Assembly: GCA_017937025.1 (NCBI GenBank)
Contig: JAGBEJ010000004.1
Coordinates: 124,001 to 188,000, forward strand
Length of the DNA: 64,000 nt
Direction: 5' to 3'
Source of the DNA: Paludibacteraceae bacterium
GTDB lineage: Bacteria; Bacteroidota; Bacteroidia; Bacteroidales; Paludibacteraceae
Below, one piece after another: positions 1 to 64,000 of this stretch. A program made the position numbers and the translations under genes. The notes under the pieces were generated by a model that was not told the origin of the DNA, did not search any database, and worked only from the letters and a program-made list of their open reading frames with translations. Within the stretch, counting starts at the first letter, position 1. Each line of letters begins with the position of its first letter.

Positions 1-1
1 A

Positions 2-745
2 TGGAAATTCCGCATTGACTACACATTCCCATTCAAACTGGAGAAATTCCTTGAGCCTAACTCTTATATCTGGACTGCGGAGAAAGGCGAAAAGTCATAC
101 AATACCCTGCATGTGAAAATGATGCGTCTGATAGGCGACAACACGACCAAAAGGCTGAACACAGGAAGACGAAAGCAGCTGCACATCTACGCCAACAGGG
201 ATATAATCGAAAACATAAACAAGGCGTACAACAAGACTTATCAATGGGGGCTGCTGTTCCGCGAACTGTTCAAACCGACCCAAATGCTGCATGACATCAT
301 AGAGGAGCATAAACAGAAAATAGGCGGAGAATACGTGGCGGCTGCATTCAGGATGCAGAACATATTCGGCGACTTCAAGGAGTATGACTACAAGCCTCTG
401 GCCAAGGAAGAGCAAGAGAGAATAATCAAGGATTGCATTGAGGCGATAGAAAGCATTATAAAAGAAGAGGAGAAGACTGTCGTCGTGACTTCCGACAGCA
501 TGACTTTCCTGAAAGAGGCAGCTAAAGTCAAGGGCGTCTATCCTATAATGGGCGCATCATCGCACCCCGACACCAAGGGCAACGGCCTGACCGAGAAGGA
601 ATACATGAAGTCATTCGTGGACTTCTACATGCTGGCAGGAGCGGAAAAAATCTTCGCGCCAGCGACCGACGAAATGTACAAAAGCGGCTTCCCCGAGACT
701 GCGGCTAAACTCTACGACATACCATTCGAAAGGCTGTGGCTATAA
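2..745 (+). CDS. putative glycosyltransferase, 5'-truncated by window edge
   Basis: The frame is open from the first bases of the window, so the true start lies upstream; an internal ATG at 113 would give 210 residues. The visible protein is soluble, with no membrane segment. A segment reading LHIYANRD and a later VVVTSDS segment followed by FLKEA resemble the nucleotide-sugar-binding half of NodZ/FUT-like fucosyltransferases, which is only a weak likeness. Its last codons overlap the start of a Wzx-like flippase, so it belongs to a surface-polysaccharide or O-antigen cluster that continues to the left. The glycosyltransferase role is inferred mainly from that context, and the sugar donor cannot be told. 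Confidence 0.6.
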   Translation, partial: WKFRIDYTFPFKLEKFLEPNSYIWTAEKGEKSYNTLHVKMMRLIGDNTTKRLNTGRRKQLHIYANRDIIENINKAYNKTYQWGLLFRELFKPTQMLHDIIEEHKQKIGGEYVAAAFRMQNIFGDFKEYDYKPLAKEEQERIIKDCIEAIESIIKEEEKTVVVTSDSMTFLKEAAKVKGVYPIMGASSHPDTKGNGLTEKEYMKSFVDFYMLAGAEKIFAPATDEMYKSGFPETAAKLYDIPFERLWL

Positions 746-2013
746 TCGACAACATAACGAGCATATACCATTCGCTGAAGAGCAGAAGCATCCTTCAGAA
801 CTACACATGGATGACCATCCTCAACATAGTCAGCCCGCTCATCGGCGTCATTCTCTATCCGTTCGTCATACGCAAGACCGGCTCCGACTCATACGGACTG
901 TTCGTGTTCGCGCAGTCCGTAATACAGTACGCAGTGCAGCTTGTGTCGTTCGGATTCGATGTGCCTGCCGCCAAAACCATAGCGCAGAACAAGACGGACA
1001 AGGCGCTGCAGAGCAAGCTCGTGACACATGTGCTCGCCATGAAAACCATGCTGAGCCTTATTGCCATAACCGCATTCCTGCCGTTTGTATTCACATTGCC
1101 AATCCTCTCCGACAACAAGCCCATCTTCCTGTGGTCCGTAACGCTTATTGTCGCCGAGCTATTCAATCTGCAGTTTTTCTTTCAGGGCATAGGCAAGATG
1201 AGAGTGATGTCCATAATGTCGCTCGTGTTTAGAATCATGATGATTCCTGCCGTATTCCTGTTCATAGACGGCCCGGAGGACAATGTGACCTACATGATAA
1301 TAACCGGCGTAACTCTTTCCGCAGGACCAATCTGCAACTTCTTATGGATGATATGGAAAGAAGGCATATCGCTTACGCCGCTCAATATTCCGTATGCCAA
1401 AGGGCTCATTAGAGAGGCCCTGCCATTCCTTTGCACATACTTCTTCGGGCAGCTCAAGACAAGCACACTGACCGTGCTTATCGGCGTTTTCATAAGCATG
1501 AGCGATGTGGCCATCTTCGACCTCGGAAACAAGATTGTCAACATCTTCAGAAACTTCACCACAAGCATCAACATAACTCTGTTTCCCGAAGTCGTCAGCA
1601 ATGCAAACCGCAACAGCATCAAGCGGATTATACATTACGAGACCATCATCTCACTCATTGTCATGGGAATAATCTTGATATTCGGATATCCTATGGTGCT
1701 GATTCTCGGAGGGCATTCGATGACAATGGCATACCCCGTGGCGATAATTCTAAGCTTCAACATCTACGCTTACCTGATAACAGGAGCCTACCTCAACTTC
1801 GTATTCGTGCCGTCAAACAAATACTACTTCGTGACCATAGAGCAGATTATAGCCTGCGTATCGTGCCTATCTTTGTTCCTATTGTTCGCCACGCTGTTCA
1901 ATGCGATTGCGCCTGAATACATCGTGCTGTCGGTAGCGCTGGGCATGGCGGCGTCATCGGCTTTGGAACTTGTATTCTGCCGATATGCCGACAAGAAATG
2001 CGTCATAGCATGA
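736..2013 (+). CDS. Wzx-like polysaccharide flippase (MOP superfamily)
   Basis: A 425-residue, very hydrophobic protein with about 12 predicted membrane spans. The N-terminal pattern (LQNYTWMTILNIVSPLIGVI, then a FVIRKTGSDSYGLF-type segment) is typical of Wzx/RfbX transporters, which flip undecaprenyl-linked oligosaccharide units across the inner membrane. The start is a GTG lying inside the last codons of the preceding gene (10-base overlap), which implies translational coupling. Length is normal for the family (about 400-480). It is the last gene of a polysaccharide cluster entering from the left; the next gene is on the opposite strand. The substrate glycan is unknown. Confidence 0.85.
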   Translation: MAIIDNITSIYHSLKSRSILQNYTWMTILNIVSPLIGVILYPFVIRKTGSDSYGLFVFAQSVIQYAVQLVSFGFDVPAAKTIAQNKTDKALQSKLVTHVLAMKTMLSLIAITAFLPFVFTLPILSDNKPIFLWSVTLIVAELFNLQFFFQGIGKMRVMSIMSLVFRIMMIPAVFLFIDGPEDNVTYMIITGVTLSAGPICNFLWMIWKEGISLTPLNIPYAKGLIREALPFLCTYFFGQLKTSTLTVLIGVFISMSDVAIFDLGNKIVNIFRNFTTSINITLFPEVVSNANRNSIKRIIHYETIISLIVMGIILIFGYPMVLILGGHSMTMAYPVAIILSFNIYAYLITGAYLNFVFVPSNKYYFVTIEQIIACVSCLSLFLLFATLFNAIAPEYIVLSVALGMAASSALELVFCRYADKKCVIA

Positions 2014-2020
2014 CATCACG

Positions 2021-2755
2021 CTACACTTGTTGTATTCTGGCGAGATAGTCGTAATGCTCGCCCTCTGCCACAAGTTCTGCCTTAAGACCGCACGACGCAG
2101 CCGCAGAAGCAAGCAGCGTGAAATCGGCGTAAAGCCAGTCGAAAGGCTCGCCCTTGATTTTTCCATACACCATCTGATAGTCAACCTTGCCGTAGTAACT
2201 GCCGTCAGCATCGATGTCAAAACTGCCGTCCTCGTCCTCATAAACGTACTTCAGATTACTTGAGTCGATGAGTATCTGCCCGTCGGGAGCCAGCAGCTGT
2301 CTAAGCCGTCCGAGCAGCGAAGGCAGACGCTCCGCCTTGCCGGCTATGCCTGTGCCGTTCATCAGCAGCAGAATGGTGTTATACTCCTCCGCCAGCCTAT
2401 TGTCCATGAGGTTTATGCACTCCACGTCTTTGACACCACGCAGCCTCATCGCTTCGCAACTCAGCGGCGATATGTCTATGGCTTTGACAGTCTTGCCTTC
2501 GCTTTGAAGCTCAAGAGCATGGCACCCCGCTCCGGCGCCGACATCAAGTATCCGCCCATGCGCCATCTCAAGAGCCTTGCGCTCCAACATAGGCATATCC
2601 TTAAACTTGCGGAAAAGATGCTTGACTGGCATCTCGTCGTCATCGAACATGGACGACAGCACACGCAGTTTCCCTGCCTTGCCTTTCTGCAGAAAATCCA
2701 TTATCGCCGCGCCCATCGGGTCCTTATCGTATGGTAAAACACTTGCCATTGTCAA
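2021..2755 (-). CDS. class I SAM-dependent methyltransferase
   Basis: A 244-residue soluble protein. Motif I of Rossmann-fold methyltransferases is clear (RILDVGAGAGCHALEL, about residues 67-82), followed by the acidic strand end KAIDISP that would hold the SAM ribose. Later segments (NTILLLMNGTGIAGK, then LLAPDGQILIDSS) match motifs IV-V. The C-terminal half is rich in aromatic and acidic residues and probably forms the substrate lid. The substrate cannot be inferred. It is convergent with the flippase and lies 73 bases upstream of no obvious partner; thrC on the same strand is transcribed toward it, so read-through from the threonine genes is possible. Confidence 0.8.
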   Translation of the reverse strand: MTMASVLPYDKDPMGAAIMDFLQKGKAGKLRVLSSMFDDDEMPVKHLFRKFKDMPMLERKALEMAHGRILDVGAGAGCHALELQSEGKTVKAIDISPLSCEAMRLRGVKDVECINLMDNRLAEEYNTILLLMNGTGIAGKAERLPSLLGRLRQLLAPDGQILIDSSNLKYVYEDEDGSFDIDADGSYYGKVDYQMVYGKIKGEPFDWLYADFTLLASAAASCGLKAELVAEGEHYDYLARIQQV

Positions 2756-2828
2756 AATAGAGTATTGTCGCTACAAAAAAGGTCAGCCTCATCGACCGAC
2801 CTTTCATGCATATAATTGCCTTTACTTG

Positions 2829-4133
2829 TTATGCGTTCTTCATGAGGAAATCCTTGAAGTCTGCGAACTGCTTGCTCAGTTCCACGCTCTGCTTTGTGCC
2901 GCGCATGAATGCCTGCAGACGCTCAGGTATCGCGATTTCGCTGCCGGTTATCGCCTCCACCTTCTCCTTGAACTTGGCTGGGTGCGCTGTCTCGAGGAAC
3001 ACTCCCACCTCACCAGTCTTCAGACCTTCCTTCAGAGCCTGGTATCCGCAAGCGCCATGAGGGTCAAGCTGGTAACCTGTCGATTTCAAGCAGTTGCGTA
3101 TAGCGTCGGCTATCTGTTCATCGCTGTATCTTGCGCCGCTTATGTCCTTTCTCACTGCCTCTACATTCTTGCCGTAGAGGTCCATGACTCTAGCGAAGTT
3201 GCTTGGGTCACCCACGTCCATAGCGTTGGCGAGCGTTGCCACAGATGGGCGTGGCTCGTATTTGCCGGAAAGCAGGTAGTTGTAGAAAATATCGTTGCTG
3301 TTGTTTGACGCGATGAATCTCTTTATAGGCAGGCCCATTCTCTTGCCGAACAATCCGGCAGTGATATTGCCGAAGTTGCCGCTTGGCACGCACACCACAA
3401 CGTCCTTGCCCGGCTCTGCCTTCTTCATCTGAGCGTAAGCATAGAAATAGTAGAACGCCTGAGGCAGGAATCGCGCCACGTTGATAGAGTTGGCTGATGT
3501 GAGCTTGAACTTGGCATTGAGGTCAGCGTCCATGAAAGCGTTCTTCACCAGCGCCTGGCAGTCGTCGAACGTTCCGTCCACTTCTACGGCGGTTATGTTC
3601 TTGCCAAGTGTTGTGAACTGGCACTCCTGTATTGGGCTGACCTTGCCTTTAGGATAAAGCACGAACACCTTGATGCCGTCAACGCCCAGGAATCCGTTTG
3701 CCACGGCGCTTCCTGTGTCGCCCGAAGTAGCCACGAGCACATTGACCTCGCCTGCTCCCTCCTTCTTGATGAAATAACCCAAAAGGCGTGACATGAATCT
3801 CGCGCCTACATCCTTGAACGCGAGAGTAGGTCCGTGGAACAATTCAAGGGAGTAGATATTGTCCTCAACCTTGACCGCAGGGACATCGAAGCTAAGAGTG
3901 TCATACACTATCTTCTTGAGGCTGTCGGCATCCACGTCCTCGCCGAAAAAAGCATCAGCCACCTTGTAGGCGATTTCCTGGAACGAGAGGTTCTCTATAT
4001 TGTCAAAAAACTCTTTTGGCAGAGCCTTGATTTTCTCTGGCATGAACAAGCCCTTGTCGCTCGCTAATCCCTTTACTACGGCTTCCTCAAGCGTAGCCTG
4101 AGCAGCCTTGCCGTTTGTGCTGTAATATTTCAT
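2829..4133 (-). CDS. thrC: threonine synthase
   Basis: Catalyses the last step of threonine synthesis, O-phospho-L-homoserine to L-threonine, with pyridoxal phosphate. The 434-residue protein has the N-terminal YYSTNGKA segment, the PLP-lysine motif PTLAFKDVGARF (K107), the phosphate-binding SGDTGSAVA segment and the SGNFGNITAG loop. Length fits the bacterial/fungal-type enzyme (about 430-460). Directly upstream on the same strand, 58 bases away, is a phosphoglycerate-mutase-like gene that fits the proposed alternative homoserine kinase, so the two genes carry the last two pathway steps. No thrA is visible in the window. No leader peptide or riboswitch was seen in the short gap. Confidence 0.97.
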   Translation of the reverse strand: MKYYSTNGKAAQATLEEAVVKGLASDKGLFMPEKIKALPKEFFDNIENLSFQEIAYKVADAFFGEDVDADSLKKIVYDTLSFDVPAVKVEDNIYSLELFHGPTLAFKDVGARFMSRLLGYFIKKEGAGEVNVLVATSGDTGSAVANGFLGVDGIKVFVLYPKGKVSPIQECQFTTLGKNITAVEVDGTFDDCQALVKNAFMDADLNAKFKLTSANSINVARFLPQAFYYFYAYAQMKKAEPGKDVVVCVPSGNFGNITAGLFGKRMGLPIKRFIASNNSNDIFYNYLLSGKYEPRPSVATLANAMDVGDPSNFARVMDLYGKNVEAVRKDISGARYSDEQIADAIRNCLKSTGYQLDPHGACGYQALKEGLKTGEVGVFLETAHPAKFKEKVEAITGSEIAIPERLQAFMRGTKQSVELSKQFADFKDFLMKNA

Positions 4134-4191
4134 CTATTCGTTTGTGTTGTTGGCACGCGTTATATGCAGCCAAAGTGTTTTGTTTTTATTA

Positions 4192-5466
4192 TTAGCTTCC
4201 CCACTTCTTCTTCAGAGCGCTCTTCATCTTTCTGTATCCAACAGTGAATGAGCTTGTGTGTGTCAGAGCGTTCATGAATTCATTGCCGTACAGCTCGCCG
4301 TAAGCGCCTTCCTTCACCGACTCCTCGTCGTACTTCTGCACCTTGTCAGGCTTGCTGCCAGGACGGTAAATCAGGAATGGCACAGGGTCGCTCGAGTGAG
4401 TCTTGGTGCGGCAGAATGTAGGATGGTCTGGGAGTATGGCGATTGTCACCTGGTCGTCGCCAGTCCACTTTGACACCTCTTCCCAAATAGGCTTAACGAC
4501 TCTGTCCTCCAGATACTGCACGGTGAGTTTTTTGAGTTCTGGGTCGCCGGCATGGCCAGCCTCATCGCTCGCCTCGATATGCAGGAACACGAAGTCATTC
4601 TCCTTAAGCGCATCAATAGCAGCCTGAGCCTTGCCTTCGTAGTTTGTGTCATAAAGACCTGTAGCGCCTTCCACCTCTACGACCTTAAGACCGGCATAAG
4701 TGCCGATTCCCTTTATCAAATCGACAGCCGAGATAACCGCGCCGTTTCTGAAGTCGTAGGTCTCGAGCAGCGTCTGCATATGCGGACGATAGCCTGGCGA
4801 CCATGGCCAGATGCTGTTAGCCATGTCCTTGCCTTCAGCCTTGCGCTTCACGTTTATAGGGTGGTTTTCGAGTATTGCCTGAGACTTGATAATGAGATCG
4901 TTAAGCAAGTCCGCAGTCTCCTTAGCGTCTGGTGTTGTAGGCTTCACAAGCACACTCTTCCATTCTGCGCCTGGCACATCGTGAGGAGGCGTGCACGAAA
5001 GGTTTTTGTTTCCTCCCTTTATCTTCAGCAGATGGCGGTATGATACGCCTGTATAGAACTGTATGTCGTCATTCCCAAGTTCCTTGTTCAGGAACTGTAT
5101 CAGCTCGTTAGCCTCTTCTGTTGTTATATGTCCGGCCGAGTGGTTCTTTATCTTGCCGTCCTCGATGCAGATGAGATTCACTCTCATCGCCATCTCGTTT
5201 TTCAGGATAGGCACTCCCATGCTAGCAGCCTCGAGACTGCCTCGTCCTTCGTAAACCTTCTCCACGTCGTAACCCAAAAGCGACAAGTGCGCGATCTCGC
5301 TGCCTGGATGATATCCTTCAGGCACAGTATAAAGCAATCCGCATCTTCCTTTTGCTGCAAGCATATCCATTGTCGGAGTGTCCGCCGCCTGCAGAGGTGT
5401 CTTGTTGCCAAGGGCTGGAATCGGTTCGTCCGCCATTCCGTCACCTAAGATTATCAAATACTTCAT
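4192..5466 (-). CDS. aPGAM-family protein, proposed alternative homoserine kinase
   Basis: A 424-residue alkaline-phosphatase-superfamily enzyme of the archaeal-type cofactor-independent phosphoglycerate mutase family. Metal-site motifs are visible: LGDGMAD near the N-terminus, a serine in IAHLSLLGYD (S62, the position of the phosphorylated serine in this family), LPDHPT and HIEASDEAGHAGD in the C-terminal half. A subfamily found beside thrA/thrC in genomes lacking thrB has been proposed to act as homoserine kinase (TIGRFAM TIGR02535), and this gene sits immediately upstream of thrC. Homoserine kinase is therefore favoured over glycolytic mutase. This is an inference from neighbourhood and family knowledge; the sequence alone does not give the substrate. 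Confidence 0.85.
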   Translation of the reverse strand: MKYLIILGDGMADEPIPALGNKTPLQAADTPTMDMLAAKGRCGLLYTVPEGYHPGSEIAHLSLLGYDVEKVYEGRGSLEAASMGVPILKNEMAMRVNLICIEDGKIKNHSAGHITTEEANELIQFLNKELGNDDIQFYTGVSYRHLLKIKGGNKNLSCTPPHDVPGAEWKSVLVKPTTPDAKETADLLNDLIIKSQAILENHPINVKRKAEGKDMANSIWPWSPGYRPHMQTLLETYDFRNGAVISAVDLIKGIGTYAGLKVVEVEGATGLYDTNYEGKAQAAIDALKENDFVFLHIEASDEAGHAGDPELKKLTVQYLEDRVVKPIWEEVSKWTGDDQVTIAILPDHPTFCRTKTHSSDPVPFLIYRPGSKPDKVQKYDEESVKEGAYGELYGNEFMNALTHTSSFTVGYRKMKSALKKKWGS

Positions 5467-5493
5467 TGCGTTTAGTTAGTTTATGTTGTTTTC

Positions 5494-6534
5494 TTATTTT
5501 TCACTTTCACCTCGTCCGTTCCAGATTTCCGGAAGTATCTCCTCGACCTTCTTTCTAACCTGCTCCAGACTTATGTAGTAAGCCTCTCCTCCTGCGGCGT
5601 TCTTGTGTCCTCCGCCACCGAAGTATTTCGTCGCCACAGTGTTCACAGGCACATCGCCTATGCTTCGGAACGACAGTTTTATCTTGTCCTTGTCCTGGCT
5701 TATGAACACCGACACCTGAATGTCCTTTATTCTCATAGGCTCGTTCACAAAGCCTTCTGTGTCGCCCTTCTCGTAAGAATACTCAGCCTTTTCCTTCGCG
5801 TCGAGAGTTGTAATCGCCGCGTGATATTCAGGATAAAGCCTCATGTTGTCTTTCAGCAAATGGCCTCTGAGGCGCATCTGGCTTTCCTTGGCGTTATTAT
5901 TCACCTTGCGGTAGATTTCCTCTTTGTCTATGCCTCTCTTCATCAACTCCGCCACGATGTAATACAACTCGATGTTGTTGCTGCTGTAGGTGAAATTGCC
6001 AGTGTCAGTCATAAGGCCTGTGTAAAGGCACTCTGCGACTTCCTCGGTTATATCCTCGGCATGGCCCATTCTGCAGATAAGTCGGAAAACGACCTCGCAT
6101 GTGGCTGCCATTTCAGGATACTCAATTATGACATCGAAATTGCTTGTTGGCTCAAGGTGGTGGTCAAGCAGCAGTTTCTTCGCCTTTGACCTTTCGAGGG
6201 CTGGCTGCGCCGACGCCACTCTCTTTGTGCTGTTGAAGTCCTGGCAGATAATCAAATCGGCTCCTTCAAGAGCAGCCTCAGCCGCCTCGGTCTGGCTTCT
6301 GTGTATCAGCACTTCATCCATGCCAGGCATCCATTCGAATCCACGAGGACAATCGTCAGGAAAAACCACTGTGGCATCCTTGTCCAGCTGCTTCAAGAAC
6401 TGAAACATGCCAAGAGCAGAACCCATCGCATCGCCGTCCGGCGAAGTGTGGGTAATGATAGCTATCTTCTGAGCTTCGTATATCAGCTCTTTAGCCGCTG
6501 ATATCTTATCTTCTGATATTACTTTACTAATCAT
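5494..6534 (-). CDS. DHH-family phosphoesterase, NrnA/RecJ-like
   Basis: A 346-residue protein with all family motifs: THTSPDGDAMGS (motif I), ICQDFNST (motif II), LLDHHLEPT (DHH motif III) and the DHHA1 glycine loop GGGGHKNAAGG. It probably degrades nanoRNA and/or pAp, or cyclic dinucleotide products, with Mn2+. The chosen start reads MISKVISEDK. An in-frame ATG 39 bases upstream (6573) would add a hydrophobic stretch unlike the family, and it lies beyond a TATATTTG promoter element at 6551-6558, so the shorter form is preferred. It follows comEC on the same strand after about 150 bases, which is a common Bacteroidales arrangement. Confidence 0.9.
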   Translation of the reverse strand: MISKVISEDKISAAKELIYEAQKIAIITHTSPDGDAMGSALGMFQFLKQLDKDATVVFPDDCPRGFEWMPGMDEVLIHRSQTEAAEAALEGADLIICQDFNSTKRVASAQPALERSKAKKLLLDHHLEPTSNFDVIIEYPEMAATCEVVFRLICRMGHAEDITEEVAECLYTGLMTDTGNFTYSSNNIELYYIVAELMKRGIDKEEIYRKVNNNAKESQMRLRGHLLKDNMRLYPEYHAAITTLDAKEKAEYSYEKGDTEGFVNEPMRIKDIQVSVFISQDKDKIKLSFRSIGDVPVNTVATKYFGGGGHKNAAGGEAYYISLEQVRKKVEEILPEIWNGRGESEK

Positions 6535-6550
6535 GACTTTAAACAGAAAG

Positions 6551-6558
6551 CAAATATA
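6551..6558 (-). promoter_or_regulatory. candidate -7 element for the DHH phosphoesterase gene
   Basis: The minus strand reads TATATTTG, a full match to the Bacteroidetes -7 consensus TAnnTTTG, 17 bases before the preferred start codon. No TTTG is found at the usual -33 spacing, so only half of the promoter is supported. Confidence 0.4.
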
Positions 6559-6688
6559 CAAATATCTTGTCAAGATAATGTCTATTTAAGCATTTGTAAC
6601 ACGACGCAAAGAGATTGGGATATGCCATATTCACAAAAAGACTTGCTGCGAACCTGCGAATACGATATTATGTTTATGTGACTATGTA

Positions 6689-8770
6689 TTATTCGCACCG
6701 AATATACATTCCGTCTTGATAGATGCTCCATATACGTTTGCCGTCCTTTTCTCCCAACTCCTTGAACTTCTCCGCCATCTTCTTGCTCACCGACGACGCC
6801 AGCACCACCTCATCGAAACGGAACAGACGAGCCAAATCCTCGTAATAAACCCGCGTGCCGCCGCCTATCACAACGACATCCACACTCAACGGCTCGGCTA
6901 TCTTGCGCCGCAGATTGACTCCCTGCGGCAGGATAGCCACTCTCAACTCACCGCAACGGACTATTCTCATCCGGCCATCCAATTCTTCTGTCTGCGGCTC
7001 GTCGAGCGACCTCTGCAACCACCAGCAATCGAGATGCCTCGCCGCCGTCGGGTCGGTCGTGTACAATGTGTGCGAGAATCCACTCACATACTCTGCGGAA
7101 AGGTTTTTCCTCCCCTTCTGGTCATAAACGACGAAAAACTCCTGCTTCGACATATCATAATGCCGCACTGCCCTCACCGACAAGAACAGCAAAAGCACAG
7201 CCATCGAGACCGTGGCATAAACCAGCCTCCTTTTGACCAACGAGAGCCAAAGCAGAACCACGACCAATAGCAGCAGGACAGCGTCCCATTCCGTCACCCA
7301 AGTTCTAACAACCGAATGAGGAAGGCTGCCTATTGCCGATATGAACGAGTTCTGCAGACCGATGAGCCACGAAAGCGCAACCGCCAAAAACGACGACAGC
7401 ACCGGCACCCAATTGAAGATGAGCAGCATGGCGGCTGTCCAGATAATCACCGTCGCAAGAGGAATGGCGGCGTAATTAGCAAGCAGGAAATAGACGCTGA
7501 ACTTGTGGAAATAATACAACGACAAAGGCAACGTGCCGACTTGCGCCGCGACGGACATCGCAGCCAAATCCCATGCCCACAGGACCAGCATTTTATGCGG
7601 AGTGCGCCGCCAAGTGACTCGGTGCCAGCCCTTGCGGTCGCGCAACACATCGGAGATGGGCTTGAAAAACATGAAAATGCCCAGAACAGCCGAATAACTC
7701 AACTGGAAGCCAATGTCGTAAAGATTGTCGGGATTGATGATAAGCAATACAAACGCAGAAAGGAACAGAGTGTTGAGCATGACAGGCCTGCGGTCTATGA
7801 CGTAGCCGAGCAGTATGACCGAGAGCATGAACGATGCGCGTGTAACCGACGGGGAAAGCCCTGTCACAAAGGCGTACGCCCATATCGCCACGATTATGAC
7901 AACCGACTTGAATCTGCGCTGCGCACCTTGGTTTGTGAAGAAACCGAGCATGAAGGCGATTATGGCGAACACGATGCCCACGTGCAGACCGCTCACCGCC
8001 AGAATGTGCATTACGCCGGCGTCGGAGTAGGTCTGCCTTATGTCGTCCGACAAATCCTCCTTGAAACCGAGTGTCAAAGCGCTGGCTATGGCAAGCTCGT
8101 CGCCAGTCAAGCCGAATCTCTCGTAGATGCCGATGAGCCTAGCACGGCAGTCCCACGCCACTTGCCTTATGCTGAGCGACTGACACCTGCCCACAAGCGC
8201 AAAGTGCAGCGAGTCGCAATAGCCGGTGCCGCCGATTCCTTTGTGACGGAGATATTCGCTGTAGTCCGGCTCGGCTGGGAACTGCGGCGACGGTTTCGAA
8301 AAAGCGCCGCTGAAGAGTATCGTGTCGCCTATGCGCAGGCTTCTCGCCAACTCGTTTTTCTGCAGATAGACTATCACCTTGCCTCTCGACGGGCTGACGC
8401 TCTGGCTGTCGCGGGAGAAGGCCACAATTTTCATTTCCACGCCGAACGAGCGCTCCTTTTCCGACGGCATCGACGTGACCACAAGCTCATAAACGCCCTT
8501 CTGCCCTTCGTCAGCAAGCTGCGTGTGCGCATCTCGGCTGCTTTTCAGAAACATGCCTATTGACACAAACACAAAAAGGACAGCGACATTAGCCACCGTC
8601 CTTCTGATTTCATAATGGTTCTGCAATAAATTGACAAACGAGGATATGACAAGCGACAGCAGCGCCACCGCTCCTATCCACGCCGCAAGCGTGAATCCCG
8701 CTCCATTCTCCGCCGCCAAGATTCCAATAATCAGCGCTACGCACGGCCCCAAGAACGGAATCTTTCTCAT
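6689..8770 (-). CDS. comEC: ComEC/Rec2-family DNA-import channel protein
   Basis: A 693-residue integral membrane protein related to ComEC, the channel that carries single-stranded DNA across the inner membrane during natural transformation. N-terminal membrane spans are followed by a soluble OB-like DUF4131 region, then the Competence domain with the hallmark MHILAVSGLHVGIVF segment and many further spans. The C-terminal portion is short (about 150 residues) and no full metallo-beta-lactamase domain with HxHxDH is visible, so it resembles the shorter Bacteroidetes form. It lies 18 bases after rpe in a fmt-rpe-comEC-DHH run. Whether the organism is competent cannot be told from this gene alone. 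Confidence 0.9.
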   Translation of the reverse strand: MRKIPFLGPCVALIIGILAAENGAGFTLAAWIGAVALLSLVISSFVNLLQNHYEIRRTVANVAVLFVFVSIGMFLKSSRDAHTQLADEGQKGVYELVVTSMPSEKERSFGVEMKIVAFSRDSQSVSPSRGKVIVYLQKNELARSLRIGDTILFSGAFSKPSPQFPAEPDYSEYLRHKGIGGTGYCDSLHFALVGRCQSLSIRQVAWDCRARLIGIYERFGLTGDELAIASALTLGFKEDLSDDIRQTYSDAGVMHILAVSGLHVGIVFAIIAFMLGFFTNQGAQRRFKSVVIIVAIWAYAFVTGLSPSVTRASFMLSVILLGYVIDRRPVMLNTLFLSAFVLLIINPDNLYDIGFQLSYSAVLGIFMFFKPISDVLRDRKGWHRVTWRRTPHKMLVLWAWDLAAMSVAAQVGTLPLSLYYFHKFSVYFLLANYAAIPLATVIIWTAAMLLIFNWVPVLSSFLAVALSWLIGLQNSFISAIGSLPHSVVRTWVTEWDAVLLLLVVVLLWLSLVKRRLVYATVSMAVLLLFLSVRAVRHYDMSKQEFFVVYDQKGRKNLSAEYVSGFSHTLYTTDPTAARHLDCWWLQRSLDEPQTEELDGRMRIVRCGELRVAILPQGVNLRRKIAEPLSVDVVVIGGGTRVYYEDLARLFRFDEVVLASSVSKKMAEKFKELGEKDGKRIWSIYQDGMYIRCE

Positions 8771-8788
8771 CTTCTTGGAAAAGAGTGA

Positions 8789-9433
8789 TTATATGGACTT
8801 CATTTCCTGAATTACAGCCTTAGGATCTGCCGCGCCGAATATCGAGCTGCCAGCCACCACAGCGTCCGCTCCAGCGTTCTTCAGCAGCACCGCGTTCTGG
8901 GCATTCACGCCGCCGTCTATTTCTATCAGGCAGTCGCTGCCGCTTTTCTCAACGAGCTCTTTCAGACGGCTGACTTTCTCATAAGTGTGCTCTATGAACT
9001 TCTGACCTCCGTAGCCTGGGTTCACCGACATGAGCAGCACCATGTCCAGGTCGCCGATTATATCCTCGAGCACAGACACCGGCGTGTGCGGATTCAGTGT
9101 CACAGCCGCCTTCATGTGCTCCGCCTTTATGCTCTGTATCGTTCTGTGGAGATGCGTGCACGCCTCGTAATGCACATTGAGAATGTCGGCGCCAGCCTCC
9201 TTGAATCGCTTCACATATCTGTCAGGATCGACTATCATCAGGTGAACGTCGAGCGGTTTGTAGCTTTTCTGCTTCAGAGTGCTCATTACCGGGAATCCGA
9301 ATGATATGTTCGGCACAAACACGCCGTCCATTACATCTACATGAATCCAGTCCGCCTCGCTGGCGTTCAGCATTTCTATTTCCTCGTTCAGTCTGCCGAA
9401 GTCAGCAGACAGCAATGATGGTGATACTATCAT
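8789..9433 (-). CDS. rpe: ribulose-phosphate 3-epimerase
   Basis: Interconverts ribulose 5-phosphate and xylulose 5-phosphate in the pentose phosphate pathway. The 214-residue TIM barrel has the expected motifs: SPSLLSADFGRL at the N-terminus, HVDVMDGVFVPNISFG with metal-binding His and Asp, MSVNPGYGGQKFI for phosphate binding, and EIDGGVN near the C-terminus with the second catalytic Asp. Length is standard. It is 27 bases after fmt and 18 bases before comEC, consistent with one transcript. Confidence 0.97.
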   Translation of the reverse strand: MIVSPSLLSADFGRLNEEIEMLNASEADWIHVDVMDGVFVPNISFGFPVMSTLKQKSYKPLDVHLMIVDPDRYVKRFKEAGADILNVHYEACTHLHRTIQSIKAEHMKAAVTLNPHTPVSVLEDIIGDLDMVLLMSVNPGYGGQKFIEHTYEKVSRLKELVEKSGSDCLIEIDGGVNAQNAVLLKNAGADAVVAGSSIFGAADPKAVIQEMKSI

Positions 9434-9460
9434 GACATGTTTTGTTTTATGTTTTCTTAT

Positions 9461-10420
9461 TTATAAGACTATCTTCTCCGACTCTATCTTCATTCCGCAG
9501 AGCATTTCCTGAGCGGTCATCCTTCTTTTGCCGCTAAGCTGCACACTCTTAAGTTTCAAATAACCGTCTGCGCAAGCCACTTTCAGAGTCTTCTTGCCGT
9601 CGGAAATTATCGTTCCTGGCTTTTCCTGATGGCTGACCACTTCCGCCTCAGTCTCGTAAACTTTGAGATTTCTTCTTTCTCCCGACTCGTTTTCAAGCTC
9701 CAGCCATGCAGCAGGATATGGCGACAATCCTCTGACGAGATTATGCAGCTGCTCTGCCTTTTTGCTGAAGTCCAGCCGGCATGTCTCTTTGAAAATCTTT
9801 GGCGCAGGGCGCAGTTCCTCGCTTGACTCCTGAGGAAGCGTCTTCACGTTGCCTTCCGCTATCAGGTCCACAGTCTTGACTACCAGTCCAGCTCCGATTT
9901 CCATCAGACGGTCATAGACTGTTCCGATATTATCCTCCGGCGCAATAGGCGTTTTTTCCTGAAGGATTATGTTGCCTGTGTCTATCTCGTGCTTAAGCAT
10001 AAACGTAGTCACGCCTGTTTCCTTGTCGCCGTTTATTATCGCCCAGTTGATAGGCGCAGCACCTCTGTACTGAGGCAGCAGCGAGCCGTGAAGGTTGAAT
10101 GTGCCCATCGGCGGCATGCTCCAGACAATCTCCGGCAACATCCTGAACGCCACGACTATCTGCAGGTCGGCGTTGAGCGCTTTCAGTTCGCTTATGAACG
10201 CTTCGTCCTTCAGTTTTTCCGGCTGCATGAGCTTCAGACCTTTCTCCAAGGCGTACTGCTTCACTGCCGAATACTGTATCTTGTGACCGCGTCCTGCCGG
10301 CTTGTCAGGCATGGTTACCACACCGACCACATTATATCCGCCTTCTACCAACGCCTTCAAGCTGCCAACGGCGAACTCCGGCGTTCCCATAAATACAATC
10401 CTTATGTCCTTGCTGTTCAT
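9461..10420 (-). CDS. fmt: methionyl-tRNA formyltransferase
   Basis: Formylates Met-tRNA(fMet) using 10-formyl-tetrahydrofolate, for translation initiation. The 319-residue protein has the N-terminal FMGTPEFAVGSLKAL, the PDKPAGRG loop, the signature HGSLLPQYRGAAPINWAI with catalytic Asn/His context, and a C-terminal tRNA-binding domain (about residues 210-319). It starts 9 bases after the end of nadK, indicating one transcript. No def (deformylase) gene is adjacent. Confidence 0.97.
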   Translation of the reverse strand: MNSKDIRIVFMGTPEFAVGSLKALVEGGYNVVGVVTMPDKPAGRGHKIQYSAVKQYALEKGLKLMQPEKLKDEAFISELKALNADLQIVVAFRMLPEIVWSMPPMGTFNLHGSLLPQYRGAAPINWAIINGDKETGVTTFMLKHEIDTGNIILQEKTPIAPEDNIGTVYDRLMEIGAGLVVKTVDLIAEGNVKTLPQESSEELRPAPKIFKETCRLDFSKKAEQLHNLVRGLSPYPAAWLELENESGERRNLKVYETEAEVVSHQEKPGTIISDGKKTLKVACADGYLKLKSVQLSGKRRMTAQEMLCGMKIESEKIVL

Positions 10421-10429
10421 TTTTTCTCT

Positions 10430-11314
10430 CTATTTCAATGCTGGTCTTTTGTCCACGCCCCACATCAGTTTGCTTTTCAATGTATTCAAAAAAGAGCCCT
10501 CATGCTGCTTTATAACCTTCACTACATGCTTCGCCTTGCTTATCTTAAGCTCCACGCACTCCTTGAAAAGTTCCGAACGGCCGTCGATTGAGCAAAGGAA
10601 CGAGTTTGTGCGGCTTGTCACTCTCAATTTCAGCACGCTGTCGTCGGTCACGACAAGAGGGCGTATCGTAAGCGAGTGCGGAGCCACAGGCGTCAGAATG
10701 ATGTTGTGCGCATCGGGCATCACAAGCGGTCCGCCGTTGCTCATGGAATAAGCGGTAGAGCCGGTCGGAGTAGCGATTATAAGTCCGTCGGCCTGATAAT
10801 CGACAAGGTGCTGGTCGTCAAGTTCAGTCTGTATCGTTATCATGCTCGAGCTGTCCTGCTTCAATACGGCAATTTCGTTCAGCGCCACCATTCTACCTTC
10901 GAACTTGCTGTTGCATCCGCAGTCGAGTTCAAGAGCAGTATGCTCCTCCACGACATAATCGCCGTCGAGTATTCGGTTAAGAGGACCGACAATGTCAGTG
11001 CTGGCTATGTCCGCCAGGAAGCCAAGCCTTCCAGTGTTTATACCGATAATCGGAATTTCCTTGCTGCCGACGAGCGAAGCGGTTTTCAGAAACGTTCCGT
11101 CTCCGCCTAAGCTTATCGCCATATCCGCCACCACGTCGCAGCCTTCTATCTTGTCAATATCACAGAACGTAGTCCCGAGCTGTCTCTCTGCGAAGTCACA
11201 GAATCCGCTTTCCATAGAGACTTTTATGCCTCTCTGCTTCAATATCTCGAACAAAGACCCAAGCAGAGTCAGATTCTCCTTCTTGTAGTTATTTCCGAAT
11301 ATGGCAACCTTCAT
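10430..11314 (-). CDS. nadK: NAD kinase
   Basis: Phosphorylates NAD to NADP with ATP or polyphosphate. The 294-residue protein shows the diagnostic GGDGTFLKTA motif, NTGRLGFLAD, and the PTGSTAYSMSNGGPLV NAD-binding segment. It is the first gene of the minus-strand nadK-fmt-rpe-comEC run and is divergent from exbB; the 162-base gap between the two starts would hold both promoters. Confidence 0.97.
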   Translation of the reverse strand: MKVAIFGNNYKKENLTLLGSLFEILKQRGIKVSMESGFCDFAERQLGTTFCDIDKIEGCDVVADMAISLGGDGTFLKTASLVGSKEIPIIGINTGRLGFLADIASTDIVGPLNRILDGDYVVEEHTALELDCGCNSKFEGRMVALNEIAVLKQDSSSMITIQTELDDQHLVDYQADGLIIATPTGSTAYSMSNGGPLVMPDAHNIILTPVAPHSLTIRPLVVTDDSVLKLRVTSRTNSFLCSIDGRSELFKECVELKISKAKHVVKVIKQHEGSFLNTLKSKLMWGVDKRPALK

Positions 11315-11371
11315 CTTTCTATCGTTTTACGTCCATATTAAAGCCACAAAATTAAATAAAAATACACTCTC

Positions 11372-11404
11372 TTTGTCTGCATTATGCCAAAACTATTAAT
11401 TTTG
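11372..11404 (+). promoter_or_regulatory. promoter of the exbB-exbD-tonB operon
   Basis: TTTG at 11372-11375 is followed after 21 bases by TAATTTTG at 11397-11404, matching both halves of the Bacteroidetes house-keeping promoter at permitted spacing. Transcription would start near 11410, giving a leader of about 65 bases before the exbB ATG at 11477. Confidence 0.65.
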
Positions 11405-11476
11405 CACATATTATGTGCCTTCAGTGACACTTGAACTTAAGATTATTAATCTAAACACTTTATATTATAAGCAATT

Positions 11477-12154
11477 ATGTTATCTACAATTCTTCTTCAG
11501 GCAGTTGAGCCAACCGCACAAACTCAACAGGAGATGTCAATAATGGACTTAGCACTCGCAGGAGGCTGGATTATGATTCCGCTCGCGCTTCTGCTCATCA
11601 TCGCAGTCTATATTATAATAGAGCGTTACGTAGTGCTGCGCCGCGCTTCTCAGGAGGATACTTCCTTCATGAACCGCATCAAGGACTACATCTTCGAAGG
11701 CAAGGTTGAATCCGCCATTAACCTGTGCAAGCAGACCGACACTCCTTCTGCCAGAATGATAGAAAAAGGCATCTCACGCCTCGGACGTCCAATGAGCGAC
11801 GTGCTCGTGGCAATAGAGAACGTCGGCAACCTTGAGGTCGGCAAGCTCGAGAACGGTCTCGGACTGCTCGCTACAATCGCCGGCGGAGGTCCTATGATTG
11901 GATTCTTCGGTACTGTAATCGGTATGGTTCAGGCATTCTCAGAGGTGGCAAGCAACGGCAACACCATCGCGCTCGACCAGCTCGCAGGCGGCATCTACAC
12001 CGCCATGGTGACAACTGTTGCCGGACTGTTTGTCGGCATCGTGGCTTACTTCGGATACAACTACCTCGTGATGCGCGTCGATAAGATCATGCACAACCTC
12101 GAGGCACGCAACGTGGAGTTCCTCGACATGCTTAACGAGCCTGCGGCTAAGTAA
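11477..12154 (+). CDS. exbB: MotA/TolQ/ExbB proton channel protein
   Basis: A 225-residue inner-membrane protein, the scaffold of the ExbB-ExbD-TonB motor that uses the proton gradient to energise TonB-dependent outer-membrane transporters. Three membrane spans are visible: near residues 30-55, then two in the conserved C-terminal core containing LATIAGGGPMIGFFGTVIGM and the glycine-rich YTAMVTTVAGLFVGIVAYF. It is first in an operon with exbD (24 bases downstream) and tonB. A full promoter match lies about 70-105 bases upstream. Confidence 0.93.
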   Translation: MLSTILLQAVEPTAQTQQEMSIMDLALAGGWIMIPLALLLIIAVYIIIERYVVLRRASQEDTSFMNRIKDYIFEGKVESAINLCKQTDTPSARMIEKGISRLGRPMSDVLVAIENVGNLEVGKLENGLGLLATIAGGGPMIGFFGTVIGMVQAFSEVASNGNTIALDQLAGGIYTAMVTTVAGLFVGIVAYFGYNYLVMRVDKIMHNLEARNVEFLDMLNEPAAK

Positions 12155-12178
12155 TTCACAACAAAAAACACTTGAACC

Positions 12179-12592
12179 ATGGCTCTTAAAAGAAGAAACC
12201 GCATAAGCGCATCATTCAATATGTCTTCGATGACAGACATGATGTTCCTTTTGTTACTGTTCTTTATGATCGCCTCTACAATGTCAGCGCCTAACGACCT
12301 GCGCATCAAACTGCCGCAAAGCAGCTCAAACCACTCCACCAAGGTGGTGCTCGTGAAGGTGAGCATAGACAACGACGGAAACTACTCGGTTGCAAAGGGC
12401 AACGAAGCGAGCATGTCGATACAGCCAGAGCAGCTGGAGGGATTCCTCGTGGACGCAATGGCCAACGACACGACAACATTCATATCGCTGCACGCCGACG
12501 AGAACAGACCTTACAGCGAAATCGTCAACGTGCTCGACATAGCGAACAAAAACAAACTGAAAATCGTGCTTGCGACCAAGCCAGCAGAGTAA
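12179..12592 (+). CDS. exbD: ExbD/TolR biopolymer transport protein
   Basis: A 137-residue protein with a short cytoplasmic N-terminus, one membrane span (SMTDMMFLLLLFFMIASTM) carrying the conserved Asp (D in SMTDMMF) needed for proton translocation, and a periplasmic domain. It would pair with the ExbB upstream and the TonB downstream. Many Bacteroidales carry two exbD copies in such operons; only one is present here. Confidence 0.92.
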   Translation: MALKRRNRISASFNMSSMTDMMFLLLLFFMIASTMSAPNDLRIKLPQSSSNHSTKVVLVKVSIDNDGNYSVAKGNEASMSIQPEQLEGFLVDAMANDTTTFISLHADENRPYSEIVNVLDIANKNKLKIVLATKPAE

Positions 12593-12602
12593 CTTTTCGC
12601 TT

Positions 12603-13436
12603 ATGAACTACAACCTCAGACAAGCACAAATAATAGGAAGCATCGGAACGGCGGTTTTCGTCATTCTGCTGTTGCTCCTGCTGCTTTTAGTCAAGATGCG
12701 CCACGACATCATCGACCCACCTGTAAACCAGGTTGAGGTGGAGATGGACATGGGCGACCTGGGCGGCACATTCGGCGACGGAGCCGACGGCACGCCTGCT
12801 CCAGAGGTGACGACTCCACCCGTCGAGCCTATCACCGCGCCTACACCAAAACCTGCGCCTCCAGCCGAGCCTGTCATGACACAGGAAGACCCTTCGGTCG
12901 TTGCCGCAAGAGCCGAGAAGAAGAAGGCTGAGGAAAAGCGCAGACAGGAACTCGCTGCTGAGAAAGCTGCCAAGGCAGCAGAACAAGCGCGAATAGCCGC
13001 TGAACAGAAAGCCGCAGCCGAAAAGAAAGCGAAGGAGGACAAGGCAAGAGCATTGACTGCCGGAGCATTCGGCAAGGGCGGCACATCGACTTCTGGCAAC
13101 GGACCTGGCGGAGACGGCACTGGCTTGAAGCCGGGCAACCCATTGGGCAAAGGCAAAAATAATCCCAAAGGTGTAAACATTGGACGTGACGTAACAAATG
13201 GAACCTTTTTTAAACCTGCATATAATGCTGATCAGGAAGGCAAAATTGTCATACGCATTACTGTAGATAAACAAGGAAATGTGATAGGCACAGACATAAT
13301 CCAGGGAACGACCATTTCCGACGAGGCGTTGCGCAACGAAAGCAAAGCCATGGCAAGAAAGACAAAATTCAATGCCGACCCAAAAGCTCCAGAAAAACAG
13401 TATGGTACAATAACTTATGAGTTTAAGAAAAGATAA
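12603..13436 (+). CDS. tonB: TonB-family energy transducer
   Basis: A 277-residue protein with one N-terminal membrane span (about residues 12-32), a proline-rich stretch (PEVTTPPVEPITAPTPKPAP) followed by a long Ala/Lys/Glu coiled-coil-like region, then a C-terminal TonB domain of about 90 residues (from NGTFFKPAYNA onwards). The longest frame begins at 12570, but ATG at 12603 (MNYNLRQ) fits better because it follows the exbD stop by 10 bases and puts the membrane span near the N-terminus. The last 300 bases, which encode the C-terminal domain, are clearly more AT-rich than the rest of the gene. Confidence 0.9.
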   Translation: MNYNLRQAQIIGSIGTAVFVILLLLLLLLVKMRHDIIDPPVNQVEVEMDMGDLGGTFGDGADGTPAPEVTTPPVEPITAPTPKPAPPAEPVMTQEDPSVVAARAEKKKAEEKRRQELAAEKAAKAAEQARIAAEQKAAAEKKAKEDKARALTAGAFGKGGTSTSGNGPGGDGTGLKPGNPLGKGKNNPKGVNIGRDVTNGTFFKPAYNADQEGKIVIRITVDKQGNVIGTDIIQGTTISDEALRNESKAMARKTKFNADPKAPEKQYGTITYEFKKR

Positions 13437-13445
13437 GATCAGACT

Positions 13446-13997
13446 ATGAGCAAAAAGATATACGTTTTCCTCGCTCAGGGCTTCGAGATAACCGAAGCGC
13501 TCGCGACTGTCGATGTTCTGCGCAGAGCGAAACTCGACACACAGACTGTATCCATAACATCGTCATTGGATGTGGAAAGCAGCAATGGCATCACAGTGAA
13601 AGCCGACACGCTTTTCAGCGACATCGACGCTTCGTCGGCCGACATGCTTCTGCTCCCTGGCGGAATGCCGGGAACACTGAACCTGGAGGCCTTCAAGCCG
13701 CTGACCGACCTTGTGGCATCATTCCACAAAGAAGGCAAATTCCTGGCTGCTATATGCGCTGCACCATCCATCTTCGGGCATCTGGGTCTGCTGAAAGGCA
13801 AGGAAGCCATCTGCTACCCAGGCTTCGAGAACGAGCTTGAGGGCGCAAAACTTTCGTCAAGAAGCGTTGTTCGCGACGGCAACATAATCACAGCCAAGGG
13901 CATGGGAGTGTCATGCTATTTCGCTTTAGAAATAATCAAAACGCTGCTCAACGATGAGACTGCCTGCCAAGTTGCTGAATCAGCTATCATAGAATAA
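13446..13997 (+). CDS. DJ-1/PfpI-family protein
   Basis: A 183-residue single-domain protein of the DJ-1/ThiJ/PfpI superfamily. The nucleophile-elbow cysteine is in FLAAICAAPSIFGHLG (about C104), and GFEITEAL near the N-terminus holds the conserved Glu. Family members act as deglycases, chaperones or oxidative-stress factors; the exact activity here is unknown. It follows tonB by 9 bases and a terminator follows it, so it ends the exbB operon. Confidence 0.92.
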   Translation: MSKKIYVFLAQGFEITEALATVDVLRRAKLDTQTVSITSSLDVESSNGITVKADTLFSDIDASSADMLLLPGGMPGTLNLEAFKPLTDLVASFHKEGKFLAAICAAPSIFGHLGLLKGKEAICYPGFENELEGAKLSSRSVVRDGNIITAKGMGVSCYFALEIIKTLLNDETACQVAESAIIE

Positions 13998-14020
13998 ATC
14001 GTACGACAGCATACATAAAT

Positions 14021-14050
14021 AAAAAAGCCGCATTTTCATGCGGCTTTTTT
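14021..14050 (+). terminator. rho-independent terminator of the exbB-DJ-1 operon
   Basis: AAAAAAGCCGCA, a short loop and TGCGGCTTTTTT form a stable hairpin with a T-run on the plus strand, 24 bases after the last stop codon. Confidence 0.85.
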
Positions 14051-14110
14051 ATTACACTCAATCCAAATGAGCTGTGGCATAAACTTGCTGTGCCACCTTA
14101 ACATACGGAC

Positions 14111-14148
14111 AAAAAAATAGCCTTGCTTTTCAGCAAGGCTATTTTTTA
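14111..14148 (-). terminator. terminator for the small lipoprotein gene
   Basis: AAAAAATAGCCTTGCT and AGCAAGGCTATTTTTT pair almost perfectly. The hairpin lies just past the stop of the minus-strand gene at 14163 and is A/T-flanked on both sides, so it may work in either direction. Confidence 0.8.
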
Positions 14149-14162
14149 TTTAAGATGTCGTA

Positions 14163-14576
14163 TTACTTCTTGATGAAAGTGAACTTATCAACATCTGGGC
14201 AAGTCTTCTCGATCTCAGCCATCTTAGCCATTGCTGCGAACATCTCGCCCATAGCCTCTTCTTCCTTGCCTTCATACTTCTTCTCAACTGCCTTCTGAGC
14301 CTCTTCCATAGCCTTCATGCAGTTTGCCTCAGCATCCTGAAGTCTCTTCAAGTCATCACCCTGTGGGTTGAAGTCCTTGTTAGCGTCAAGGAATGCCTGA
14401 GCTGCCTTAGCCTGCTCAACTACAGCGTCGAATACTGCAGTGTAAGTTCCAGTCTCTGCTGCCTTAGCGTAAGCCTTAGCACCGTTGTCGAAGATCTCAA
14501 CAGCCTCGTCTACTGGAGACTTTGAGCAAGAAACCATTACTGCTACAAGTGACAATACGAATAATACCTTTTTCAT
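14163..14576 (-). CDS. small alanine-rich lipoprotein of unknown function
   Basis: A 137-residue protein with a lipoprotein signal peptide (FVLSLVAVMVSC, acylated Cys about residue 17). The mature part is strongly helical, rich in Ala, Glu and Lys (for example AYAKAAETG and EAQKAVEKKYEGKEEEA). It is probably anchored in a membrane facing the periplasm. I do not recognise a named family. It is a single-gene unit with its own terminator, and the minus strand upstream carries TATATTTG (14611-14618), a possible -7 element. Clean start and strong codon structure make it a real gene. Confidence 0.85.
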   Translation of the reverse strand: MKKVLFVLSLVAVMVSCSKSPVDEAVEIFDNGAKAYAKAAETGTYTAVFDAVVEQAKAAQAFLDANKDFNPQGDDLKRLQDAEANCMKAMEEAQKAVEKKYEGKEEEAMGEMFAAMAKMAEIEKTCPDVDKFTFIKK

Positions 14577-14697
14577 AATAAATTTTGTTTTTGTTTATAA
14601 AATATGGGTGCAAATATAGATAATATTTTTAATACTGTATCGTGAATGATTAAAATAATTAAACATTGTAGTGGCATTTAACGTTAAAGGCGAAATC

Positions 14698-16359
14698 CTA
14701 TTCTGCCTTGAGGTCAATGAACCTGAAGTTGCTGCCGTCGAACAAGCCTTTGTCGCTCAGTTTTAGTTCCGGTATCACCAGCAACGCCATGAACGACAGC
14801 GTCATAAACGGAGCGTGGAAGCCTGAGCCCATGCCTATGACCTTTGCGTTCAGCCTTTTATAAGCATTCGCAACATCCCTTCCGTACATATTAGACATCA
14901 AGCCGGCAAAAGGCAACTTCAGCTCTTCAACGCCTTCATCGTCCACAGCCACCATTCCGCCCTTCATCTCCACAAGCCTGTTTACCGCTCTTACGATAGA
15001 CTCGTCATCGACACCGACACACAAAATATTGTGGCAATCATGAGATATGGTGCTGCCCAAGGCGCCGCACTTCAGACCGAATCCTTTTATGTATGCGACC
15101 GACGGCTTTGCGTCCTTCTCGTATCTATTCACAACGACCATCTTCAGGACATCCTTGTCGGCGGATGCCTTTATCGCTCCGTTCTCGACTGCCAGCGCCA
15201 CTTGCTCTTTCTTTGTACGGAGATTGCCGTCCTCTGCCACAATAACGTTAACCAAAGCCTCGTCGCCGTCGGCTTTCACGAGAATATCCTCCTCCGTTAT
15301 GCAGCCATGGTTCATGATATTCGGAACGTCATCTTCTGCGTATTTCTTCTTTTCACGCCAGAACACAGGACTGACACCATCCTCGTCATAAACTTTTTCT
15401 CCGTCTATATATGTCTGCTTCACGTTCCAGTTCTTATCAAGGATTATAAATTCCGCCCTCTCGCCCACTTTTATTTTTCCGTGCTTTATACCGTAATGCT
15501 TCACTGCATTAAGGAATCCTGCCTTGATGACATTCAGGACACGGCATCCACGCCTGACTGCCTCGGCACACATCTTGTCTATATATCCGTCCAGCAAGTC
15601 ATCTGGATGCTTGTCGTCAGCGCACATCATGACATTGTCCGGATACATGTCTATAAGCGGACACAAGGCATCGAAGTTCCTGGCCGCGCTTCCTTCCCTT
15701 ATCAGGATTTTCATTCCTTTCTTTATCTTTTCCTCAGCTTCCTGAAGCGTGGAACATTCATGGTCGGTGCTTATTCCAGCCGAGACATATTTTGCAAGTC
15801 CGTCGCCCGACAATGCAGGAGCGTGTCCGTCTATTGGCTTGCCGTATTTCTTGGCTATTTCAATCTTCGCCATGACATCGGCATCGTCATTCAACACCCC
15901 GACATAATTCATCATCTCGGACAGCAAGCCCACTTCTTTCCTCCTCATCAGCCTCTCTATGGCATCCGGGCCAAGAACCGCTCCAGAAGTCTCAAACGAT
16001 GTGGCTGGCACACATGACGGAGCGCCGAACAGGAAGTTGAACCTCACTCTCTTGCTGTCTTCTATCATGAAGTCCACGCCTGGCTCGCCCAGTACATTAG
16101 CGATCTCATGCGGGTCGGTCACAACGCCGACTACGCCATGGCGCACTGCTATTCTCGCGAATTCGGCAGGCGTCAGCATGGAGCTTTCGATATGCACATG
16201 AGCATCAATCAAGCCCTGCATAATGTAATCCATGCCGTCGGGAAGACTGTCGTCGCGCTCGATGCTGACTATCACGCCGTCCGACAAGGTAATGACTGCC
16301 TTGTATATGTCTTCATTTATGACATCTACCAGATTTCCCTTTATCTCTACATTTCCCAT
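14698..16359 (-). CDS. ade: adenine deaminase
   Basis: Deaminates adenine to hypoxanthine in purine salvage. The 553-residue amidohydrolase-superfamily protein has the first metal-binding motif MQGLIDAHVHIESSMLTP, then GHAPALSGDGL, STDHECST and the C-terminal domain with GSTISHDCHNILCVG typical of the Ade family. Length is close to other bacterial Ade proteins (about 540-600). The next minus-strand gene upstream is an uncharacterised 184-residue protein 15 bases away, so they may be cotranscribed. Confidence 0.95.
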   Translation of the reverse strand: MGNVEIKGNLVDVINEDIYKAVITLSDGVIVSIERDDSLPDGMDYIMQGLIDAHVHIESSMLTPAEFARIAVRHGVVGVVTDPHEIANVLGEPGVDFMIEDSKRVRFNFLFGAPSCVPATSFETSGAVLGPDAIERLMRRKEVGLLSEMMNYVGVLNDDADVMAKIEIAKKYGKPIDGHAPALSGDGLAKYVSAGISTDHECSTLQEAEEKIKKGMKILIREGSAARNFDALCPLIDMYPDNVMMCADDKHPDDLLDGYIDKMCAEAVRRGCRVLNVIKAGFLNAVKHYGIKHGKIKVGERAEFIILDKNWNVKQTYIDGEKVYDEDGVSPVFWREKKKYAEDDVPNIMNHGCITEEDILVKADGDEALVNVIVAEDGNLRTKKEQVALAVENGAIKASADKDVLKMVVVNRYEKDAKPSVAYIKGFGLKCGALGSTISHDCHNILCVGVDDESIVRAVNRLVEMKGGMVAVDDEGVEELKLPFAGLMSNMYGRDVANAYKRLNAKVIGMGSGFHAPFMTLSFMALLVIPELKLSDKGLFDGSNFRFIDLKAE

Positions 16360-16373
16360 TTTGCCTGCTCTTA

Positions 16374-16928
16374 TTAATTCCCCACTTTCTGCAATGAGTA
16401 TCCAAGTTTATGCAGTTCAACTGCCGCGCCTATCGCGAACATCGCCCGGCACGCCCTCGCGAACACATAAAACGCCATAGGACTCTGCGGCTCCACGTTC
16501 TCATATCTTATCGCGCTGACAGCCACATCCGCCAGACTCTGCGCCAAAGACACTATCTGCTTGTTTTCATTGCCGCCTTTCTTGCACTTCAATATGTCGC
16601 AGACAATATGGTCGTCCATATTGTCGAATCCGTCTGTGCCGTAGAGACTCTCGTAAGCATCGCCCTTGTGGTTCTGCCAGTCAGCGTCCCAATAATGCGC
16701 CGCGGCCATGCCTATGTATGCCGCCCAAGCCACTGCCACAGTAGGATATTCGTTAATCTGCGAGACTGCGTCCGCCATATAGTTCGGCTCTATTCTTTTC
16801 CAGAAGTCCTTCAAGTCGTCGCTCTCGAGCATCTTGCCGCCTAAAGCGCCCTTCGATGTGCTTATCTCCACCAGTCCGGTGCGGAGCCGTTGCTCGAATC
16901 TGTCCAGTTGTCCTTTGTCAATGTCCAT
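16374..16928 (-). CDS. conserved protein of unknown function
   Basis: A 184-residue soluble, helix-rich protein with no signal peptide or clear membrane span. Notable segments are VAVAWAAYIGMAAAHYWDADW in the middle (over-long hydrophobic face but with charged ends) and SPMAFYVFARACRAMFAIG near the C-terminus. I cannot assign a family. It lies between ade (15 bases downstream) and the prolyl-tRNA editing gene (1 base between stop of that gene's neighbour and this start), so three minus-strand genes appear cotranscribed. Confidence 0.75.
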   Translation of the reverse strand: MDIDKGQLDRFEQRLRTGLVEISTSKGALGGKMLESDDLKDFWKRIEPNYMADAVSQINEYPTVAVAWAAYIGMAAAHYWDADWQNHKGDAYESLYGTDGFDNMDDHIVCDILKCKKGGNENKQIVSLAQSLADVAVSAIRYENVEPQSPMAFYVFARACRAMFAIGAAVELHKLGYSLQKVGN

Positions 16929-16929
16929 A

Positions 16930-17451
16930 TCAATATAAATTAATGTATTCGTAAGTGTTGCCTATGCCGTCGAGATACTTGCTGAACGCCTCGAACGACA
17001 GCACGACCGTGCCACGGCAATCGTTGGGGTGGAACGACAGCTTCTCCGCCTTCCTGATATTCTCGTCAAGGAAAAGGTGCACGTGGTTCTCCGTGTCGTT
17101 TATCAGTCCGAAAGGCGACACGCTGCCCGGCTCAAGTCCCAAGTACTTCATCATCCTCTCTGCCGAGGCGAATGACAGTTTGCCGCACGAAGGCAGTCCC
17201 TGCGAGACGAGCGTAGCCTTGAGCCTCTGCTCCAAATCATGGATGTCCAGATTGTGGTCACAGTCAAAGCACACAAGGTAATGCTTGTTGCCCTTGTGGT
17301 TGCGGAAAAACAGGTTCTTGCAGTGCATGGAACCGTCGTCCTTCCACCATCGCTTCGCTTCCTCTATGGTTTTGCCTTCAGGGTGATTGTAATTCTCAAA
17401 CGGGATTTCGTGTTCCCTCAGATAATTCAAGACTGTTTCTTCTCGTGTCAT
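16930..17451 (-). CDS. YbaK/ProX-type aminoacyl-tRNA deacylase
   Basis: A 173-residue single-domain protein of the YbaK/prolyl-tRNA-editing fold (PrdX/ProXp-ala type), which hydrolyses mischarged tRNA such as Ala-tRNA(Pro). Visible features are the N-terminal FENYNHPEGKTIEEAKRWW, HCKNLFFRN with the catalytic-lysine region, and SVSPFGLINDTENHVHLFLD near the C-terminus, all typical of PrdX-like proteins. Free-standing editing domains are common where ProRS lacks the insertion domain. It starts an apparent three-gene run with the next two minus-strand genes. Confidence 0.88.
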   Translation of the reverse strand: MTREETVLNYLREHEIPFENYNHPEGKTIEEAKRWWKDDGSMHCKNLFFRNHKGNKHYLVCFDCDHNLDIHDLEQRLKATLVSQGLPSCGKLSFASAERMMKYLGLEPGSVSPFGLINDTENHVHLFLDENIRKAEKLSFHPNDCRGTVVLSFEAFSKYLDGIGNTYEYINLY

Positions 17452-17454
17452 AAT

Positions 17455-17488
17455 AAAAAAGGCAGAGCCCCTTGAAAGACTCTGCCTT
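17455..17488 (-). terminator. terminator downstream of the DUF4139 gene
   Basis: GGCAGAG and CTCTGCC form a hairpin that is followed on the minus strand by a run of T (17460-17455). It lies 18 bases past the stop of the gene at 17506. Confidence 0.75.
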
Positions 17489-17505
17489 CAAAATTAATTG
17501 TTTTT

Positions 17506-19122
17506 CTACTCTACAACAATATTTTTGTCCTTCGGATATTTAACCTTGTACCTGAAGGTAACGTCCTTTTTCTCTCCTGCGTTCAAGTCCATCTTCCATA
17601 TCAGCTCGCCTGTGGTCTCGTTCTTCGACGCTCCGTCGGTGCCAAGCGAGGTCACCTCTATGTCGCTCTGTCCGCTGACCGGCATCTGGTCATGCACAGC
17701 CAGCTTGATGGCAGTTTTCTTGTTGTTCTTGACCGAAATCTTCCATCCTCTTTCCACTTCCCTCTTGCTGCTCAGAGTCTTTGTGCTTGTGTAATCCTTC
17801 ACAGCCTCGCGTGTCACAAGAATGCTCTTGTCTCTGCCGAGCGAGAGTTTCAGAGTGTCGTTCTGTCTTGTGCTTTCTATTCTTGTCTTGCCCACGAACG
17901 TGTTCTCGAAGAACAGGCTTGCATCGCCGCTCATGAGGTTCAACTTAACCCAGTCTGTTACATTCGCCATAAGGAATGCGTCCTTGTCGAGCTTAGGAGC
18001 GCAGTAGTACTCGAATGTAGCCTTGAGCTTGTAATTCTCAATCTCCACCTGGCTGCTCTGGTTAGAAGAGTTCAGTGTGTATGGCATCTTTATCTTGAAC
18101 TCCTTTGTGGTCATGTTGTCAGACTGCACAACTTGTGGAGCCGCCGCTTCTTCCTCCAATTCCATAGGCATGGCAGCGTCCATCATAGTCTCGTTAGCCA
18201 CAGATTTAGCCATCATCATAGGCTTGTACGATCTTTTTGCCGCACCGTATACCACATAAGTTCTTTCCTTCAGTATGTAAGAGCTGAGCACAGGGGCCTC
18301 TCCACTCACATTTGGATTGGCTGTGGAAAGAGTGAGCTTCACGTTGTCCCACTTTTCTTTTGTATTCTGCCTTATGTCTGCCTTATAGACAAGCTGCACA
18401 GGCTCGTCAACGTTATTCACTCTGATGTCGTATGCAGGTGTCCAGCTTGCATTTCTCACCACATAAGAGATTTCAAAAGAGCAGTTTGTCGCTGCGGCAG
18501 CGTTCAGCTTCACGACGATCATGCCTGTAGCCTCATCGTTCTTCCTGCCGTTCAACTCATTTATCTGCTTCTCTATGGCAGCCTTTTGCTTCTCCAGTTC
18601 AGCTATTTTCTTGTCTGTGTCTATTTTCTGAAGCTTAAGCGTCTTGATTCTCTCTCTGTAGTAGTCGTTGGTCTGCTTGAGCGTAGCGATAGACAGAGAC
18701 TGGTCTGCGCCAGTGATAGTCTGATTCGCCTGAATGAACGACAACTCGGCGTCAGCCACTTCGTTGTTTGTCCTTTCTATGCTTATCTTAGTAGAGATGT
18801 CGTCCTTCTGCTTCTTCAGCGCCTCAACCTCCTTGTCGGTCTGCGATTTCTCCACATAGTTCTTCTGCTGGCTCACCGACATTATCGTAAGTCCTGAGCC
18901 TTTTGCCTTCACTTGCACGCTCTTTGAGTCAATGTAAGGCGACAAGCCCATGATTCTTACTTCGCTCTGCCCTGCCGCCACTTGGGCAGTCGCAGTTCTC
19001 GTCACCTGAGCGCCGCTTGTGAACACTGTAACTTCCTTCGCCTTGCTGCTGACATCAACAGCGCCAGCCTGCATCGCCATAGACAAGCAGACCGCCATAG
19101 ACATTATTATTCTTCTGTTCAT
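17506..19122 (-). CDS. DUF4139-domain secreted protein, mucoidy-inhibitor MuiA-like
   Basis: A 538-residue exported protein with a signal peptide (MSMAVCLSMAMQAGAV). After an N-terminal DUF4140-like domain (about residues 30-110) there is a coiled coil (about 115-210, rich in KKQKDD, EKQKAAIEKQINEL) and a C-terminal beta-rich DUF4139 domain beginning near NASWTPAYDIRVNN. The same order occurs in the MuiA family. Molecular function is unknown; the layout suggests an envelope-associated protein. Own terminator at 17455-17488. Confidence 0.88.
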   Translation of the reverse strand: MNRRIIMSMAVCLSMAMQAGAVDVSSKAKEVTVFTSGAQVTRTATAQVAAGQSEVRIMGLSPYIDSKSVQVKAKGSGLTIMSVSQQKNYVEKSQTDKEVEALKKQKDDISTKISIERTNNEVADAELSFIQANQTITGADQSLSIATLKQTNDYYRERIKTLKLQKIDTDKKIAELEKQKAAIEKQINELNGRKNDEATGMIVVKLNAAAATNCSFEISYVVRNASWTPAYDIRVNNVDEPVQLVYKADIRQNTKEKWDNVKLTLSTANPNVSGEAPVLSSYILKERTYVVYGAAKRSYKPMMMAKSVANETMMDAAMPMELEEEAAAPQVVQSDNMTTKEFKIKMPYTLNSSNQSSQVEIENYKLKATFEYYCAPKLDKDAFLMANVTDWVKLNLMSGDASLFFENTFVGKTRIESTRQNDTLKLSLGRDKSILVTREAVKDYTSTKTLSSKREVERGWKISVKNNKKTAIKLAVHDQMPVSGQSDIEVTSLGTDGASKNETTGELIWKMDLNAGEKKDVTFRYKVKYPKDKNIVVE

Positions 19123-19142
19123 GCGTTTGTGTTTTTATGTGA

Positions 19143-19171
19143 AAGCCCGGCCTATTTCTTCGGTCGGGCTT
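19143..19171 (-). terminator. probable terminator downstream of the 201-residue secreted-protein gene
   Basis: AAGCCCGGCC and GGTCGGGCTT pair with one G-T wobble around an 8-base loop. Reading the minus strand it follows the stop at 19199 by about 28 bases. The T-run is short, so strength is uncertain. Confidence 0.6.
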
Positions 19172-19198
19172 CCAATGTGTTTATAAAATCAGGGTTGC

Positions 19199-19804
19199 TT
19201 ATTTACCGTAAACCTTGATGTCGTGGATACGGAATGTCTGGAGAGCTGGCTCGTCCTTGCCGCAAACTGTTGGACAGAATTTCAGCTTGACATTCTTCTC
19301 GTTGATGTTGATTGTGCTGTTGAATCCGTACTGAGCGTCAGCACCCTCAGCCTTTGAGCCGATGTACTCGCCTACCTTGACCCAAGCACCGCCATCAACT
19401 GACTTGTAAAGGGCGAAACCTCTTACGTCGCCTGTTGCAGAAGCGCCGACTTCTATCTTAGACACATAGTCGAATGTTCCGATTACCATAGAAGCGTCCT
19501 CTTTCTTAGTGATCTCAACCAGTCCTGGAGTTACCTGAGCTGGCGACTTCTTAGCCGCGCACTGTGGCTGAACTGCTGACTTGAGGAACTCGTAGCTCAC
19601 CTTCACACCGCCATAAACCTTGCTTACCTTGAAGTTTGCCTTAGAATCAACTTTCTTCTTGCCGCATGCGAGAGTATCGCTGCCGGCACGCAGTCCCTGC
19701 TCCTTGAAGCCCTGGAAATCCTCGCTCAATATAAGGTTCTGCGACATCACGCTTGCGCCGAACGACACGAGCATGCCTACTAAAATCAATCTCAATGTTT
19801 TCAT
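19199..19804 (-). CDS. secreted beta-rich protein of unknown function
   Basis: A 201-residue protein with a signal peptide ending ASVMSQ. The mature part alternates short hydrophobic strands with polar turns (FDYVSKIEVGAS, RGFALYKSVDGGAWVKVGEY, LQTFRIHDIKVYG), which resembles a carbohydrate-binding-like jelly roll seen in secreted Bacteroidales proteins. Four Cys residues are present in the mature chain. No catalytic motif is seen and I cannot name a family. It is a single-gene unit between folE and the DUF4139 gene. Confidence 0.8.
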   Translation of the reverse strand: MKTLRLILVGMLVSFGASVMSQNLILSEDFQGFKEQGLRAGSDTLACGKKKVDSKANFKVSKVYGGVKVSYEFLKSAVQPQCAAKKSPAQVTPGLVEITKKEDASMVIGTFDYVSKIEVGASATGDVRGFALYKSVDGGAWVKVGEYIGSKAEGADAQYGFNSTININEKNVKLKFCPTVCGKDEPALQTFRIHDIKVYGK

Positions 19805-19893
19805 AATTATAATTTTAAGGATTAATATCTATTGGTTAACTCTTTGCTAATATACAATTGTTATGCCAAAGGCCGAAAAAACAACTCCTTTTT

Positions 19894-20487
19894 TTATGCC
19901 TTCGTTTTAAGCAAGTTCATGAACTCCTCTCTCGTCTGCACTCTTTCGAACGCGCCGGTGAAGTCGGAAGTCGTCGTTATGGAGTTTTGCTTCTCCACGC
20001 CTCTCATCTGCATGCACATGTGCTTGGCTTCGATAACGACCATGACACCGAGCGGATTCAGAGTCTCCTGGATGCACTCCTTTATCTGTGTCGTCAGACG
20101 TTCCTGCACCTGCAGTCTTCTGGCGAACACCTCCACGACTCTCGCTATCTTGCTCAGGCCTGTTATATATCCGTTAGGGATGTACGCCACGTGCGCCTTA
20201 CCGTAGAAAGGCAGCATGTGATGCTCGCACAACGAGAAGAAGTCGATGTCCTTCACTATCACCATCTGGCTGTAGTCCTCCTTGAACATCGCGCCGTTTA
20301 TTATCTCATGCGGGTCTATCTCATATCCAGCAGTGAAGAACTCCATCGCCTTAGACACTCTGATTGGAGTTTTCACAAGCCCCTCGCGGTCAACATCCTC
20401 GCCCAGCAGTTTTATAATTTCCTTGTAGTGAACCGCCAATTTCTCCGTTCTCTCGCCTATCGGTTCAGAGGAAGTCAAGTTTGTCAT
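19894..20487 (-). CDS. folE: GTP cyclohydrolase I
   Basis: Converts GTP to dihydroneopterin triphosphate, the first step of folate synthesis. The 197-residue protein has the zinc and active-site signature [20 protein letters not shown], the [20 protein letters not shown] helix, and [11 protein letters not shown] near the C-terminus supplying the third zinc ligand. Length is standard for FolE1. It lies 21 bases downstream of a SPOR-domain gene, an arrangement known in Bacteroidales. Confidence 0.97.
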
Positions 20488-20508
20488 TTTTTATCTCGGT
20501 TATTTGAT

Positions 20509-21036
20509 TTATTCTACGTTTACCTTTCCCTTCACGATGTATATCTCGCTCGCGAGCTCAGGGAAAAGCCCCTTCATGTCATTTCTCAGCTGCTGAGCCT
20601 CGGTTGTGGTCTCACAATTGCCGACTCTCACTTTCCAGAATGGAGACTGGTAACTGACATATACCGGGAGTTTAGGCGCCTTCGACCTGATTTGCTGAAC
20701 TACGTTCTGCGCGTCTGTCTTAGCCGTGCGCTGGTTGCTCGAGAACACCTGCACTCTATAGCCTTGCACCGACCTGTTGCCCACGCCCATTCCTGCCGCG
20801 CTGCTTCTATCCGATGCCATCTTGTGCTTCTGCTCCATCAACTTCTCGAGCCTTGGGTCCATGTTCAGTATGACCACACCCTTCGTCTTGTCCGATGAGT
20901 CTCTAAGCGCTTCCAGGAATTGTCTTTCTGCCGGAATCTTAGGCTCTGCATCATCCTTAAGCATTTGCGCCTTAGAAGAAGCCGCCATGACAGAAAGCAT
21001 TGCTACGAATATGATTTTTAGCCTTTTATTAAGCAT
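20509..21036 (-). CDS. SPOR-domain secreted protein
   Basis: A 175-residue protein with a signal peptide (KIIFVAMLSVMAASSKAQ) and a C-terminal SPOR domain (from GYRVQVFSSNQ to YIVKGKV, about 80 residues), the fold that binds denuded peptidoglycan at division sites. The longer frame begins at 21078, but ATG at 21036 (MLNKRLKI) gives a normal signal peptide and lies downstream of a minus-strand TAACTTTG promoter element (21067-21074). It is first in a two-gene unit with folE, divergent from ispD. Confidence 0.88.
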   Translation of the reverse strand: MLNKRLKIIFVAMLSVMAASSKAQMLKDDAEPKIPAERQFLEALRDSSDKTKGVVILNMDPRLEKLMEQKHKMASDRSSAAGMGVGNRSVQGYRVQVFSSNQRTAKTDAQNVVQQIRSKAPKLPVYVSYQSPFWKVRVGNCETTTEAQQLRNDMKGLFPELASEIYIVKGKVNVE

Positions 21037-21066
21037 CAATGTACCTAATGTGTTGATTTTGTGCCA

Positions 21067-21093
21067 CAAAGTTATCATTTATTTTTATCTTTG
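21067..21093. promoter_or_regulatory. divergent -7 promoter elements for SPOR-folE and ispD
   Basis: The minus strand reads TAACTTTG (21067-21074) toward the SPOR gene, and the plus strand TATCTTTG (21086-21093) toward ispD. Both match TAnnTTTG. For ispD a TTTG lies at 21058-21061, but at 24 bases the spacing is long. The two elements are only 11 bases apart, so simultaneous use may be exclusive. Confidence 0.5.
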
Positions 21094-21133
21094 TCATACA
21101 TATAATGAGTAATAACGCCTTTTTGAAGGTAAA

Positions 21134-21826
21134 ATGAAACGGTTCGCTGTTGTAGTCGCTGGAGGTAAGGGTTTAAGAATGAATAATTTAATCCCTAAGC
21201 AATTTTTGTGTCTTAATGGCATGCCCATATTAATGCGGACTATAAACAGACTGAAGTCTTTCGACCCATCGATCAGCATAATCGTAGTGCTGCCAAAGGA
21301 GCAAATCGAATACTGGAAAGATTTGTGCGGCAAGTACGGATTTACAACAGAACACGCTGTGACCGAAGGAGGTTCCACAAGATTCTTCAGTGTAAACAAC
21401 GGCCTTAAAATGGTGGAGAGCGACTCTGTCGTCGCGATTCACGACGGCGTCCGTCCGTTCATAAGCGACAGTGTGCTGAAAGACGCATACGAGACTGCCG
21501 AGGCCGAAGGCTCTGCGATTCCCGTCATCCCGCTCATAGACAGTATCCGCTCCGTGGACGAGAACGGCGACTCACACGCCGAAGACCGCTCCGTATTTCG
21601 TCTCGTCCAGACACCGCAAGTGTTCAGGACAAACCTTATCAAAGATGCCTTTCTCAAAGCAGCGGCATCCAATGAAGAAACCCAATCGTCTTTCACCGAC
21701 GACGCTTCTGTTTTCGAATACGCAGGCGGAAAAATCAGCCTTGTCGGCGGCGACCCGGACAATATAAAAATCACATCGCCGAAGGATCTGAAAATAGCTT
21801 CGGTCATAGTGAAAAGATATGAATAA
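21134..21826 (+). CDS. ispD: 2-C-methyl-D-erythritol 4-phosphate cytidylyltransferase
   Basis: Couples MEP to CTP in the non-mevalonate isoprenoid pathway. The 230-residue protein has the N-terminal VVAGGKGLRM nucleotide loop (AGGxGxRM), PKQFLCLNGMP, the HDGVRPFISD motif and a C-terminal GDPDNIKITSPKDL. All are diagnostic for IspD. It is the first gene of a plus-strand run with a transporter, an ABC ATPase and recG, with gaps of 8-13 bases. Confidence 0.96.
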   Translation: MKRFAVVVAGGKGLRMNNLIPKQFLCLNGMPILMRTINRLKSFDPSISIIVVLPKEQIEYWKDLCGKYGFTTEHAVTEGGSTRFFSVNNGLKMVESDSVVAIHDGVRPFISDSVLKDAYETAEAEGSAIPVIPLIDSIRSVDENGDSHAEDRSVFRLVQTPQVFRTNLIKDAFLKAAASNEETQSSFTDDASVFEYAGGKISLVGGDPDNIKITSPKDLKIASVIVKRYE

Positions 21827-21838
21827 ACGAGGAGGAAG

Positions 21839-23182
21839 ATGGCACAAGGAACATTTAAATCAAGCATAGGAACATTCGCCGCCGTGGCTGGCTCGGTCGT
21901 CGGGCTCGGCAATATCTGGAGATTCCCGTATCTCGCAGGCGAAAACGGAGGCTTCGCTTTCCTCATCGTTTATCTGTTCGTCAGCCTGCTGGTGTCGTTG
22001 CCAGTGATGCTCTCCGAGTTCTCCATCGGACGCAGCCAGAGGTGTAATGCAATGCGCTCGTTCAAGCAGATTTCCGGTGGTCCATGGTTTCTGACCGGCA
22101 TGCTTGGCGTGGCGACAGCCTATGTCATAGACTCTTTCTACATGGTTGTGGGCGGATGGTCGCTGGAGTTCCTCAGAAAGTCCGTCATGAACGAATTTTC
22201 GGGAATTTCTCCGGAGAGGATGACTGAAGAATTCAACGCTTACATAGCCGACGGAACTGGACCTGTGATCTGGGCGTTAGTGTCGCTCGCTCTCGCCACG
22301 ACAATAATCATACTCGGTGTAAGCAAAGGCATAGAGAAGATGAACAAGATAATGATGCCAACGCTCGTCCTGATTCTCGTCATACTGGTTATAAACTCGA
22401 TTTTCTTCCTGCCAAATTCGCAAGCCGGCATAGACTTTCTTCTGCATCCGGACTTCAGCAAAATCACATTCAAGACGCTGCTTGCCGCCGTGGGACAATC
22501 GTTCTTCTCTCTGTCTCTTGGCATGGGAGCGATGCTTACCTATGCTTCGTATATACAAGAGAAGGAGCATCTGCCATCTACCGCTCTGCGTGTCATGATT
22601 TTCGACTCGTCCATTGCTCTTCTGTCCGGCCTCGCGATATTCCCCGCGGTATTCTCGTTCGGCATAGACCCGTCAAGCGGACCGCACCTGCTGTTCCTCA
22701 CGATGCCGAATATCTTCCAGCAAATAATAGGAGGACAATTCCTGTCCATCATATTCTTCCTTTTCGTATTCCTGGCAGCCATCACATCGCAAGTGTCGCT
22801 GCTTGAGGTGGTGACGGCGTTCGTGTCGGAAGAGCTGAAGATAAAACGATGGAAGGCCGCAATATGGCTGCTCCTGACAATGGGTATAACAGGAAGTATG
22901 TGCGCCTTGTCGCAATCGGACATGGACATATTCGTTTTCAACGGTCATTCCTTGTTCGACATTTTCGACTATGTGTCGTCTAACTACATGCTGCCAATCG
23001 GCGGACTGCTCATCGTGATATTCGCAGGAAGAATTATGCCTGAGCGAATATTGCAAAGCCAATTGACAAACGGCAACGAAAAGAATACTTTGGGTTATAC
23101 GGTGATAAAATTCCTCATACGATATGTTTCTCCAATCTTCATATCGCTTATGTTCCTTGATTTAATCGGACTTATCAAATAA
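21839..23182 (+). CDS. sodium-dependent transporter, NSS/SNF family
   Basis: A 447-residue integral membrane protein of the neurotransmitter:sodium symporter family (LeuT-like), which imports amino acids or related solutes with Na+. The signature GLGNIWRFPYLAGENGGFAF spans helix 1 and contains the sodium- and substrate-binding residues. About 11 membrane spans are visible, the usual number for the short bacterial subgroup. Substrate unknown; tryptophan- and branched-chain-specific forms exist. It follows ispD by 12 bases and is followed by an ABC ATPase gene after 8 bases. Confidence 0.93.
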   Translation: MAQGTFKSSIGTFAAVAGSVVGLGNIWRFPYLAGENGGFAFLIVYLFVSLLVSLPVMLSEFSIGRSQRCNAMRSFKQISGGPWFLTGMLGVATAYVIDSFYMVVGGWSLEFLRKSVMNEFSGISPERMTEEFNAYIADGTGPVIWALVSLALATTIIILGVSKGIEKMNKIMMPTLVLILVILVINSIFFLPNSQAGIDFLLHPDFSKITFKTLLAAVGQSFFSLSLGMGAMLTYASYIQEKEHLPSTALRVMIFDSSIALLSGLAIFPAVFSFGIDPSSGPHLLFLTMPNIFQQIIGGQFLSIIFFLFVFLAAITSQVSLLEVVTAFVSEELKIKRWKAAIWLLLTMGITGSMCALSQSDMDIFVFNGHSLFDIFDYVSSNYMLPIGGLLIVIFAGRIMPERILQSQLTNGNEKNTLGYTVIKFLIRYVSPIFISLMFLDLIGLIK

Positions 23183-23190
23183 AAATAGAA

Positions 23191-24687
23191 ATGTCTAAAA
23201 GCATTGTGTTTTCAGCAAAAAACGCTGTTGTCAGAAAAGAATTGAACACCATATTGAGCGGCATAAACATAGAGTTAGCCCAAGGTGAGCTCGTGGCGCT
23301 CGTAGGGTCGGCAGGAAGCGGCAAAACGACTCTTGGGCAATTGGTTTCCGGCGATATTGACGCCTATGACGGCGATATATACGTAAGACCGTCGCTGAAA
23401 AGGACATTCGTTTCGCAGCAAGACAATTTCTTCTCGATGACAGGCATGAGTCTGACATATTACGGACAGCGCTATGAATATTCCGAAGAAATCGAGGAAA
23501 TTCCGATTGTAGGGAAGTGGATTGACAAGATTCTGGCAAACACAGAAGGCAGGAAAAACAAAGAGAGGGTTTTTGAAGAGATGAACATTAATCCTTTGTT
23601 GGAAAGGAATCTGATGCAGCTAAGCAACGGAGAGAGGAAACGGACACAAATAGCATTAGCGCTGCTTGAGGATAACGACATGTATGTATTCGACCAGCCG
23701 TTCCTCGGACTTGACACTGCCACACGCGAAATCCTCAGGAAAGCCCTGAAGACACTGAAGAGAAATGACAAAACCGTGTTCCTGATATGCGGAGCAAAGG
23801 AAGTGCCCGACTTTTCGGACAGAGTTGTTCTGCTGGACAAAGGCGGCATAAAAGGCACGATGAAAACAGAAGACTACATCGAAAGCATAAAGCCAAAGGA
23901 AGAGGAAATACCTTCGTTCGACGACATAGACTTGCCGCTGCCTATTGACCGCCCAGAATACGAATTCATCGTGAAAATGAACGACGTGCATGTGACTATG
24001 CAAGGAGAGACTTTGCTCAGCGGCATCAACTGGGAAGTGCGCGACCACGAAAGGTGGCTTCTCGCCGGACATAACGGCTCGGGCAAATCAACACTCCTTA
24101 GTCTAATAACGGCTGACAATCCGCAGGCATACACAAACGACCTCACTTTGTTCGACAGGAAAAGAGGAAGCGGAGAGAGCATTTGGGACATTAAGAAAAA
24201 AATCGGATTCGTATCGCCGGAATTGCATTTGTACTTCCTGAAGCAGACAAAACTATCGTCCTCATCGAACACCGTCGTGTCCGACATGCCTTGTCTTGAT
24301 GTCATTGTCTCGGGATTCAACGACGAAATCGGTTTCACAAGCAGCATAACGAACTGGCAGGAGAATATCTCGATGAAATGGTTGAAAGAGCTGCATCTTG
24401 ACTATTTGAAGGACAAGAATTTCACCGAGATTTCTCAAGGCGAGCAAAGAATGGTGCTGCTCGTGCGCTCACTCATAAAAAACCCTCCTTTGCTCATATT
24501 GGACGAACCTTGCCAAGGCATTGACTACGAGCAGTCTCAACGATTCATAAGGCTGCTCGACGCTATATGCACAAAAATCAACAGCACACTGATATACGTG
24601 TCGCACTCGCCTGATGAGATACCGTCGTGCATCACACACAGAATCGAACTGGAGAACGGCACCGTGAAATCAAAAGGCAGAATATAA
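23191..24687 (+). CDS. double ABC ATPase, ModF/PhrA-like
   Basis: A 498-residue protein of two fused ABC nucleotide-binding domains and no membrane segment. N-terminal half: Walker A GSAGSGKTTLG (about residue 38), signature LSNGERKRTQIAL, Walker B MYVFDQPFLGLD. C-terminal half: Walker A GHNGSGKSTLL (about 293), signature ISQGEQRMVLLVR, Walker B LLILDEPCQGID. This is the layout of ModF/PhrA-type proteins, whose function is poorly known. No permease gene is adjacent, so a soluble regulatory or ribosome/DNA-linked role is as likely as transport. It is within the ispD-recG run. Confidence 0.88.
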   Translation: MSKSIVFSAKNAVVRKELNTILSGINIELAQGELVALVGSAGSGKTTLGQLVSGDIDAYDGDIYVRPSLKRTFVSQQDNFFSMTGMSLTYYGQRYEYSEEIEEIPIVGKWIDKILANTEGRKNKERVFEEMNINPLLERNLMQLSNGERKRTQIALALLEDNDMYVFDQPFLGLDTATREILRKALKTLKRNDKTVFLICGAKEVPDFSDRVVLLDKGGIKGTMKTEDYIESIKPKEEEIPSFDDIDLPLPIDRPEYEFIVKMNDVHVTMQGETLLSGINWEVRDHERWLLAGHNGSGKSTLLSLITADNPQAYTNDLTLFDRKRGSGESIWDIKKKIGFVSPELHLYFLKQTKLSSSSNTVVSDMPCLDVIVSGFNDEIGFTSSITNWQENISMKWLKELHLDYLKDKNFTEISQGEQRMVLLVRSLIKNPPLLILDEPCQGIDYEQSQRFIRLLDAICTKINSTLIYVSHSPDEIPSCITHRIELENGTVKSKGRI

Positions 24688-24699
24688 AAATCCGGTCAA

Positions 24700-26793
24700 A
24701 TGGAGTTGTCTTCATACATATCAAGCATGTACGGTCTCGGGCCAAAGCGCGCTGAGGTATTAGCGTCCGAAGCCGGCATCAGCACTATTGAAGACTTACT
24801 CTACTATTTTCCGTATAAATACATCGACCGTTCACGATTCTACAGCGTAAGAGAAGTGACCAGCGACTCGTCGTACATACAACTGCACGGCAAAATCAAG
24901 AACATAAGAAAAGAAGGCAACGGCAAAAACGCCAGACTCGGCTGCATTTTCTACGATGAAACCGGGGAAATGGAACTGATTTGGTTCAAAGGGCTGCAAT
25001 ATGTCGCGACACAGCTGAACCCATTGAAGGAATACATCGTTTTCGGAAAACCGAACTTCTTCAACGGGCGTTTCAGCATAGCCCACCCCGAACTCGAGGA
25101 ATACACACCGAACAACGTAAGGCAATGCGTCGGATGGCAGGCAGTTTACAACACGACTATCAAGATGAAAAAGTCGTACATGACGTCAGCCAACATCAGG
25201 AAAATCATCTACAACGCCCTGGCATCGCTGAACAACCCCATAAAAGAAACACTGCCGCAATACATCACCGAGCCACTCGGACTTATGCCGCTGAACAGAG
25301 CCATAAGGAACATACACTTCCCGGAAAATCTGGACTCGCTGCAAAAAGCCCAGGCACGGCTCAAATTCGAGGAATTATTCTACATACAGCTGTCTCTGCT
25401 CAGGCAATCGAAGTTCAACAGCAGCAAATCGCAAGGACTGCTATTCAACCACATCGGCGACAACTTCAACGAATTCTACAAAGAGCGGCTGCCTTTTGAA
25501 CTGACAAACGCACAAAAACGAGTGCTAAAGGAAATACGCGCCGACGTGGGAAGCGGGAAGCAGATGAACCGGCTTCTGCAAGGTGACGTGGGAAGCGGAA
25601 AGACACTCGTGGCGCTACTTTCGATGCTTATGGCGATAGACAACGGATACCAGGCGTGCTTCATGGCCCCGACCGAAATTCTCGCCACACAGCATTACAA
25701 CAACATAAGGAAAATGCTCGGTGAAATGGGAGTAAACGTCGCTCTACTCACTGGCTCGACAAAGAAATCAGAAAGGAAAATCATACACGAATCCTTGCTC
25801 GACGGCTCGATGAACATCCTGATAGGAACGCACGCATTGCTCGAGGATGTTGTGCAATTCTCGAATCTCGGACTTGTCGTAATAGACGAGCAGCACCGAT
25901 TCGGAGTGGAGCAAAGAGCAAAATTGTGGAGCAAAAACGCCAATCCACCGCACATTTTGGTCATGACGGCGACCCCTATACCAAGAACCCTTGCCATGAC
26001 GCTGTACGGCGACCTCGACGTGTCGGTGATAGACGAGCTGCCGCCAGGAAGAAAGCCGATAAAAACGTATCATTACTACGAAGACAAGCGCGACGACCTG
26101 CTGCGATTCATCAAGAAGCAGATAGACGCCGGGCATCAGGCTTACGTGGTTTATCCGCTCATCGAGGAGTCGGAGAAAAGCGACATGATAGCCGCCGAGC
26201 AGGGCTACGAATACATAGCCACACACTTGCCGCAGTTCAAAGTGAGTATGGTGCACGGACGAATGAAGCCGTCGGAAAAAGACGCTGAAATGAGGAAGTT
26301 CGCCGCAAACGAGACGCAAATAATGGTCGCCACAACTGTCATCGAAGTGGGAGTCGATGTGCCTAACGCATCCGTCATGGTGATAGAAAGCGCCAACAGA
26401 TTCGGGCTTTCGCAGCTGCATCAGCTCAGAGGCCGTGTGGGCAGAGGCGCGGAGCAGTCGTTCTGCATACTGCTGACACCATACAAACTGTCGAACGACA
26501 CCAAGAAAAGAATCGAAACAATGGTGGGCACGAACGACGGATTCGAGATAGCCGAAGCCGACATGAGGCTCCGCGGACCAGGCGACATAGAAGGAACAGC
26601 GCAGAGCGGACTGCCTTTCGACCTGAAAATCGCGGACTTAGCAAAGGACGGAGAGATTCTCATGCTGGCGCGTGACACTGCCGAAAAAATCCTGAAAAAC
26701 GACCCTGCACTAAGCAATAAATTGAACGAAATCCTGCTAATACAGCTTCACAAAAAATCAAAAAACATAATAGATTGGAGCAAAATTAGTTAA
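24700..26793 (+). CDS. recG: ATP-dependent DNA helicase RecG
   Basis: Remodels stalled replication forks and Holliday junctions. The 697-residue protein has an N-terminal helix-hairpin-like GLGPKRAEVLASEAG and an OB-fold wedge domain (about residues 60-150), then a superfamily 2 helicase core with Walker A GDVGSGKTLVALL, a DEQH box (VVIDEQHRFGVEQR), TATPIPRTLAMTLYGDL, and the C-terminal QLHQLRGRVGRG motif VI. Length matches RecG. It closes the run starting at ispD. Confidence 0.97.
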   Translation: MELSSYISSMYGLGPKRAEVLASEAGISTIEDLLYYFPYKYIDRSRFYSVREVTSDSSYIQLHGKIKNIRKEGNGKNARLGCIFYDETGEMELIWFKGLQYVATQLNPLKEYIVFGKPNFFNGRFSIAHPELEEYTPNNVRQCVGWQAVYNTTIKMKKSYMTSANIRKIIYNALASLNNPIKETLPQYITEPLGLMPLNRAIRNIHFPENLDSLQKAQARLKFEELFYIQLSLLRQSKFNSSKSQGLLFNHIGDNFNEFYKERLPFELTNAQKRVLKEIRADVGSGKQMNRLLQGDVGSGKTLVALLSMLMAIDNGYQACFMAPTEILATQHYNNIRKMLGEMGVNVALLTGSTKKSERKIIHESLLDGSMNILIGTHALLEDVVQFSNLGLVVIDEQHRFGVEQRAKLWSKNANPPHILVMTATPIPRTLAMTLYGDLDVSVIDELPPGRKPIKTYHYYEDKRDDLLRFIKKQIDAGHQAYVVYPLIEESEKSDMIAAEQGYEYIATHLPQFKVSMVHGRMKPSEKDAEMRKFAANETQIMVATTVIEVGVDVPNASVMVIESANRFGLSQLHQLRGRVGRGAEQSFCILLTPYKLSNDTKKRIETMVGTNDGFEIAEADMRLRGPGDIEGTAQSGLPFDLKIADLAKDGEILMLARDTAEKILKNDPALSNKLNEILLIQLHKKSKNIIDWSKIS

Positions 26794-26892
26794 ACAGAGC
26801 ATTTTTTCTTGTTTTTTCATTCAATTTTAGGCATCTTTGAAAATGTCTGCATAGCAAAACACGATTGCAGACACACACCTAACTTCACGACT

Positions 26893-27852
26893 ATGCAAAA
26901 ACTGGTTACAATCATCACCGTTCTTCTCTTTGCGGTCACTCAGATTTCCGCACAGAAAAGCAACTATTACAAGCCAAAATATAAATACGCCAACAACTCG
27001 TCCAACTACTACAAGCATCAGTCGCATCTGCTTGACTCTGTGATAGCCCACTATGTGGACATAGACGAGAACAACTACAGCAGAAAAGACTCTTACGGAG
27101 ACGACGACACAGAATGGACCGACGACGTTCCAGCCGACGACATCTACGGAGGCGTATGGGGAACAAGCGGCGTGAACGCCTTCAGAACCCCAATCAAAGA
27201 AGTGCCAGATTCTGTCGTTATTTCATGCAAAGGATTCGTAGCGCCGGTGATTGGCTACACGACATCCAAATTTGGTCCACGCTGGCACCGCATGCACTAC
27301 GGCATAGACATAGGACTGAAGACCGGCGACCCTGTCGGAGCGGCGTTCAGCGGCAAGGTGAGAATAACGAGATTTGACCGCGGCGGATACGGATACTACG
27401 TCGTGATACGCCACCCTAACGGATTGGAAACCGTGTACGGACACCTTTCCGAGATTAAGGTTTTTGAGGGACAGAGCGTTGTGGCAGGACAGACCATCGG
27501 ACTCGGAGGAAGCACCGGACGAAGCACCGGACCACACCTGCACTTCGAGACACGTTTCCTGGGCAACCCAATAAACCCAGAGAAAATCATAGACTTCGAG
27601 ACGAATACAATAAGAGCCGAGAACTACTTCCTCGTGAAAAGCTCTGCTTTCGACTACAACGAAAGACCTGTGCAGACAGCAAGTTCTTCAAACAGCAGAG
27701 GAGGAAGAACAAAGTACTACAAGGTCAGACGCGGCGACACACTGTCGAGCATAGCGGCACGCAACGGAACCACGATACAGAAAATCTGCAAGCTCAACAG
27801 AATCACAAGAAGAACAGTGCTCCGTCCTGGACAGAGGCTAAGATGCTCATAA
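26893..27852 (+). CDS. secreted M23 peptidase with LysM domain
   Basis: A 319-residue exported murein hydrolase-like protein. The start at 26893 (MQKLVTIITVLLF) begins a signal peptide ending QISAQ; a longer frame from 26809 would bury the signal. After a low-complexity Tyr/Asn/Lys segment (about residues 25-60) comes the M23 domain with HYGIDIGLKTGDPV and GPHLHFE, which carry the zinc ligands (HxxxD and HxH). A C-terminal LysM domain (VRRGDTLSSIAARNGTTIQ, about 273-319) would bind peptidoglycan. Probably a D,D- or L,D-endopeptidase in cell-wall remodelling or division. Confidence 0.93.
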   Translation: MQKLVTIITVLLFAVTQISAQKSNYYKPKYKYANNSSNYYKHQSHLLDSVIAHYVDIDENNYSRKDSYGDDDTEWTDDVPADDIYGGVWGTSGVNAFRTPIKEVPDSVVISCKGFVAPVIGYTTSKFGPRWHRMHYGIDIGLKTGDPVGAAFSGKVRITRFDRGGYGYYVVIRHPNGLETVYGHLSEIKVFEGQSVVAGQTIGLGGSTGRSTGPHLHFETRFLGNPINPEKIIDFETNTIRAENYFLVKSSAFDYNERPVQTASSSNSRGGRTKYYKVRRGDTLSSIAARNGTTIQKICKLNRITRRTVLRPGQRLRCS

Positions 27853-27916
27853 AGTTCAAGCAAGAAATCCATAGCTGATATTCATCCCCTAAACAAAGAC
27901 CAAACATTGACACACT

Positions 27917-28831
27917 ATGTCCATCAGCATTTCAAATCTTTCCAAAAGATATGGACAACAACAAGTCCTGAAGAACATCTCGTTTGACATAAACCAAGGA
28001 GAAATCGTCGGATTCATAGGACCTAACGGAGCCGGCAAATCGACGACGATGAAGTGCATAACCGGGTACCTGCCTTACGACGACGGTTCGGTGAAAGTAT
28101 GCGACATCGAAGTGGCGAAGCACCCGACTGAGACAAAAATGCTCATCGGATACCTGCCAGAACACAATCCTCTGTACATCGACATGTATGTGAGGGAATA
28201 TCTCGAGTTCGCCGGCAGAGCGTACGGGCTTTCTAAAGCAAAAGTCAAGAGCAGAATAGACGAGCTAATAGAAGAGGTCGGACTGACCAAAGAATACAGG
28301 AAAAAGATAGGCCAGCTGAGCAAGGGCTACCGCCAGAGAGTCGGACTCGCGCAGGCACTGATACATGACCCGAAAGTCCTGATTCTGGACGAACCGACAA
28401 CCGGACTTGACCCTAACCAGCTGGTGGAAGTCAGAAACCTGATTTCCGAAATAGGCAAGAGCAAAGCCGTAATGCTGTCAACGCACATAATGCAGGAGGT
28501 GAACGCCATCTGCGACCGTGTGATAATCATAAATCAAGGCAAAATCGTAGTGGACGAGAGCGAGGCGGAGATAGTGATGACCGACTCCAAGAAGAACGTC
28601 CAGATACACGCCGAGTTCATGCAAGACTGCGACGCTTCGTTCCTTGAGAGAATCAGCGGAGTGGTGTCGGTGCAGAAGACCGGAGCGAGCGAATACGACA
28701 TCACCGCAACGACAGACATAAGACCGAAAATCTTCAGAGCATGCGTGGATAATTCCGCGGTGCTCATCTCACTTTATCAGCGCACAAGAAACATGGAAGA
28801 GATTTTCCACGAGCTGACAAGCGAAAAATAA
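27917..28831 (+). CDS. gldA: ABC transporter ATP-binding protein, GldA-like
   Basis: A 304-residue ATPase with Walker A GPNGAGKSTTMK, signature LSKGYRQRVGLAQA, and Walker B VLILDEPTTGLDPNQ. The C-terminal extension (about 80 residues after the H-loop) is typical of the GldA/CcmA subgroup. In gliding Bacteroidetes GldA works with GldF and GldG, but neither is visible here, so gliding is not implied and the symbol is given by likeness only. It is 3 bases before ruvB, so the two are cotranscribed. Confidence 0.85.
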   Translation: MSISISNLSKRYGQQQVLKNISFDINQGEIVGFIGPNGAGKSTTMKCITGYLPYDDGSVKVCDIEVAKHPTETKMLIGYLPEHNPLYIDMYVREYLEFAGRAYGLSKAKVKSRIDELIEEVGLTKEYRKKIGQLSKGYRQRVGLAQALIHDPKVLILDEPTTGLDPNQLVEVRNLISEIGKSKAVMLSTHIMQEVNAICDRVIIINQGKIVVDESEAEIVMTDSKKNVQIHAEFMQDCDASFLERISGVVSVQKTGASEYDITATTDIRPKIFRACVDNSAVLISLYQRTRNMEEIFHELTSEK

Positions 28832-28834
28832 GCT

Positions 28835-29854
28835 ATGGAAGAGAAAGAAGAATTCAACATACGCCACCAGCAGCCAGAGACGGAATTTGAAAACGCTCTG
28901 CGTCCGCTGACATTCGACGACTTCAACGGACAAGCGAAAATAGTCGAGAATCTGCGAATCTTCGTGAACGCCACAAAATTGCGCTCCGAACCGCTGGACC
29001 ATGTGCTGCTGCACGGCCCTCCGGGACTGGGCAAGACCACATTGTCCAACATCATAGCCAATGAGCTCGGAGTCGGATTCAAGATAACGTCCGGACCAGT
29101 GCTCGACAAGCCAGGCGACCTCGCCGGCATACTCACGTCGCTCGAGCCTAACGACGTGCTTTTCATCGACGAGATACACCGTCTGTCACCTATCGTGGAG
29201 GAATACCTCTACTCCGCAATGGAGGATTACCGCATAGACATAATGATAGACAAAGGTCCGTCGGCACGCTCCATACAGATAGACCTGAACCCGTTCACAC
29301 TCATAGGAGCGACCACACGCAGCGGACTGCTGACATCGCCGCTCAGAGCCAGATTCGGCATCAACTGCCATTTGGAATACTACGACGAGGACGTGCTCGC
29401 CAAGATAGTCGCGCGCTCGGCGCAATTGCTGGAGATAGACTGCGACACAGAAGCCGCGTGCGAGATCGCAAGCCGCAGCCGAGGCACGCCGCGTATCGCC
29501 AACGCATTGCTGCGCCGTGTCAGAGACTTCGCCCAAGTGAAGGGAACCGGCAGAATAGACACAGAAATCGCCAACTACGCCCTCGAGGCGCTGAACATAG
29601 ACAAGTTCGGACTGGACGAGATAGACAACAAGATTCTGCTGACAATCATAGACAAGTTCAACGGCGGACCTGTCGGACTGACGACCATAGCCACAGCCTT
29701 AGGCGAGGATGCCGGCACGGTGGAGGACGTTTACGAGCCGTTCCTGATAAAAGAAGGATTCTTGAAAAGGACGCCTCGAGGACGTGAGGTCACGCTTTTA
29801 GCCTACGAGCATTTGCGTAGAACGCCACACACAAAGCAGCAGACATTATTCTAA
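28835..29854 (+). CDS. ruvB: Holliday junction branch migration helicase RuvB
   Basis: The hexameric motor of the RuvABC resolvasome. The 339-residue AAA+ protein has the N-terminal [12 protein letters not shown], Walker [13 protein letters not shown], Walker [30 protein letters not shown] (sensor 1/arginine finger region) and a C-terminal winged helix ([22 protein letters not shown]). It follows the GldA-like gene by 3 bases, and a bidirectional terminator follows. Confidence 0.98.
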
Positions 29855-29859
29855 AAAAA

Positions 29860-29886
29860 AAAGGATAGCTTTTGGGCTATCCTTTT
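29860..29886. terminator. bidirectional terminator between ruvB and the minus-strand secreted-protein gene
   Basis: AAAGGATAGC and GCTATCCTTT pair around TTTTG, with A- and T-runs on both sides. It is placed between two converging genes. Confidence 0.85.
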
Positions 29887-29911
29887 ATTATTGTAGTTAA
29901 TTGCAGATTGT

Positions 29912-30724
29912 TTACTTGTTAATCACTGGGCGCACGTTGCTGCTTTTGTAGCGTTCCGTGATGTCATGGTAGATATAATCAGGACCAAATCCGAGATGCA
30001 GGGCTTTGTTTGTGTCGCCGCAATATTGATCGCTTGACCAGATTGTGCCGTATTCTCCCACGCCGAGGAGTTCATCGTTCACATAAATTCCAGCAGCAGG
30101 CAGGAAGATGTGCGCGTCAGCGATGGTGTACGAAGTTCCACCTGATGTTATCATTTTACCCTTGTCGCTCTCGTTTTTTGCCCTATAAATAATGTATCCA
30201 GGCTTGTTTGAGCCGTTGTAATCTGTTGTCCAGACCCAATAGCATTCGGTAATCAAATCTTCAAACTGACTATTTGTAGGCATTGTCCATTTGTCTCCCC
30301 AGTATGTTATTGCAACGTTGTCTTCGTCTTCCAAATCTTCTCCTATAGAACTCCATGAACTATAACTACAGGTTGTGGTGTATTTAGTCATATTGTTTTC
30401 AGTTCCGAACTTGTAGTTGTTCCATGCAAAAGAAGCTTTAGGGCTTGTCTCGCCCCACGCAAAGAAGTGCCCAGCCTCCTCCGGTTTGCTTGCGCCCACG
30501 TTGCAGGTCGCCCAAAGAGTGCCGTCGGAGAGTCCCAGGTCAACATACTCGTGTCCACTCTCTATTCCGCTGCCAGTGAAGACAGATGGGGTTGTGAAGC
30601 TGACCGAGTCAGCCACGCCGGTGTCAATTCTGTAAACTATAGAGCCGTTCTTGTAAACATAGAACTGCGCCATCGCGGCCAAGTTCATGGCGAACGCCGC
30701 TAAAACCAGAAGTGTCTTTTTCAT
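29912..30724 (-). CDS. secreted Fib-succ-major-domain protein
   Basis: A 270-residue exported protein with a signal peptide ending LAAMAQ. The first mature segment (FYVYKNGSIVYRIDT) is a motif common in Bacteroidales surface proteins. From about residue 60 it has the pattern of the Fibrobacter succinogenes major paralogous domain (TIGR02145 type): YVDLGLSDGTLWATCNVGAS followed by FFAWGET, KWTMPTNSQFEDL and, at the end, SNVRPVI. Function is unknown; the domain is repeated in large secreted adhesin-like or glycan-binding proteins. It follows the T9SS-type gene at 30753 by 28 bases, so they may be one unit. Confidence 0.88.
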   Translation of the reverse strand: MKKTLLVLAAFAMNLAAMAQFYVYKNGSIVYRIDTGVADSVSFTTPSVFTGSGIESGHEYVDLGLSDGTLWATCNVGASKPEEAGHFFAWGETSPKASFAWNNYKFGTENNMTKYTTTCSYSSWSSIGEDLEDEDNVAITYWGDKWTMPTNSQFEDLITECYWVWTTDYNGSNKPGYIIYRAKNESDKGKMITSGGTSYTIADAHIFLPAAGIYVNDELLGVGEYGTIWSSDQYCGDTNKALHLGFGPDYIYHDITERYKSSNVRPVINK

Positions 30725-30752
30725 AATTCGTGTATATGTTTTATTCGGTTAG

Positions 30753-31223
30753 TTACTTGGATTTTATGACTCTGACAGCGCTGTTGCCGCTGCGCAGAAC
30801 GTAGATACCGTCAGCAAGCGAGCCCACGGAGATTACGGTCTTGCCGTCTGCTTTGGTTCTGGAAACCAAGTTGCCGCTTGCCGAGAAAAGGAGTATATCG
30901 CCCTCCGCGCCCACGACCGTCAGCTCGTTAGACACAGGATTGGGAAACACGCTCAGTTTTGAAGCCTGAGACTCGGCAGCCGACGTGGCAGGAGCGTTAA
31001 AGTCCGAGAACACCAGTTTGCGCGTCGCGCTGATGCTCTTTGTGTCGACAGTGCCGTCAGTACCCACGACCTTGATGCTGCCAGCTGTTGTGAAATCCAC
31101 TCTGCTGACGCTCCCCATCGGATATGCCTGGCTTGTGCCATCAATCGCCTCGACTATGAGGCTTGAGGCTGAAGCAGCCTGTGCAGCAAACACGGCTGCC
31201 GCCAAGAAAACAAAATTTCTCAT
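30753..31223 (-). CDS. small secreted protein with type IX sorting domain
   Basis: A 156-residue protein with a signal peptide (LAAAVFAAQAASAS), a short beta domain (SLIVEAIDGTSQAYPMG, VDFTTAGSIKVVG) and a C-terminal type A sorting domain starting LSVFPNPVSNELTV and ending DGIYVLRSGNSAVRVIKSK. That C-terminus targets proteins to the type IX secretion system, which removes it and may attach the cargo to surface glycan. The mature cargo is only about 60 residues, so this is unusually small for a T9SS substrate. Confidence 0.87.
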   Translation of the reverse strand: MRNFVFLAAAVFAAQAASASSLIVEAIDGTSQAYPMGSVSRVDFTTAGSIKVVGTDGTVDTKSISATRKLVFSDFNAPATSAAESQASKLSVFPNPVSNELTVVGAEGDILLFSASGNLVSRTKADGKTVISVGSLADGIYVLRSGNSAVRVIKSK

Positions 31224-31344
31224 AAAACTGTTAATAATTAATTTATTTCAACGGCGACAAAGATATAAAATAATTTATTGTGTCACACTTGAATTATAGA
31301 ACCATTATAAGGATATATAAAATAGGAGTGTATTATATTTCTGA

Positions 31345-31521
31345 TTTAAAAGCACGATAATACTACGAGCAGGCGAAGGTCCGAAACTCACAGGCAACGA
31401 AATGGAGAAAATGCTGAAAAGTTTGCCTTTTGGCGGCAGCATCCAAATTGTAAGCGCAGGCTGCAACGGACAAGTCGACCCATTGTATCTTGAGTTCGCA
31501 GGAAGATACAAAGCATTGTGA
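31345..31521 (+). pseudogene. C-terminal relic of an unidentified gene
   Basis: After a stop at 31342 an open frame of 58 codons runs to TGA at 31519. It has genome-like codon use and a protein-like sequence (GEGPKLTGNEMEKMLKSL, FGGSIQIVSAGCNGQVDPLY, LEFAGRYKAL). There is no convincing start or promoter; the first ATG (31402) would leave 39 residues. It looks like the 3' end of a longer gene whose 5' part is gone, or a very small unannotated gene. I cannot name the parent family. Confidence 0.45.
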
Positions 31522-31573
31522 GTTTCGGCAAAGCCGACCGTCTGACCGACGACGACAATTTAATATAAGAAAC

Positions 31574-31606
31574 AAAAAACGCTTGAGATTTTTCTCAAAC
31601 GTTTTT
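31574..31606. terminator. bidirectional terminator downstream of the LuxR-type regulator gene
   Basis: AAAAACG-TTGAG and CTCAA-CGTTTTT pair around a short T-rich loop. On the minus strand it follows the regulator stop (31626) by 20 bases; on the plus strand it follows the coding relic. Confidence 0.75.
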
Positions 31607-31625
31607 GTTTTTTATCAGCAATGCC

Positions 31626-32282
31626 TTATATCTCAATAAGATTATTCTTGATTCCGAACTTTATCATGTCAATGTTCGTCTTCAGGTTCAGACGCTGCAT
31701 GATGTGGTTCTTGTGGCTCTCGACGGTGCGCACGCTTATGAAAAGACGGTCGGCTATCTCCTTGTTGCTCATGTTGTTTCCCCACATACGGATAATCTCG
31801 ATCTGACGCTGCGAGAGAGCCTCAACGCCCGGCTCCTCCTCCACCACCTCCTTGTTCTTTATCTTCTTAAGGTACTTGCCGAGCAACATGTGCGTTATGG
31901 ACTCGCTGTAGAAGTCGTAGCCGCCACGCAGCGTGTATATCGCCTCGAACAGCTCTGTGCGGCCGGCATTGGCGTCGAGGAATCCCTTGGCTCCTGACTT
32001 TATGGTCTTAAGGATAAGCTCCTCGTCGTTGCTCTGCGACATGACGAGGATTCTCGTCCTCGGGCACGACGAATTTATTTGCGAAAGGAAGCGCATCTCC
32101 TCGAAGTTGGGAGAGTACATATTGAACAGCAATATATTGAACTGAGACTCCTTGATTTCCTCTGCCAAGCCGGAAATGTCGGAAGTAACCGCTACCGCAG
32201 AGAATTCGTCGTTGCTCTCAAGCATAGAACACAGCGCCTCCTTCAGAATCTTCTGTTTTGCAAATACTCCTATTGTTATCAT
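31626..32282 (-). CDS. LuxR-type transcription regulator with degenerate receiver
   Basis: A 218-residue protein with a receiver-like N-terminal domain (about 1-120) and a LuxR/FixJ helix-turn-helix (about 153-205: LSQRQIEIIRMW, NKEIADRLFISVRTVESHK). The receiver lacks the catalytic residues: the acidic pair near residues 8-9 is A-K (VFAKQ), the phospho-acceptor is N54 in LLFNMYSP, and the conserved Lys segment reads GFLDAN. It therefore probably works without phosphorylation. It lies 17 bases downstream of the 1253-residue protein, and the two would be cotranscribed and functionally linked. Confidence 0.9.
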   Translation of the reverse strand: MITIGVFAKQKILKEALCSMLESNDEFSAVAVTSDISGLAEEIKESQFNILLFNMYSPNFEEMRFLSQINSSCPRTRILVMSQSNDEELILKTIKSGAKGFLDANAGRTELFEAIYTLRGGYDFYSESITHMLLGKYLKKIKNKEVVEEEPGVEALSQRQIEIIRMWGNNMSNKEIADRLFISVRTVESHKNHIMQRLNLKTNIDMIKFGIKNNLIEI

Positions 32283-32299
32283 AAGCTTTCCTTTGTTTG

Positions 32300-35200
32300 T
32301 TAATCTTTATCTCTTAAAACATGCGCCTTGCGCTCTCGTCCGTTCATTTTTATCTTCATCGGCGATTTCAGGGAAACGTGGCGGAAGAACTCGGTCTCAT
32401 GCACCGGCTTCTGCTTCTTTATATAATCCCAGTTTATGAAATCCACTGTCGATGCGTCCTGTATCGAGAAATATCCTATGTTCATCGATGTCACGTTGTG
32501 GAAGAAATGGCTGCCCAGCGACGAGTCGAGAGGGAATCCCGGCAGACTCATCTCCACTATCACCTTGGCGTTGGAAATCTGCGGCCATGTGACCGGAATG
32601 CCGAGGAACTGGTCGCGCGTGCCCCATCGTCCAGGACCGACGAGGAGATACTTCTTGTCCTCCTCCACCATCAGATTGTTTAGGTACTCTATTTCCTTGA
32701 CCATGGCTATGGTCTGCATCTTGTCGAACTTGTCCGGATCGACATATATTATATCGGAAATCGTGGTTATGATGCCGTTGCCGAGGCTGTTCTCCGAATA
32801 AAGCAGAGTCCTGCCCTTCTGCGGCTTGCCTATGTCTATGGAATCGAGCGCCGCGCCCGACGCCATTGGCTTTATCTGAAGCAGATACAACGACGGCAGT
32901 CCGTTTTCTGCCGGGTCGAGGTCAACCGCCCACTCTATCTCCACAGGACAACCCATTGCCTCCTGGGCACGCTGCAGAACCTCGTCAAGAAGCTCAGGCA
33001 GAGGGATGTAATTGTACTTGAGTATGTCGGCGAAGTTGATTATGCGCGGTCCCGGACAACTCAGTCCCGGCTCCACATTGTCGTTCTGCGCGTTATAGAC
33101 TGATGCGCAATGCTTTATCGTGCCGTGCTTCTCCGCCTCGCTGATACTCAGACGGGCTATAGGCGCCATCTCGCCGTCGTGCAGATAGTCTATCTGGTCC
33201 TTGCTTACGTCAAGGGCGCAGAATTCGGTCTGTGTGCTCTTGAGCAATTCCTTAGGCGAGAAGATGTCGATGTTAGGATACTTAGGCGAGAAGCGGAACG
33301 ACTTCTGTCCGCCCACGACGTAATATCCGAGTCCGACTGCCGCGTTGACGAAACCTTCGTCGGGCTTCATGTGCGCCACAGGATAGTAGTTGTATGACTG
33401 TGCCGTACCGCTGATGTGCGGATAGTAGTAATTGCCATGCTGCCTGCCCACAAGCTCCTCCAGCACGACCGCCATCTTCTCCTCCTCCACCTTGCGGTGT
33501 ATGGCGTCGAAGTAATGCTTGGACTCGTCGGAGAATATGGATGCGTAAACCAGCTTTATAGCCTTGGAGAGCTGCTTGAGCTCCACCTTGTGGTCTTCGT
33601 TGTTAGGCACGACGTAAGTGTCGAACACTCCGGCGAAAGGCTGTGCGAGAGAGTCTTCCGACAGGCTGGACGAACGCACTGCAAGCGGCTTCTGCGTCTG
33701 AGTGAGGAATCGCGCCAGTTTTGTCCATATCGCTTCGGAGATTCTCGCCTCAACGAACCGCTCGCGTATCTCCATGTAAGTGTGCCCCTCCGCCAAGAAT
33801 TCATAAAGGTTGTTCTCCTTCATGAAATAGTCGAATTCATCAGTGCCGATGATTACAGTCTTCGGCATGCAGATGTTTATGTCGTCGGTGAATTTGCTGA
33901 AGTCGGTGTTATAAATAAGGACATTTATGAACGCCAGACCGCGTCCCTTTCCACCGAAAGAACCGCCGGACATGCTGACGATGTTGCGCTCCGTCACCAG
34001 GTTGACATCATCGAAATTCAATATCTTGCCTCTGTTCCTTTCCTCGGAATACTCGTTGAAAAGGTCGAGCAGCTTGTTTCGGTACTCGTCGACCGAGGTG
34101 AAGTCGGAGTAAAGCAACGGATTCACCCTCTTCGCCAGCTGAATCTCGCCACGTGACATAAGCCAGAGCGAGAACTGGTTCTCGTCGGAGTGCATCTTGA
34201 TAGTCTGCTCCGGTATGTATTTCAGAATGGACAGGAACTCCTTGAGCGAGCGCGCCACCGCTATCGGCTTGCCGTTTGTGGCGTCGCGGAAAACGAAGTC
34301 GCCGAATCCCAACTGACTTATAAGGAAAGTCTTAAGGTCGTTGAAAAGAGAGGACGATTTCTTGTTGATGAATGTGACGCCAAGGTCTTTCGCCACGTTC
34401 TCGTTCTCCGGGTCGGACGACTGCAGAATCATCGGCAGCGACAGCATCTGGCTCTGCACGTGGCGTATAAACGTCGCGCCGGCGTTCTTGTCAAGCGTGC
34501 CGTTCCTCTCAAACTCCGCGTCGCTTATCACACAAAGCAGGAAGTTCTTGTACTTCTCGAAGAAATACATCGCGTCCTCGTAATTAGAAGCGTGCAGAAT
34601 CTTAGGACGCGAGCGCATCTTGCTTATCTTGTTTATCTCGTTATGGTCCACATCTCGCAGCGACTGGTCTATCTGGTTGAACACGATAGAATACAGATAC
34701 TGCAGATAACGGGAGAAGTACAGCGAATTATCCTCGATGAGCAGAATGACGCGCACAAGTCCGACCGCCGTGTCGTTCTCCACATTCGCGCGGTCCTCGA
34801 TGCTCTTGACTATGGAGAAGAGAATCTGCGACTCGCCGTTCCACACGAACATCTTGTCGATGCTGTTGGTGGCAGGCACGAGGTCCTCGAAGTGCTTTAT
34901 GTCGTCCTTCTGGTTTATGAGCAGGTAGATAGGCAGGTTCTTGTAGCGGCGGTGTATCCTTTTGCTCAGTTCTATAGGCTGCTTCTTGTCTATGCCGACC
35001 ATGAGAATGACAAGGTCGAACTTCATGGTGTGCAGCATATCCAGCGCTTCCTCCGACGAGGTCACGGCTGTCGTTCTCGGCAGCGAGAACAGAGAGAACT
35101 GGTAAATCTCGCCGCCCATGAACTGACCGAAGAAATTGTCCTCACTCTCCAGGATGAATGCGTCGTAAAGCGTGGAAACGAAAAGGATGTTCTTCACCTT

Positions 35201-36061
35201 GTAGCGCATCATGTCCAGGTAGATGTACTTGTCGAGCATCTGCTTGTTGAAGAAGAGCTGCAGCGGCTGACGGTCCTTGACGTAGGTCTCACGATAAGAC
35301 AGGCGCTTCTTCGTGTCCACGAGGCTTGTTGCTTTGTCGAACACCTCGCGTCCCTTGTGGTTGTTGATATATCCGCAGACAAGGCGGCTGATGTTGGCAA
35401 GCAGACGGCATTCCTCTTTGAGGAACGGTCCGTCGTACATGTCAGGGAACTTCTTTGTGTAATACACCTGAATCGTTCCCTTCTTGTTGTCGAGCGTCAC
35501 GAATGTCTCCTTGATGAACCACGCGCTCTCCTTGAAGCCCTTGCTGTGGAACTCGTTGTTCTCATACGTTATGCGCACACACGTATGCTCCGGATACTGC
35601 CATGAACTTGGTATCGTGTTGCATATCCGCAGGAGCGTCTCCTTCATCGACAGCTCCTTGCCTATGATATTGGCAGTCTCGTTTATGCCGTTCAGCTCTT
35701 TCACTCTCTCCGCGTTATCGTACACAAGAGACTGCAGCTTGCGTTTGCTTATTTCGCCCACAAGCATGTTCATTGCCTTGTCAACAACATTGAAATCCAC
35801 AGAGTCCAATGCCTTCTTAGAGGAGTAATAAAGGGTAAGTGTTAAATCCTCGCCCCAGGGAGTGCTGACGCTGAACGAACGTGATGATGCGCCGCCGGAG
35901 AAGTTCTCCGATAAATATTCTGTGTTGTCGGTGATGATTTTCGCAGCGACTGCAGTTCCCGTTCCGGCAAAGGCATCGCACACCTTATGAATCATCAGGT
36001 TTATGTCATCATTGTGCGTAATAATGTCCGCAACATTATTCAATATCTCATTATTGCCCAT
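32300..36061 (-). CDS. multidomain GAF/receiver-like/PPDK-N ATP-grasp protein
   Basis: A 1253-residue soluble protein. Residues about 15-240 look like one or two GAF-type sensory domains with a helical linker. About 288-420 is a receiver-like fold without a phospho-acceptor (NILFVSTLYDA, VILMVGIDK). About 436-585 is a second receiver-like domain that keeps an acidic pair (E443, D444), D514 (VISDAEF) and K567. About 690-1080 matches the ATP-grasp nucleotide-binding domain of PEP synthase/pyruvate phosphate dikinase (SMSGGSFGGKGRGLAF, KPLAVRSSSLSEDS, FAGVFDTY). The swivelling phosphohistidine domain (GGxTSHAA) and the PEP-binding barrel are absent, so it cannot be a complete PEP synthase. The next gene is a degenerate-receiver LuxR regulator. 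Substrate and output are unknown. Confidence 0.88.
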   Translation of the reverse strand: MGNNEILNNVADIITHNDDINLMIHKVCDAFAGTGTAVAAKIITDNTEYLSENFSGGASSRSFSVSTPWGEDLTLTLYYSSKKALDSVDFNVVDKAMNMLVGEISKRKLQSLVYDNAERVKELNGINETANIIGKELSMKETLLRICNTIPSSWQYPEHTCVRITYENNEFHSKGFKESAWFIKETFVTLDNKKGTIQVYYTKKFPDMYDGPFLKEECRLLANISRLVCGYINNHKGREVFDKATSLVDTKKRLSYRETYVKDRQPLQLFFNKQMLDKYIYLDMMRYKVKNILFVSTLYDAFILESEDNFFGQFMGGEIYQFSLFSLPRTTAVTSSEEALDMLHTMKFDLVILMVGIDKKQPIELSKRIHRRYKNLPIYLLINQKDDIKHFEDLVPATNSIDKMFVWNGESQILFSIVKSIEDRANVENDTAVGLVRVILLIEDNSLYFSRYLQYLYSIVFNQIDQSLRDVDHNEINKISKMRSRPKILHASNYEDAMYFFEKYKNFLLCVISDAEFERNGTLDKNAGATFIRHVQSQMLSLPMILQSSDPENENVAKDLGVTFINKKSSSLFNDLKTFLISQLGFGDFVFRDATNGKPIAVARSLKEFLSILKYIPEQTIKMHSDENQFSLWLMSRGEIQLAKRVNPLLYSDFTSVDEYRNKLLDLFNEYSEERNRGKILNFDDVNLVTERNIVSMSGGSFGGKGRGLAFINVLIYNTDFSKFTDDINICMPKTVIIGTDEFDYFMKENNLYEFLAEGHTYMEIRERFVEARISEAIWTKLARFLTQTQKPLAVRSSSLSEDSLAQPFAGVFDTYVVPNNEDHKVELKQLSKAIKLVYASIFSDESKHYFDAIHRKVEEEKMAVVLEELVGRQHGNYYYPHISGTAQSYNYYPVAHMKPDEGFVNAAVGLGYYVVGGQKSFRFSPKYPNIDIFSPKELLKSTQTEFCALDVSKDQIDYLHDGEMAPIARLSISEAEKHGTIKHCASVYNAQNDNVEPGLSCPGPRIINFADILKYNYIPLPELLDEVLQRAQEAMGCPVEIEWAVDLDPAENGLPSLYLLQIKPMASGAALDSIDIGKPQKGRTLLYSENSLGNGIITTISDIIYVDPDKFDKMQTIAMVKEIEYLNNLMVEEDKKYLLVGPGRWGTRDQFLGIPVTWPQISNAKVIVEMSLPGFPLDSSLGSHFFHNVTSMNIGYFSIQDASTVDFINWDYIKKQKPVHETEFFRHVSLKSPMKIKMNGRERKAHVLRDKD

Positions 36062-36102
36062 GCGAAAGAAGAGTTAGGTAGAACAGAAAACTCGATTATA
36101 GG

Positions 36103-36110
36103 CAAATATA
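36103..36110 (-). promoter_or_regulatory. candidate -7 element for the GAF/PPDK-N gene
   Basis: The minus strand reads TATATTTG, matching TAnnTTTG, about 42 bases before the start codon at 36061. No -33 TTTG was found at normal spacing. Confidence 0.35.
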
Positions 36111-36234
36111 ACAAAATAGATGGAAAAAAGGAAAAGCGGAGTGCGTGCGAAGCAAAATCATGTATCGGATGCTCCGTTTTTAATAGTATCAAGGGATATC
36201 GTCCCCCCTGATTACCTAAACATAATTTTATCCC

Positions 36235-36242
36235 TATCTTTG
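36235..36242 (+). promoter_or_regulatory. candidate -7 element for the TIGR04076 gene
   Basis: TATCTTTG matches TAnnTTTG and lies 23 bases before the ATG at 36265, implying a very short leader. The -33 part is not obvious. Confidence 0.4.
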
Positions 36243-36264
36243 AGAAAACAGAACAAAAACGATT

Positions 36265-36567
36265 ATGAAAAAAGTGAGAATCACCGCCGTAAGGAAAACC
36301 GAGTACAAAGACCTGATGGAAAGGTACGAAAACAAGATTGAACACACTTGCGACGTGCTGGAAGGCATGACATGGACAAGCGTGAACGGTGAGAAGCCTG
36401 ACGGACTATGCGGCGAGGCCTGGAAATCGATGAGAGAGTTCGTCGAGACGCTGGCTAACGGCGGCGGCGATTTCTTCGACGGATGGATGAAGAACAAGCA
36501 CAGCGCAATGATTAGCTGCAACGACGGATTCCGCCCCGTCAGCTTTCTGATAGAAACTATCGACTAA
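36265..36567 (+). CDS. TIGR04076-family small protein
   Basis: A 100-residue protein matching the small TIGR04076 family in length and pattern: KKVRITAVRKTEYKDL at the start, HTCDVLEGMTW with a conserved Cys, GLCGEAWKSMREFVETL, then SCNDGFRPVSFLIE at the end. Three conserved Cys residues suggest metal or redox chemistry, but no function is established. It is a single gene between the GAF/PPDK-N protein and an LTA-synthase-like gene and converges on the latter. Confidence 0.85.
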   Translation: MKKVRITAVRKTEYKDLMERYENKIEHTCDVLEGMTWTSVNGEKPDGLCGEAWKSMREFVETLANGGGDFFDGWMKNKHSAMISCNDGFRPVSFLIETID

Positions 36568-36570
36568 TGC

Positions 36571-38493
36571 TCATCGCCTGATGAAATCGTCGTGCAGATA
36601 CTGCGCGTACGCCTCGGCGAAATGCACGATGGAATCGTTGGCTGAGCCGAAAATATAGTTGCGCTGACCGTTGTCTACGTTGGAGAAGAAGCCCAGCTCC
36701 GGCGACACGAATCCCCAGCCGTCTGGGCGGAAGAAGAATGCGTATTCATCGGCATTACTGAACATGTTACGCGAGTAGCACTTGGCGTTATCCGGCAAGT
36801 CGCCGTTGAAGCGCAGCTGCTCGTGGAGCGTTAAGTAAAGGTCGGTCTGCGAACAGATTTTATCCACTATGCGGCTTTCCTTAACTACGCCGCCCATCCA
36901 AATCATCGGCACACGATAGGACGAAAGCTCATAGACCGAGGACTGCGGCTCCGGCAGCAGCGACGTATGGTCGGAAGTGATAATCACAAGAGTGTTCTCC
37001 CACTGCGGCGACTTCCTCAATCCCTCGATGAAAGCACCGAAACAGCTGTCGGTGTAAGCCACGGAATTAAGATAAAGGTCCGATGTCGTCGTGCCTTTCA
37101 CACGTTTGAAATGTTCCGGCACATCAAACGGCTCATGACTTGAAATATTGTAAACCATCGTGAAAAATGGCGTTTTCATCGACTTCATGTCATCGCCCAG
37201 ACGAGAATAAAGGAACTCGTCCGGCACACCCCACTTCTGCGCCGCCGACTGTGCAAGCGGGAACGCCGCCCTCTCCACGATGTTCTTCACGCCGCTCTGA
37301 ATGAGCAGAACGTTTGTATTGTAGAAATTGATGTCGCCACCGTAATAGAACGACATGTCATAACCCTTCTCACCGAACATTTCAGGCAAGAAAGTGACAG
37401 ACTTTATCTTCTCCGTAAACTCAAGAATGGACGATGCGCGTATGAGCGCCGGAAACGCTCCGAGCAGAGCCGACAGTCCACGGTCCGAGCGGGTGCCAGT
37501 GGCGTAGAAATTGGTGAAGGCTATTCCCTCGCTGCAATATCGGCTGAGGTTAGGCGTGAGGTTCTTTATGACGGCATTGTTCTCATCGAAATAATTGTGA
37601 GGAATGCCGTGTGCGGTGTCGAACTCGTCGTTCGCCTTTGCCAAAGGGTAAATAACCTTGTTGGAGAACGACTCAAGAATCACAAGCACGACATTCACAG
37701 GCTTGCCGTTGGACTCGACGACGAAATGCGCAGAATCCTGCGATGAAACCATGCTTTTCTTCATTATGCGCTCAGCCTCATCACCCGGCATGTAGTCCAG
37801 AGGATTCTCGTTGTACTGGTTGTGGGTGACAGCGTGGAAGAACGACCAGAAGTAATTGTATGCCGCATGGTTGGCGTATGTCTTGTCGCTAAAATAGACA
37901 GAGCTGAAGTTGAGCGGCGAGGTGTCCACTCCGCCACGTATCGGAAGGATGAGCAGCGCCGTCAGGAGCAGAAGCGAAGGTGTCGCCACATACCATTTGA
38001 CCGACGATTCAAACTCGCCGTTAGCCACGAGCCTCGAATATGCCAGATAGGACAAAAAGACGATGAGCGCGATGGCAAGGAACGAGAGCACAAGCTGCAT
38101 ATTGCTGACCGACGACACGACAGCCACCGGGTCGGCAAGATAAGGAATGACCTGAGAGTCCAGACGGGTGCCCCACGCCGGATAAAGCGACAGGTCGGCA
38201 AGTCCCATTATCGTTATGACAATGAGAACGACAAGCGTGTAAACCTTCACAATCTTGTGCGCCACCCGTGGAAAAAACGGCATCAGCGCCAGGACAACGC
38301 CAGGAACGAGCGAGAGATAGCCTGCGGCCGACAAGTCCATTTTCAAGCCATAAAGAAAAACCTTGAGCACCTCGCCCGCAGAAAGCGCAGATGTGAAATT
38401 ATGATTGGCTATGAGGAAAATGGCTTTGAAAACCACGAAAAACAACACCCAAAAAAAGTAGTTCTTGAAAAAGAATAACAGGTATCTCTTCAT
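36571..38493 (-). CDS. LTA-synthase-like phosphoglycerol transferase, copy 1
   Basis: A 640-residue membrane enzyme with five N-terminal spans (to about residue 190) and a periplasmic alkaline-phosphatase/sulfatase-fold domain. Metal-site features are VILESFSNK (Glu), a nucleophile Thr in ATGTRSDRGLSALLG, and IITSDHTSLLPE (Asp-His). LtaS-like proteins in Gram-negative Bacteroidetes probably move phosphoglycerol or phosphoethanolamine to envelope glycans, not true lipoteichoic acid. It is divergent from an NtrC-like regulator and two paralogues. Confidence 0.9.
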   Translation of the reverse strand: MKRYLLFFFKNYFFWVLFFVVFKAIFLIANHNFTSALSAGEVLKVFLYGLKMDLSAAGYLSLVPGVVLALMPFFPRVAHKIVKVYTLVVLIVITIMGLADLSLYPAWGTRLDSQVIPYLADPVAVVSSVSNMQLVLSFLAIALIVFLSYLAYSRLVANGEFESSVKWYVATPSLLLLTALLILPIRGGVDTSPLNFSSVYFSDKTYANHAAYNYFWSFFHAVTHNQYNENPLDYMPGDEAERIMKKSMVSSQDSAHFVVESNGKPVNVVLVILESFSNKVIYPLAKANDEFDTAHGIPHNYFDENNAVIKNLTPNLSRYCSEGIAFTNFYATGTRSDRGLSALLGAFPALIRASSILEFTEKIKSVTFLPEMFGEKGYDMSFYYGGDINFYNTNVLLIQSGVKNIVERAAFPLAQSAAQKWGVPDEFLYSRLGDDMKSMKTPFFTMVYNISSHEPFDVPEHFKRVKGTTTSDLYLNSVAYTDSCFGAFIEGLRKSPQWENTLVIITSDHTSLLPEPQSSVYELSSYRVPMIWMGGVVKESRIVDKICSQTDLYLTLHEQLRFNGDLPDNAKCYSRNMFSNADEYAFFFRPDGWGFVSPELGFFSNVDNGQRNYIFGSANDSIVHFAEAYAQYLHDDFIRR

Positions 38494-38526
38494 AAGGGAA
38501 TGTGATTAATAACCGCGTTAAAAACG

Positions 38527-38554
38527 CAAAATTAATAATAAATAACTACTTTTG
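38527..38554. promoter_or_regulatory. divergent -7 elements between LTA-synthase copy 1 and the NtrC-like regulator
   Basis: The minus strand reads TAATTTTG (38527-38534) toward the LTA-synthase-like gene; the plus strand reads TACTTTTG (38547-38554) toward the regulator. Both match TAnnTTTG. Neither has a clear TTTG at -33. The close arrangement would let one factor control both directions. Confidence 0.45.
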
Positions 38555-38591
38555 CTTCTTATATATCCAAGGACAAAACAAAAATCAGATT

Positions 38592-39746
38592 ATGGCAAAA
38601 GTACTTGTTATTGACGACGAGAAGAGCATTAGAAACACATTGAAGGACGTGCTGGAGTACGAGAAAAACAATGTGGACCTCGCCGACAACGGAATCGATG
38701 CCCTCAAGAAAGTGAGCGAGAATTCTTACGACCTGATATTCAGCGATATAAAAATGCCCGAAATGGACGGCATCGAGGTGCTGCAGAAGATAAAGGAGAT
38801 AAACGACGAGGTTCCGGTAGTCATGATTTCAGGACACGGCAACATAGAGACTGCCGTCGAGTGCATCAAGAAAGGCGCGTTCGACTTCATCGAAAAGCCT
38901 ATAGACCTGAACCGCCTGCTGGTGACCATGAGAAACGCCTTAGACAAGACAAATCTGATGACCGAGACGAAGGTGCTGAAGAAGAAGGTCGATAAGAAAT
39001 ACGAGATGATAGGCGAGTCCGAGGCGTTGCAGAAAGTCAAGGACATAATAGACAAGGTGGCAACGACCGATGCAAGGATACTCATAACCGGACCTAACGG
39101 AACAGGAAAGGAAGTCGTGGCGCGACAGATTTACTCTATGAGCAACAGGGCTGGCAAGCCGTTCGTCGAGGTCAACTGCGCCGCCATACCTTCGGAACTC
39201 ATCGAGAGCGAGCTGTTCGGACACGAGAAAGGCGCGTTCACATCGGCCATAAAGTCAAGAAGCGGAAAGTTCGAGCAAGCCAACGGAGGAACGATATTCC
39301 TCGATGAGATAGGCGACATGAGCCTCTCGGCGCAAGCCAAAGTGCTGAGATGTCTGCAGGAGAACGTGATATCGCCGGTCGGTTCGGACAAGGACATAAA
39401 AATAGACGTAAGAGTAATCGCGGCGACAAACAAGAATCTGAAGGAGGAAATCGAGAAAGGCAACTTCCGCGAGGACCTGTACCACCGTCTGAGCGTGATT
39501 CTGATAAACGTCCCTGCGCTCGACGAAAGAAAAGAGGACATCCCTTTGCTCATAAAGCACTTCGCAAAGCAAATCTGCGATGAGTACGGCTCTGCGGTCA
39601 AGACTTTCGACGACAAGGCAATCAAGAAGCTGCAGGAGAGAGCATGGACCGGAAACATAAGAGAGCTGAGAAACGTCGTGGAACGACTCATAATACTCGG
39701 AGGACAGAAAATCACTGTTGAAAACGTAGAAAGTTTCGTCAATTAA
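38592..39746 (+). CDS. NtrC-like sigma-54 response regulator lacking a DNA-binding domain
   Basis: A 385-residue protein: receiver (1-120) with intact acidic pair D8-D9, phospho-acceptor D52 (FSDIKMPEMDG) and K102 (FIEKPID), then a sigma-54 AAA+ domain (about 138-375) with Walker A GPNGTGKE (167-174), Walker B GTIFLDEIGDM and the sigma-54 contact loop GAFTSA (214-219) in place of GAFTGA. It ends just after the AAA+ lid (NIRELRNVVERLI) with no Fis-type helix-turn-helix. The ATG at 38592 (MAKVLVIDDE) is chosen over a longer frame from 38502 because the receiver starts there. It lies 6 bases before LTA-synthase-like copy 2. Confidence 0.93.
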   Translation: MAKVLVIDDEKSIRNTLKDVLEYEKNNVDLADNGIDALKKVSENSYDLIFSDIKMPEMDGIEVLQKIKEINDEVPVVMISGHGNIETAVECIKKGAFDFIEKPIDLNRLLVTMRNALDKTNLMTETKVLKKKVDKKYEMIGESEALQKVKDIIDKVATTDARILITGPNGTGKEVVARQIYSMSNRAGKPFVEVNCAAIPSELIESELFGHEKGAFTSAIKSRSGKFEQANGGTIFLDEIGDMSLSAQAKVLRCLQENVISPVGSDKDIKIDVRVIAATNKNLKEEIEKGNFREDLYHRLSVILINVPALDERKEDIPLLIKHFAKQICDEYGSAVKTFDDKAIKKLQERAWTGNIRELRNVVERLIILGGQKITVENVESFVN

Positions 39747-39752
39747 CAAACA

Positions 39753-41720
39753 ATGAAAAGACTCATAACAGCTTTGAGAGGCAATGTATATGCCGTCGTC
39801 ATAATAAACCTGATACTGGCAATGCTCATATACACGCTTTGCCGACTGGAATTCTATTTAGTGAACAAAGCCGACTTCTTCCCCGAAGTCGCCGACCTCA
39901 GGACAATCTTCCTGGGCGGACTGAAATTCGACCTCACGGCGGTGCTTTACTCCAACATCGTCTATATAGCGATGATGATCATTCCGTTCAAATTCAGATA
40001 CGGGAAGGTTTATCAGAAAGTGGCGAAATGGCTGTTCATAGTCGTCAACTCCATCTGCGTTATAATAAACCTGAGCGACTCCGTCTATTTCAAGTTCACC
40101 GGACGAAGAACCACAATGTCGTTCTTTTCGGAGTTCCAGAACGACAACAACCTGCTGACCATAATGGGCGAAGGCATCGTGCAATACTGGTACGTCAGCC
40201 TCACGGCCGTGGTTATAATCGCCATCTGCGCGCTGCTGTACTTCAGACCCGACTTCAGCAGAAGGTTCGAGAGAGACGCCGCGCCATGGATTTATTATGT
40301 GAGAAACACCATCGCCATGGCTGTGGCAGTGTTCTTCATTGTCAACGGCATGAGAGGCGGATTCGGAAGCTTCGTGAGGCCGATAACACTGAGCAACGCC
40401 AACGCCTTCGTCAACAAGCCGCTTGAGGCATCCATCGTGCTGAACACTCCGTTCTGCATGATGCGCACCATAGGAAACAAGCCATACAACGACCCTAAGT
40501 ACTTCAAAAGCGAGGAAGAGGCTGACAAGATTTTCAGGCCTGTGATAACTCCTCATCCTAACGGAGAATTCAAAAGAATGAACGTCGTTGTGTTCATACT
40601 CGAGAGCTTCAGCAAGGAGTTTGTGGGAGAATTGAACAAAGACCTGGACGGAGGCAATTACAAAGGATTCACACCGTTCCTCGACTCACTGATACAGCAC
40701 AGCCTTACGTTTGAGTACACATTCGCCAACGGTAGAAAATCCATAGACGCGATGCCATCTGTGCTTAGCAGCATACCACGCTTCTACGAGCCTTATTTCC
40801 TCACAGAGTACAGCAACAACAAAGTAAGCGGAATAGCCGGTGAATTGGACAAGAAAGGATACTACACAGCGTTCTTCCACGGCGCGCCTAACGGTTCGAT
40901 GGGATTCGAGGCATTCGCAAAAGTCACAGGCTTCAAGGACTATTACGGCATGACCGAGTACGGCAACGACAGCGACTACGACGGCACTTGGGCTATTTGG
41001 GACGAGGAGTTCTTCCAGTTCTTCGCCAACAAGATGGGCACGTTCAAAGAGCCGTTCATGACGGCTCTGTTCTCGGCATCGAGCCACCACCCTTTCCATG
41101 TGCCTGAAAAATACAAGGACATATACAAGGAAGACGGCATACACCCTCTGCACAAGTGCATCAGATATTCCGACAACGCATTGAGGAAGTTCTTCGACAA
41201 CGCAAAGAAGCAGCCTTGGTACAACAACACGCTGTTCGTCATAACCGCCGACCACACAAACGCGCTCACACGCAAGGAGTACACCAACGACGCCGGCAAC
41301 TTCAAAGTGCCTATCATATTCTACACTCCGAACGGCGACCTCAAGGGACGTCTGCCTGAGATTGCCGAGCAAATCGACGTGATGCCTACGGTGCTGGGCT
41401 ACCTGAACTACGACGAGCCTTACCTCGCATTCGGACACGACCTGCTGGATTCAACTTACACCAGCCGCTACGCCATAAACCACTACGACCAGACGTTCCA
41501 GTTCTTCCAGGACAGTCTGATGTACCAGTTCGACGGCAAAGACACCAAGGCTGTCTATAACTTCGTGACTGACATCTACCTGCAGAACAACCTGCTCGAC
41601 AAGACTGACGCAAAGAAACGCGAAATGGTGGAGACGAAGATGAAAGCCATCATACAGCAGTACATCAACCGCATGACACAGAACCGATTGACCTATCCAT
41701 CGGAAAACGACAAGAAATAA
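39753..41720 (+). CDS. LTA-synthase-like phosphoglycerol transferase, copy 2
   Basis: A 655-residue membrane protein with five N-terminal spans and a C-terminal sulfatase-fold domain (from about residue 270, NVVVFILESFSKEF). The nucleophile position is in ANGRKSIDAMPSVLSS, a Ser, whereas copy 1 has Thr. Metal ligands appear in ITADHTNALT. The gene follows the NtrC-like regulator by 6 bases, and its stop shares one base with the start of copy 3 (TAATG), so the three are cotranscribed. Confidence 0.92.
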   Translation: MKRLITALRGNVYAVVIINLILAMLIYTLCRLEFYLVNKADFFPEVADLRTIFLGGLKFDLTAVLYSNIVYIAMMIIPFKFRYGKVYQKVAKWLFIVVNSICVIINLSDSVYFKFTGRRTTMSFFSEFQNDNNLLTIMGEGIVQYWYVSLTAVVIIAICALLYFRPDFSRRFERDAAPWIYYVRNTIAMAVAVFFIVNGMRGGFGSFVRPITLSNANAFVNKPLEASIVLNTPFCMMRTIGNKPYNDPKYFKSEEEADKIFRPVITPHPNGEFKRMNVVVFILESFSKEFVGELNKDLDGGNYKGFTPFLDSLIQHSLTFEYTFANGRKSIDAMPSVLSSIPRFYEPYFLTEYSNNKVSGIAGELDKKGYYTAFFHGAPNGSMGFEAFAKVTGFKDYYGMTEYGNDSDYDGTWAIWDEEFFQFFANKMGTFKEPFMTALFSASSHHPFHVPEKYKDIYKEDGIHPLHKCIRYSDNALRKFFDNAKKQPWYNNTLFVITADHTNALTRKEYTNDAGNFKVPIIFYTPNGDLKGRLPEIAEQIDVMPTVLGYLNYDEPYLAFGHDLLDSTYTSRYAINHYDQTFQFFQDSLMYQFDGKDTKAVYNFVTDIYLQNNLLDKTDAKKREMVETKMKAIIQQYINRMTQNRLTYPSENDKK

Positions 41721-42385
41721 TGAAAAGAACTTTTGTCTATTACCTGATAGAGGTAATTCTCCTTTCTATTGCGTTTTTCATGTACATGCCGTCGTCGTTC
41801 GTGGCTCCCGCCATGGACTTCTGCGGATATGCGTATTTCACAGCAGCTTGCGTCATGCACTCGTCTGTCATTATGCTGATTCCGCTGCTATTATGCTTGC
41901 TGCTCACAAGGTTCAAACTATGCAGAACCGCAGCAGCACTGTTTATCGCACTCGCGTCGGCACTTCAGTTGTTTGCCATTTTGGACAATCTGGTTTATCA
42001 GCTGTATCGCTTTCATATAAACGGATTTGTTCTCAACATGGTCTTCAGCAGCGCAGGACTGCAGATATTTGACTTTGACGTCATGCTTTATGCAAAGGCG
42101 ATTGTCGTTGTTCTGAGCGTGTTCATCGCAAATTTCTTAGTTTGGAGATTCTCGGGAAAGCTCACAGAAAAGATTTCAACAAAATTTCTTTCCGCCATTT
42201 CCATTCCATCACTGCTTTTGATTGCCTTATTCGCTAACACTTTGAATGCCTACGGAGCGTTCACATACAAGCCTTCCATTGTGAAGAGCGCGAGAATGCT
42301 GCCATACTACTTCCCTCTGACAGCCAACAGCCTGATGACGAAGCTCGGATTTACCCCCCCCCACAAACGGCGTTACAGGCTCTGA
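41720..42385 (+). CDS. LTA-synthase-like copy 3, N-terminal membrane part (frameshifted)
   Basis: A 221-residue frame holding five membrane spans that match the N-terminal half of LtaS-like proteins. It runs into a C9 run (42354-42362) and then ends at a stop 21 bases later. Reading C8 instead would continue without interruption through PPTNGVTGSD into the sulfatase frame at 42387, giving a protein of about 609 residues, close to copies 1 and 2. So these two frames are one gene, either phase-variable, mutated or mis-called at the homopolymer. Confidence 0.85.
   Translation: MKRTFVYYLIEVILLSIAFFMYMPSSFVAPAMDFCGYAYFTAACVMHSSVIMLIPLLLCLLLTRFKLCRTAAALFIALASALQLFAILDNLVYQLYRFHINGFVLNMVFSSAGLQIFDFDVMLYAKAIVVVLSVFIANFLVWRFSGKLTEKISTKFLSAISIPSLLLIALFANTLNAYGAFTYKPSIVKSARMLPYYFPLTANSLMTKLGFTPPHKRRYRL
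42354..42362 (+). repeat. C9 homopolymer splitting LTA-synthase-like copy 3
   Basis: Nine consecutive C at the junction of the two frames. One base fewer restores a single frame. It is the longest C run I noticed in a coding region here. Confidence 0.9.
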
Positions 42386-42386
42386 C

Positions 42387-43547
42387 ATGTCACTTGTCGG
42401 AGGAGATGTCAGCTACCCTATAAAAAGCATCTCAAGAGAGAAAATAAGCAGCTATCCAAACATAGTTTTTATATGGATAGACTCGTGGAACAAGAGGGCG
42501 CTGACTAACGACTGCATGCCGAACATTTATGAATTCGCCGATGAGAACGTCCGCTTTGACAACCACTTCGCTTGCAGCAACGGAACAAGGACAAGCATTT
42601 TCTCAACATTCTACTCTGTGCCGTCGCTCTACTGGGACGATTTCTCTACAGCAAAAATCAGCCCGGTGTTCATAGACGAGCTCATCAACGACGGATACGA
42701 CATAAGGCTGTACCCAAGCGCCTCGCTTGAAGAACCGCCATTCATCCAGACGGTCTTTCAGAAAGTCAAAAATCCAAGAGTCCAGGCACAAGGCTCAACT
42801 TCTTTCGAACGTGACAAATCGCTCACAGAAGATTTCTTGAAAGAGTCGCCAGTGCTTTTCAATCAAGACAAGCCGTTCTTCGCTTTCCTGTTTTACGACC
42901 TTGCCCACAGCATAAAACTGCCGGAAGGGACTGAGAAAAAGTTCACTCCTGCATGGGATTACGCCGACTATGCATCGCTCGATAATGACACTGACCCTAC
43001 ACAATTCTTCAATCTGTACAAGAATTGCTGCTACCAGATCGACATAATGGTCGGACAGGTCATAGAGGCATTGAAATCGTCTGGGAAATACGAAAACACT
43101 ATCATCGTCATATCCGGAGACCACTCTCAGGAATTCAACGAGAACCACAAGAACTTCTGGGGACACAACGGCAATTTCTCGAAAGCGCAAATCGGCGTGC
43201 CATTCATCTGCCATTTCCCGGGAGAGCAACACCAAGTTTACACACACAGAACAACCCACTACGACTTAGTCCCTACGATAATGCACGACTACTTAGGCGT
43301 GAAGAACGACATCCGCGATTACAGCGCAGGATGTCTGCTGCAGTCAAATGAGTCAAGATATTGGCAAGTCGTCGGGAGTGATTTGAATTATGCGTTCATC
43401 GTGCCGGGCGACACCATCTTGGAGAAAATGCCAGACGGCAGTCTCCAGATAACCGACGCCAACTTAAACGAGATTAACGACTACCAAATAGACCCTACGG
43501 CCTTCAACAAAGCTGTGGCTGAAATGAACAGATTCTACAAGAAATAA
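42387..43547 (+). CDS. LTA-synthase-like copy 3, sulfatase-fold part (frameshifted)
   Basis: A 386-residue frame holding the catalytic domain: VFIWIDSWNKRAL (metal site), CSNGTRTSIFSTFYS (nucleophile Thr), and VISGDHSQEFNENHKNF (Asp-His). The ATG at 42387 is probably not a native start, because the frame is open upstream and joins the membrane part after loss of one C. Without the membrane part the domain would lack an export signal, so in the C9 state no working enzyme is expected. A bidirectional terminator follows the stop. Confidence 0.85.
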   Translation: MSLVGGDVSYPIKSISREKISSYPNIVFIWIDSWNKRALTNDCMPNIYEFADENVRFDNHFACSNGTRTSIFSTFYSVPSLYWDDFSTAKISPVFIDELINDGYDIRLYPSASLEEPPFIQTVFQKVKNPRVQAQGSTSFERDKSLTEDFLKESPVLFNQDKPFFAFLFYDLAHSIKLPEGTEKKFTPAWDYADYASLDNDTDPTQFFNLYKNCCYQIDIMVGQVIEALKSSGKYENTIIVISGDHSQEFNENHKNFWGHNGNFSKAQIGVPFICHFPGEQHQVYTHRTTHYDLVPTIMHDYLGVKNDIRDYSAGCLLQSNESRYWQVVGSDLNYAFIVPGDTILEKMPDGSLQITDANLNEINDYQIDPTAFNKAVAEMNRFYKK

Positions 43548-43573
43548 AAGAGCGCCATTTCATCGGCGCTCTT
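43548..43573. terminator. bidirectional terminator between LTA-synthase copy 3 and the Sel1 gene
   Basis: AAGAGCGCC and GGCGCTCTT pair perfectly around an 8-base loop, between converging genes; it overlaps the last codons of the Sel1 gene. Confidence 0.8.
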
Positions 43574-44630
43574 GCTCTTTTTCCGCTTTTAATTTCACTG
43601 CCGGGCCATAGCCGTCTTCCGCAGCGAGCTCCAGATAGAATTCGCCTCGCTTCACTTCGTCTTTGCCTATGCCGTTCATGAGCATAACCGCCAAAAGATG
43701 CCTTGACGGCACAAAGCCCAAGTTGAGCGCTTTCTCGTTCCACTCCCATGCTTTCATCAAGTCTTTTTCCACGCCAGTGCCCTCGAAATACATTTTCGAC
43801 AAATTGAACATTCCTTCCTCAATGCCCCATTCTGCTGCCTTTCGGAATAACTCCGCAGCCTTTTCATCGTCATTTTTCTTGCTTAGGAATCTTCCATAAT
43901 TGCACATCGCATAATGGCTTCCGGTTTTCACTGCCTTTTGCCATTGTTCGGCGGCTTTGTTCTCATTAGTGCTTATGAAAGAGTTGCCATGCTCAAATAT
44001 AGCGTGCGGCTCGCCAGCCTCGGCGGCAGCCTTTATTATCTTGGATGCGTTTATCTTTTCGCCGTTGAAATCGTCTTTGCTGACTAACTGTTTGAAGAGT
44101 TTGCCGCCTTCCACACTTCCGGCTCTGCCCTCAAAAGCCCAGAACTTTGCTATCGCAGAGTCCGCCACCACGCCAGCATCTCCGTTTCTGTACATCTCCG
44201 CCAAATGTGTGCATGCCAGCTCATATCCCTTTTCTGCCGACTTTCTAAGCAACGACAGCCGCTCTGCCGCATCATCGCAACTTTCCGACACTATGTACAA
44301 CGCCTGCGCCTCGCCATTCTCGGCAGCCAGTCTCGTCCATTTCATCGCGGCTTCTTTATCGTCTTTCATCCACATGCCAGCACTCAGCTGCGCCACCGCA
44401 TGACCCTTCTTTGCTGCCTCCAAGCAGTAATATCTTGCCTTTTCATCGTCCTTCGGCAGCATATACAGACCGCCTTGATACGCCAACGATATTCTGAACA
44501 GCTCGTCAGCCATCAGGTCTTCCGTCTTCGCCTCCAGCTGCAGTCCTAAGTAAAGGTTAGTGGTGAAAGCCTTTTTCTTCATGCACCTGCTCAGGAACGG
44601 ATGAATTATGTTCTTGTATATTCTTCCCAT
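43560..44630 (-). CDS. Sel1-repeat protein
   Basis: A 356-residue soluble protein made largely of Sel1/TPR-like helical repeats of about 36 residues (for example AVAQLSAGMWMKDDKEAAMKW, YAMCNYGRFLSKKNDDEKAAE, GMFNLSKMYFEGTGVEKDLM). Such repeats mediate protein-protein contacts. No signal peptide is evident, so it is probably cytoplasmic. Partner unknown. It is 15 bases after the yifB gene on the same strand, but no functional link is known. Confidence 0.87.
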   Translation of the reverse strand: MGRIYKNIIHPFLSRCMKKKAFTTNLYLGLQLEAKTEDLMADELFRISLAYQGGLYMLPKDDEKARYYCLEAAKKGHAVAQLSAGMWMKDDKEAAMKWTRLAAENGEAQALYIVSESCDDAAERLSLLRKSAEKGYELACTHLAEMYRNGDAGVVADSAIAKFWAFEGRAGSVEGGKLFKQLVSKDDFNGEKINASKIIKAAAEAGEPHAIFEHGNSFISTNENKAAEQWQKAVKTGSHYAMCNYGRFLSKKNDDEKAAELFRKAAEWGIEEGMFNLSKMYFEGTGVEKDLMKAWEWNEKALNLGFVPSRHLLAVMLMNGIGKDEVKRGEFYLELAAEDGYGPAVKLKAEKEQERR

Positions 44631-44645
44631 TTTATCGCCGTTTTT

Positions 44646-46184
44646 TTACTCCGCCCAATTGTCGCGGTCCAGGTTTCTGTATGTTATCGCCTCGGCTATG
44701 TGGTGCGCCTCCACTTTTTCCGCGCCTTCAAGGTCGGCTATCGTGCGCGACACTTTTATTATGCGGTCGTAGGCGCGAGCGGAAAGGCTCAGTCTTGTCA
44801 TCGCGGTTTTCAGCAGTTTAAATCCAGCCTCATCGGGCTCGGCGAACTCGTGCATCATGCGCGACGTCATCTGCGCATTGCAGTGCACGCCAGCGTAGCT
44901 TTTGAATCGCTCTGTCTGTATTTCTCTTGCCTTGACCACACGCTGGCGTATGACCTCGCTCGGCTCACCCGGCTGCTGTTCTGCCAGCTTGGCGAAAGGC
45001 ACAGGCACGATTTCTATCTGTATGTCGATACGGTCGAGCAGCGGACCGCTTATGCGGCTGAGGTATCTCTGCACCTGCGAAGGCGAACAGACGCACTCAT
45101 GATACGGGTCGTTGTGGTAGCCGCACGGACAAGGATTCATCGCCGCCACGAGCATGAAACTCGCCGGATACTCAACAGAGAACTTGCTGCGCGAAATGGA
45201 AATCTTGCGGTCCTCCAACGGCTGACGCATCACCTCAAGAGCTGTTCTCTTGAACTCCGGCAGCTCGTCGAGGAAAAGCACACCATTATGGGCAAGGGAA
45301 ATCTCGCCGGGCTGAGGATAAGAGCCTCCGCCTACGAGCGCCACGTCCGAAATCGTGTGATGCGGACTGCGGAACGGACGGACATTGAGCAACGAGGCAT
45401 CGCCTTTCATCGAGCCTGCCACAGAATGAATCTTGGTCGTCTCGAGCGCCTCGTTCAGCGTCATCGGAGGTAGGATGGTTGGCACTCGCTTAGCCATCAT
45501 AGACTTTCCGGCTCCAGGAGGACCAACCATTATAATGTTGTGTCCGCCAGCAGCCGCCACTTCTATCGCTCTTTTTACATTTTCCTGACCTTTGACGTCG
45601 GAGAAGTCCAAGTCAAAATGATTCAGACTGCCGAAAAACTCCTCGCGAGTGTTCACCACAGTCTGCTCAAGAGTCGTCTCGCCGTTCAGGAATCCCACGA
45701 CCTCCTTTATGTTCTCTACGCCATAGACCTCGACATCGTTCACGATAGCCGCCTCACGGCTGTTCTCCTTCGGCAGGATTATGCCCTTGAACTTCTCCTC
45801 ACGCGCCTTGATGGCTATCGGCAGAACGCCCTTTATCGGACGCAGAGTGCCGTCGAGCGACAGCTCTCCCATTATGATGTATTTCCCGATTTCATCGGCA
45901 TTCACAACGCCGTTTGCGGCAAGCATTCCTATGGCTATAGGCAGGTCGTAGGCAGAGCCCTCCTTCTTGATGTCGGCTGGCGCCATGTTTATTATCGTCT
46001 GCTTATGCGGCAGGCGCAGCCCGTTATGATCCAGAGCCGAGGCTATTCTCTCGTGACTCTCCTTGACCGCATCGTCGGGCAATCCCACCAGAAAGAACTT
46101 CACTCCGTTCGAAATATTCACCTCTATGGTGACCACTATCGCGTTTATGCCTTGTACGGCAGCACCGAATGTCTTAACTAACAT
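44646..46184 (-). CDS. YifB-family Mg-chelatase-like AAA ATPase
   Basis: A 512-residue protein of the YifB/ComM family. The N-terminal ChlI-like domain (about 1-190; GLPDDAVKESHERI) is followed by AAA+ core motifs: Walker A GPPGAGKSMMAKRVP (about 217), Walker B GVLFLDELPEF, and a Cys pair region in MNPCPCGYHNDP before a C-terminal lid domain. ComM homologues act as branch-migration helicases during recombination of taken-up DNA, which would suit a genome carrying comEC. Confidence 0.94.
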   Translation of the reverse strand: MLVKTFGAAVQGINAIVVTIEVNISNGVKFFLVGLPDDAVKESHERIASALDHNGLRLPHKQTIINMAPADIKKEGSAYDLPIAIGMLAANGVVNADEIGKYIIMGELSLDGTLRPIKGVLPIAIKAREEKFKGIILPKENSREAAIVNDVEVYGVENIKEVVGFLNGETTLEQTVVNTREEFFGSLNHFDLDFSDVKGQENVKRAIEVAAAGGHNIIMVGPPGAGKSMMAKRVPTILPPMTLNEALETTKIHSVAGSMKGDASLLNVRPFRSPHHTISDVALVGGGSYPQPGEISLAHNGVLFLDELPEFKRTALEVMRQPLEDRKISISRSKFSVEYPASFMLVAAMNPCPCGYHNDPYHECVCSPSQVQRYLSRISGPLLDRIDIQIEIVPVPFAKLAEQQPGEPSEVIRQRVVKAREIQTERFKSYAGVHCNAQMTSRMMHEFAEPDEAGFKLLKTAMTRLSLSARAYDRIIKVSRTIADLEGAEKVEAHHIAEAITYRNLDRDNWAE

Positions 46185-46208
46185 ATATTTCCCCTGTCTA
46201 AAAAATTA

Positions 46209-47195
46209 TCAAGCTTGCCATATAAGCAACACATAGTATATGATCTGGATTATTATCATAATCAATCCCTCGACTCTGCCCAATGACGAATGAGTCTTGC
46301 AGAACGCCCACAGGAATACCGATGACAGAAGCAATGTGACGATGTCCACGAGCGAGATGTTGCCCAGCGCCAGCGGATTGATGACCGCCGCAACGCCCAA
46401 GACGAAGAACACGTTGAATACAACGCTGCCGACTACATTTCCGAGCGCCATGTCAGTGTCGCCTTTTCTTGCCGCCATTATCGACGAAGCCAGTTCCGGA
46501 GCCGATGTTCCGATGCTGACTATCGTAAGCGCCACCACCGACTGGCTCACGCCCAAGGCGATGGCTATGCCTGATGCGCCTTCCACTAACCAGTCGCCGC
46601 CGAAAAGCAACAGCGCAAGTCCGACCACAATGAGCAAAACGCACTTCCAGAGCGGCTTGACTTCAGCCGAAGGGTTCTCCTGACGCTCGACATCGCTTTT
46701 AAGCGGCTCTGTGCCAGGTTTCTTGGCTATCGTCAGCGTGTAGCCTATGTAAACAGCGAAAAGACACAGCATCAGCATTCCCTCCGAACGGCTTATCTCG
46801 TTCACTGCGCCTGGAGTGAAAATGCCATCGAACGCCGAGAACAGCACCGCCAGACTGGAAAGGATGACAAAAGGCAAGTCGTAGCGGATATTGCCCTTGC
46901 TGGACGCCACAGGCGAGACAAACGCCGTCGCTCCCATTATCGCCAATATGTTGAAGATGTTGCTGCCGACTACATTTCCTATCGCCATGTCGGTATTACC
47001 CTCAAACGAGGCAAGAGCGCTCACTACAAACTCCGGCGCACTGCTCCCTATCGCAACTATCGTCATACCTATCACCATCGTGGATATGCCGTATCTCTTG
47101 GCGATGGCGGCAGCGCCGTCAGTCATCCAGTCAGCGCCTTTGATTATCACAACAAGCCCCACTAAAAACAGGGCTACACAAATTAAAACCTGCAT
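46209..47195 (-). CDS. calcium/sodium antiporter, CaCA family
   Basis: A 328-residue membrane protein with two homologous halves, each with an alpha-repeat: SSAPEFVVSALASFEGNTD then GNVVGSNIFNI, and TSAPELASSIMAARKGDTD then GNVVGSVVFNV. These are the ion-binding signatures of YrbG-like exchangers. About ten spans are visible. ATG at 47195 (MQVLICVALFL) is preferred; the longer frame from 47219 would add charged residues before the first span. Confidence 0.93.
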   Translation of the reverse strand: MQVLICVALFLVGLVVIIKGADWMTDGAAAIAKRYGISTMVIGMTIVAIGSSAPEFVVSALASFEGNTDMAIGNVVGSNIFNILAIMGATAFVSPVASSKGNIRYDLPFVILSSLAVLFSAFDGIFTPGAVNEISRSEGMLMLCLFAVYIGYTLTIAKKPGTEPLKSDVERQENPSAEVKPLWKCVLLIVVGLALLLFGGDWLVEGASGIAIALGVSQSVVALTIVSIGTSAPELASSIMAARKGDTDMALGNVVGSVVFNVFFVLGVAAVINPLALGNISLVDIVTLLLSSVFLWAFCKTHSSLGRVEGLIMIIIQIIYYVLLIWQA

Positions 47196-47218
47196 AAATT
47201 TTACTCTTGTTACATACA

Positions 47219-47255
47219 AAAAACCGCATCTGGGAGAAAGTTCCCAAATGCGGTT
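47219..47255 (-). terminator. terminator downstream of the greA-HIT operon
   Basis: CCGCATCTGGGA and TCCCAAATGCGG pair with one mismatch; on the minus strand it is followed by a T-run. It lies 27 bases past the HIT stop codon. Confidence 0.8.
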
Positions 47256-47281
47256 AAAGTTACAATATTTTTACAATTTTC

Positions 47282-47680
47282 CTACTCAAACTGGTCAGCT
47301 ATTGACTTGGCTATCTCCTGCATTCTCTCGTCGGAGAGTTTCAGTTTCTCCTTGTTGAAGAGCATGTCGCCTTCCGACTCCAGAGGCACAAGGTGAATGT
47401 GTGTGTGAGGAACTTCCATTCCCAGCACTGCCACGCCGACACGCTTGCAAGGAACCGCCTTCTTGATAGCCTTGGCAACACGCTTGGCGAACGCCATCAA
47501 ACCGTCGTAGGTCTCGTCGTCGAGGTCGAAAATATAGTCGTTCTCTGTGTTCTTAGGTATGACCAGAGTGTGGCCCTCCTTCAGCGGAGAGATGTCAAGA
47601 AAGGCGTAGAAATTCTCGTCCTCGGCTATCTTGTAGCTTGGAATCTCGCCTTTTGCGATTTTTGTGAAAATTGTAGCCAT
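47282..47680 (-). CDS. HIT-family nucleotide-binding protein
   Basis: A 132-residue histidine-triad protein with the active-site motif HTHIHLVPL (HxHxHxx), preceded by an N-terminal FAKIAKGEIPSYKI-like segment (here FTKIAKGEIPSYKI). Hint-branch members hydrolyse adenosine phosphoramidates. It follows greA by 7 bases in a two-gene operon. Confidence 0.93.
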   Translation of the reverse strand: MATIFTKIAKGEIPSYKIAEDENFYAFLDISPLKEGHTLVIPKNTENDYIFDLDDETYDGLMAFAKRVAKAIKKAVPCKRVGVAVLGMEVPHTHIHLVPLESEGDMLFNKEKLKLSDERMQEIAKSIADQFE

Positions 47681-47687
47681 ATACTAT

Positions 47688-48161
47688 TTATTCCATTGTG
47701 ATGTCAACAATCTCGAACTCCATCTTTCCGTTAGGCGCGGAAATCTCGGCTATCTCGCCCTTCTTCTTGCCTATCAGTCCCTTGGCGATAGGAGTAGCCG
47801 ACGATATTTTGTGCTCCTTGAGGTTAGCCTCGTTCTCTGTCACGATTGTGTATTTCATCGTAGCACCGTTCTTCACGTTCTTTATAGTGACAGTCGTCAG
47901 CAGCTGCACAGAGCTTGTGTCCACCTTGCTCTCGTCTATTATTCTAACGTTAGCAAGCAGAGTCTTCAGCTCGGCTATCTTCGACTCTATCATTCCCTGC
48001 TCCTCCTTAGCCGCGTCATACTCGGCGTTCTCGGACAGGTCGCCCTTGTCTCTCGCGTCAGCTATCTGTTGAATAATTCTTGGACGCTCTACGTTCTCTA
48101 AGTGGTTAAGCTCGTCCAACTTCTTCTGTTGACCTTCCTTGGTCATGTAAACTGCTGCCAT
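47688..48161 (-). CDS. greA: transcription elongation factor GreA
   Basis: Rescues backtracked RNA polymerase by stimulating RNA cleavage. The 157-residue protein has the N-terminal coiled coil with acidic tip (RDKGDLSENAEYDAAKEEQG; Asp and Glu at the tip) and a C-terminal FKBP-like domain ending with PIAKGLIGKKKGEIAEI. Length is standard. A two-part promoter lies at 48251-48281. Confidence 0.96.
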   Translation of the reverse strand: MAAVYMTKEGQQKKLDELNHLENVERPRIIQQIADARDKGDLSENAEYDAAKEEQGMIESKIAELKTLLANVRIIDESKVDTSSVQLLTTVTIKNVKNGATMKYTIVTENEANLKEHKISSATPIAKGLIGKKKGEIAEISAPNGKMEFEIVDITME

Positions 48162-48250
48162 AAAATTCTCTTTTATTTTAATGGTACTAAAATAATGAGA
48201 GAACTCAGCCGGTTAGGCAGAATCCTCTCGTTTCCTTCATTCTTGTTGTG

Positions 48251-48281
48251 CAAATATATGCTTTATTTCCGAAGAAACAAA
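48251..48281 (-). promoter_or_regulatory. promoter of the greA-HIT operon
   Basis: On the minus strand TTTG (48281-48278) is followed by 19 bases and TATATTTG (48258-48251), a full match to both Bacteroidetes promoter elements at preferred spacing. Transcription would start near 48244, about 83 bases before the greA ATG. Confidence 0.72.
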
Positions 48282-48316
48282 ATCTTTGTCTTTTTCTAAA
48301 TGCTTTATAATCTTGT

Positions 48317-49246
48317 TTATAGACGCTTTGTCTTTGGCTGCTTACAGTTGAAGTTCAGTGTCACACCGTCCTCCTTGACGCTCAGCTCGGCGCGCGCGCC
48401 TATCATCAGCGGCATGTTTTTCTCCACGTGTCCGGCAGGGAAGCCGAACGCCACCGGATAGTCGTATTCCTCGACGGCTTCCTTTATCAGCTCATAGACG
48501 GTCTTGCCCATGGACTCGTCTTCCTCGTAGTCCGAGAACTGACCTACGACAAGTCCCTTCAGATTCTCAAGCACTCCGCTCAGGCGCAGGTTGTTTATCA
48601 TTCTGTCCACCTGGTAAGGCTTCTCGCCCACGTCCTCGATGAAGAGTATCGCTGGCTCCGAGAATGTGTCTATGTCGTACATCGTGCCGCGCAGAGCGTA
48701 TATCAGCGAGAGGTTTCCGCCTATCAGACGGCCGGCGGCGTCGCCAGTCCTGTTCAGCGCGTTAGGCTCGGTCTTGTAGGTCTGCAAGTCGCCGAAGAGG
48801 GTTTTCTTCAGCGCCGTCACTGGTTCGGAATCGGCAGGCAGCGTGGTCAGGTGCTTCGCCATTATGGAGTGGAGCGATGCTGTGTCTATCGTCGAGCAGA
48901 GGTTGTGCAGCACCGTTATGTCGGAGAATCCGATCAGCCATTTCGGGTTGTTTTCGAAGGCTGTTATGTCTATCTGGTCAACTATCTGCACAAGTCCGTA
49001 TCCGCCTCTGGAGCAAAGCACAGCCTTGGTTTCGGGGTCGTCGATGGCAGCCTGCAGGTCCTCGGCTCTTTCTTCCTTGGTGCCGGCGAATCGTCCGCAC
49101 TTGCCTTTGGCGTGAGGCATTATCTTGACCTTCAGTCCCCAGCTTTCGAGCACTGCCGCCGCGCCGTCTATGTATTCCGGGTCTATAGCTCCCGAAGGCG
49201 ATACTATCGACACTGTGTCGCCTGCCTTTAAAAATGGTGGTAACAT
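48317..49246 (-). CDS. LD-carboxypeptidase, S66 family (LdcA/MccF-like)
   Basis: A 309-residue serine peptidase. The nucleophile serine is in VLCSRGGYGLVQI, the Glu in LFIEDVGEKPYQVDRM, and the His in FPAGHVEKNMPLMIGA, forming the Ser-Glu-His triad of family S66. LdcA members remove the terminal D-Ala from murein tetrapeptides in peptidoglycan recycling; MccF members cleave microcin C-like peptides. No signal peptide, consistent with a cytoplasmic recycling enzyme. Upstream lies the first palindrome array. Confidence 0.92.
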   Translation of the reverse strand: MLPPFLKAGDTVSIVSPSGAIDPEYIDGAAAVLESWGLKVKIMPHAKGKCGRFAGTKEERAEDLQAAIDDPETKAVLCSRGGYGLVQIVDQIDITAFENNPKWLIGFSDITVLHNLCSTIDTASLHSIMAKHLTTLPADSEPVTALKKTLFGDLQTYKTEPNALNRTGDAAGRLIGGNLSLIYALRGTMYDIDTFSEPAILFIEDVGEKPYQVDRMINNLRLSGVLENLKGLVVGQFSDYEEDESMGKTVYELIKEAVEEYDYPVAFGFPAGHVEKNMPLMIGARAELSVKEDGVTLNFNCKQPKTKRL

Positions 49247-49367
49247 ACGTTTTCCTTTTTTCGTGTTATGATTTCACGAAGATAACGATTATTATCAATA
49301 ATCTGCATATTTCCTGTAGAGATGCACGGCCGATATACGCATCGGATCTGCAATGCGCACACCACCC

Positions 49368-49754
49368 GTACAGACGCGATTAATCGCGTCTCTACAACCC
49401 ACGCGCAAATCGTAGAGACGGTGCATGCACCGTCTAATCACACACATATGAATCATACAGACGCGATTAATCGCGTCTCTACAACCCCACCCACAAATCG
49501 TAGAGACGGTGCGTGCACCGTCTAATTGCCCACAAATTCCGTACAGACGTCACAATGTGGCGTCTCTACCGCATAACCAATGATTTCCGCATATTTTGTA
49601 GGGGCGAATAATTATTCGCCCCTACGACACCCCCAATCAATAATTTCCAATATTCCTCACAAACATCCGTTGCGTTGATTCCGCCACAGACGGAGCACGC
49701 TCCGTCTCTACACCCACCCACAAATTGTACAGACGCGATTAATCGCGTCTCTAC
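49368..49754. repeat. palindrome array A (eight elements)
   Basis: Eight near-perfect palindromes of 25-29 bases lie at 49368-49395, 49412-49436, 49455-49482, 49500-49524, 49541-49569, 49598-49625, 49687-49711 and 49727-49754. Most start GTACAGACG or GTAGAGACG and end CGTCTCTAC, but the cores differ: GCGATTAATCGC (three), GTGCATGCAC or GTGCGTGCAC (two), TCACAATGTGG, GGAGCACGCTCC, and one variant bordered by GTAGGGGCG with core AATAATT. Spacers are AC-rich (ACCCACCCACAAAT). The 570-base gap between genes otherwise holds only a terminator. No ORF here is credible; the frames are by-products of the palindromes. Confidence 0.92.
49541..49754. repeat. copy 1 of a duplicated palindrome block
   Basis: The order TCACAATGTGG element, CATAACCAATGA spacer, AATAATT element, CACCCCCAATCAATAATTTC spacer, GGAGCACGCTCC element, then GATTAATC element is repeated in 54044-54303 with only scattered differences and one additional element inserted. 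Confidence 0.85.
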
Positions 49755-49758
49755 ACAC

Positions 49759-49797
49759 AAAAAAATCCCGCTCGTTTTTGAGCAGGATTCTTTTTGT
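49759..49797 (-). terminator. terminator downstream of the 751-residue BspA-like gene
   Basis: AATCCCGCTCG and GAGCAGGATT pair around a T-rich loop with flanking A- and T-runs; on the minus strand it follows the stop codon at 49816 by about 20 bases. Confidence 0.75.
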
Positions 49798-49815
49798 TTA
49801 AAACATCATGTGTGT

Positions 49816-52071
49816 TTATTCTGCTTTGCCTCCGTTCAGGAAATATCTCATGCCGTCTTTCTCGATATAGATTATTCCGTTGCGGTCAATGATTTTCTTC
49901 ACCTCGCTCTTTTCTGCAGTGGCTTCATTCACGCCAGTGGCAGGAATGGCTTGTATGTTTGTGAAATTCTCCCATATGTATGCTGCTTTGTATGCGTCAA
50001 CGCTTGCTGCTGGCACATTTAATGGAATGTTGTAATTTGACACAATATTACCACCAGAAGACGGAGGGGTTGTTGCTTCCACTGTCATGCTTGTCAGTCC
50101 TGTGCATTCAGAGAACGCATAACCTCCAATGCTAGTGACGCTGTTCGGGATCTCGACGCTCGTCAGTCCTGTGCAGCCATAGAACGCATAATTTCCAATG
50201 CTTGTGACGCTGTTCGGGATGGTTATGCTTGTCAGTCCTGTGCAGCGACAGAACGCATAATCTCCAATGCTTGTCACGCTGTTCGGGATGGTGAAGCTTG
50301 TCTTTGTTATAGGAACTCTTATTAATGTCTTCTTGTCTTTGCTGTACAAGACTCCGTCTATTGAAGCATATTTTAAATTGTCTTCCGCGACATTAATGCT
50401 TGTCAGTCCTGTGCAGAGGTTGAACGCCTGATTGTTTATGGTCGTCACGCCATTGCCAATTGTTACGCTTGTCAGTCCTGTGCAGCCATTGAACGCATTC
50501 CAGGCAACGCTTGTGACGCCATCACCTAATATTATGCTGGTGAGTTTGTCATTAAAAGCAATTGCGTTATAAGCCACTTGAGAACTTATGTCTGCCGTTT
50601 CAATGTTGTCGCAGCCAGAGAACGCATCTTTTCCAACGCTTGTGACGCCATTGCCAATTGTCATGCTCGTCAGTCCGTTACAATTATAGAACGCCCTTTC
50701 TCCAATGCTTGTCACACTGTTCGGGATGGTGACGCTTGTCAGTCCTGTGCAGGCAGAGAACGCATAATTTCCAATGCTCGTCACACTGTTCGGGATCTCG
50801 ACGCTCGTCAGTCCTGTGCAGCCAGAGAACGCGCTACTTCCAATGCTTGTCACGCTGTTCGGGATGGTGAAGCTTCCAGTTTTTCCCTGTGGGTACATTA
50901 TTAATGTCTTCTTGTCTTTGCTGTACAAAACTCCGTCTATTGAAGCGTAGTTTAAGTTGTCTTCCGCGACATTTATGCTTGTCAGTCCTGTGCAGCCATA
51001 GAACGCCTGATATCCAATGCTTGTCACACTGTTCGGGATGGTGAAGCTTGTCAGTCCTGTGCAGCCATAGAACGCATACATTCCAATGCTTGTCACGTCA
51101 TTGCCAATTGTTATGCTTGTCAATCCTGTGCAGCCACGGAACGCCTCTTGTCCAATGCTTGTGACGCCATTGTTTATTGTTACGCTTGTCAACTTGCTGC
51201 AGTTCAAGAACGCCTGATATCCAATGCTTGTGACGCCATCACCTAATATTATGCTGGTGAGTTTGTCCTTAGGAATTGCGTAAAGAGCCGCTTGAGAATT
51301 TATGTCTGCCGTTTCAATGTTGTTGCAGCCAGAGAACGCCTCTTCTCCAATGGTTGTGACGCTGTTCGGGATGGTCACGCTTGTCAAGCCTGTGCAGCCA
51401 TTGAACGCGCTACTTCCAATGCTCGTCACACTGTTCGGGATGGTAATGTTTGTCAGTCCTGTGCAGTTATAGAACGTACCTTCTCCAATGCTTGTGACGC
51501 TGTTCGGGATGGTAATGCTTGTCAGTCCTGTGCAGTCTCCGAACGCGAGGCTGCCAATGCTTGTCACACTGTTCGGGATGGTAATGCTTGTCAGTCCTGT
51601 GCAGCCCAAGAACGCATTATTTCCAATGCTTGTCACACTGTTAGGGATGGTGACGCTCGTCAGTCCTGTGCAGCCATTGAACGCGCTACTTCCAATGCTC
51701 GTCACACTGTTCGGGATGGTGACGCTTGTCAGTCCTGTGCAGCCATAGAACGCCTGATATCCAATGCTTGTCACGTCATTGCCAATTGTTATGCTCGTCA
51801 GTCTTGTGCAGCCATAGAACGCCTTTTCTCCAACGCTTGTCACGCCATTGTTTATTACAACCTTTTTGATTTCTCCCTTAAAATAATCCCATGGCCTATT
51901 ACCCAAAATTGCATAATTATTCATATCTCCCGTTCCACTGATAGTAAGTGTGCCGGTGGATCCCACATAAGAGAAAGTCACATTCTCGCCGCAGCTGCCC
52001 TCTGTCCATTCGACTGCCCATGCGAGGGTTGTGGCGCATATTGCCACAATTAGTGTAAATAATTTTTTCAT
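49816..52071 (-). CDS. BspA-like leucine-rich-repeat surface protein
   Basis: A 751-residue exported protein with a signal peptide (TLIVAICATTLAWA) followed by about 21 LRR_5 repeats of 23 residues (pattern LTSVTIPNSVTSIG then AFxGC). Two long-range copies are visible: the segment NIETADI and later the segment INVAEDNL, SIDGVLYSKDKKTLI occur twice, so an ancestral half has been duplicated. The C-terminus ends VKKIIDRNGIIYIEKDGMRYFLNGG, a sorting-like tail. BspA proteins bind host or bacterial surfaces in other Bacteroidales. The repeats give long DNA direct repeats prone to expansion. It follows the glycosylase-like gene by 40 bases. Confidence 0.92.
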   Translation of the reverse strand: MKKLFTLIVAICATTLAWAVEWTEGSCGENVTFSYVGSTGTLTISGTGDMNNYAILGNRPWDYFKGEIKKVVINNGVTSVGEKAFYGCTRLTSITIGNDVTSIGYQAFYGCTGLTSVTIPNSVTSIGSSAFNGCTGLTSVTIPNSVTSIGNNAFLGCTGLTSITIPNSVTSIGSLAFGDCTGLTSITIPNSVTSIGEGTFYNCTGLTNITIPNSVTSIGSSAFNGCTGLTSVTIPNSVTTIGEEAFSGCNNIETADINSQAALYAIPKDKLTSIILGDGVTSIGYQAFLNCSKLTSVTINNGVTSIGQEAFRGCTGLTSITIGNDVTSIGMYAFYGCTGLTSFTIPNSVTSIGYQAFYGCTGLTSINVAEDNLNYASIDGVLYSKDKKTLIMYPQGKTGSFTIPNSVTSIGSSAFSGCTGLTSVEIPNSVTSIGNYAFSACTGLTSVTIPNSVTSIGERAFYNCNGLTSMTIGNGVTSVGKDAFSGCDNIETADISSQVAYNAIAFNDKLTSIILGDGVTSVAWNAFNGCTGLTSVTIGNGVTTINNQAFNLCTGLTSINVAEDNLKYASIDGVLYSKDKKTLIRVPITKTSFTIPNSVTSIGDYAFCRCTGLTSITIPNSVTSIGNYAFYGCTGLTSVEIPNSVTSIGGYAFSECTGLTSMTVEATTPPSSGGNIVSNYNIPLNVPAASVDAYKAAYIWENFTNIQAIPATGVNEATAEKSEVKKIIDRNGIIYIEKDGMRYFLNGGKAE

Positions 52072-52111
52072 GTTTTTAAAATTTTAGGTTGTTGAAATTC
52101 TGTTGTTATGG

Positions 52112-53440
52112 TTAGATGAAGATTTTCCATCCTTTTGCCAGTTGCTCGACATTATAGCGAGTATTCAATCCGCTGGTCTCTGGCAGTCTGAAAACTTGTA
52201 TGTTTCTACTTTTGAGAACAGGGTCATCAGCTATAGCCTTTATTAAATTCTTCCCCCAAGAATTACACTTCCCGTAACCGTTGATTGCGATTTTCTTGAT
52301 TGTCGGATGTTTCTTAAGGAAATCAATGATGTCGTTAGGCTGTCCGCTGCAGATGCTCTTGTCGCTGCTGTCTTCCGCATCGCGTATTACCCATTCGTAA
52401 TAGTCCCACAACACGATACGATGTCTTGCCAGCAGCGCCATTTTGTCTTTATAAGTTGTTGGGACTGGGTAATCATTGTAGATTTCGCATAGAACTTCCC
52501 AAATGCGATTCGTGTTGTCATGGTAATATTCCCCTGACTCCAACGAGCTAATTCCAGGGAATGTGCCTATGATTAGAATCTCTGGGTCGTCACACATTAA
52601 AGGCGGCAAGCCTTGGGTTTTCCCCATTGGGATATTCCATCCTGCTTTTGTCAGTTTGTCAAGAACAAAGTCATAACTTTCCCATACAATAATGTTTGAA
52701 GTATGCTCATAACCGTATGCCATTGCTATCATACAGCCTTGGTGCTTGTCCGATTCATAGGATTTCATTTCGGCAGGATAAATATGTGTAATAGCATCTG
52801 CTTTGATAGTAATTGGGCAGCTCCAACGTTTATCGTTGGAATATGACGCTCTCGGGTTTAATGTCAATTCAAGCAAATTTCCATTGACTCGTTTCTTGTT
52901 TGGCAACGGAGCGCGAAAAATAAGACGCTCATCAGTCCATTTGTCAGAACCATTTACATTAACCTTTTCTATATAGTTGTTAATATAGAAATGCCCGAAA
53001 AAACGTTCGGGGATTATAATTGATGTTATCTCGTTGTTACAACGAACAATCGGCTTGTTTCTAAGAAAATAAGAATCACCCCATTTGCTGAAGTCTAATT
53101 CTTTTTCGTTTCCGGTGAAAACGATTTCTTCTATACTATTATTCATAGTAAGGAACAAATCTTCAAAGGAACTGACAAATTCTGCGTTTCTAATCCCGGT
53201 TCCTTTGAATAAGTTTTTACTTGAACTGAGAAATTTTGATGAAATTGTAACTTTACGAATAGAGTTGAGACCCTTTTGCGGTTTTATCAGGTTGACTGAA
53301 TCCGGAAATACAATCTCTTTAAAAGTTCCATGTAAGGCATTTTCCTCAATTGTAGTTACACCAGATGGAATCTTTGCTATTTCGTCAAAGCAATTGCATT
53401 CTGTAAGGATGCCATCCTTAATTGTGAATTTTTCGTCCAT
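52112..53440 (-). CDS. LRR-like region fused to a hypoxanthine-DNA-glycosylase-like domain
   Basis: A 442-residue protein without a signal peptide (start at 53440, MDEKFTIKDG; the longer frame from 53506 is charged and not signal-like). Residues 1-170 resemble degenerate BspA-type leucine-rich repeats (IPSGVTTIEENAL, KEIVFPDSVN, IRKVTISSKF). About 275-442 matches the UDG-superfamily hypoxanthine-DNA glycosylase pattern (TIGR04274 type): EILIIGTFPGISSLESGEYY, NRIWEVLCEI, RHRIVLWDYYEW, IAINGYGKC and RLPETSGLNTRY near the end, where the family has LPSTSPAN. The middle (170-275) is unassigned. The fusion is unusual; the domain may remove deoxyinosine or act on another target. Confidence 0.8.
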   Translation of the reverse strand: MDEKFTIKDGILTECNCFDEIAKIPSGVTTIEENALHGTFKEIVFPDSVNLIKPQKGLNSIRKVTISSKFLSSSKNLFKGTGIRNAEFVSSFEDLFLTMNNSIEEIVFTGNEKELDFSKWGDSYFLRNKPIVRCNNEITSIIIPERFFGHFYINNYIEKVNVNGSDKWTDERLIFRAPLPNKKRVNGNLLELTLNPRASYSNDKRWSCPITIKADAITHIYPAEMKSYESDKHQGCMIAMAYGYEHTSNIIVWESYDFVLDKLTKAGWNIPMGKTQGLPPLMCDDPEILIIGTFPGISSLESGEYYHDNTNRIWEVLCEIYNDYPVPTTYKDKMALLARHRIVLWDYYEWVIRDAEDSSDKSICSGQPNDIIDFLKKHPTIKKIAINGYGKCNSWGKNLIKAIADDPVLKSRNIQVFRLPETSGLNTRYNVEQLAKGWKIFI

Positions 53441-53588
53441 AGTGTTTGTTTTTCCGTTCTTGTTATTTTGTTTTACAATCGTAATGCTTTTCGGAGTGGT
53501 GTGCAAAGTCCTTGTTGGTCCTTGTTGTGTGAGTGTCGCGTATGTGTTGAAAAATTATAGTAATCTTGCGGCAGTCTCGACAAAGCAC

Positions 53589-53671
53589 AAAAAAAGCGGG
53601 CAACTGATTGACATCTGTTTGTAGAGGTTGTAGGAATACCTTAGTAGCCAGAAATCAATGCAGTTGCCCGC
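53589..53671 (-). terminator. terminator stem of the candidate RNA gene
   Basis: On the minus strand GCGGGCAACTG (53671-53661) pairs perfectly with CAGTTGCCCGC (53606-53596), followed immediately by seven T (53595-53589). The loop is long (54 bases), so the inner strand also takes part in the rod; the two folds are mutually exclusive. Confidence 0.6.
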
Positions 53672-53892
53672 ATTGTATATGCTGATAGACGGCTGTCTAT
53701 ACTGGATCATATACACTACGGGCTTCCACTTCGACTTGCTTCTGGGCTACTGATTAGAAACTTCCTACATTTCTACAAACCAGCTAACAAGCGTCGGTAA
53801 AACGCGTTTGTTAAATATGTCGCCGCTTTTTTCCGCTGTCGGTGCCAGCGTCGTTTTTCGCTCATTGGGCGCAGTTGCTTCCCAATAGAGCG
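53589..53892 (-). ncRNA. candidate structured non-coding RNA gene
   Basis: No credible ORF occupies this about 300-base interval, but it has all parts of an independent RNA gene on the minus strand: a promoter (53897-53927), three 5' hairpins (53859-53892 with an 11-bp stem; 53834-53850; 53785-53813), a rod-like fold of about 165 bases (outer arms 53617-53635 with 53762-53780; middle arms 53643-53653 with 53740-53751; inner arms 53666-53690 with 53694-53722) and an intrinsic terminator. The GCAACTGC in the first hairpin loop can also pair with CAGTTGC in the terminator stem. The rod with internal bulges recalls 6S RNA, but I do not recognise a known family. Confidence 0.65.
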
Positions 53893-53896
53893 GTTA

Positions 53897-53927
53897 TAAA
53901 GGTATGCTCATTTTGTGAAAATGCAAA
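53897..53927 (-). promoter_or_regulatory. promoter of the candidate RNA gene
   Basis: On the minus strand TTTG (53927-53924) is followed by 19 bases and TACCTTTA (53904-53897), one mismatch to the TAnnTTTG consensus. Predicted start is about 53892, exactly at the first hairpin. Confidence 0.6.
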
Positions 53928-54001
53928 TAGAAAAGATATGTTTTTTAACACCACGCCGTGGTGGTGATAACCTACGATTTTCGCCACAGACGCGATTAAT
54001 T

Positions 54002-54346
54002 GTACAGACGCGATTAATCGCGTCTCTACCACGCACGCAATTCGTACAGACGTCACATTGTGGCGTCTCTACCGCATAACCAATGAATTCCGTATATTTT
54101 GTAGAGGCGAATAATTATTCGCCCCTACGGCACCCCCAATCAATAATTTCCAATATTCTTCACCAACATACGTTGCGTTGATTCCGCCACAGACGGAGCA
54201 CGCTCCGTCTCTACAACCCCACCCACAAATCGTAGAGACGGTGCGTGCACCGTCTAATCCACGCACAAATGAATCGTACAGACGCGATTAATCGCGTCTC
54301 TACAGCGCACGCAATCCGTACAGACGTCACATTGTGGCGTCTCTAC
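54002..54346. repeat. palindrome array B (seven elements)
   Basis: Palindromes lie at 54002-54029, 54044-54072, 54101-54128, 54190-54214, 54232-54256, 54276-54303 and 54318-54346, plus a half-element at about 53986-54000. Cores are the same set as in array A (GATTAATC, TCACATTGTGG, AATAATT, GGAGCACGCTCC, GTGCGTGCAC). Together with array A these elements bracket the RNA gene, the LRR/glycosylase gene and the BspA gene. The region contains no credible ORF. Confidence 0.9.
54044..54303. repeat. copy 2 of the duplicated palindrome block
   Basis: Colinear with 49541-49754, including the long non-palindromic spacer (CACCCCCAATCAATAATTTC, then GTTGCGTTGATTCCGCCACA). It has an extra GTGCGTGCAC element at 54232-54256 that is absent from copy 1. 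Confidence 0.85.
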
Positions 54347-54395
54347 AAAAAAACACAGCAGCAAATGACAAACAATCCATTGGCTTTTTTTTCGT

Positions 54396-54403
54396 TACCT
54401 TTG
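54396..54403 (+). promoter_or_regulatory. candidate -7 element for the 406-residue LRR gene
   Basis: TACCTTTG matches TAnnTTTG, 62 bases before the ATG at 54465. A -33 TTTG at normal spacing is not seen. Confidence 0.4.
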
Positions 54404-54464
54404 CGCTATGCGTGGCATTGTCATTGCTATGTGAGATTGACATAAACACAAAAACCAACATAAC

Positions 54465-55685
54465 ATGAGAAAACTTCTTTTACTGCTGGCTGCGGCTACA
54501 GCATTCACAGCAACCAGCGCGCACCAGTTCAAAGTGCTGAACAAGGGCAAGATTATCTACTACAACATCGTGTCGGAAGGCAACCTGACAGCCGAAGTGA
54601 CTTTCAGCGGCAACTCCTACGACGTGGTGGCTAACGAGTACGCCGAGAGCATCGTGATACCAGAGAAAGTGACGCAGATGGGCAAGACCTACAGCGTGAT
54701 AGGCATATCGAAGGACGCGTTCAGAAACTGCTCGAGAGTGAGAAGCGTGACCATACCGGAAAGCGTAAAGACCATAGGCGAAGGAGCGTTCAAAGGCTGC
54801 TCCGGACTGCAGACCATAAAGCTGCCTAACGGCATAAACGAGATAAACGAGTCTGTTTTCGAGGACTGCACCACAATGCTCAGCGTGAATCTCCCGGATT
54901 CATTGGAGAAAATCGCGGACAAGGCGTTCAAGGGATGCTCGTCGCTGACCGCTCTGTCGCTGCCTGCCACGATGAACGACTTCGACATACACTCTGTGGA
55001 CGGATGCAAGGACCTGACTTCAATCGCGGTTGACACGCTCTGCAATATGTATTCGAGCGAGGGCGGCGTGCTCTACAACAAGAACATGACAAGACTGCTG
55101 CGCTGCCCTGAGGGAAAGGCGTCGGTCAGCATACCGGAGTCAGTGAAGGAGATAGCGACCTACGCATTCTTCGGCTGCTACAAGATGACAGGCATAAATA
55201 TTCCCGCTTCCATCGGATATTTGGGCGACTTCGCTTTCGTGAACTGCACCGCACTGACCGAGATTTCTTTCCCTGAATCCATAAAGCTGATTCCTGAAGG
55301 AGCGTTCAAGGACTGCACGGCGCTGAAGAAAGTGTCGCTTTCCAACGCGACTTCTGTCGTAAGAAACAACGCATTCTACGGATGCACGGCGCTCGCAGAG
55401 GTTTCATTCCCAGCCATCGTGGAGATAGGCGAGAAGGCATTCTACAACTGCTCGGCCATCAAAAGCATCACATTCCCTGCCACGCTGAAGACTCTTAACT
55501 CGGAGTGCTTCGGAGGATGCATTTCTCTCATAAGCATAAAGGCTATGGGCGCCGCTCCTGCGAAATGCGACGGCAGCGTGTTCGACCCTCGCAGCACATA
55601 CAAGTGCGCGCTGTCTGTTCCAGAAGGCAAGGTGCAAGCCTATCGCGCCGCTGCCGGATGGAAGGGCATCTACAACATCAAGTAA
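54465..55685 (+). CDS. secreted LRR_5/BspA-like protein
   Basis: A 406-residue exported protein with a signal peptide (LLLLAAATAFTATSA), a short N-terminal beta segment and about ten leucine-rich repeats of the LRR_5 type (SVTIPESVKTIGEGAFKGCS, then similar units). It ends VPEGKVQAYRAAAGWKGIYNIK, a segment frequent at the end of BspA-like proteins; there is no clear sorting domain. Repeats are more diverged than in the 751-residue protein. It is transcribed away from palindrome array B and has its own terminator. Confidence 0.9.
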   Translation: MRKLLLLLAAATAFTATSAHQFKVLNKGKIIYYNIVSEGNLTAEVTFSGNSYDVVANEYAESIVIPEKVTQMGKTYSVIGISKDAFRNCSRVRSVTIPESVKTIGEGAFKGCSGLQTIKLPNGINEINESVFEDCTTMLSVNLPDSLEKIADKAFKGCSSLTALSLPATMNDFDIHSVDGCKDLTSIAVDTLCNMYSSEGGVLYNKNMTRLLRCPEGKASVSIPESVKEIATYAFFGCYKMTGINIPASIGYLGDFAFVNCTALTEISFPESIKLIPEGAFKDCTALKKVSLSNATSVVRNNAFYGCTALAEVSFPAIVEIGEKAFYNCSAIKSITFPATLKTLNSECFGGCISLISIKAMGAAPAKCDGSVFDPRSTYKCALSVPEGKVQAYRAAAGWKGIYNIK

Positions 55686-55705
55686 AAACGTGATTTAATC
55701 ATAAG

Positions 55706-55742
55706 AAAAGAGCGGAACCATCAAAAGTTCCGCTCTTTTTTA
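55706..55742. terminator. bidirectional terminator between LRR and helicase genes
   Basis: AAAAGAGCGGAAC and GTTCCGCTCTTTT pair perfectly around a short loop, with T-runs in both directions, between converging genes. Confidence 0.88.
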
Positions 55743-58121
55743 TCGGTCTATCGCGCATAACGCCATACGCAGTTTCAGATACGACAGTTTGCCGTCCAAT
55801 CCGTTATATATGTCGCTTAGCTTATTGGTTTCTTGCTTTTCAACGAAAGATTGCACCTGCTCTGCCTCGTCCGTCGTCACGAAGTCATAGGGATCTATCA
55901 ATCCCTCTTTCGCCAGTTTTGCAAGATGCGTTTCTATCGTAGAAAGAGATTTTTCCCTCTCATCGGCGATTTCCTCAGGTGTCAATCCTTTCTTATAGAG
56001 TTTGAGCGTCTGCTCGTAGGTGGATGAAGCTGCATCGTTTATCTCCTCCAAATCAAGGATTGTGCTGTTGCCTGAATATTTGTTTATGATTGACAGGATT
56101 TCGGCGCCGTACTTTTTCAACTTCGGAGGCGAGAGCAGTTTCTTCAGCTCCTTCACATCGCTCGGCTTCTTCTCCGAGAGTTCCAGGAGCTTGGCTGTGT
56201 TCATGACAGCGGACTTGATGGTGTTGTTCTCGTCAGCCACACGTTCGCGCCATTCGTCGAGCAACTGGAACAGCTCGTTTCCAACGGCTTTTTTCTTCGC
56301 TTGTACTTTCACCTCGCTCAGTCTGACCTTGTTCTGCGCCTTGATGACTTCGGCTGCGTCGAAGTCGTTTCGGCAGACTTCCATCATGGCGCGGCTCTCG
56401 GCAAAACGCTCGGTCAATTCGGTGGAATATGACGCAAGGCTCTCGTTCACCGCCTTGTTGTCGAACTCCAAGTCCATGACAACGACCGGGTTCACGATTT
56501 CATCCGCTTTTTTCAGGAAATATTCCGCTCCGTTCTTTATTTTCTGGCTGAATTCATCGTCCTTTTCCGCATTCACATCATTAGCGAACTTGGAGTCGAT
56601 GACATTGCTGAAGCGCACCGACACTTTGAAAATCTCGTCGCTGAAACGACCTCTTGCATCTTCAAGCGCGGCAACGACCTGCGACGGTATCGCTCCAGCG
56701 TTTCGCTCGTGTATATATCTGATTTTATCGAAGAAAACCGCCACATAGGTGAAGTCGAACGCACGCTTCAGCACATCTCTCTTGTAGTTGCCCACTGCCC
56801 TGTCAAGAGCCTTTTCATCGGGCTGATTGTTCTCCACATGCTCGGTGAATTCGGACACTTCGCCGTCGGTTATGAGCGACGACTGCGGTATCGGCTTCAG
56901 CAACCTGATACCTTCCAGAGTCCTGCATCTGGATAGCGCCACATAGACTTGGCCGTGCGAGAAAGCCCGGTCAGCCTCTATCAGCACCTTGTCGAAAGTC
57001 AAGCCCTGGCTCTTGTGTATGGTTATCGCCCACGCCAGCCGCAAAGGGTATTGCGAGAACGAGCCTTCCTTGTTCTCGGTTATCTTGCCGGTGTTCTGGT
57101 CCAGGGTATATTTCACGTTGTCCCACGTCATTATCGGCACACTGACCTGTTCGCCGTCCTCTATGCAGCGCACCAGAATCTCCTTTCCATCAATGCTTTC
57201 CACCACGCCGACCTTGCCGTTGAAGAACTCGTGCTTCACAGTGTCGTTTTTGCAGAACATCACCTGCGCGCCTTCCTTCAGAACAAGGTCCTTTTCAACA
57301 GGATACAAAGACTCGTTGAAAACGCCGTCTATCTTAGCCTCGAACATGAATTCCTCGCCTTTCAGCTCACGGAGCTTCTCCTCGTTTATCTTGTTAGCCG
57401 AAGCGTTGTGAGTGCACAGAGTTATGGTGCCGTCGTCGTTTTGCGCCTTTTCATCGACTCTTGAGTTCAGTTTCCGCAGCACAGCCTCATCCACCTTATT
57501 GTCCCTCACGGCATTCAGCAGACTGATGAACTCCTCGTCCTGCTGGCGGTATATTTTCTTAAGCTCGATGCACGTCATGTCGGTCTGTTGCAGAGCCTTG
57601 CTGCAGAAGAAGAAGGGCGACTTGTAGTGCAGCGCCAGAAGCGAATGCTCGTCGTCCTTCACCACGGGCGGAAGCTGCTGCATGTCGCCTATGAGGAGCA
57701 GCTGCACACCTCCGAACGGCAAGTCGTGCCTTCGGAATCGCCTTAGCACCAAGTCCACAGCGTCCAGCACATCGGCACGCACCATGCTTATCTCGTCGAT
57801 GACCAGAAGGTCAAGAGTCTTTATTATGCTTATCTTGTTCTTGTTGAAACGGTGCGTGTAGTCGCTTTCCCTGATGGCTTCCGGCACGAGCGGTCCGAGC
57901 GACAGCTGGAAGAACGAGTGCAGCGTCATGCCGCCAGCGTTTATGGCAGCCACGCCTGTTGGCGCAGTCACGATGACGCGCTTGCCGGTATGCTCCATCA
58001 CATACTTCAGGAATGTCGTCTTGCCTGTGCCGGCACGACCAGTCAGAAAAACGTTTCTGCCGGTGTGCTCCACAAACATCCATGCCATTCGGGCGTCGCT
58101 GTTGTCGTTGAAATCCTTCAT
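55740..58121 (-). CDS. Pif1-like superfamily 1B DNA helicase with C-terminal helix-turn-helix
   Basis: A 793-residue helicase. Walker A GRAGTGKT (residues 28-35), Walker B LLVIDEISMVRADVLD, LIGDMQQLPPV, and the C-terminal WAITIHKSQGLTFD and YVALSRCR motifs define the Pif1/RecD-like core (to about 430). A long coiled linker follows, and the end (EQTLKLYKKGLTPEEIADER, STIETHLAKLAKEGLI) fits the helix-turn-helix domain found at the C-terminus of bacterial RecQ/Pif1-like proteins. The start at 58121 (MKDFNDNSDA) is preferred to a frame from 58154. Probably acts on G-quadruplex or fork structures. Confidence 0.9.
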   Translation of the reverse strand: MKDFNDNSDARMAWMFVEHTGRNVFLTGRAGTGKTTFLKYVMEHTGKRVIVTAPTGVAAINAGGMTLHSFFQLSLGPLVPEAIRESDYTHRFNKNKISIIKTLDLLVIDEISMVRADVLDAVDLVLRRFRRHDLPFGGVQLLLIGDMQQLPPVVKDDEHSLLALHYKSPFFFCSKALQQTDMTCIELKKIYRQQDEEFISLLNAVRDNKVDEAVLRKLNSRVDEKAQNDDGTITLCTHNASANKINEEKLRELKGEEFMFEAKIDGVFNESLYPVEKDLVLKEGAQVMFCKNDTVKHEFFNGKVGVVESIDGKEILVRCIEDGEQVSVPIMTWDNVKYTLDQNTGKITENKEGSFSQYPLRLAWAITIHKSQGLTFDKVLIEADRAFSHGQVYVALSRCRTLEGIRLLKPIPQSSLITDGEVSEFTEHVENNQPDEKALDRAVGNYKRDVLKRAFDFTYVAVFFDKIRYIHERNAGAIPSQVVAALEDARGRFSDEIFKVSVRFSNVIDSKFANDVNAEKDDEFSQKIKNGAEYFLKKADEIVNPVVVMDLEFDNKAVNESLASYSTELTERFAESRAMMEVCRNDFDAAEVIKAQNKVRLSEVKVQAKKKAVGNELFQLLDEWRERVADENNTIKSAVMNTAKLLELSEKKPSDVKELKKLLSPPKLKKYGAEILSIINKYSGNSTILDLEEINDAASSTYEQTLKLYKKGLTPEEIADEREKSLSTIETHLAKLAKEGLIDPYDFVTTDEAEQVQSFVEKQETNKLSDIYNGLDGKLSYLKLRMALCAIDR

Positions 58122-58179
58122 TCTCCAAAAAGAAAACCCGCATATATTGTGCATATATACGGGTCATTAATATCTCATG

Positions 58180-58261
58180 TGCGGATGATAGGACTCGAAC
58201 CTACAAGCCTCACGGCACTAGATCCTAAGTCTAGCGCGTCTACCAATTTCGCCACATCCGC
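58180..58261 (-). tRNA. tRNA-Leu, anticodon UAG
   Basis: The minus strand folds as a class II tRNA with acceptor GCGGATG/CATCCGC, a D-arm, anticodon stem CTAGA/TCTAG with loop CTTAGGA (anticodon TAG, reading CUN), a long variable arm and GGTTCGAGTCC T-arm. The discriminator base is A and no CCA is encoded. It is a single tRNA just upstream of the helicase gene. Confidence 0.97.
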
Positions 58262-58344
58262 TTGATTTATGCGATGAGAAGCCACCGCATCACGCTTTAG
58301 CGAATGCAAATGTAGGAATTTTTTTTAAATCACAAAGTAAAGCG

Positions 58345-58380
58345 AAAAAAAGCGGCTGGACTTCAACAGTCCAACCGCTT
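58345..58380 (-). terminator. terminator downstream of mdh
   Basis: AGCGGCTGGACT and AGTCCAACCGCT pair with one mismatch around a short loop; on the minus strand it is followed by TTTTTTT. It lies about 22 bases past the mdh stop. Confidence 0.85.
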
Positions 58381-58402
58381 CCTACGATATGAAAAAGATT
58401 TA

Positions 58403-59338
58403 TTAAAGATTCATTGCCTTGAGGTTCTCGACAGTAGCCTTGACAGCAGATGCTGACGCATCAAGCTGCTTCTGCTCGTCAGCATTGAGCTTGAGGTCAA
58501 CAACCTTCTCAACACCGCCCTTGCCCAGAACTACTGGAACGCCGAGGTAAAGGTCCTTGTGGCCGTACTCGCCGTTGAGCATTGCGCAAACTGGCATGAT
58601 TCTCTTAGCGTCGGTGATGATAGCCTCAACCATAGCAGCAGCTGCTGCGCCTGGAGCGTACCATGCTGATGTGCCGAGCAGCTTGACGATCTCGCCGCCG
58701 CCTACCTTTGTGCGCTCGATGATCTCGTTCAGTCTTGCCTCTGGGATAAGCTCAGTAACAGGGATACCGCCTACAGAAGTGAAACGTGGCATTGGAACCA
58801 TTGAATCGCCGTGGCCGCCAAGCAGAAGAGCGTTGATGTCCTTTGGATTCACGTTGAGCTCTGTAGCGATGAATGCCTTGTATCTCGCAACGTCGAGCAC
58901 GCCTGCCATACCGAATACGTGAGAAGCTGGGAGCTTAGCTGTAACGTATGCGCAGTAGCACATTGCGTCGAGAGGGTTAGAAACGATGATTATCTTAGCG
59001 TTTGGAGAGTATTTCACTACGCTCTCAGTCACTGACTTAACGATACCAGCGTTGATGCCGATGAGGTCCTCGCGGCTCATGCCTGGCTTACGAGGCACAC
59101 CTGATGTGATAACTACAACGTCAGAGTCCTTTGTTGCCTCATAGTTGTTTGTCACACCTGTGATTCTTGTTCCATAGTAATTGATAGGAGCAGTCTCCCA
59201 CATATCGAGAGCCTTGCCTTCTGAAACACCTTCCTTGATGTCCAGCAATACCACTTCATTTACGATGTCCTTTTGTGCTACGCAGTTCGCCACTGTTGCG
59301 CCTACGTTTCCTGCACCTACTACGGTTACTTTTGACAT
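58403..59338 (-). CDS. mdh: malate dehydrogenase
   Basis: Interconverts malate and oxaloacetate with NAD. The 311-residue LDH-like MDH has the Rossmann motif VVGAGNVGATVANC, the segment PRKPGMSREDLIGINAGIV with substrate-binding arginines, VSNPLDAMCYCAYV and the catalytic His in LLGGHGDSMVPM. Gly-Met-Ser-Arg in the substrate loop favours malate over lactate. It is a single-gene unit with terminator. A -7 element (TACTTTTG on the minus strand, 59407-59400) lies 62 bases upstream. Confidence 0.96.
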   Translation of the reverse strand: MSKVTVVGAGNVGATVANCVAQKDIVNEVVLLDIKEGVSEGKALDMWETAPINYYGTRITGVTNNYEATKDSDVVVITSGVPRKPGMSREDLIGINAGIVKSVTESVVKYSPNAKIIIVSNPLDAMCYCAYVTAKLPASHVFGMAGVLDVARYKAFIATELNVNPKDINALLLGGHGDSMVPMPRFTSVGGIPVTELIPEARLNEIIERTKVGGGEIVKLLGTSAWYAPGAAAAAMVEAIITDAKRIMPVCAMLNGEYGHKDLYLGVPVVLGKGGVEKVVDLKLNADEQKQLDASASAVKATVENLKAMNL

Positions 59339-59399
59339 AGTTCTTTTTAATTAATTAGTTTTATGTTTGTTACGTTGTTTATTCCACGTCAATTACTCG

Positions 59400-59407
59400 C
59401 AAAAGTA
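59400..59407 (-). promoter_or_regulatory. candidate -7 element for mdh
   Basis: The minus strand reads TACTTTTG (matches TAnnTTTG), 62 bases before the mdh start. No TTTG at -33. Confidence 0.45.
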
Positions 59408-59557
59408 CAATTATATAAATGATTAAGGAAAAATTTCCGTATTTTTTTCTGCCGAAAAACATTTTTTTCACATTATCAGAGCTATTTCAAATCATAAACA
59501 ATAAGTATGATTTATGCCTATGTCGCACATTTATGTTAACAAACAAAAAAATATTCA

Positions 59558-59565
59558 TACATTTG
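59558..59565 (+). promoter_or_regulatory. candidate -7 element for the 631-residue secreted-protein gene
   Basis: TACATTTG matches TAnnTTTG but lies 314 bases before the ATG at 59880, so the leader would be long. The 540-base gap here also contains a G8 run (59673-59680). A 60-codon frame from 59593 crosses the G8 run but is not convincing. I see nothing else in the gap. Confidence 0.4.
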
Positions 59566-59879
59566 CGCATCCTAACTTTTCAAAGTAAAGTGATGCCCTC
59601 GTTAACTGAAATATCCAAGCACAACAGCACTACGCACAGCATACCGACTCTATGCGAGCAAGTGCCAACAATGGGGGGGGTAAATTATTGTATACCAACA
59701 ACTTATAAATCTCTTTCGAGCGAGCGTCGCTTTCTAATCCAACATAACACAACCTGCATACCACCGCCGTGAAAAGGCTTGTGACACACAAAATCGTGTG
59801 GAGCAACTTTTCGTGGCGTTTTTTTATGCGCTTTAACAAACAATTTCGAAAATTCACTCAAAACAATTAAACTGAATTT

Positions 59880-61775
59880 ATGAACAAATCTATTAACTCA
59901 CTTTTCAAGAAATATGCTCTCGCAGCGGCTTTCGCTTTCTTTCTTGCAGCCACAGCATCAGCGCAAAGCGTTTATACCGGCACAATCAGCGAAACCGTCA
60001 CTCTGTCCGACGGTGCAAACATCACCCTCAATAACGCAACGATTAGCGGCGGAATTGTCTGCGTGGGTTCTGCAACAATCACCCTTGTCGGAGAAAATGT
60101 TGTCAATCCAACATCGCTTAGTGCATATTATAAAATACCTGGCATTCAGATTGGCGGCTCCGGCACTACGCTCACCATCAAGGGCGACGGCTCGCTGACC
60201 GCAACAGGCGGAAGTGCGTCTGCAGGTATCGGTCTTGGCAGGACATGGGACGCAAACGCCACGGGCGGCAGCATCGTCATCGAAAGCGGCAACATCACCG
60301 CAAGCGGAGATATAGGCATTGGCGTAGGAACAGTCGGAAACAGCATGACAGCATCCCTCGACGGCATCATAATCAAGGGTGGCACGATAAACGCAAGCCT
60401 CGGCAATGGCTACATATATAATCTAAGTTCGGTAACAATCGGCGCAATCAAAATCTACGATGCCATCGACAAGGTTGACGCATCGAAAATCACCACGAGC
60501 GTAACATATATGCACGTAGAAAATGAGACCGCGACCGACGTAACGTCATCCGCAAGCACCTACTTCACCATCATCGAGGACGGCGACCGCCGCATCATCG
60601 AGAAGAAAGATGACACCGACTACTCCATCACCATTGCCGACGGCATCGAACACGGCTCAATAGCGTATGCGGCAACAACGGCGAAGTATGGCGAAAAGAT
60701 AACCATCACCGCCACGCCCAACTTTGGCTATCGCCTGAGCAGGCTTGTTGTAAAGGATGCTGACAACAACGATGTCGCAACAACAGGCAACAGTTTCCTG
60801 ATGCCCAAGGGCGATGTAACGGTAAGTGCAGTGTTTGAGGAAGGAACACATGGTACGACGGAGTTTGTGTGGGGATATTTTGGTTCAAGTGGAATTGTTA
60901 CGGAGGCCACCATCTACGATGGCTTGACAACGGTAAATCTTCAGCAGGGGCAATCGCGTCTTATTTTTAAATATGATAATGCATACAGCCATAGAAAATT
61001 TCTTTTGGACAACAGTACATATGGGGCAAACATTCCCTATTCCGGCGGCACAGGGACATTCCCTGAGTATGGAAATGGCACGAACTTTACAGTGGATTAC
61101 AATGGCGAATCGGGCTTCTATGACATCACAATGACCGATGTAGGCAATGACAAGTGGAGCGTTTCTATTCAGAAAACTGTTGGTGTTATAGACAATATTC
61201 CCGACCGGACCTACACAGGCAGCGAGATCAAGCCTGAGCCGCAGGTTATGGCAGGCTCGCTCAGCCTCACCAAAGGCACGGATTATGTATATTCCTACAC
61301 GAATAATACTGATGCTGGCACGGCTACGGTAAGGGCCACCTTCCAAGGCGACTATGCATCGCTAGGTTATGTGGAGAAGGAGTTCAACATCAGCAAGGCC
61401 ACGCCTACTGTTACCGCCCCGACAGCGAATACACTGTCCTACAACGGCGGTGAGCAGGAACTTGTGACCGCAGGCTCTACGGATTTCGGCACGGTGCTTT
61501 ACAGCCTTGACGGTGAGACATATTCCGAGGAGATCCCGAAGGGAACGGATGCAGGGACATACACCGTTTATTACAAGGTCGATACAGATAATTATTATTA
61601 CGCACCGCAGGTGGTGGAAGTTGTTATAGAAACAGCAACTTCGATAGAGGACGCAAAAGCCGACAAGAGCACAAACAGCAATGTCTGGTACGACCTCAAC
61701 GGCCGACGCCTCGCAGGCAAGCCTTCGGCGCGTGGCATATACATAAACAATGGCGAGAAAGTGCTGATAAAGTAA
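59880..61775 (+). CDS. large secreted repeat protein with sorting-like C-terminus
   Basis: A 631-residue exported protein with signal peptide (FAFFLAATASAQ). Residues about 30-200 look like a right-handed beta-helix (GIQIGGSGTTLTIKGDG, GGSIVIESGNITASGD, GIIIKGGTINAS), about 245-325 like a divergent InlB B-repeat (KYGEKITITATPNFGYRL, MPKGDVTVSAVF), about 395-600 like repeated MBG/Big-type beta domains (DRTYTGSEIKPEP, DYVYSYTNNTDAG, TYTVYYKVDTD). The end reads NVWYDLNGRRLAGKPS, then GIYINNGEKVLIK, a short terminal motif seen also in the protein at 63234 and other Bacteroidales secreted proteins. Probably a surface adhesin or glycan-binding protein. Confidence 0.88.
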   Translation: MNKSINSLFKKYALAAAFAFFLAATASAQSVYTGTISETVTLSDGANITLNNATISGGIVCVGSATITLVGENVVNPTSLSAYYKIPGIQIGGSGTTLTIKGDGSLTATGGSASAGIGLGRTWDANATGGSIVIESGNITASGDIGIGVGTVGNSMTASLDGIIIKGGTINASLGNGYIYNLSSVTIGAIKIYDAIDKVDASKITTSVTYMHVENETATDVTSSASTYFTIIEDGDRRIIEKKDDTDYSITIADGIEHGSIAYAATTAKYGEKITITATPNFGYRLSRLVVKDADNNDVATTGNSFLMPKGDVTVSAVFEEGTHGTTEFVWGYFGSSGIVTEATIYDGLTTVNLQQGQSRLIFKYDNAYSHRKFLLDNSTYGANIPYSGGTGTFPEYGNGTNFTVDYNGESGFYDITMTDVGNDKWSVSIQKTVGVIDNIPDRTYTGSEIKPEPQVMAGSLSLTKGTDYVYSYTNNTDAGTATVRATFQGDYASLGYVEKEFNISKATPTVTAPTANTLSYNGGEQELVTAGSTDFGTVLYSLDGETYSEEIPKGTDAGTYTVYYKVDTDNYYYAPQVVEVVIETATSIEDAKADKSTNSNVWYDLNGRRLAGKPSARGIYINNGEKVLIK

Positions 61776-61798
61776 CCTCGTAAAATGCGGATTAACAA

Positions 61799-61837
61799 CG
61801 AAGGCTGCCCCGTGTGTGAGGCAGCCTTCGCTTTTTT
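61799..61837 (+). terminator. terminator of the 631-residue secreted-protein gene
   Basis: CGAAGGCTGCC and GGCAGCCTTCG form a perfect 11-bp stem followed by CTTTTTT, 24 bases after the stop codon. Confidence 0.9.
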
Positions 61838-61855
61838 ATCATTATGAACGAACCT

Positions 61856-62029
61856 TTATTTTGCTGGTTCCCACTTGCAACGCACTGGCGACACTATCGC
61901 GCCCTCTTTCTTGAGTTCGGCGAAAGCCTTGTCCACTTCCTTGCGGTCGGCGTTCAGGATTTTTGCAACGTCGCCTGCCGAAATCGGCTTGCCAGCCTCG
62001 CGCATGGCTTGTAATACTTTTTCTTTCAT
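61856..62029 (-). CDS. 57-residue winged-helix-like protein
   Basis: A short, good-quality frame: starts MKEKVLQAMREAGKP, continues SAGDVAKILNADRKEVDK, then AFAELKKEGAIVSPVR and ends CKWEPAK. This is the pattern of a minimal winged helix (helix-turn-helix plus beta wing) seen in many small Bacteroidales proteins, likely DNA-binding. It lies between a terminator and the alpha/beta hydrolase gene on the same strand (74 bases downstream of the hydrolase stop). I cannot name its target. Confidence 0.78.
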   Translation of the reverse strand: MKEKVLQAMREAGKPISAGDVAKILNADRKEVDKAFAELKKEGAIVSPVRCKWEPAK

Positions 62030-62103
62030 AGTCTATGATTTTTTATTGTGAAAATACTTGTGTAAGATAATGCAACTTATTGAGATTCACAATAATCATA
62101 TTA

Positions 62104-63237
62104 CTATTTCAGGTTTTTCTTGAAAAACTCTGCCAGCGTGTCCCAAGGTATCATATTCTTCGGCTGTCCCTTGCCTGCCTTCTCCTCGTAGCCGCCGTCG
62201 TAAAGGTCGCAGTGAGAAGCATCCGGGATTATGAGCAACTGCTTGTTCTCTGGATTAGGGTTAGGTTCACCGACAAACTTATACCCATCAGCCTTGCCCT
62301 CCACCATATATTTATAGGCCGCCTCACCGAAGTAACGGGAGTGTGCGTCAGCACCGTGCATCACAAGAACGGCAGAGCGTATCTCGTTGATATAATACAG
62401 GAAACGGCTGTTGCTGTAGGCTTTTGTGCCGATGACACGCCATCCGTCATTAGAGTTGCCACTGCGCTTGTGGTAGCCGCGTGGGGTCTTGTAGTAGTCA
62501 TAGTAATCATGCACGAAGTTTGGCGCTTGTGGCGGCACAGTGTCCAGCACGCCGCCAGCCATGGCGTTAGGGTCGGCAAGACGCTGCTTGGAGAGATTCT
62601 CACGATTCTTATGGCGGGCCTCCTCCACGTCGAAGGCGTCGTTATAGTCGTTGCCACTCACTCGTGTCATGTCATACATCGTAGATGCCACGGTGGCCTT
62701 GATGCGAGTGTCGGCAGCGGCAGCGTTCAGTGCTATGCCGCCCCAACCGCAGATACCGATGATGCCAATCTTCTCTGCATCTACATTATCTTGTTTAGAG
62801 AGGAAATCAACGGCAGCCATGAAGTCCTCGGTATTTATGTCTGGCGATGCCGTACGGCGAGGCTCGCCGCTGCTCTCGCCTGTATATGAAGGGTCGAAGG
62901 CAAGTGCCACGAAGCCGCGCTCTGCCATCTTCATGGCATAGAGACCGCTTGACTGCTCCTTAGTAGCACCAAACGGACCGCTCACAGCAATAGCCGCCAG
63001 CTTGCCCTTTGCATCCTTAGGTGTGTAGAGGTCTGCCGCCAGCGTCAGCCCATACTGTGTCTCAAACGTCACCTTCTTGTGGTTCACCTTCTTGCTCAGT
63101 GGGAACACCTTGTCCCACTCCTGTGTCAATGTCAGTTCCTGTTTCATATTCTCTTTAGTTTGTTTGTCACAATTCTTATTTTGGCAAGCCATGAACACTG
63201 TAGTCACGAACATAGCCGACAACAATATTTTTTTCAT
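62104..63237 (-). CDS. alpha/beta-hydrolase lipoprotein with a Cys at the nucleophile elbow
   Basis: A 377-residue lipoprotein (signal VTTVFMAC, acylated C18) with an alpha/beta-hydrolase domain. The elbow reads GICGWGG (C163), as in dienelactone-hydrolase-like proteins (GxCxG), not GxSxG. A later Asp-rich segment (MHGADAHSRYFGE) and PDASHCDLYDGG supply likely Asp and His. Its start overlaps the stop of the cyclophilin-like gene by 4 bases, so they are translationally coupled. Substrate unknown. Confidence 0.9.
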   Translation of the reverse strand: MKKILLSAMFVTTVFMACQNKNCDKQTKENMKQELTLTQEWDKVFPLSKKVNHKKVTFETQYGLTLAADLYTPKDAKGKLAAIAVSGPFGATKEQSSGLYAMKMAERGFVALAFDPSYTGESSGEPRRTASPDINTEDFMAAVDFLSKQDNVDAEKIGIIGICGWGGIALNAAAADTRIKATVASTMYDMTRVSGNDYNDAFDVEEARHKNRENLSKQRLADPNAMAGGVLDTVPPQAPNFVHDYYDYYKTPRGYHKRSGNSNDGWRVIGTKAYSNSRFLYYINEIRSAVLVMHGADAHSRYFGEAAYKYMVEGKADGYKFVGEPNPNPENKQLLIIPDASHCDLYDGGYEEKAGKGQPKNMIPWDTLAEFFKKNLK

Positions 63238-63803
63238 AATAGTACTTTTTTGCCATTCTTGATGTATATACCTTTCGATGGATTCGTCACTTTTTGTCCA
63301 TTAAGCGAGTAATATGCACCATCTTCTCTACTACTTGCATTGACTCTCTTTATGTCGGTGGTGTATGACAACGACAAAGTTACACGAATATTGCTTTCAC
63401 CAGCTTTGAGGAATGTTCGAAGTTCGTTCTCCGTCATGCCGTCTATCTTGCCAAGACGGGTATAGCTCCATGAGTTTGAGTCGTAGAAAATGCAGATGTT
63501 GCTGCCGTTGTATAGGACAATGTCTCCAGGCTGTGCATTTACTTGCTCGTTGCTTGTGGTCAGACTTCTGCCCAACGCACCCCAAATCTCGAAATCATTA
63601 TCATTGAGTGTCACCGTTATAGGAGCATTCTCAAGTGCTGCGACCAATTCGCGTGCGGCAGCGTTGTCCACAAGCGTTACGCTATGTGTCTCTCCACCGA
63701 TGGTGATATACATTTTCTGTTCCATATTCTGAGCCTGCGTTTCTTTGTCAGAAAAACAACTGACAAACAATATCACATATAGAAGCAAAAAAATCTGTTT
63801 CAT
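63234..63803 (-). CDS. cyclophilin-like lipoprotein with sorting-like C-terminus
   Basis: A 189-residue protein with a lipoprotein signal (LLLYVILFVSC) and a cyclophilin-like domain (about 30-145: MYITIGGETHSVTLVDNAAA, NDNDFEIWGALG, QPGDIVLYNGSNICIFYDSN) of the kind found in small Bacteroidales proteins. The last 30 residues (YYSLNGQKVTNPSKG, IYIKNGKKVLL) repeat the C-terminal motif of the 631-residue protein. A lipobox plus such a tail on one protein is odd. It overlaps the hydrolase gene by 4 bases and starts 4 bases after the upstream cupin gene. Confidence 0.85.
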   Translation of the reverse strand: MKQIFLLLYVILFVSCFSDKETQAQNMEQKMYITIGGETHSVTLVDNAAARELVAALENAPITVTLNDNDFEIWGALGRSLTTSNEQVNAQPGDIVLYNGSNICIFYDSNSWSYTRLGKIDGMTENELRTFLKAGESNIRVTLSLSYTTDIKRVNASSREDGAYYSLNGQKVTNPSKGIYIKNGKKVLL

Positions 63804-63807
63804 GTTG

Positions 63808-64000
63808 TTACTTCAGCTTGTCGTAAACCTCGTCAGTGACGGCTTCCAGCCACTCGTTTGATGCTCCTTCTCGCACATCTTTATGATATGTCAGATGCTG
63901 GAACCATGAGTCCTTGGCAGCACCATGCCAGTGCTTCACCTCGGCAGGTATGGCGATGACGGTGCCGGGAACCATCTCCACTGCCTCCTTGCCCCATTCC
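63808..64000 (-). CDS. cupin-domain protein, 5' part beyond window
   Basis: Only the C-terminal 63 residues are visible. They match the end of a cupin or carboxymuconolactone-decarboxylase-type fusion: PGTVIAIPAEVKHWHGAAKD (metal-binding His pair HWH), then SWFQHLTYHKD and EVYDKLK at the end. It is the first visible gene of a cupin, cyclophilin-like, hydrolase run often seen together in gut Bacteroidales. Confidence 0.8.
   Translation of the reverse strand, partial: EWGKEAVEMVPGTVIAIPAEVKHWHGAAKDSWFQHLTYHKDVREGASNEWLEAVTDEVYDKLK

Follow-up and report, generated by a model that had tools for sequence, protein, structure and literature searches.

A family of large folded RNAs with a conserved alternative strand pairing in Paludibacteraceae

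Introduction

Does a 340-base interval that lacks a credible ORF encode a structured RNA and, if so, what kind of RNA is it? The question is raised by the minus strand at 53927-53589 of the window, the 64,000-nt stretch of a Paludibacteraceae (Bacteroidales) genome analysed here. The original prediction, made from the letters alone, was of an independent RNA gene of a new family with a promoter, three hairpins, a rod and a terminator. We find that the interval belongs to a hitherto undescribed family of large, folded RNAs, many of which lie directly ahead of protein-coding genes.

Results

The interval holds a strongly folded RNA without an open reading frame

Inspection of the ORFs across 53589-53927 revealed no credible one inside the interval, as had been predicted. 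All of the named parts are present on the minus strand in the order given, and the hairpins, the rod, strand B and strand C with its seven T are exact (Table 1). The minus strand from 53895 to 53589 folds with a minimum free energy (MFE) of -122.7 kcal/mol, compared with a mean of -76.6 (sd 5.1) for shuffled sequences (z = -9.0), and 0 of 100 shuffles folded as well. The promoter candidate follows the Bacteroidetes consensus of TTTG and TAnnTTTG (PMC7366714); with one mismatch allowed the window holds eight such sites against 5.1 expected, so that a single match is not above chance, and we believe this one mainly because its position is kept in a congener (G001). The loop of the 5' hairpin contains GCAACTG, which is complementary to strand C; the hairpin is no general feature of the family. 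The three predicted hairpins are all there, but the second (53850-53834) turns out to be stem 1 of an H-type pseudoknot.

Table 1. Features of the locus, all on the minus strand (coordinates within the window).
Feature	Position	Strand	Basis
Bacteroidetes-type promoter candidate, TTTG-19-TACCTTTA	53897..53927	-	1 mismatch to TTTG/TAnnTTTG; 93% identity in congener G001
5' hairpin, CCGCTC..GAGCG	53859..53893	-	sequence and MFE; kept in G001
Core H-type pseudoknot, S1 CGCTG/CAGCG, S2 CACCG/CGGCG, A-rich linker, then ACATA	53816..53850	-	pair counts in alignments A1 and A6
Hairpin H2, AACAAACGCG-loop-CGACGCTTGTT	53786..53812	-	helix 1 of the covariation count; GCGTTTGC..GCTT kept in relatives
Rod of nested helices	53608..53784	-	helices 2-6, 39 of 45 counted pairs, covarying
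Strand A, AGCCCGTAGTGTATATG, 5' strand of the upper rod, partner B	53708..53724	-	helices 5 and 6
Strand B, GCGGGCAACTG, common partner of A and C	53661..53671	-	B:C 11 pairs
Strand C, CAGTTGCCCGC, and U-run (seven T), predicted terminator arm	53589..53606	-	C:B duplex -26.3 kcal/mol, 0/100 C shuffles as good
Second promoter-like site, TTTG-20-TACGATTG, past the RNA and ahead of the next ORF	53476..53507	-	1 mismatch; position kept in window-type relatives
Next ORF, BspA-type LRR segment and uracil-DNA-glycosylase (UDG)-like domain	52112..53440	-	Pfam LRR_5 E 4e-4, UDG E 6e-5, both under the gathering cut-off

The next ORF starts 148 nt past the U-run with the promoter-like site in between; in the best window-type relatives this second promoter reads TTTGC-19-TAATTTTG. 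Elsewhere in the window, 53990-54050, 54217-54290 and 49400-49590 hold a dispersed palindromic repeat, GTAGAGACGCGATTAATCGCGTCTGTAC, with its surroundings, at which the similarity to G001 breaks. The sequence GGACCAACAAGGACT in the 3' flank of the RNA was considered as the end of a mobile element and rejected, as it occurs in just three places in its own genome with no clear link.

The RNA matches no described family

Rfam 15 finds one tRNA in the whole window and nothing else. At the gathering threshold or with E values up to 5 across 53200-54300, the interval matches no family; weak miRNA-like matches fall outside it, on the palindromic repeat. Among 31 loci of relatives, tRNA and DUF805b RNA (RF02914) were the sole Rfam matches. 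The source of DUF805b RNA is reportedly a 2017 paper. The original prediction had also set this RNA apart from 6S RNA, and the 6S covariance model (RF00013) indeed has no match in 53200-54300 or in the genome of the window, in contrast to 5 of 14 control genomes, in which it scores. No tmRNA was found as a candidate. The paper that gives the promoter consensus also covers the 6S RNA of Bacteroides thetaiotaomicron (PMC7366714). Literature searches found no published description of the present family.

Covariation supports the rod, and a G-U bias points to the minus strand as the RNA

Thirteen window-type copies were aligned (A2) over the rod and H2, with 45 counted pairs, and 94.8% of the cells are paired. 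Pairs in the rod covary in these homologues: 14 pairs are changed on both sides, a result seen in 0 of 500 shuffles and against at most seven in slid controls, with the proviso that the shuffle control ignores relatedness and that the structure was partly derived from the same 13 sequences. GTAGGA/TCCTAC within the rod is invariant. Cells with G-U outnumber those with A-C by 64 to 7, a bias to be expected of a strand under selection as RNA and not as a DNA palindrome, so that the minus strand is taken to be the RNA. Together with the lack of an Rfam match and the conserved competing folds described below, these comparative counts, drawn from metagenome-assembled genomes, make it almost certain that the interval represents a new family with the fold of a structured RNA, as first proposed.

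The 5' core is a pseudoknot with a variable second stem

The core of the window copy, CGCTGGCACCGACAGCG-GAAAAAAG-CGGCG-ACATA, is an H-type pseudoknot in which stem 2 (S2) joins CACCG to CGGCG across AAAAAAG, one of the S2 pairs being A-C in this copy. Relatives show coordinated changes in the loop and its downstream partner (CACCG/CGGTG, TACCG/CGGTA, TATCG/CGATA, CTCCG/CGGAG, CCTTG/CAAGG and CCTCA/TGAGG). All five S2 pairs are changed on both sides in alignment A6 (0 of 500 shuffles); the unselected alignment A1 is the fairer test, because the rows of A6 were picked for diversity, and here 94.4% of cells are paired and seven cells carry changes on both sides (0 of 500 shuffles). When 92 sites were searched systematically, 45 held the pseudoknot, with several distinct S2 pairings, compared with 0 of 92 shuffled sites. 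The GACGTTAAAY motif of other copies belongs to a variant pseudoknot, of which it spans the second S1 half and the linker (as in L003, CGTCG-CTTAC-CGACG-TTAAACA-GTAAG); this variant sometimes stands immediately ahead of a core, so that some copies have two tandem pseudoknots. Some pseudoknots stand immediately ahead of an ORF and have no rod (L085, L122).

Strand B has two conserved partners

Strand B has A as its partner in the rod and C, just ahead of the U-run, as its other partner, such that A and C are alternatives on B. The prediction that rod and terminator share a strand is thereby confirmed: the 5' arm of the predicted terminator is the rod strand itself, and the competing folds are conserved in the family. 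Over the 13 window-type copies 97.9% of B:C cells are paired (2 of 500 shuffles) and two pairs are changed on both sides. The arrangement recurs where there is no visible sequence similarity, as in L168 (B AGTGTGAACTTTC, C GAAAGTTCGCACT, then TTTTT) and L164 (B ATGGGCGTGACTTATCG, C GATAAGAAACGTCCA). Across subfamilies of unrelated sequence, the C strands of 64 copies were each compared with 100 shuffles: in 43 copies five or fewer shuffles pair as well, and in 36 none do; several of the failures among these 64 tests are wrongly picked T-runs. A scan for consensus terminators misses the hairpin because its 5' arm is a rod strand, with about 54 nt separating the arms.

Computed energies place the two states about 2-20 kcal/mol apart, in an order that varies between copies. 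From H2 onwards the window copy gives -81.5 for the rod and -73.4 for the forced B:C pairing, the corresponding values for L168 are -59.5 and -57.1, and the MFE fold of L012 is the B:C hairpin. The two states should be mutually exclusive on geometric grounds, because C sits at the base of the rod and B some 35-45 bp up. The two conserved pairings that mark a terminator/antiterminator leader, A:B and B:C, are both present, with geometry arguing for their exclusivity.

Relatives are confined to one family of bacteria

Relatives of the RNA are confined to Paludibacteraceae. BLAST finds them in 65 of 300 genomes of the family, and a covariance model of the pseudoknot core matches 125 of 358, nearly all of one genus (g21); a genome can carry as many as 12 copies, and that of the window has one. 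Two of the six genomes in the window's genus carry the core. Public contigs that carry the core motif are labelled Paludibacteraceae or Bacteroidales and come mostly from ruminants. A few core matches in Paludibacteraceae outside these genera are at noise level. An occurrence in other families was rejected, since the three matches among 247 genomes of the order (E 4e-4 to 9e-4) are also at the level of noise, and one further match (G012/L005) looks like chance, the agreement being limited to 24 bases. A phage or plasmid origin was likewise rejected, with no matches in 50,697 phage and 72,556 plasmid records. One short IMG/VR contig (L206) has a core; next to it lie a rod, a further ORF and a stretch resembling DUF805b. 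A rod pattern has nine matches in viral contigs. The congener copy (L126:4092-4332 in G001) is 93% identical, lies beside different genes and has no rod; this loss may be an assembly artefact, because the contig stops 22 nt beyond the stretch aligned to the 5' half.

Many subfamilies lie in leader position

The core is preceded either by a TAnnTTTG promoter or by a gene, whose stop codon is often 7-12 nt away. These upstream genes include toxin-like families (ParE, YafQ, YoeB, HepT-like and PIN), KilA-N and DUF2442. Downstream, 57 ORFs annotated with Pfam and PADLOC encode BspA-type LRR proteins, KilA-N, ORF6N, BRO, RhuM, an EcoRI-type methylase, Cas9, an ATPase and others. In many subfamilies the RNA lies 26-111 nt ahead of the start codon and, because no promoter separates the two, these copies are 5' leaders. 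Homologous genes for secreted proteins retain a rod, of varying subfamily, upstream at that same distance, 26-111 nt before the ATG, again with a promoterless gap. Window-type copies are laid out as promoter or gene end, RNA, U-run, usually a second promoter, and then the next ORF at 125-574 nt. The description as an independent RNA gene may suit the window-type copies, which look self-contained, but would not suit the many subfamilies that are leaders.

Several further arrangements were observed at these loci. In L011, L012, L014, L015 and L026 an opposite-strand TTTG-20-TAnnTTTG promoter lies 18-41 nt past the U-run and points back into the RNA; a degenerate form of it is found near 53560 in the window. 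Four leaders (L185, L194, L196 and L054) hold a DUF805b RNA between rod and start codon, and in others short conserved stretches (e.g. GGCGATGGGATATAACCGCC) occupy its place. Single accessory genes are flanked by co-oriented cores in a cassette-like manner at L122:8768-9787, L226:3138-4673, L228:3009-3936 and L229:2846-3963; the genes so flanked are KilA-N, ORF6N with DUF4160/DUF2442, RhuM-like and BRO, and the last core of L122 lies ahead of a Cas9 gene. In one genome (G210), a 100-150-nt core-bearing unit is present at three loci (L220, L221 and L222) with 92-97% identity and different neighbours.

Discussion

The best explanation for these features is a family of transcription attenuator-type leader RNAs acting on accessory and surface genes, to which we assign a probability of roughly one half. 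What the sequences show is the family with its rod and pseudoknot, the conservation of the B:C alternative and, in relatives, the leader position. The family consists of RNAs of about 200-310 nt comprising, from 5' to 3', the pseudoknot, a small hairpin, a long imperfect rod, strand C and a run of U. The complete rod with A:B paired would act as antiterminator, and the B:C hairpin ending in the U-run as terminator. The conserved pseudoknot and an internal loop might then be where a putative effector (a protein, a metabolite, a ribosome or another RNA) tips the balance. From this arrangement we infer exclusivity, termination, the existence of an effector and any effect on the gene. In the window, transcription from the promoter at 53927-53897 would yield either a short RNA ending at 53589 or read-through into the LRR/UDG-like gene.

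Several observations sit less well with attenuation. The downstream genes share no function, unlike the regulon of a metabolite riboswitch, and a metabolite riboswitch with one regulon was rejected because these functions are too diverse. The B:C loop of about 54 nt is long for an intrinsic terminator, a local hairpin in window-type relatives, CGGATGACAACCAGTTGTCCG, could terminate instead, and the copies in L085 and L122 are pseudoknots right before an ORF with no rod. Attenuation of the next gene is perhaps not the role of the window-type copies, because a second promoter mostly follows them; the copy in the window may be either a leader or a self-contained RNA.

A second and less likely explanation is a stand-alone small RNA, trans-acting or protein-binding, that is ended by B:C and found near genes through insertion into intergenic space. 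Window-type copies would suit such a role, having a promoter candidate of their own and a U-run followed by the second promoter, and the neighbourhood differs in G001; the convergent promoter 18-41 nt past the U-run in several of them suggests sense/antisense control. Against this, subfamilies with the same fold stand right before start codons across promoterless gaps, and copies 7-12 nt past stop codons are likely to be co-transcribed with the gene before them.

We consider it unlikely that the pseudoknot marks sites of recombination or insertion in a cassette-like mobile system, with the rod RNA as one kind of cargo or an end structure. Covariation of the pseudoknot and the G-U bias indicate selection on RNA, rods hold their position ahead of homologous genes, and no target duplications, ends or recombinase were identified, even though single accessory genes (KilA-N, ORF6N, BRO, RhuM and DUF4160/DUF2442) do lie between co-oriented cores, a core unit of 100-150 nt occurs at three places in one genome, the distribution in the window's genus is patchy (two of six) and one copy precedes Cas9. 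Least convincing, and in our opinion improbable, is an mRNA-stability or translation element in which pseudoknots would shield the ends of mRNAs, either 5' ends or intercistronic ends left by processing, with the rod as a further stabiliser and the complementarity at the U-run of secondary importance: it would fit cores right past stop codons or promoters and those right before ORFs with no rod, but leaves the conserved third strand C ahead of the U-run unexplained.

The family is absent from Rfam release 15, has strong structural support and occurs in rumen bacteria that have been little studied and are known chiefly through metagenome assemblies. Returning to the attenuator reading, A:B against B:C is a testable switch design and offers a lead to the control, and perhaps the spread, of accessory genes such as KilA-N, BRO, Cas9, methylases and BspA-like surface proteins. 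A bolder and speculative extension is a new class of effector-sensing RNA switch, built on a three-strand rod/terminator platform, whose many diverging copies serve accessory, defence and surface genes of Paludibacteraceae and perhaps spread with single-gene cassettes. If this were so, pseudoknot stems that vary yet are always self-complementary would prevent mispairing among copies.

Among known systems, 6S RNA (RF00013) and 6S-Flavo (RF01685) also form a long imperfect rod, but the present RNA matches neither, has a pseudoknot, H2 and a competing C strand, is multi-copy in relatives and precedes genes. DUF805b RNA is a cis-regulatory RNA that occurs in the same leaders; it is, however, a separate 35-nt element with no match in the window. 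Type III toxin-antitoxin RNAs (ToxI, CptI, TenpI) share the layout of promoter, H-type pseudoknot(s), predicted terminator and downstream ORF (PMC5086642), whereas here there are one or two pseudoknots, no repeat array (none in the window) and a long rod; the window ORF is not ToxN-like, and no ToxN-type family is among the 25 of 40 Pfam families listed for relatives. Terminator/antiterminator leaders (attenuators and transcriptional riboswitches) differ from this family, which has no Rfam riboswitch or leader match and no coherent regulon, in that the antiterminator here would be a rod of more than 100 nt, preceded at the 5' end by H-type pseudoknots whose stem 2 is highly variable. What the family has in common with them is the leader position of many copies, the two pairings of one strand and the U-run that follows one of those pairings.
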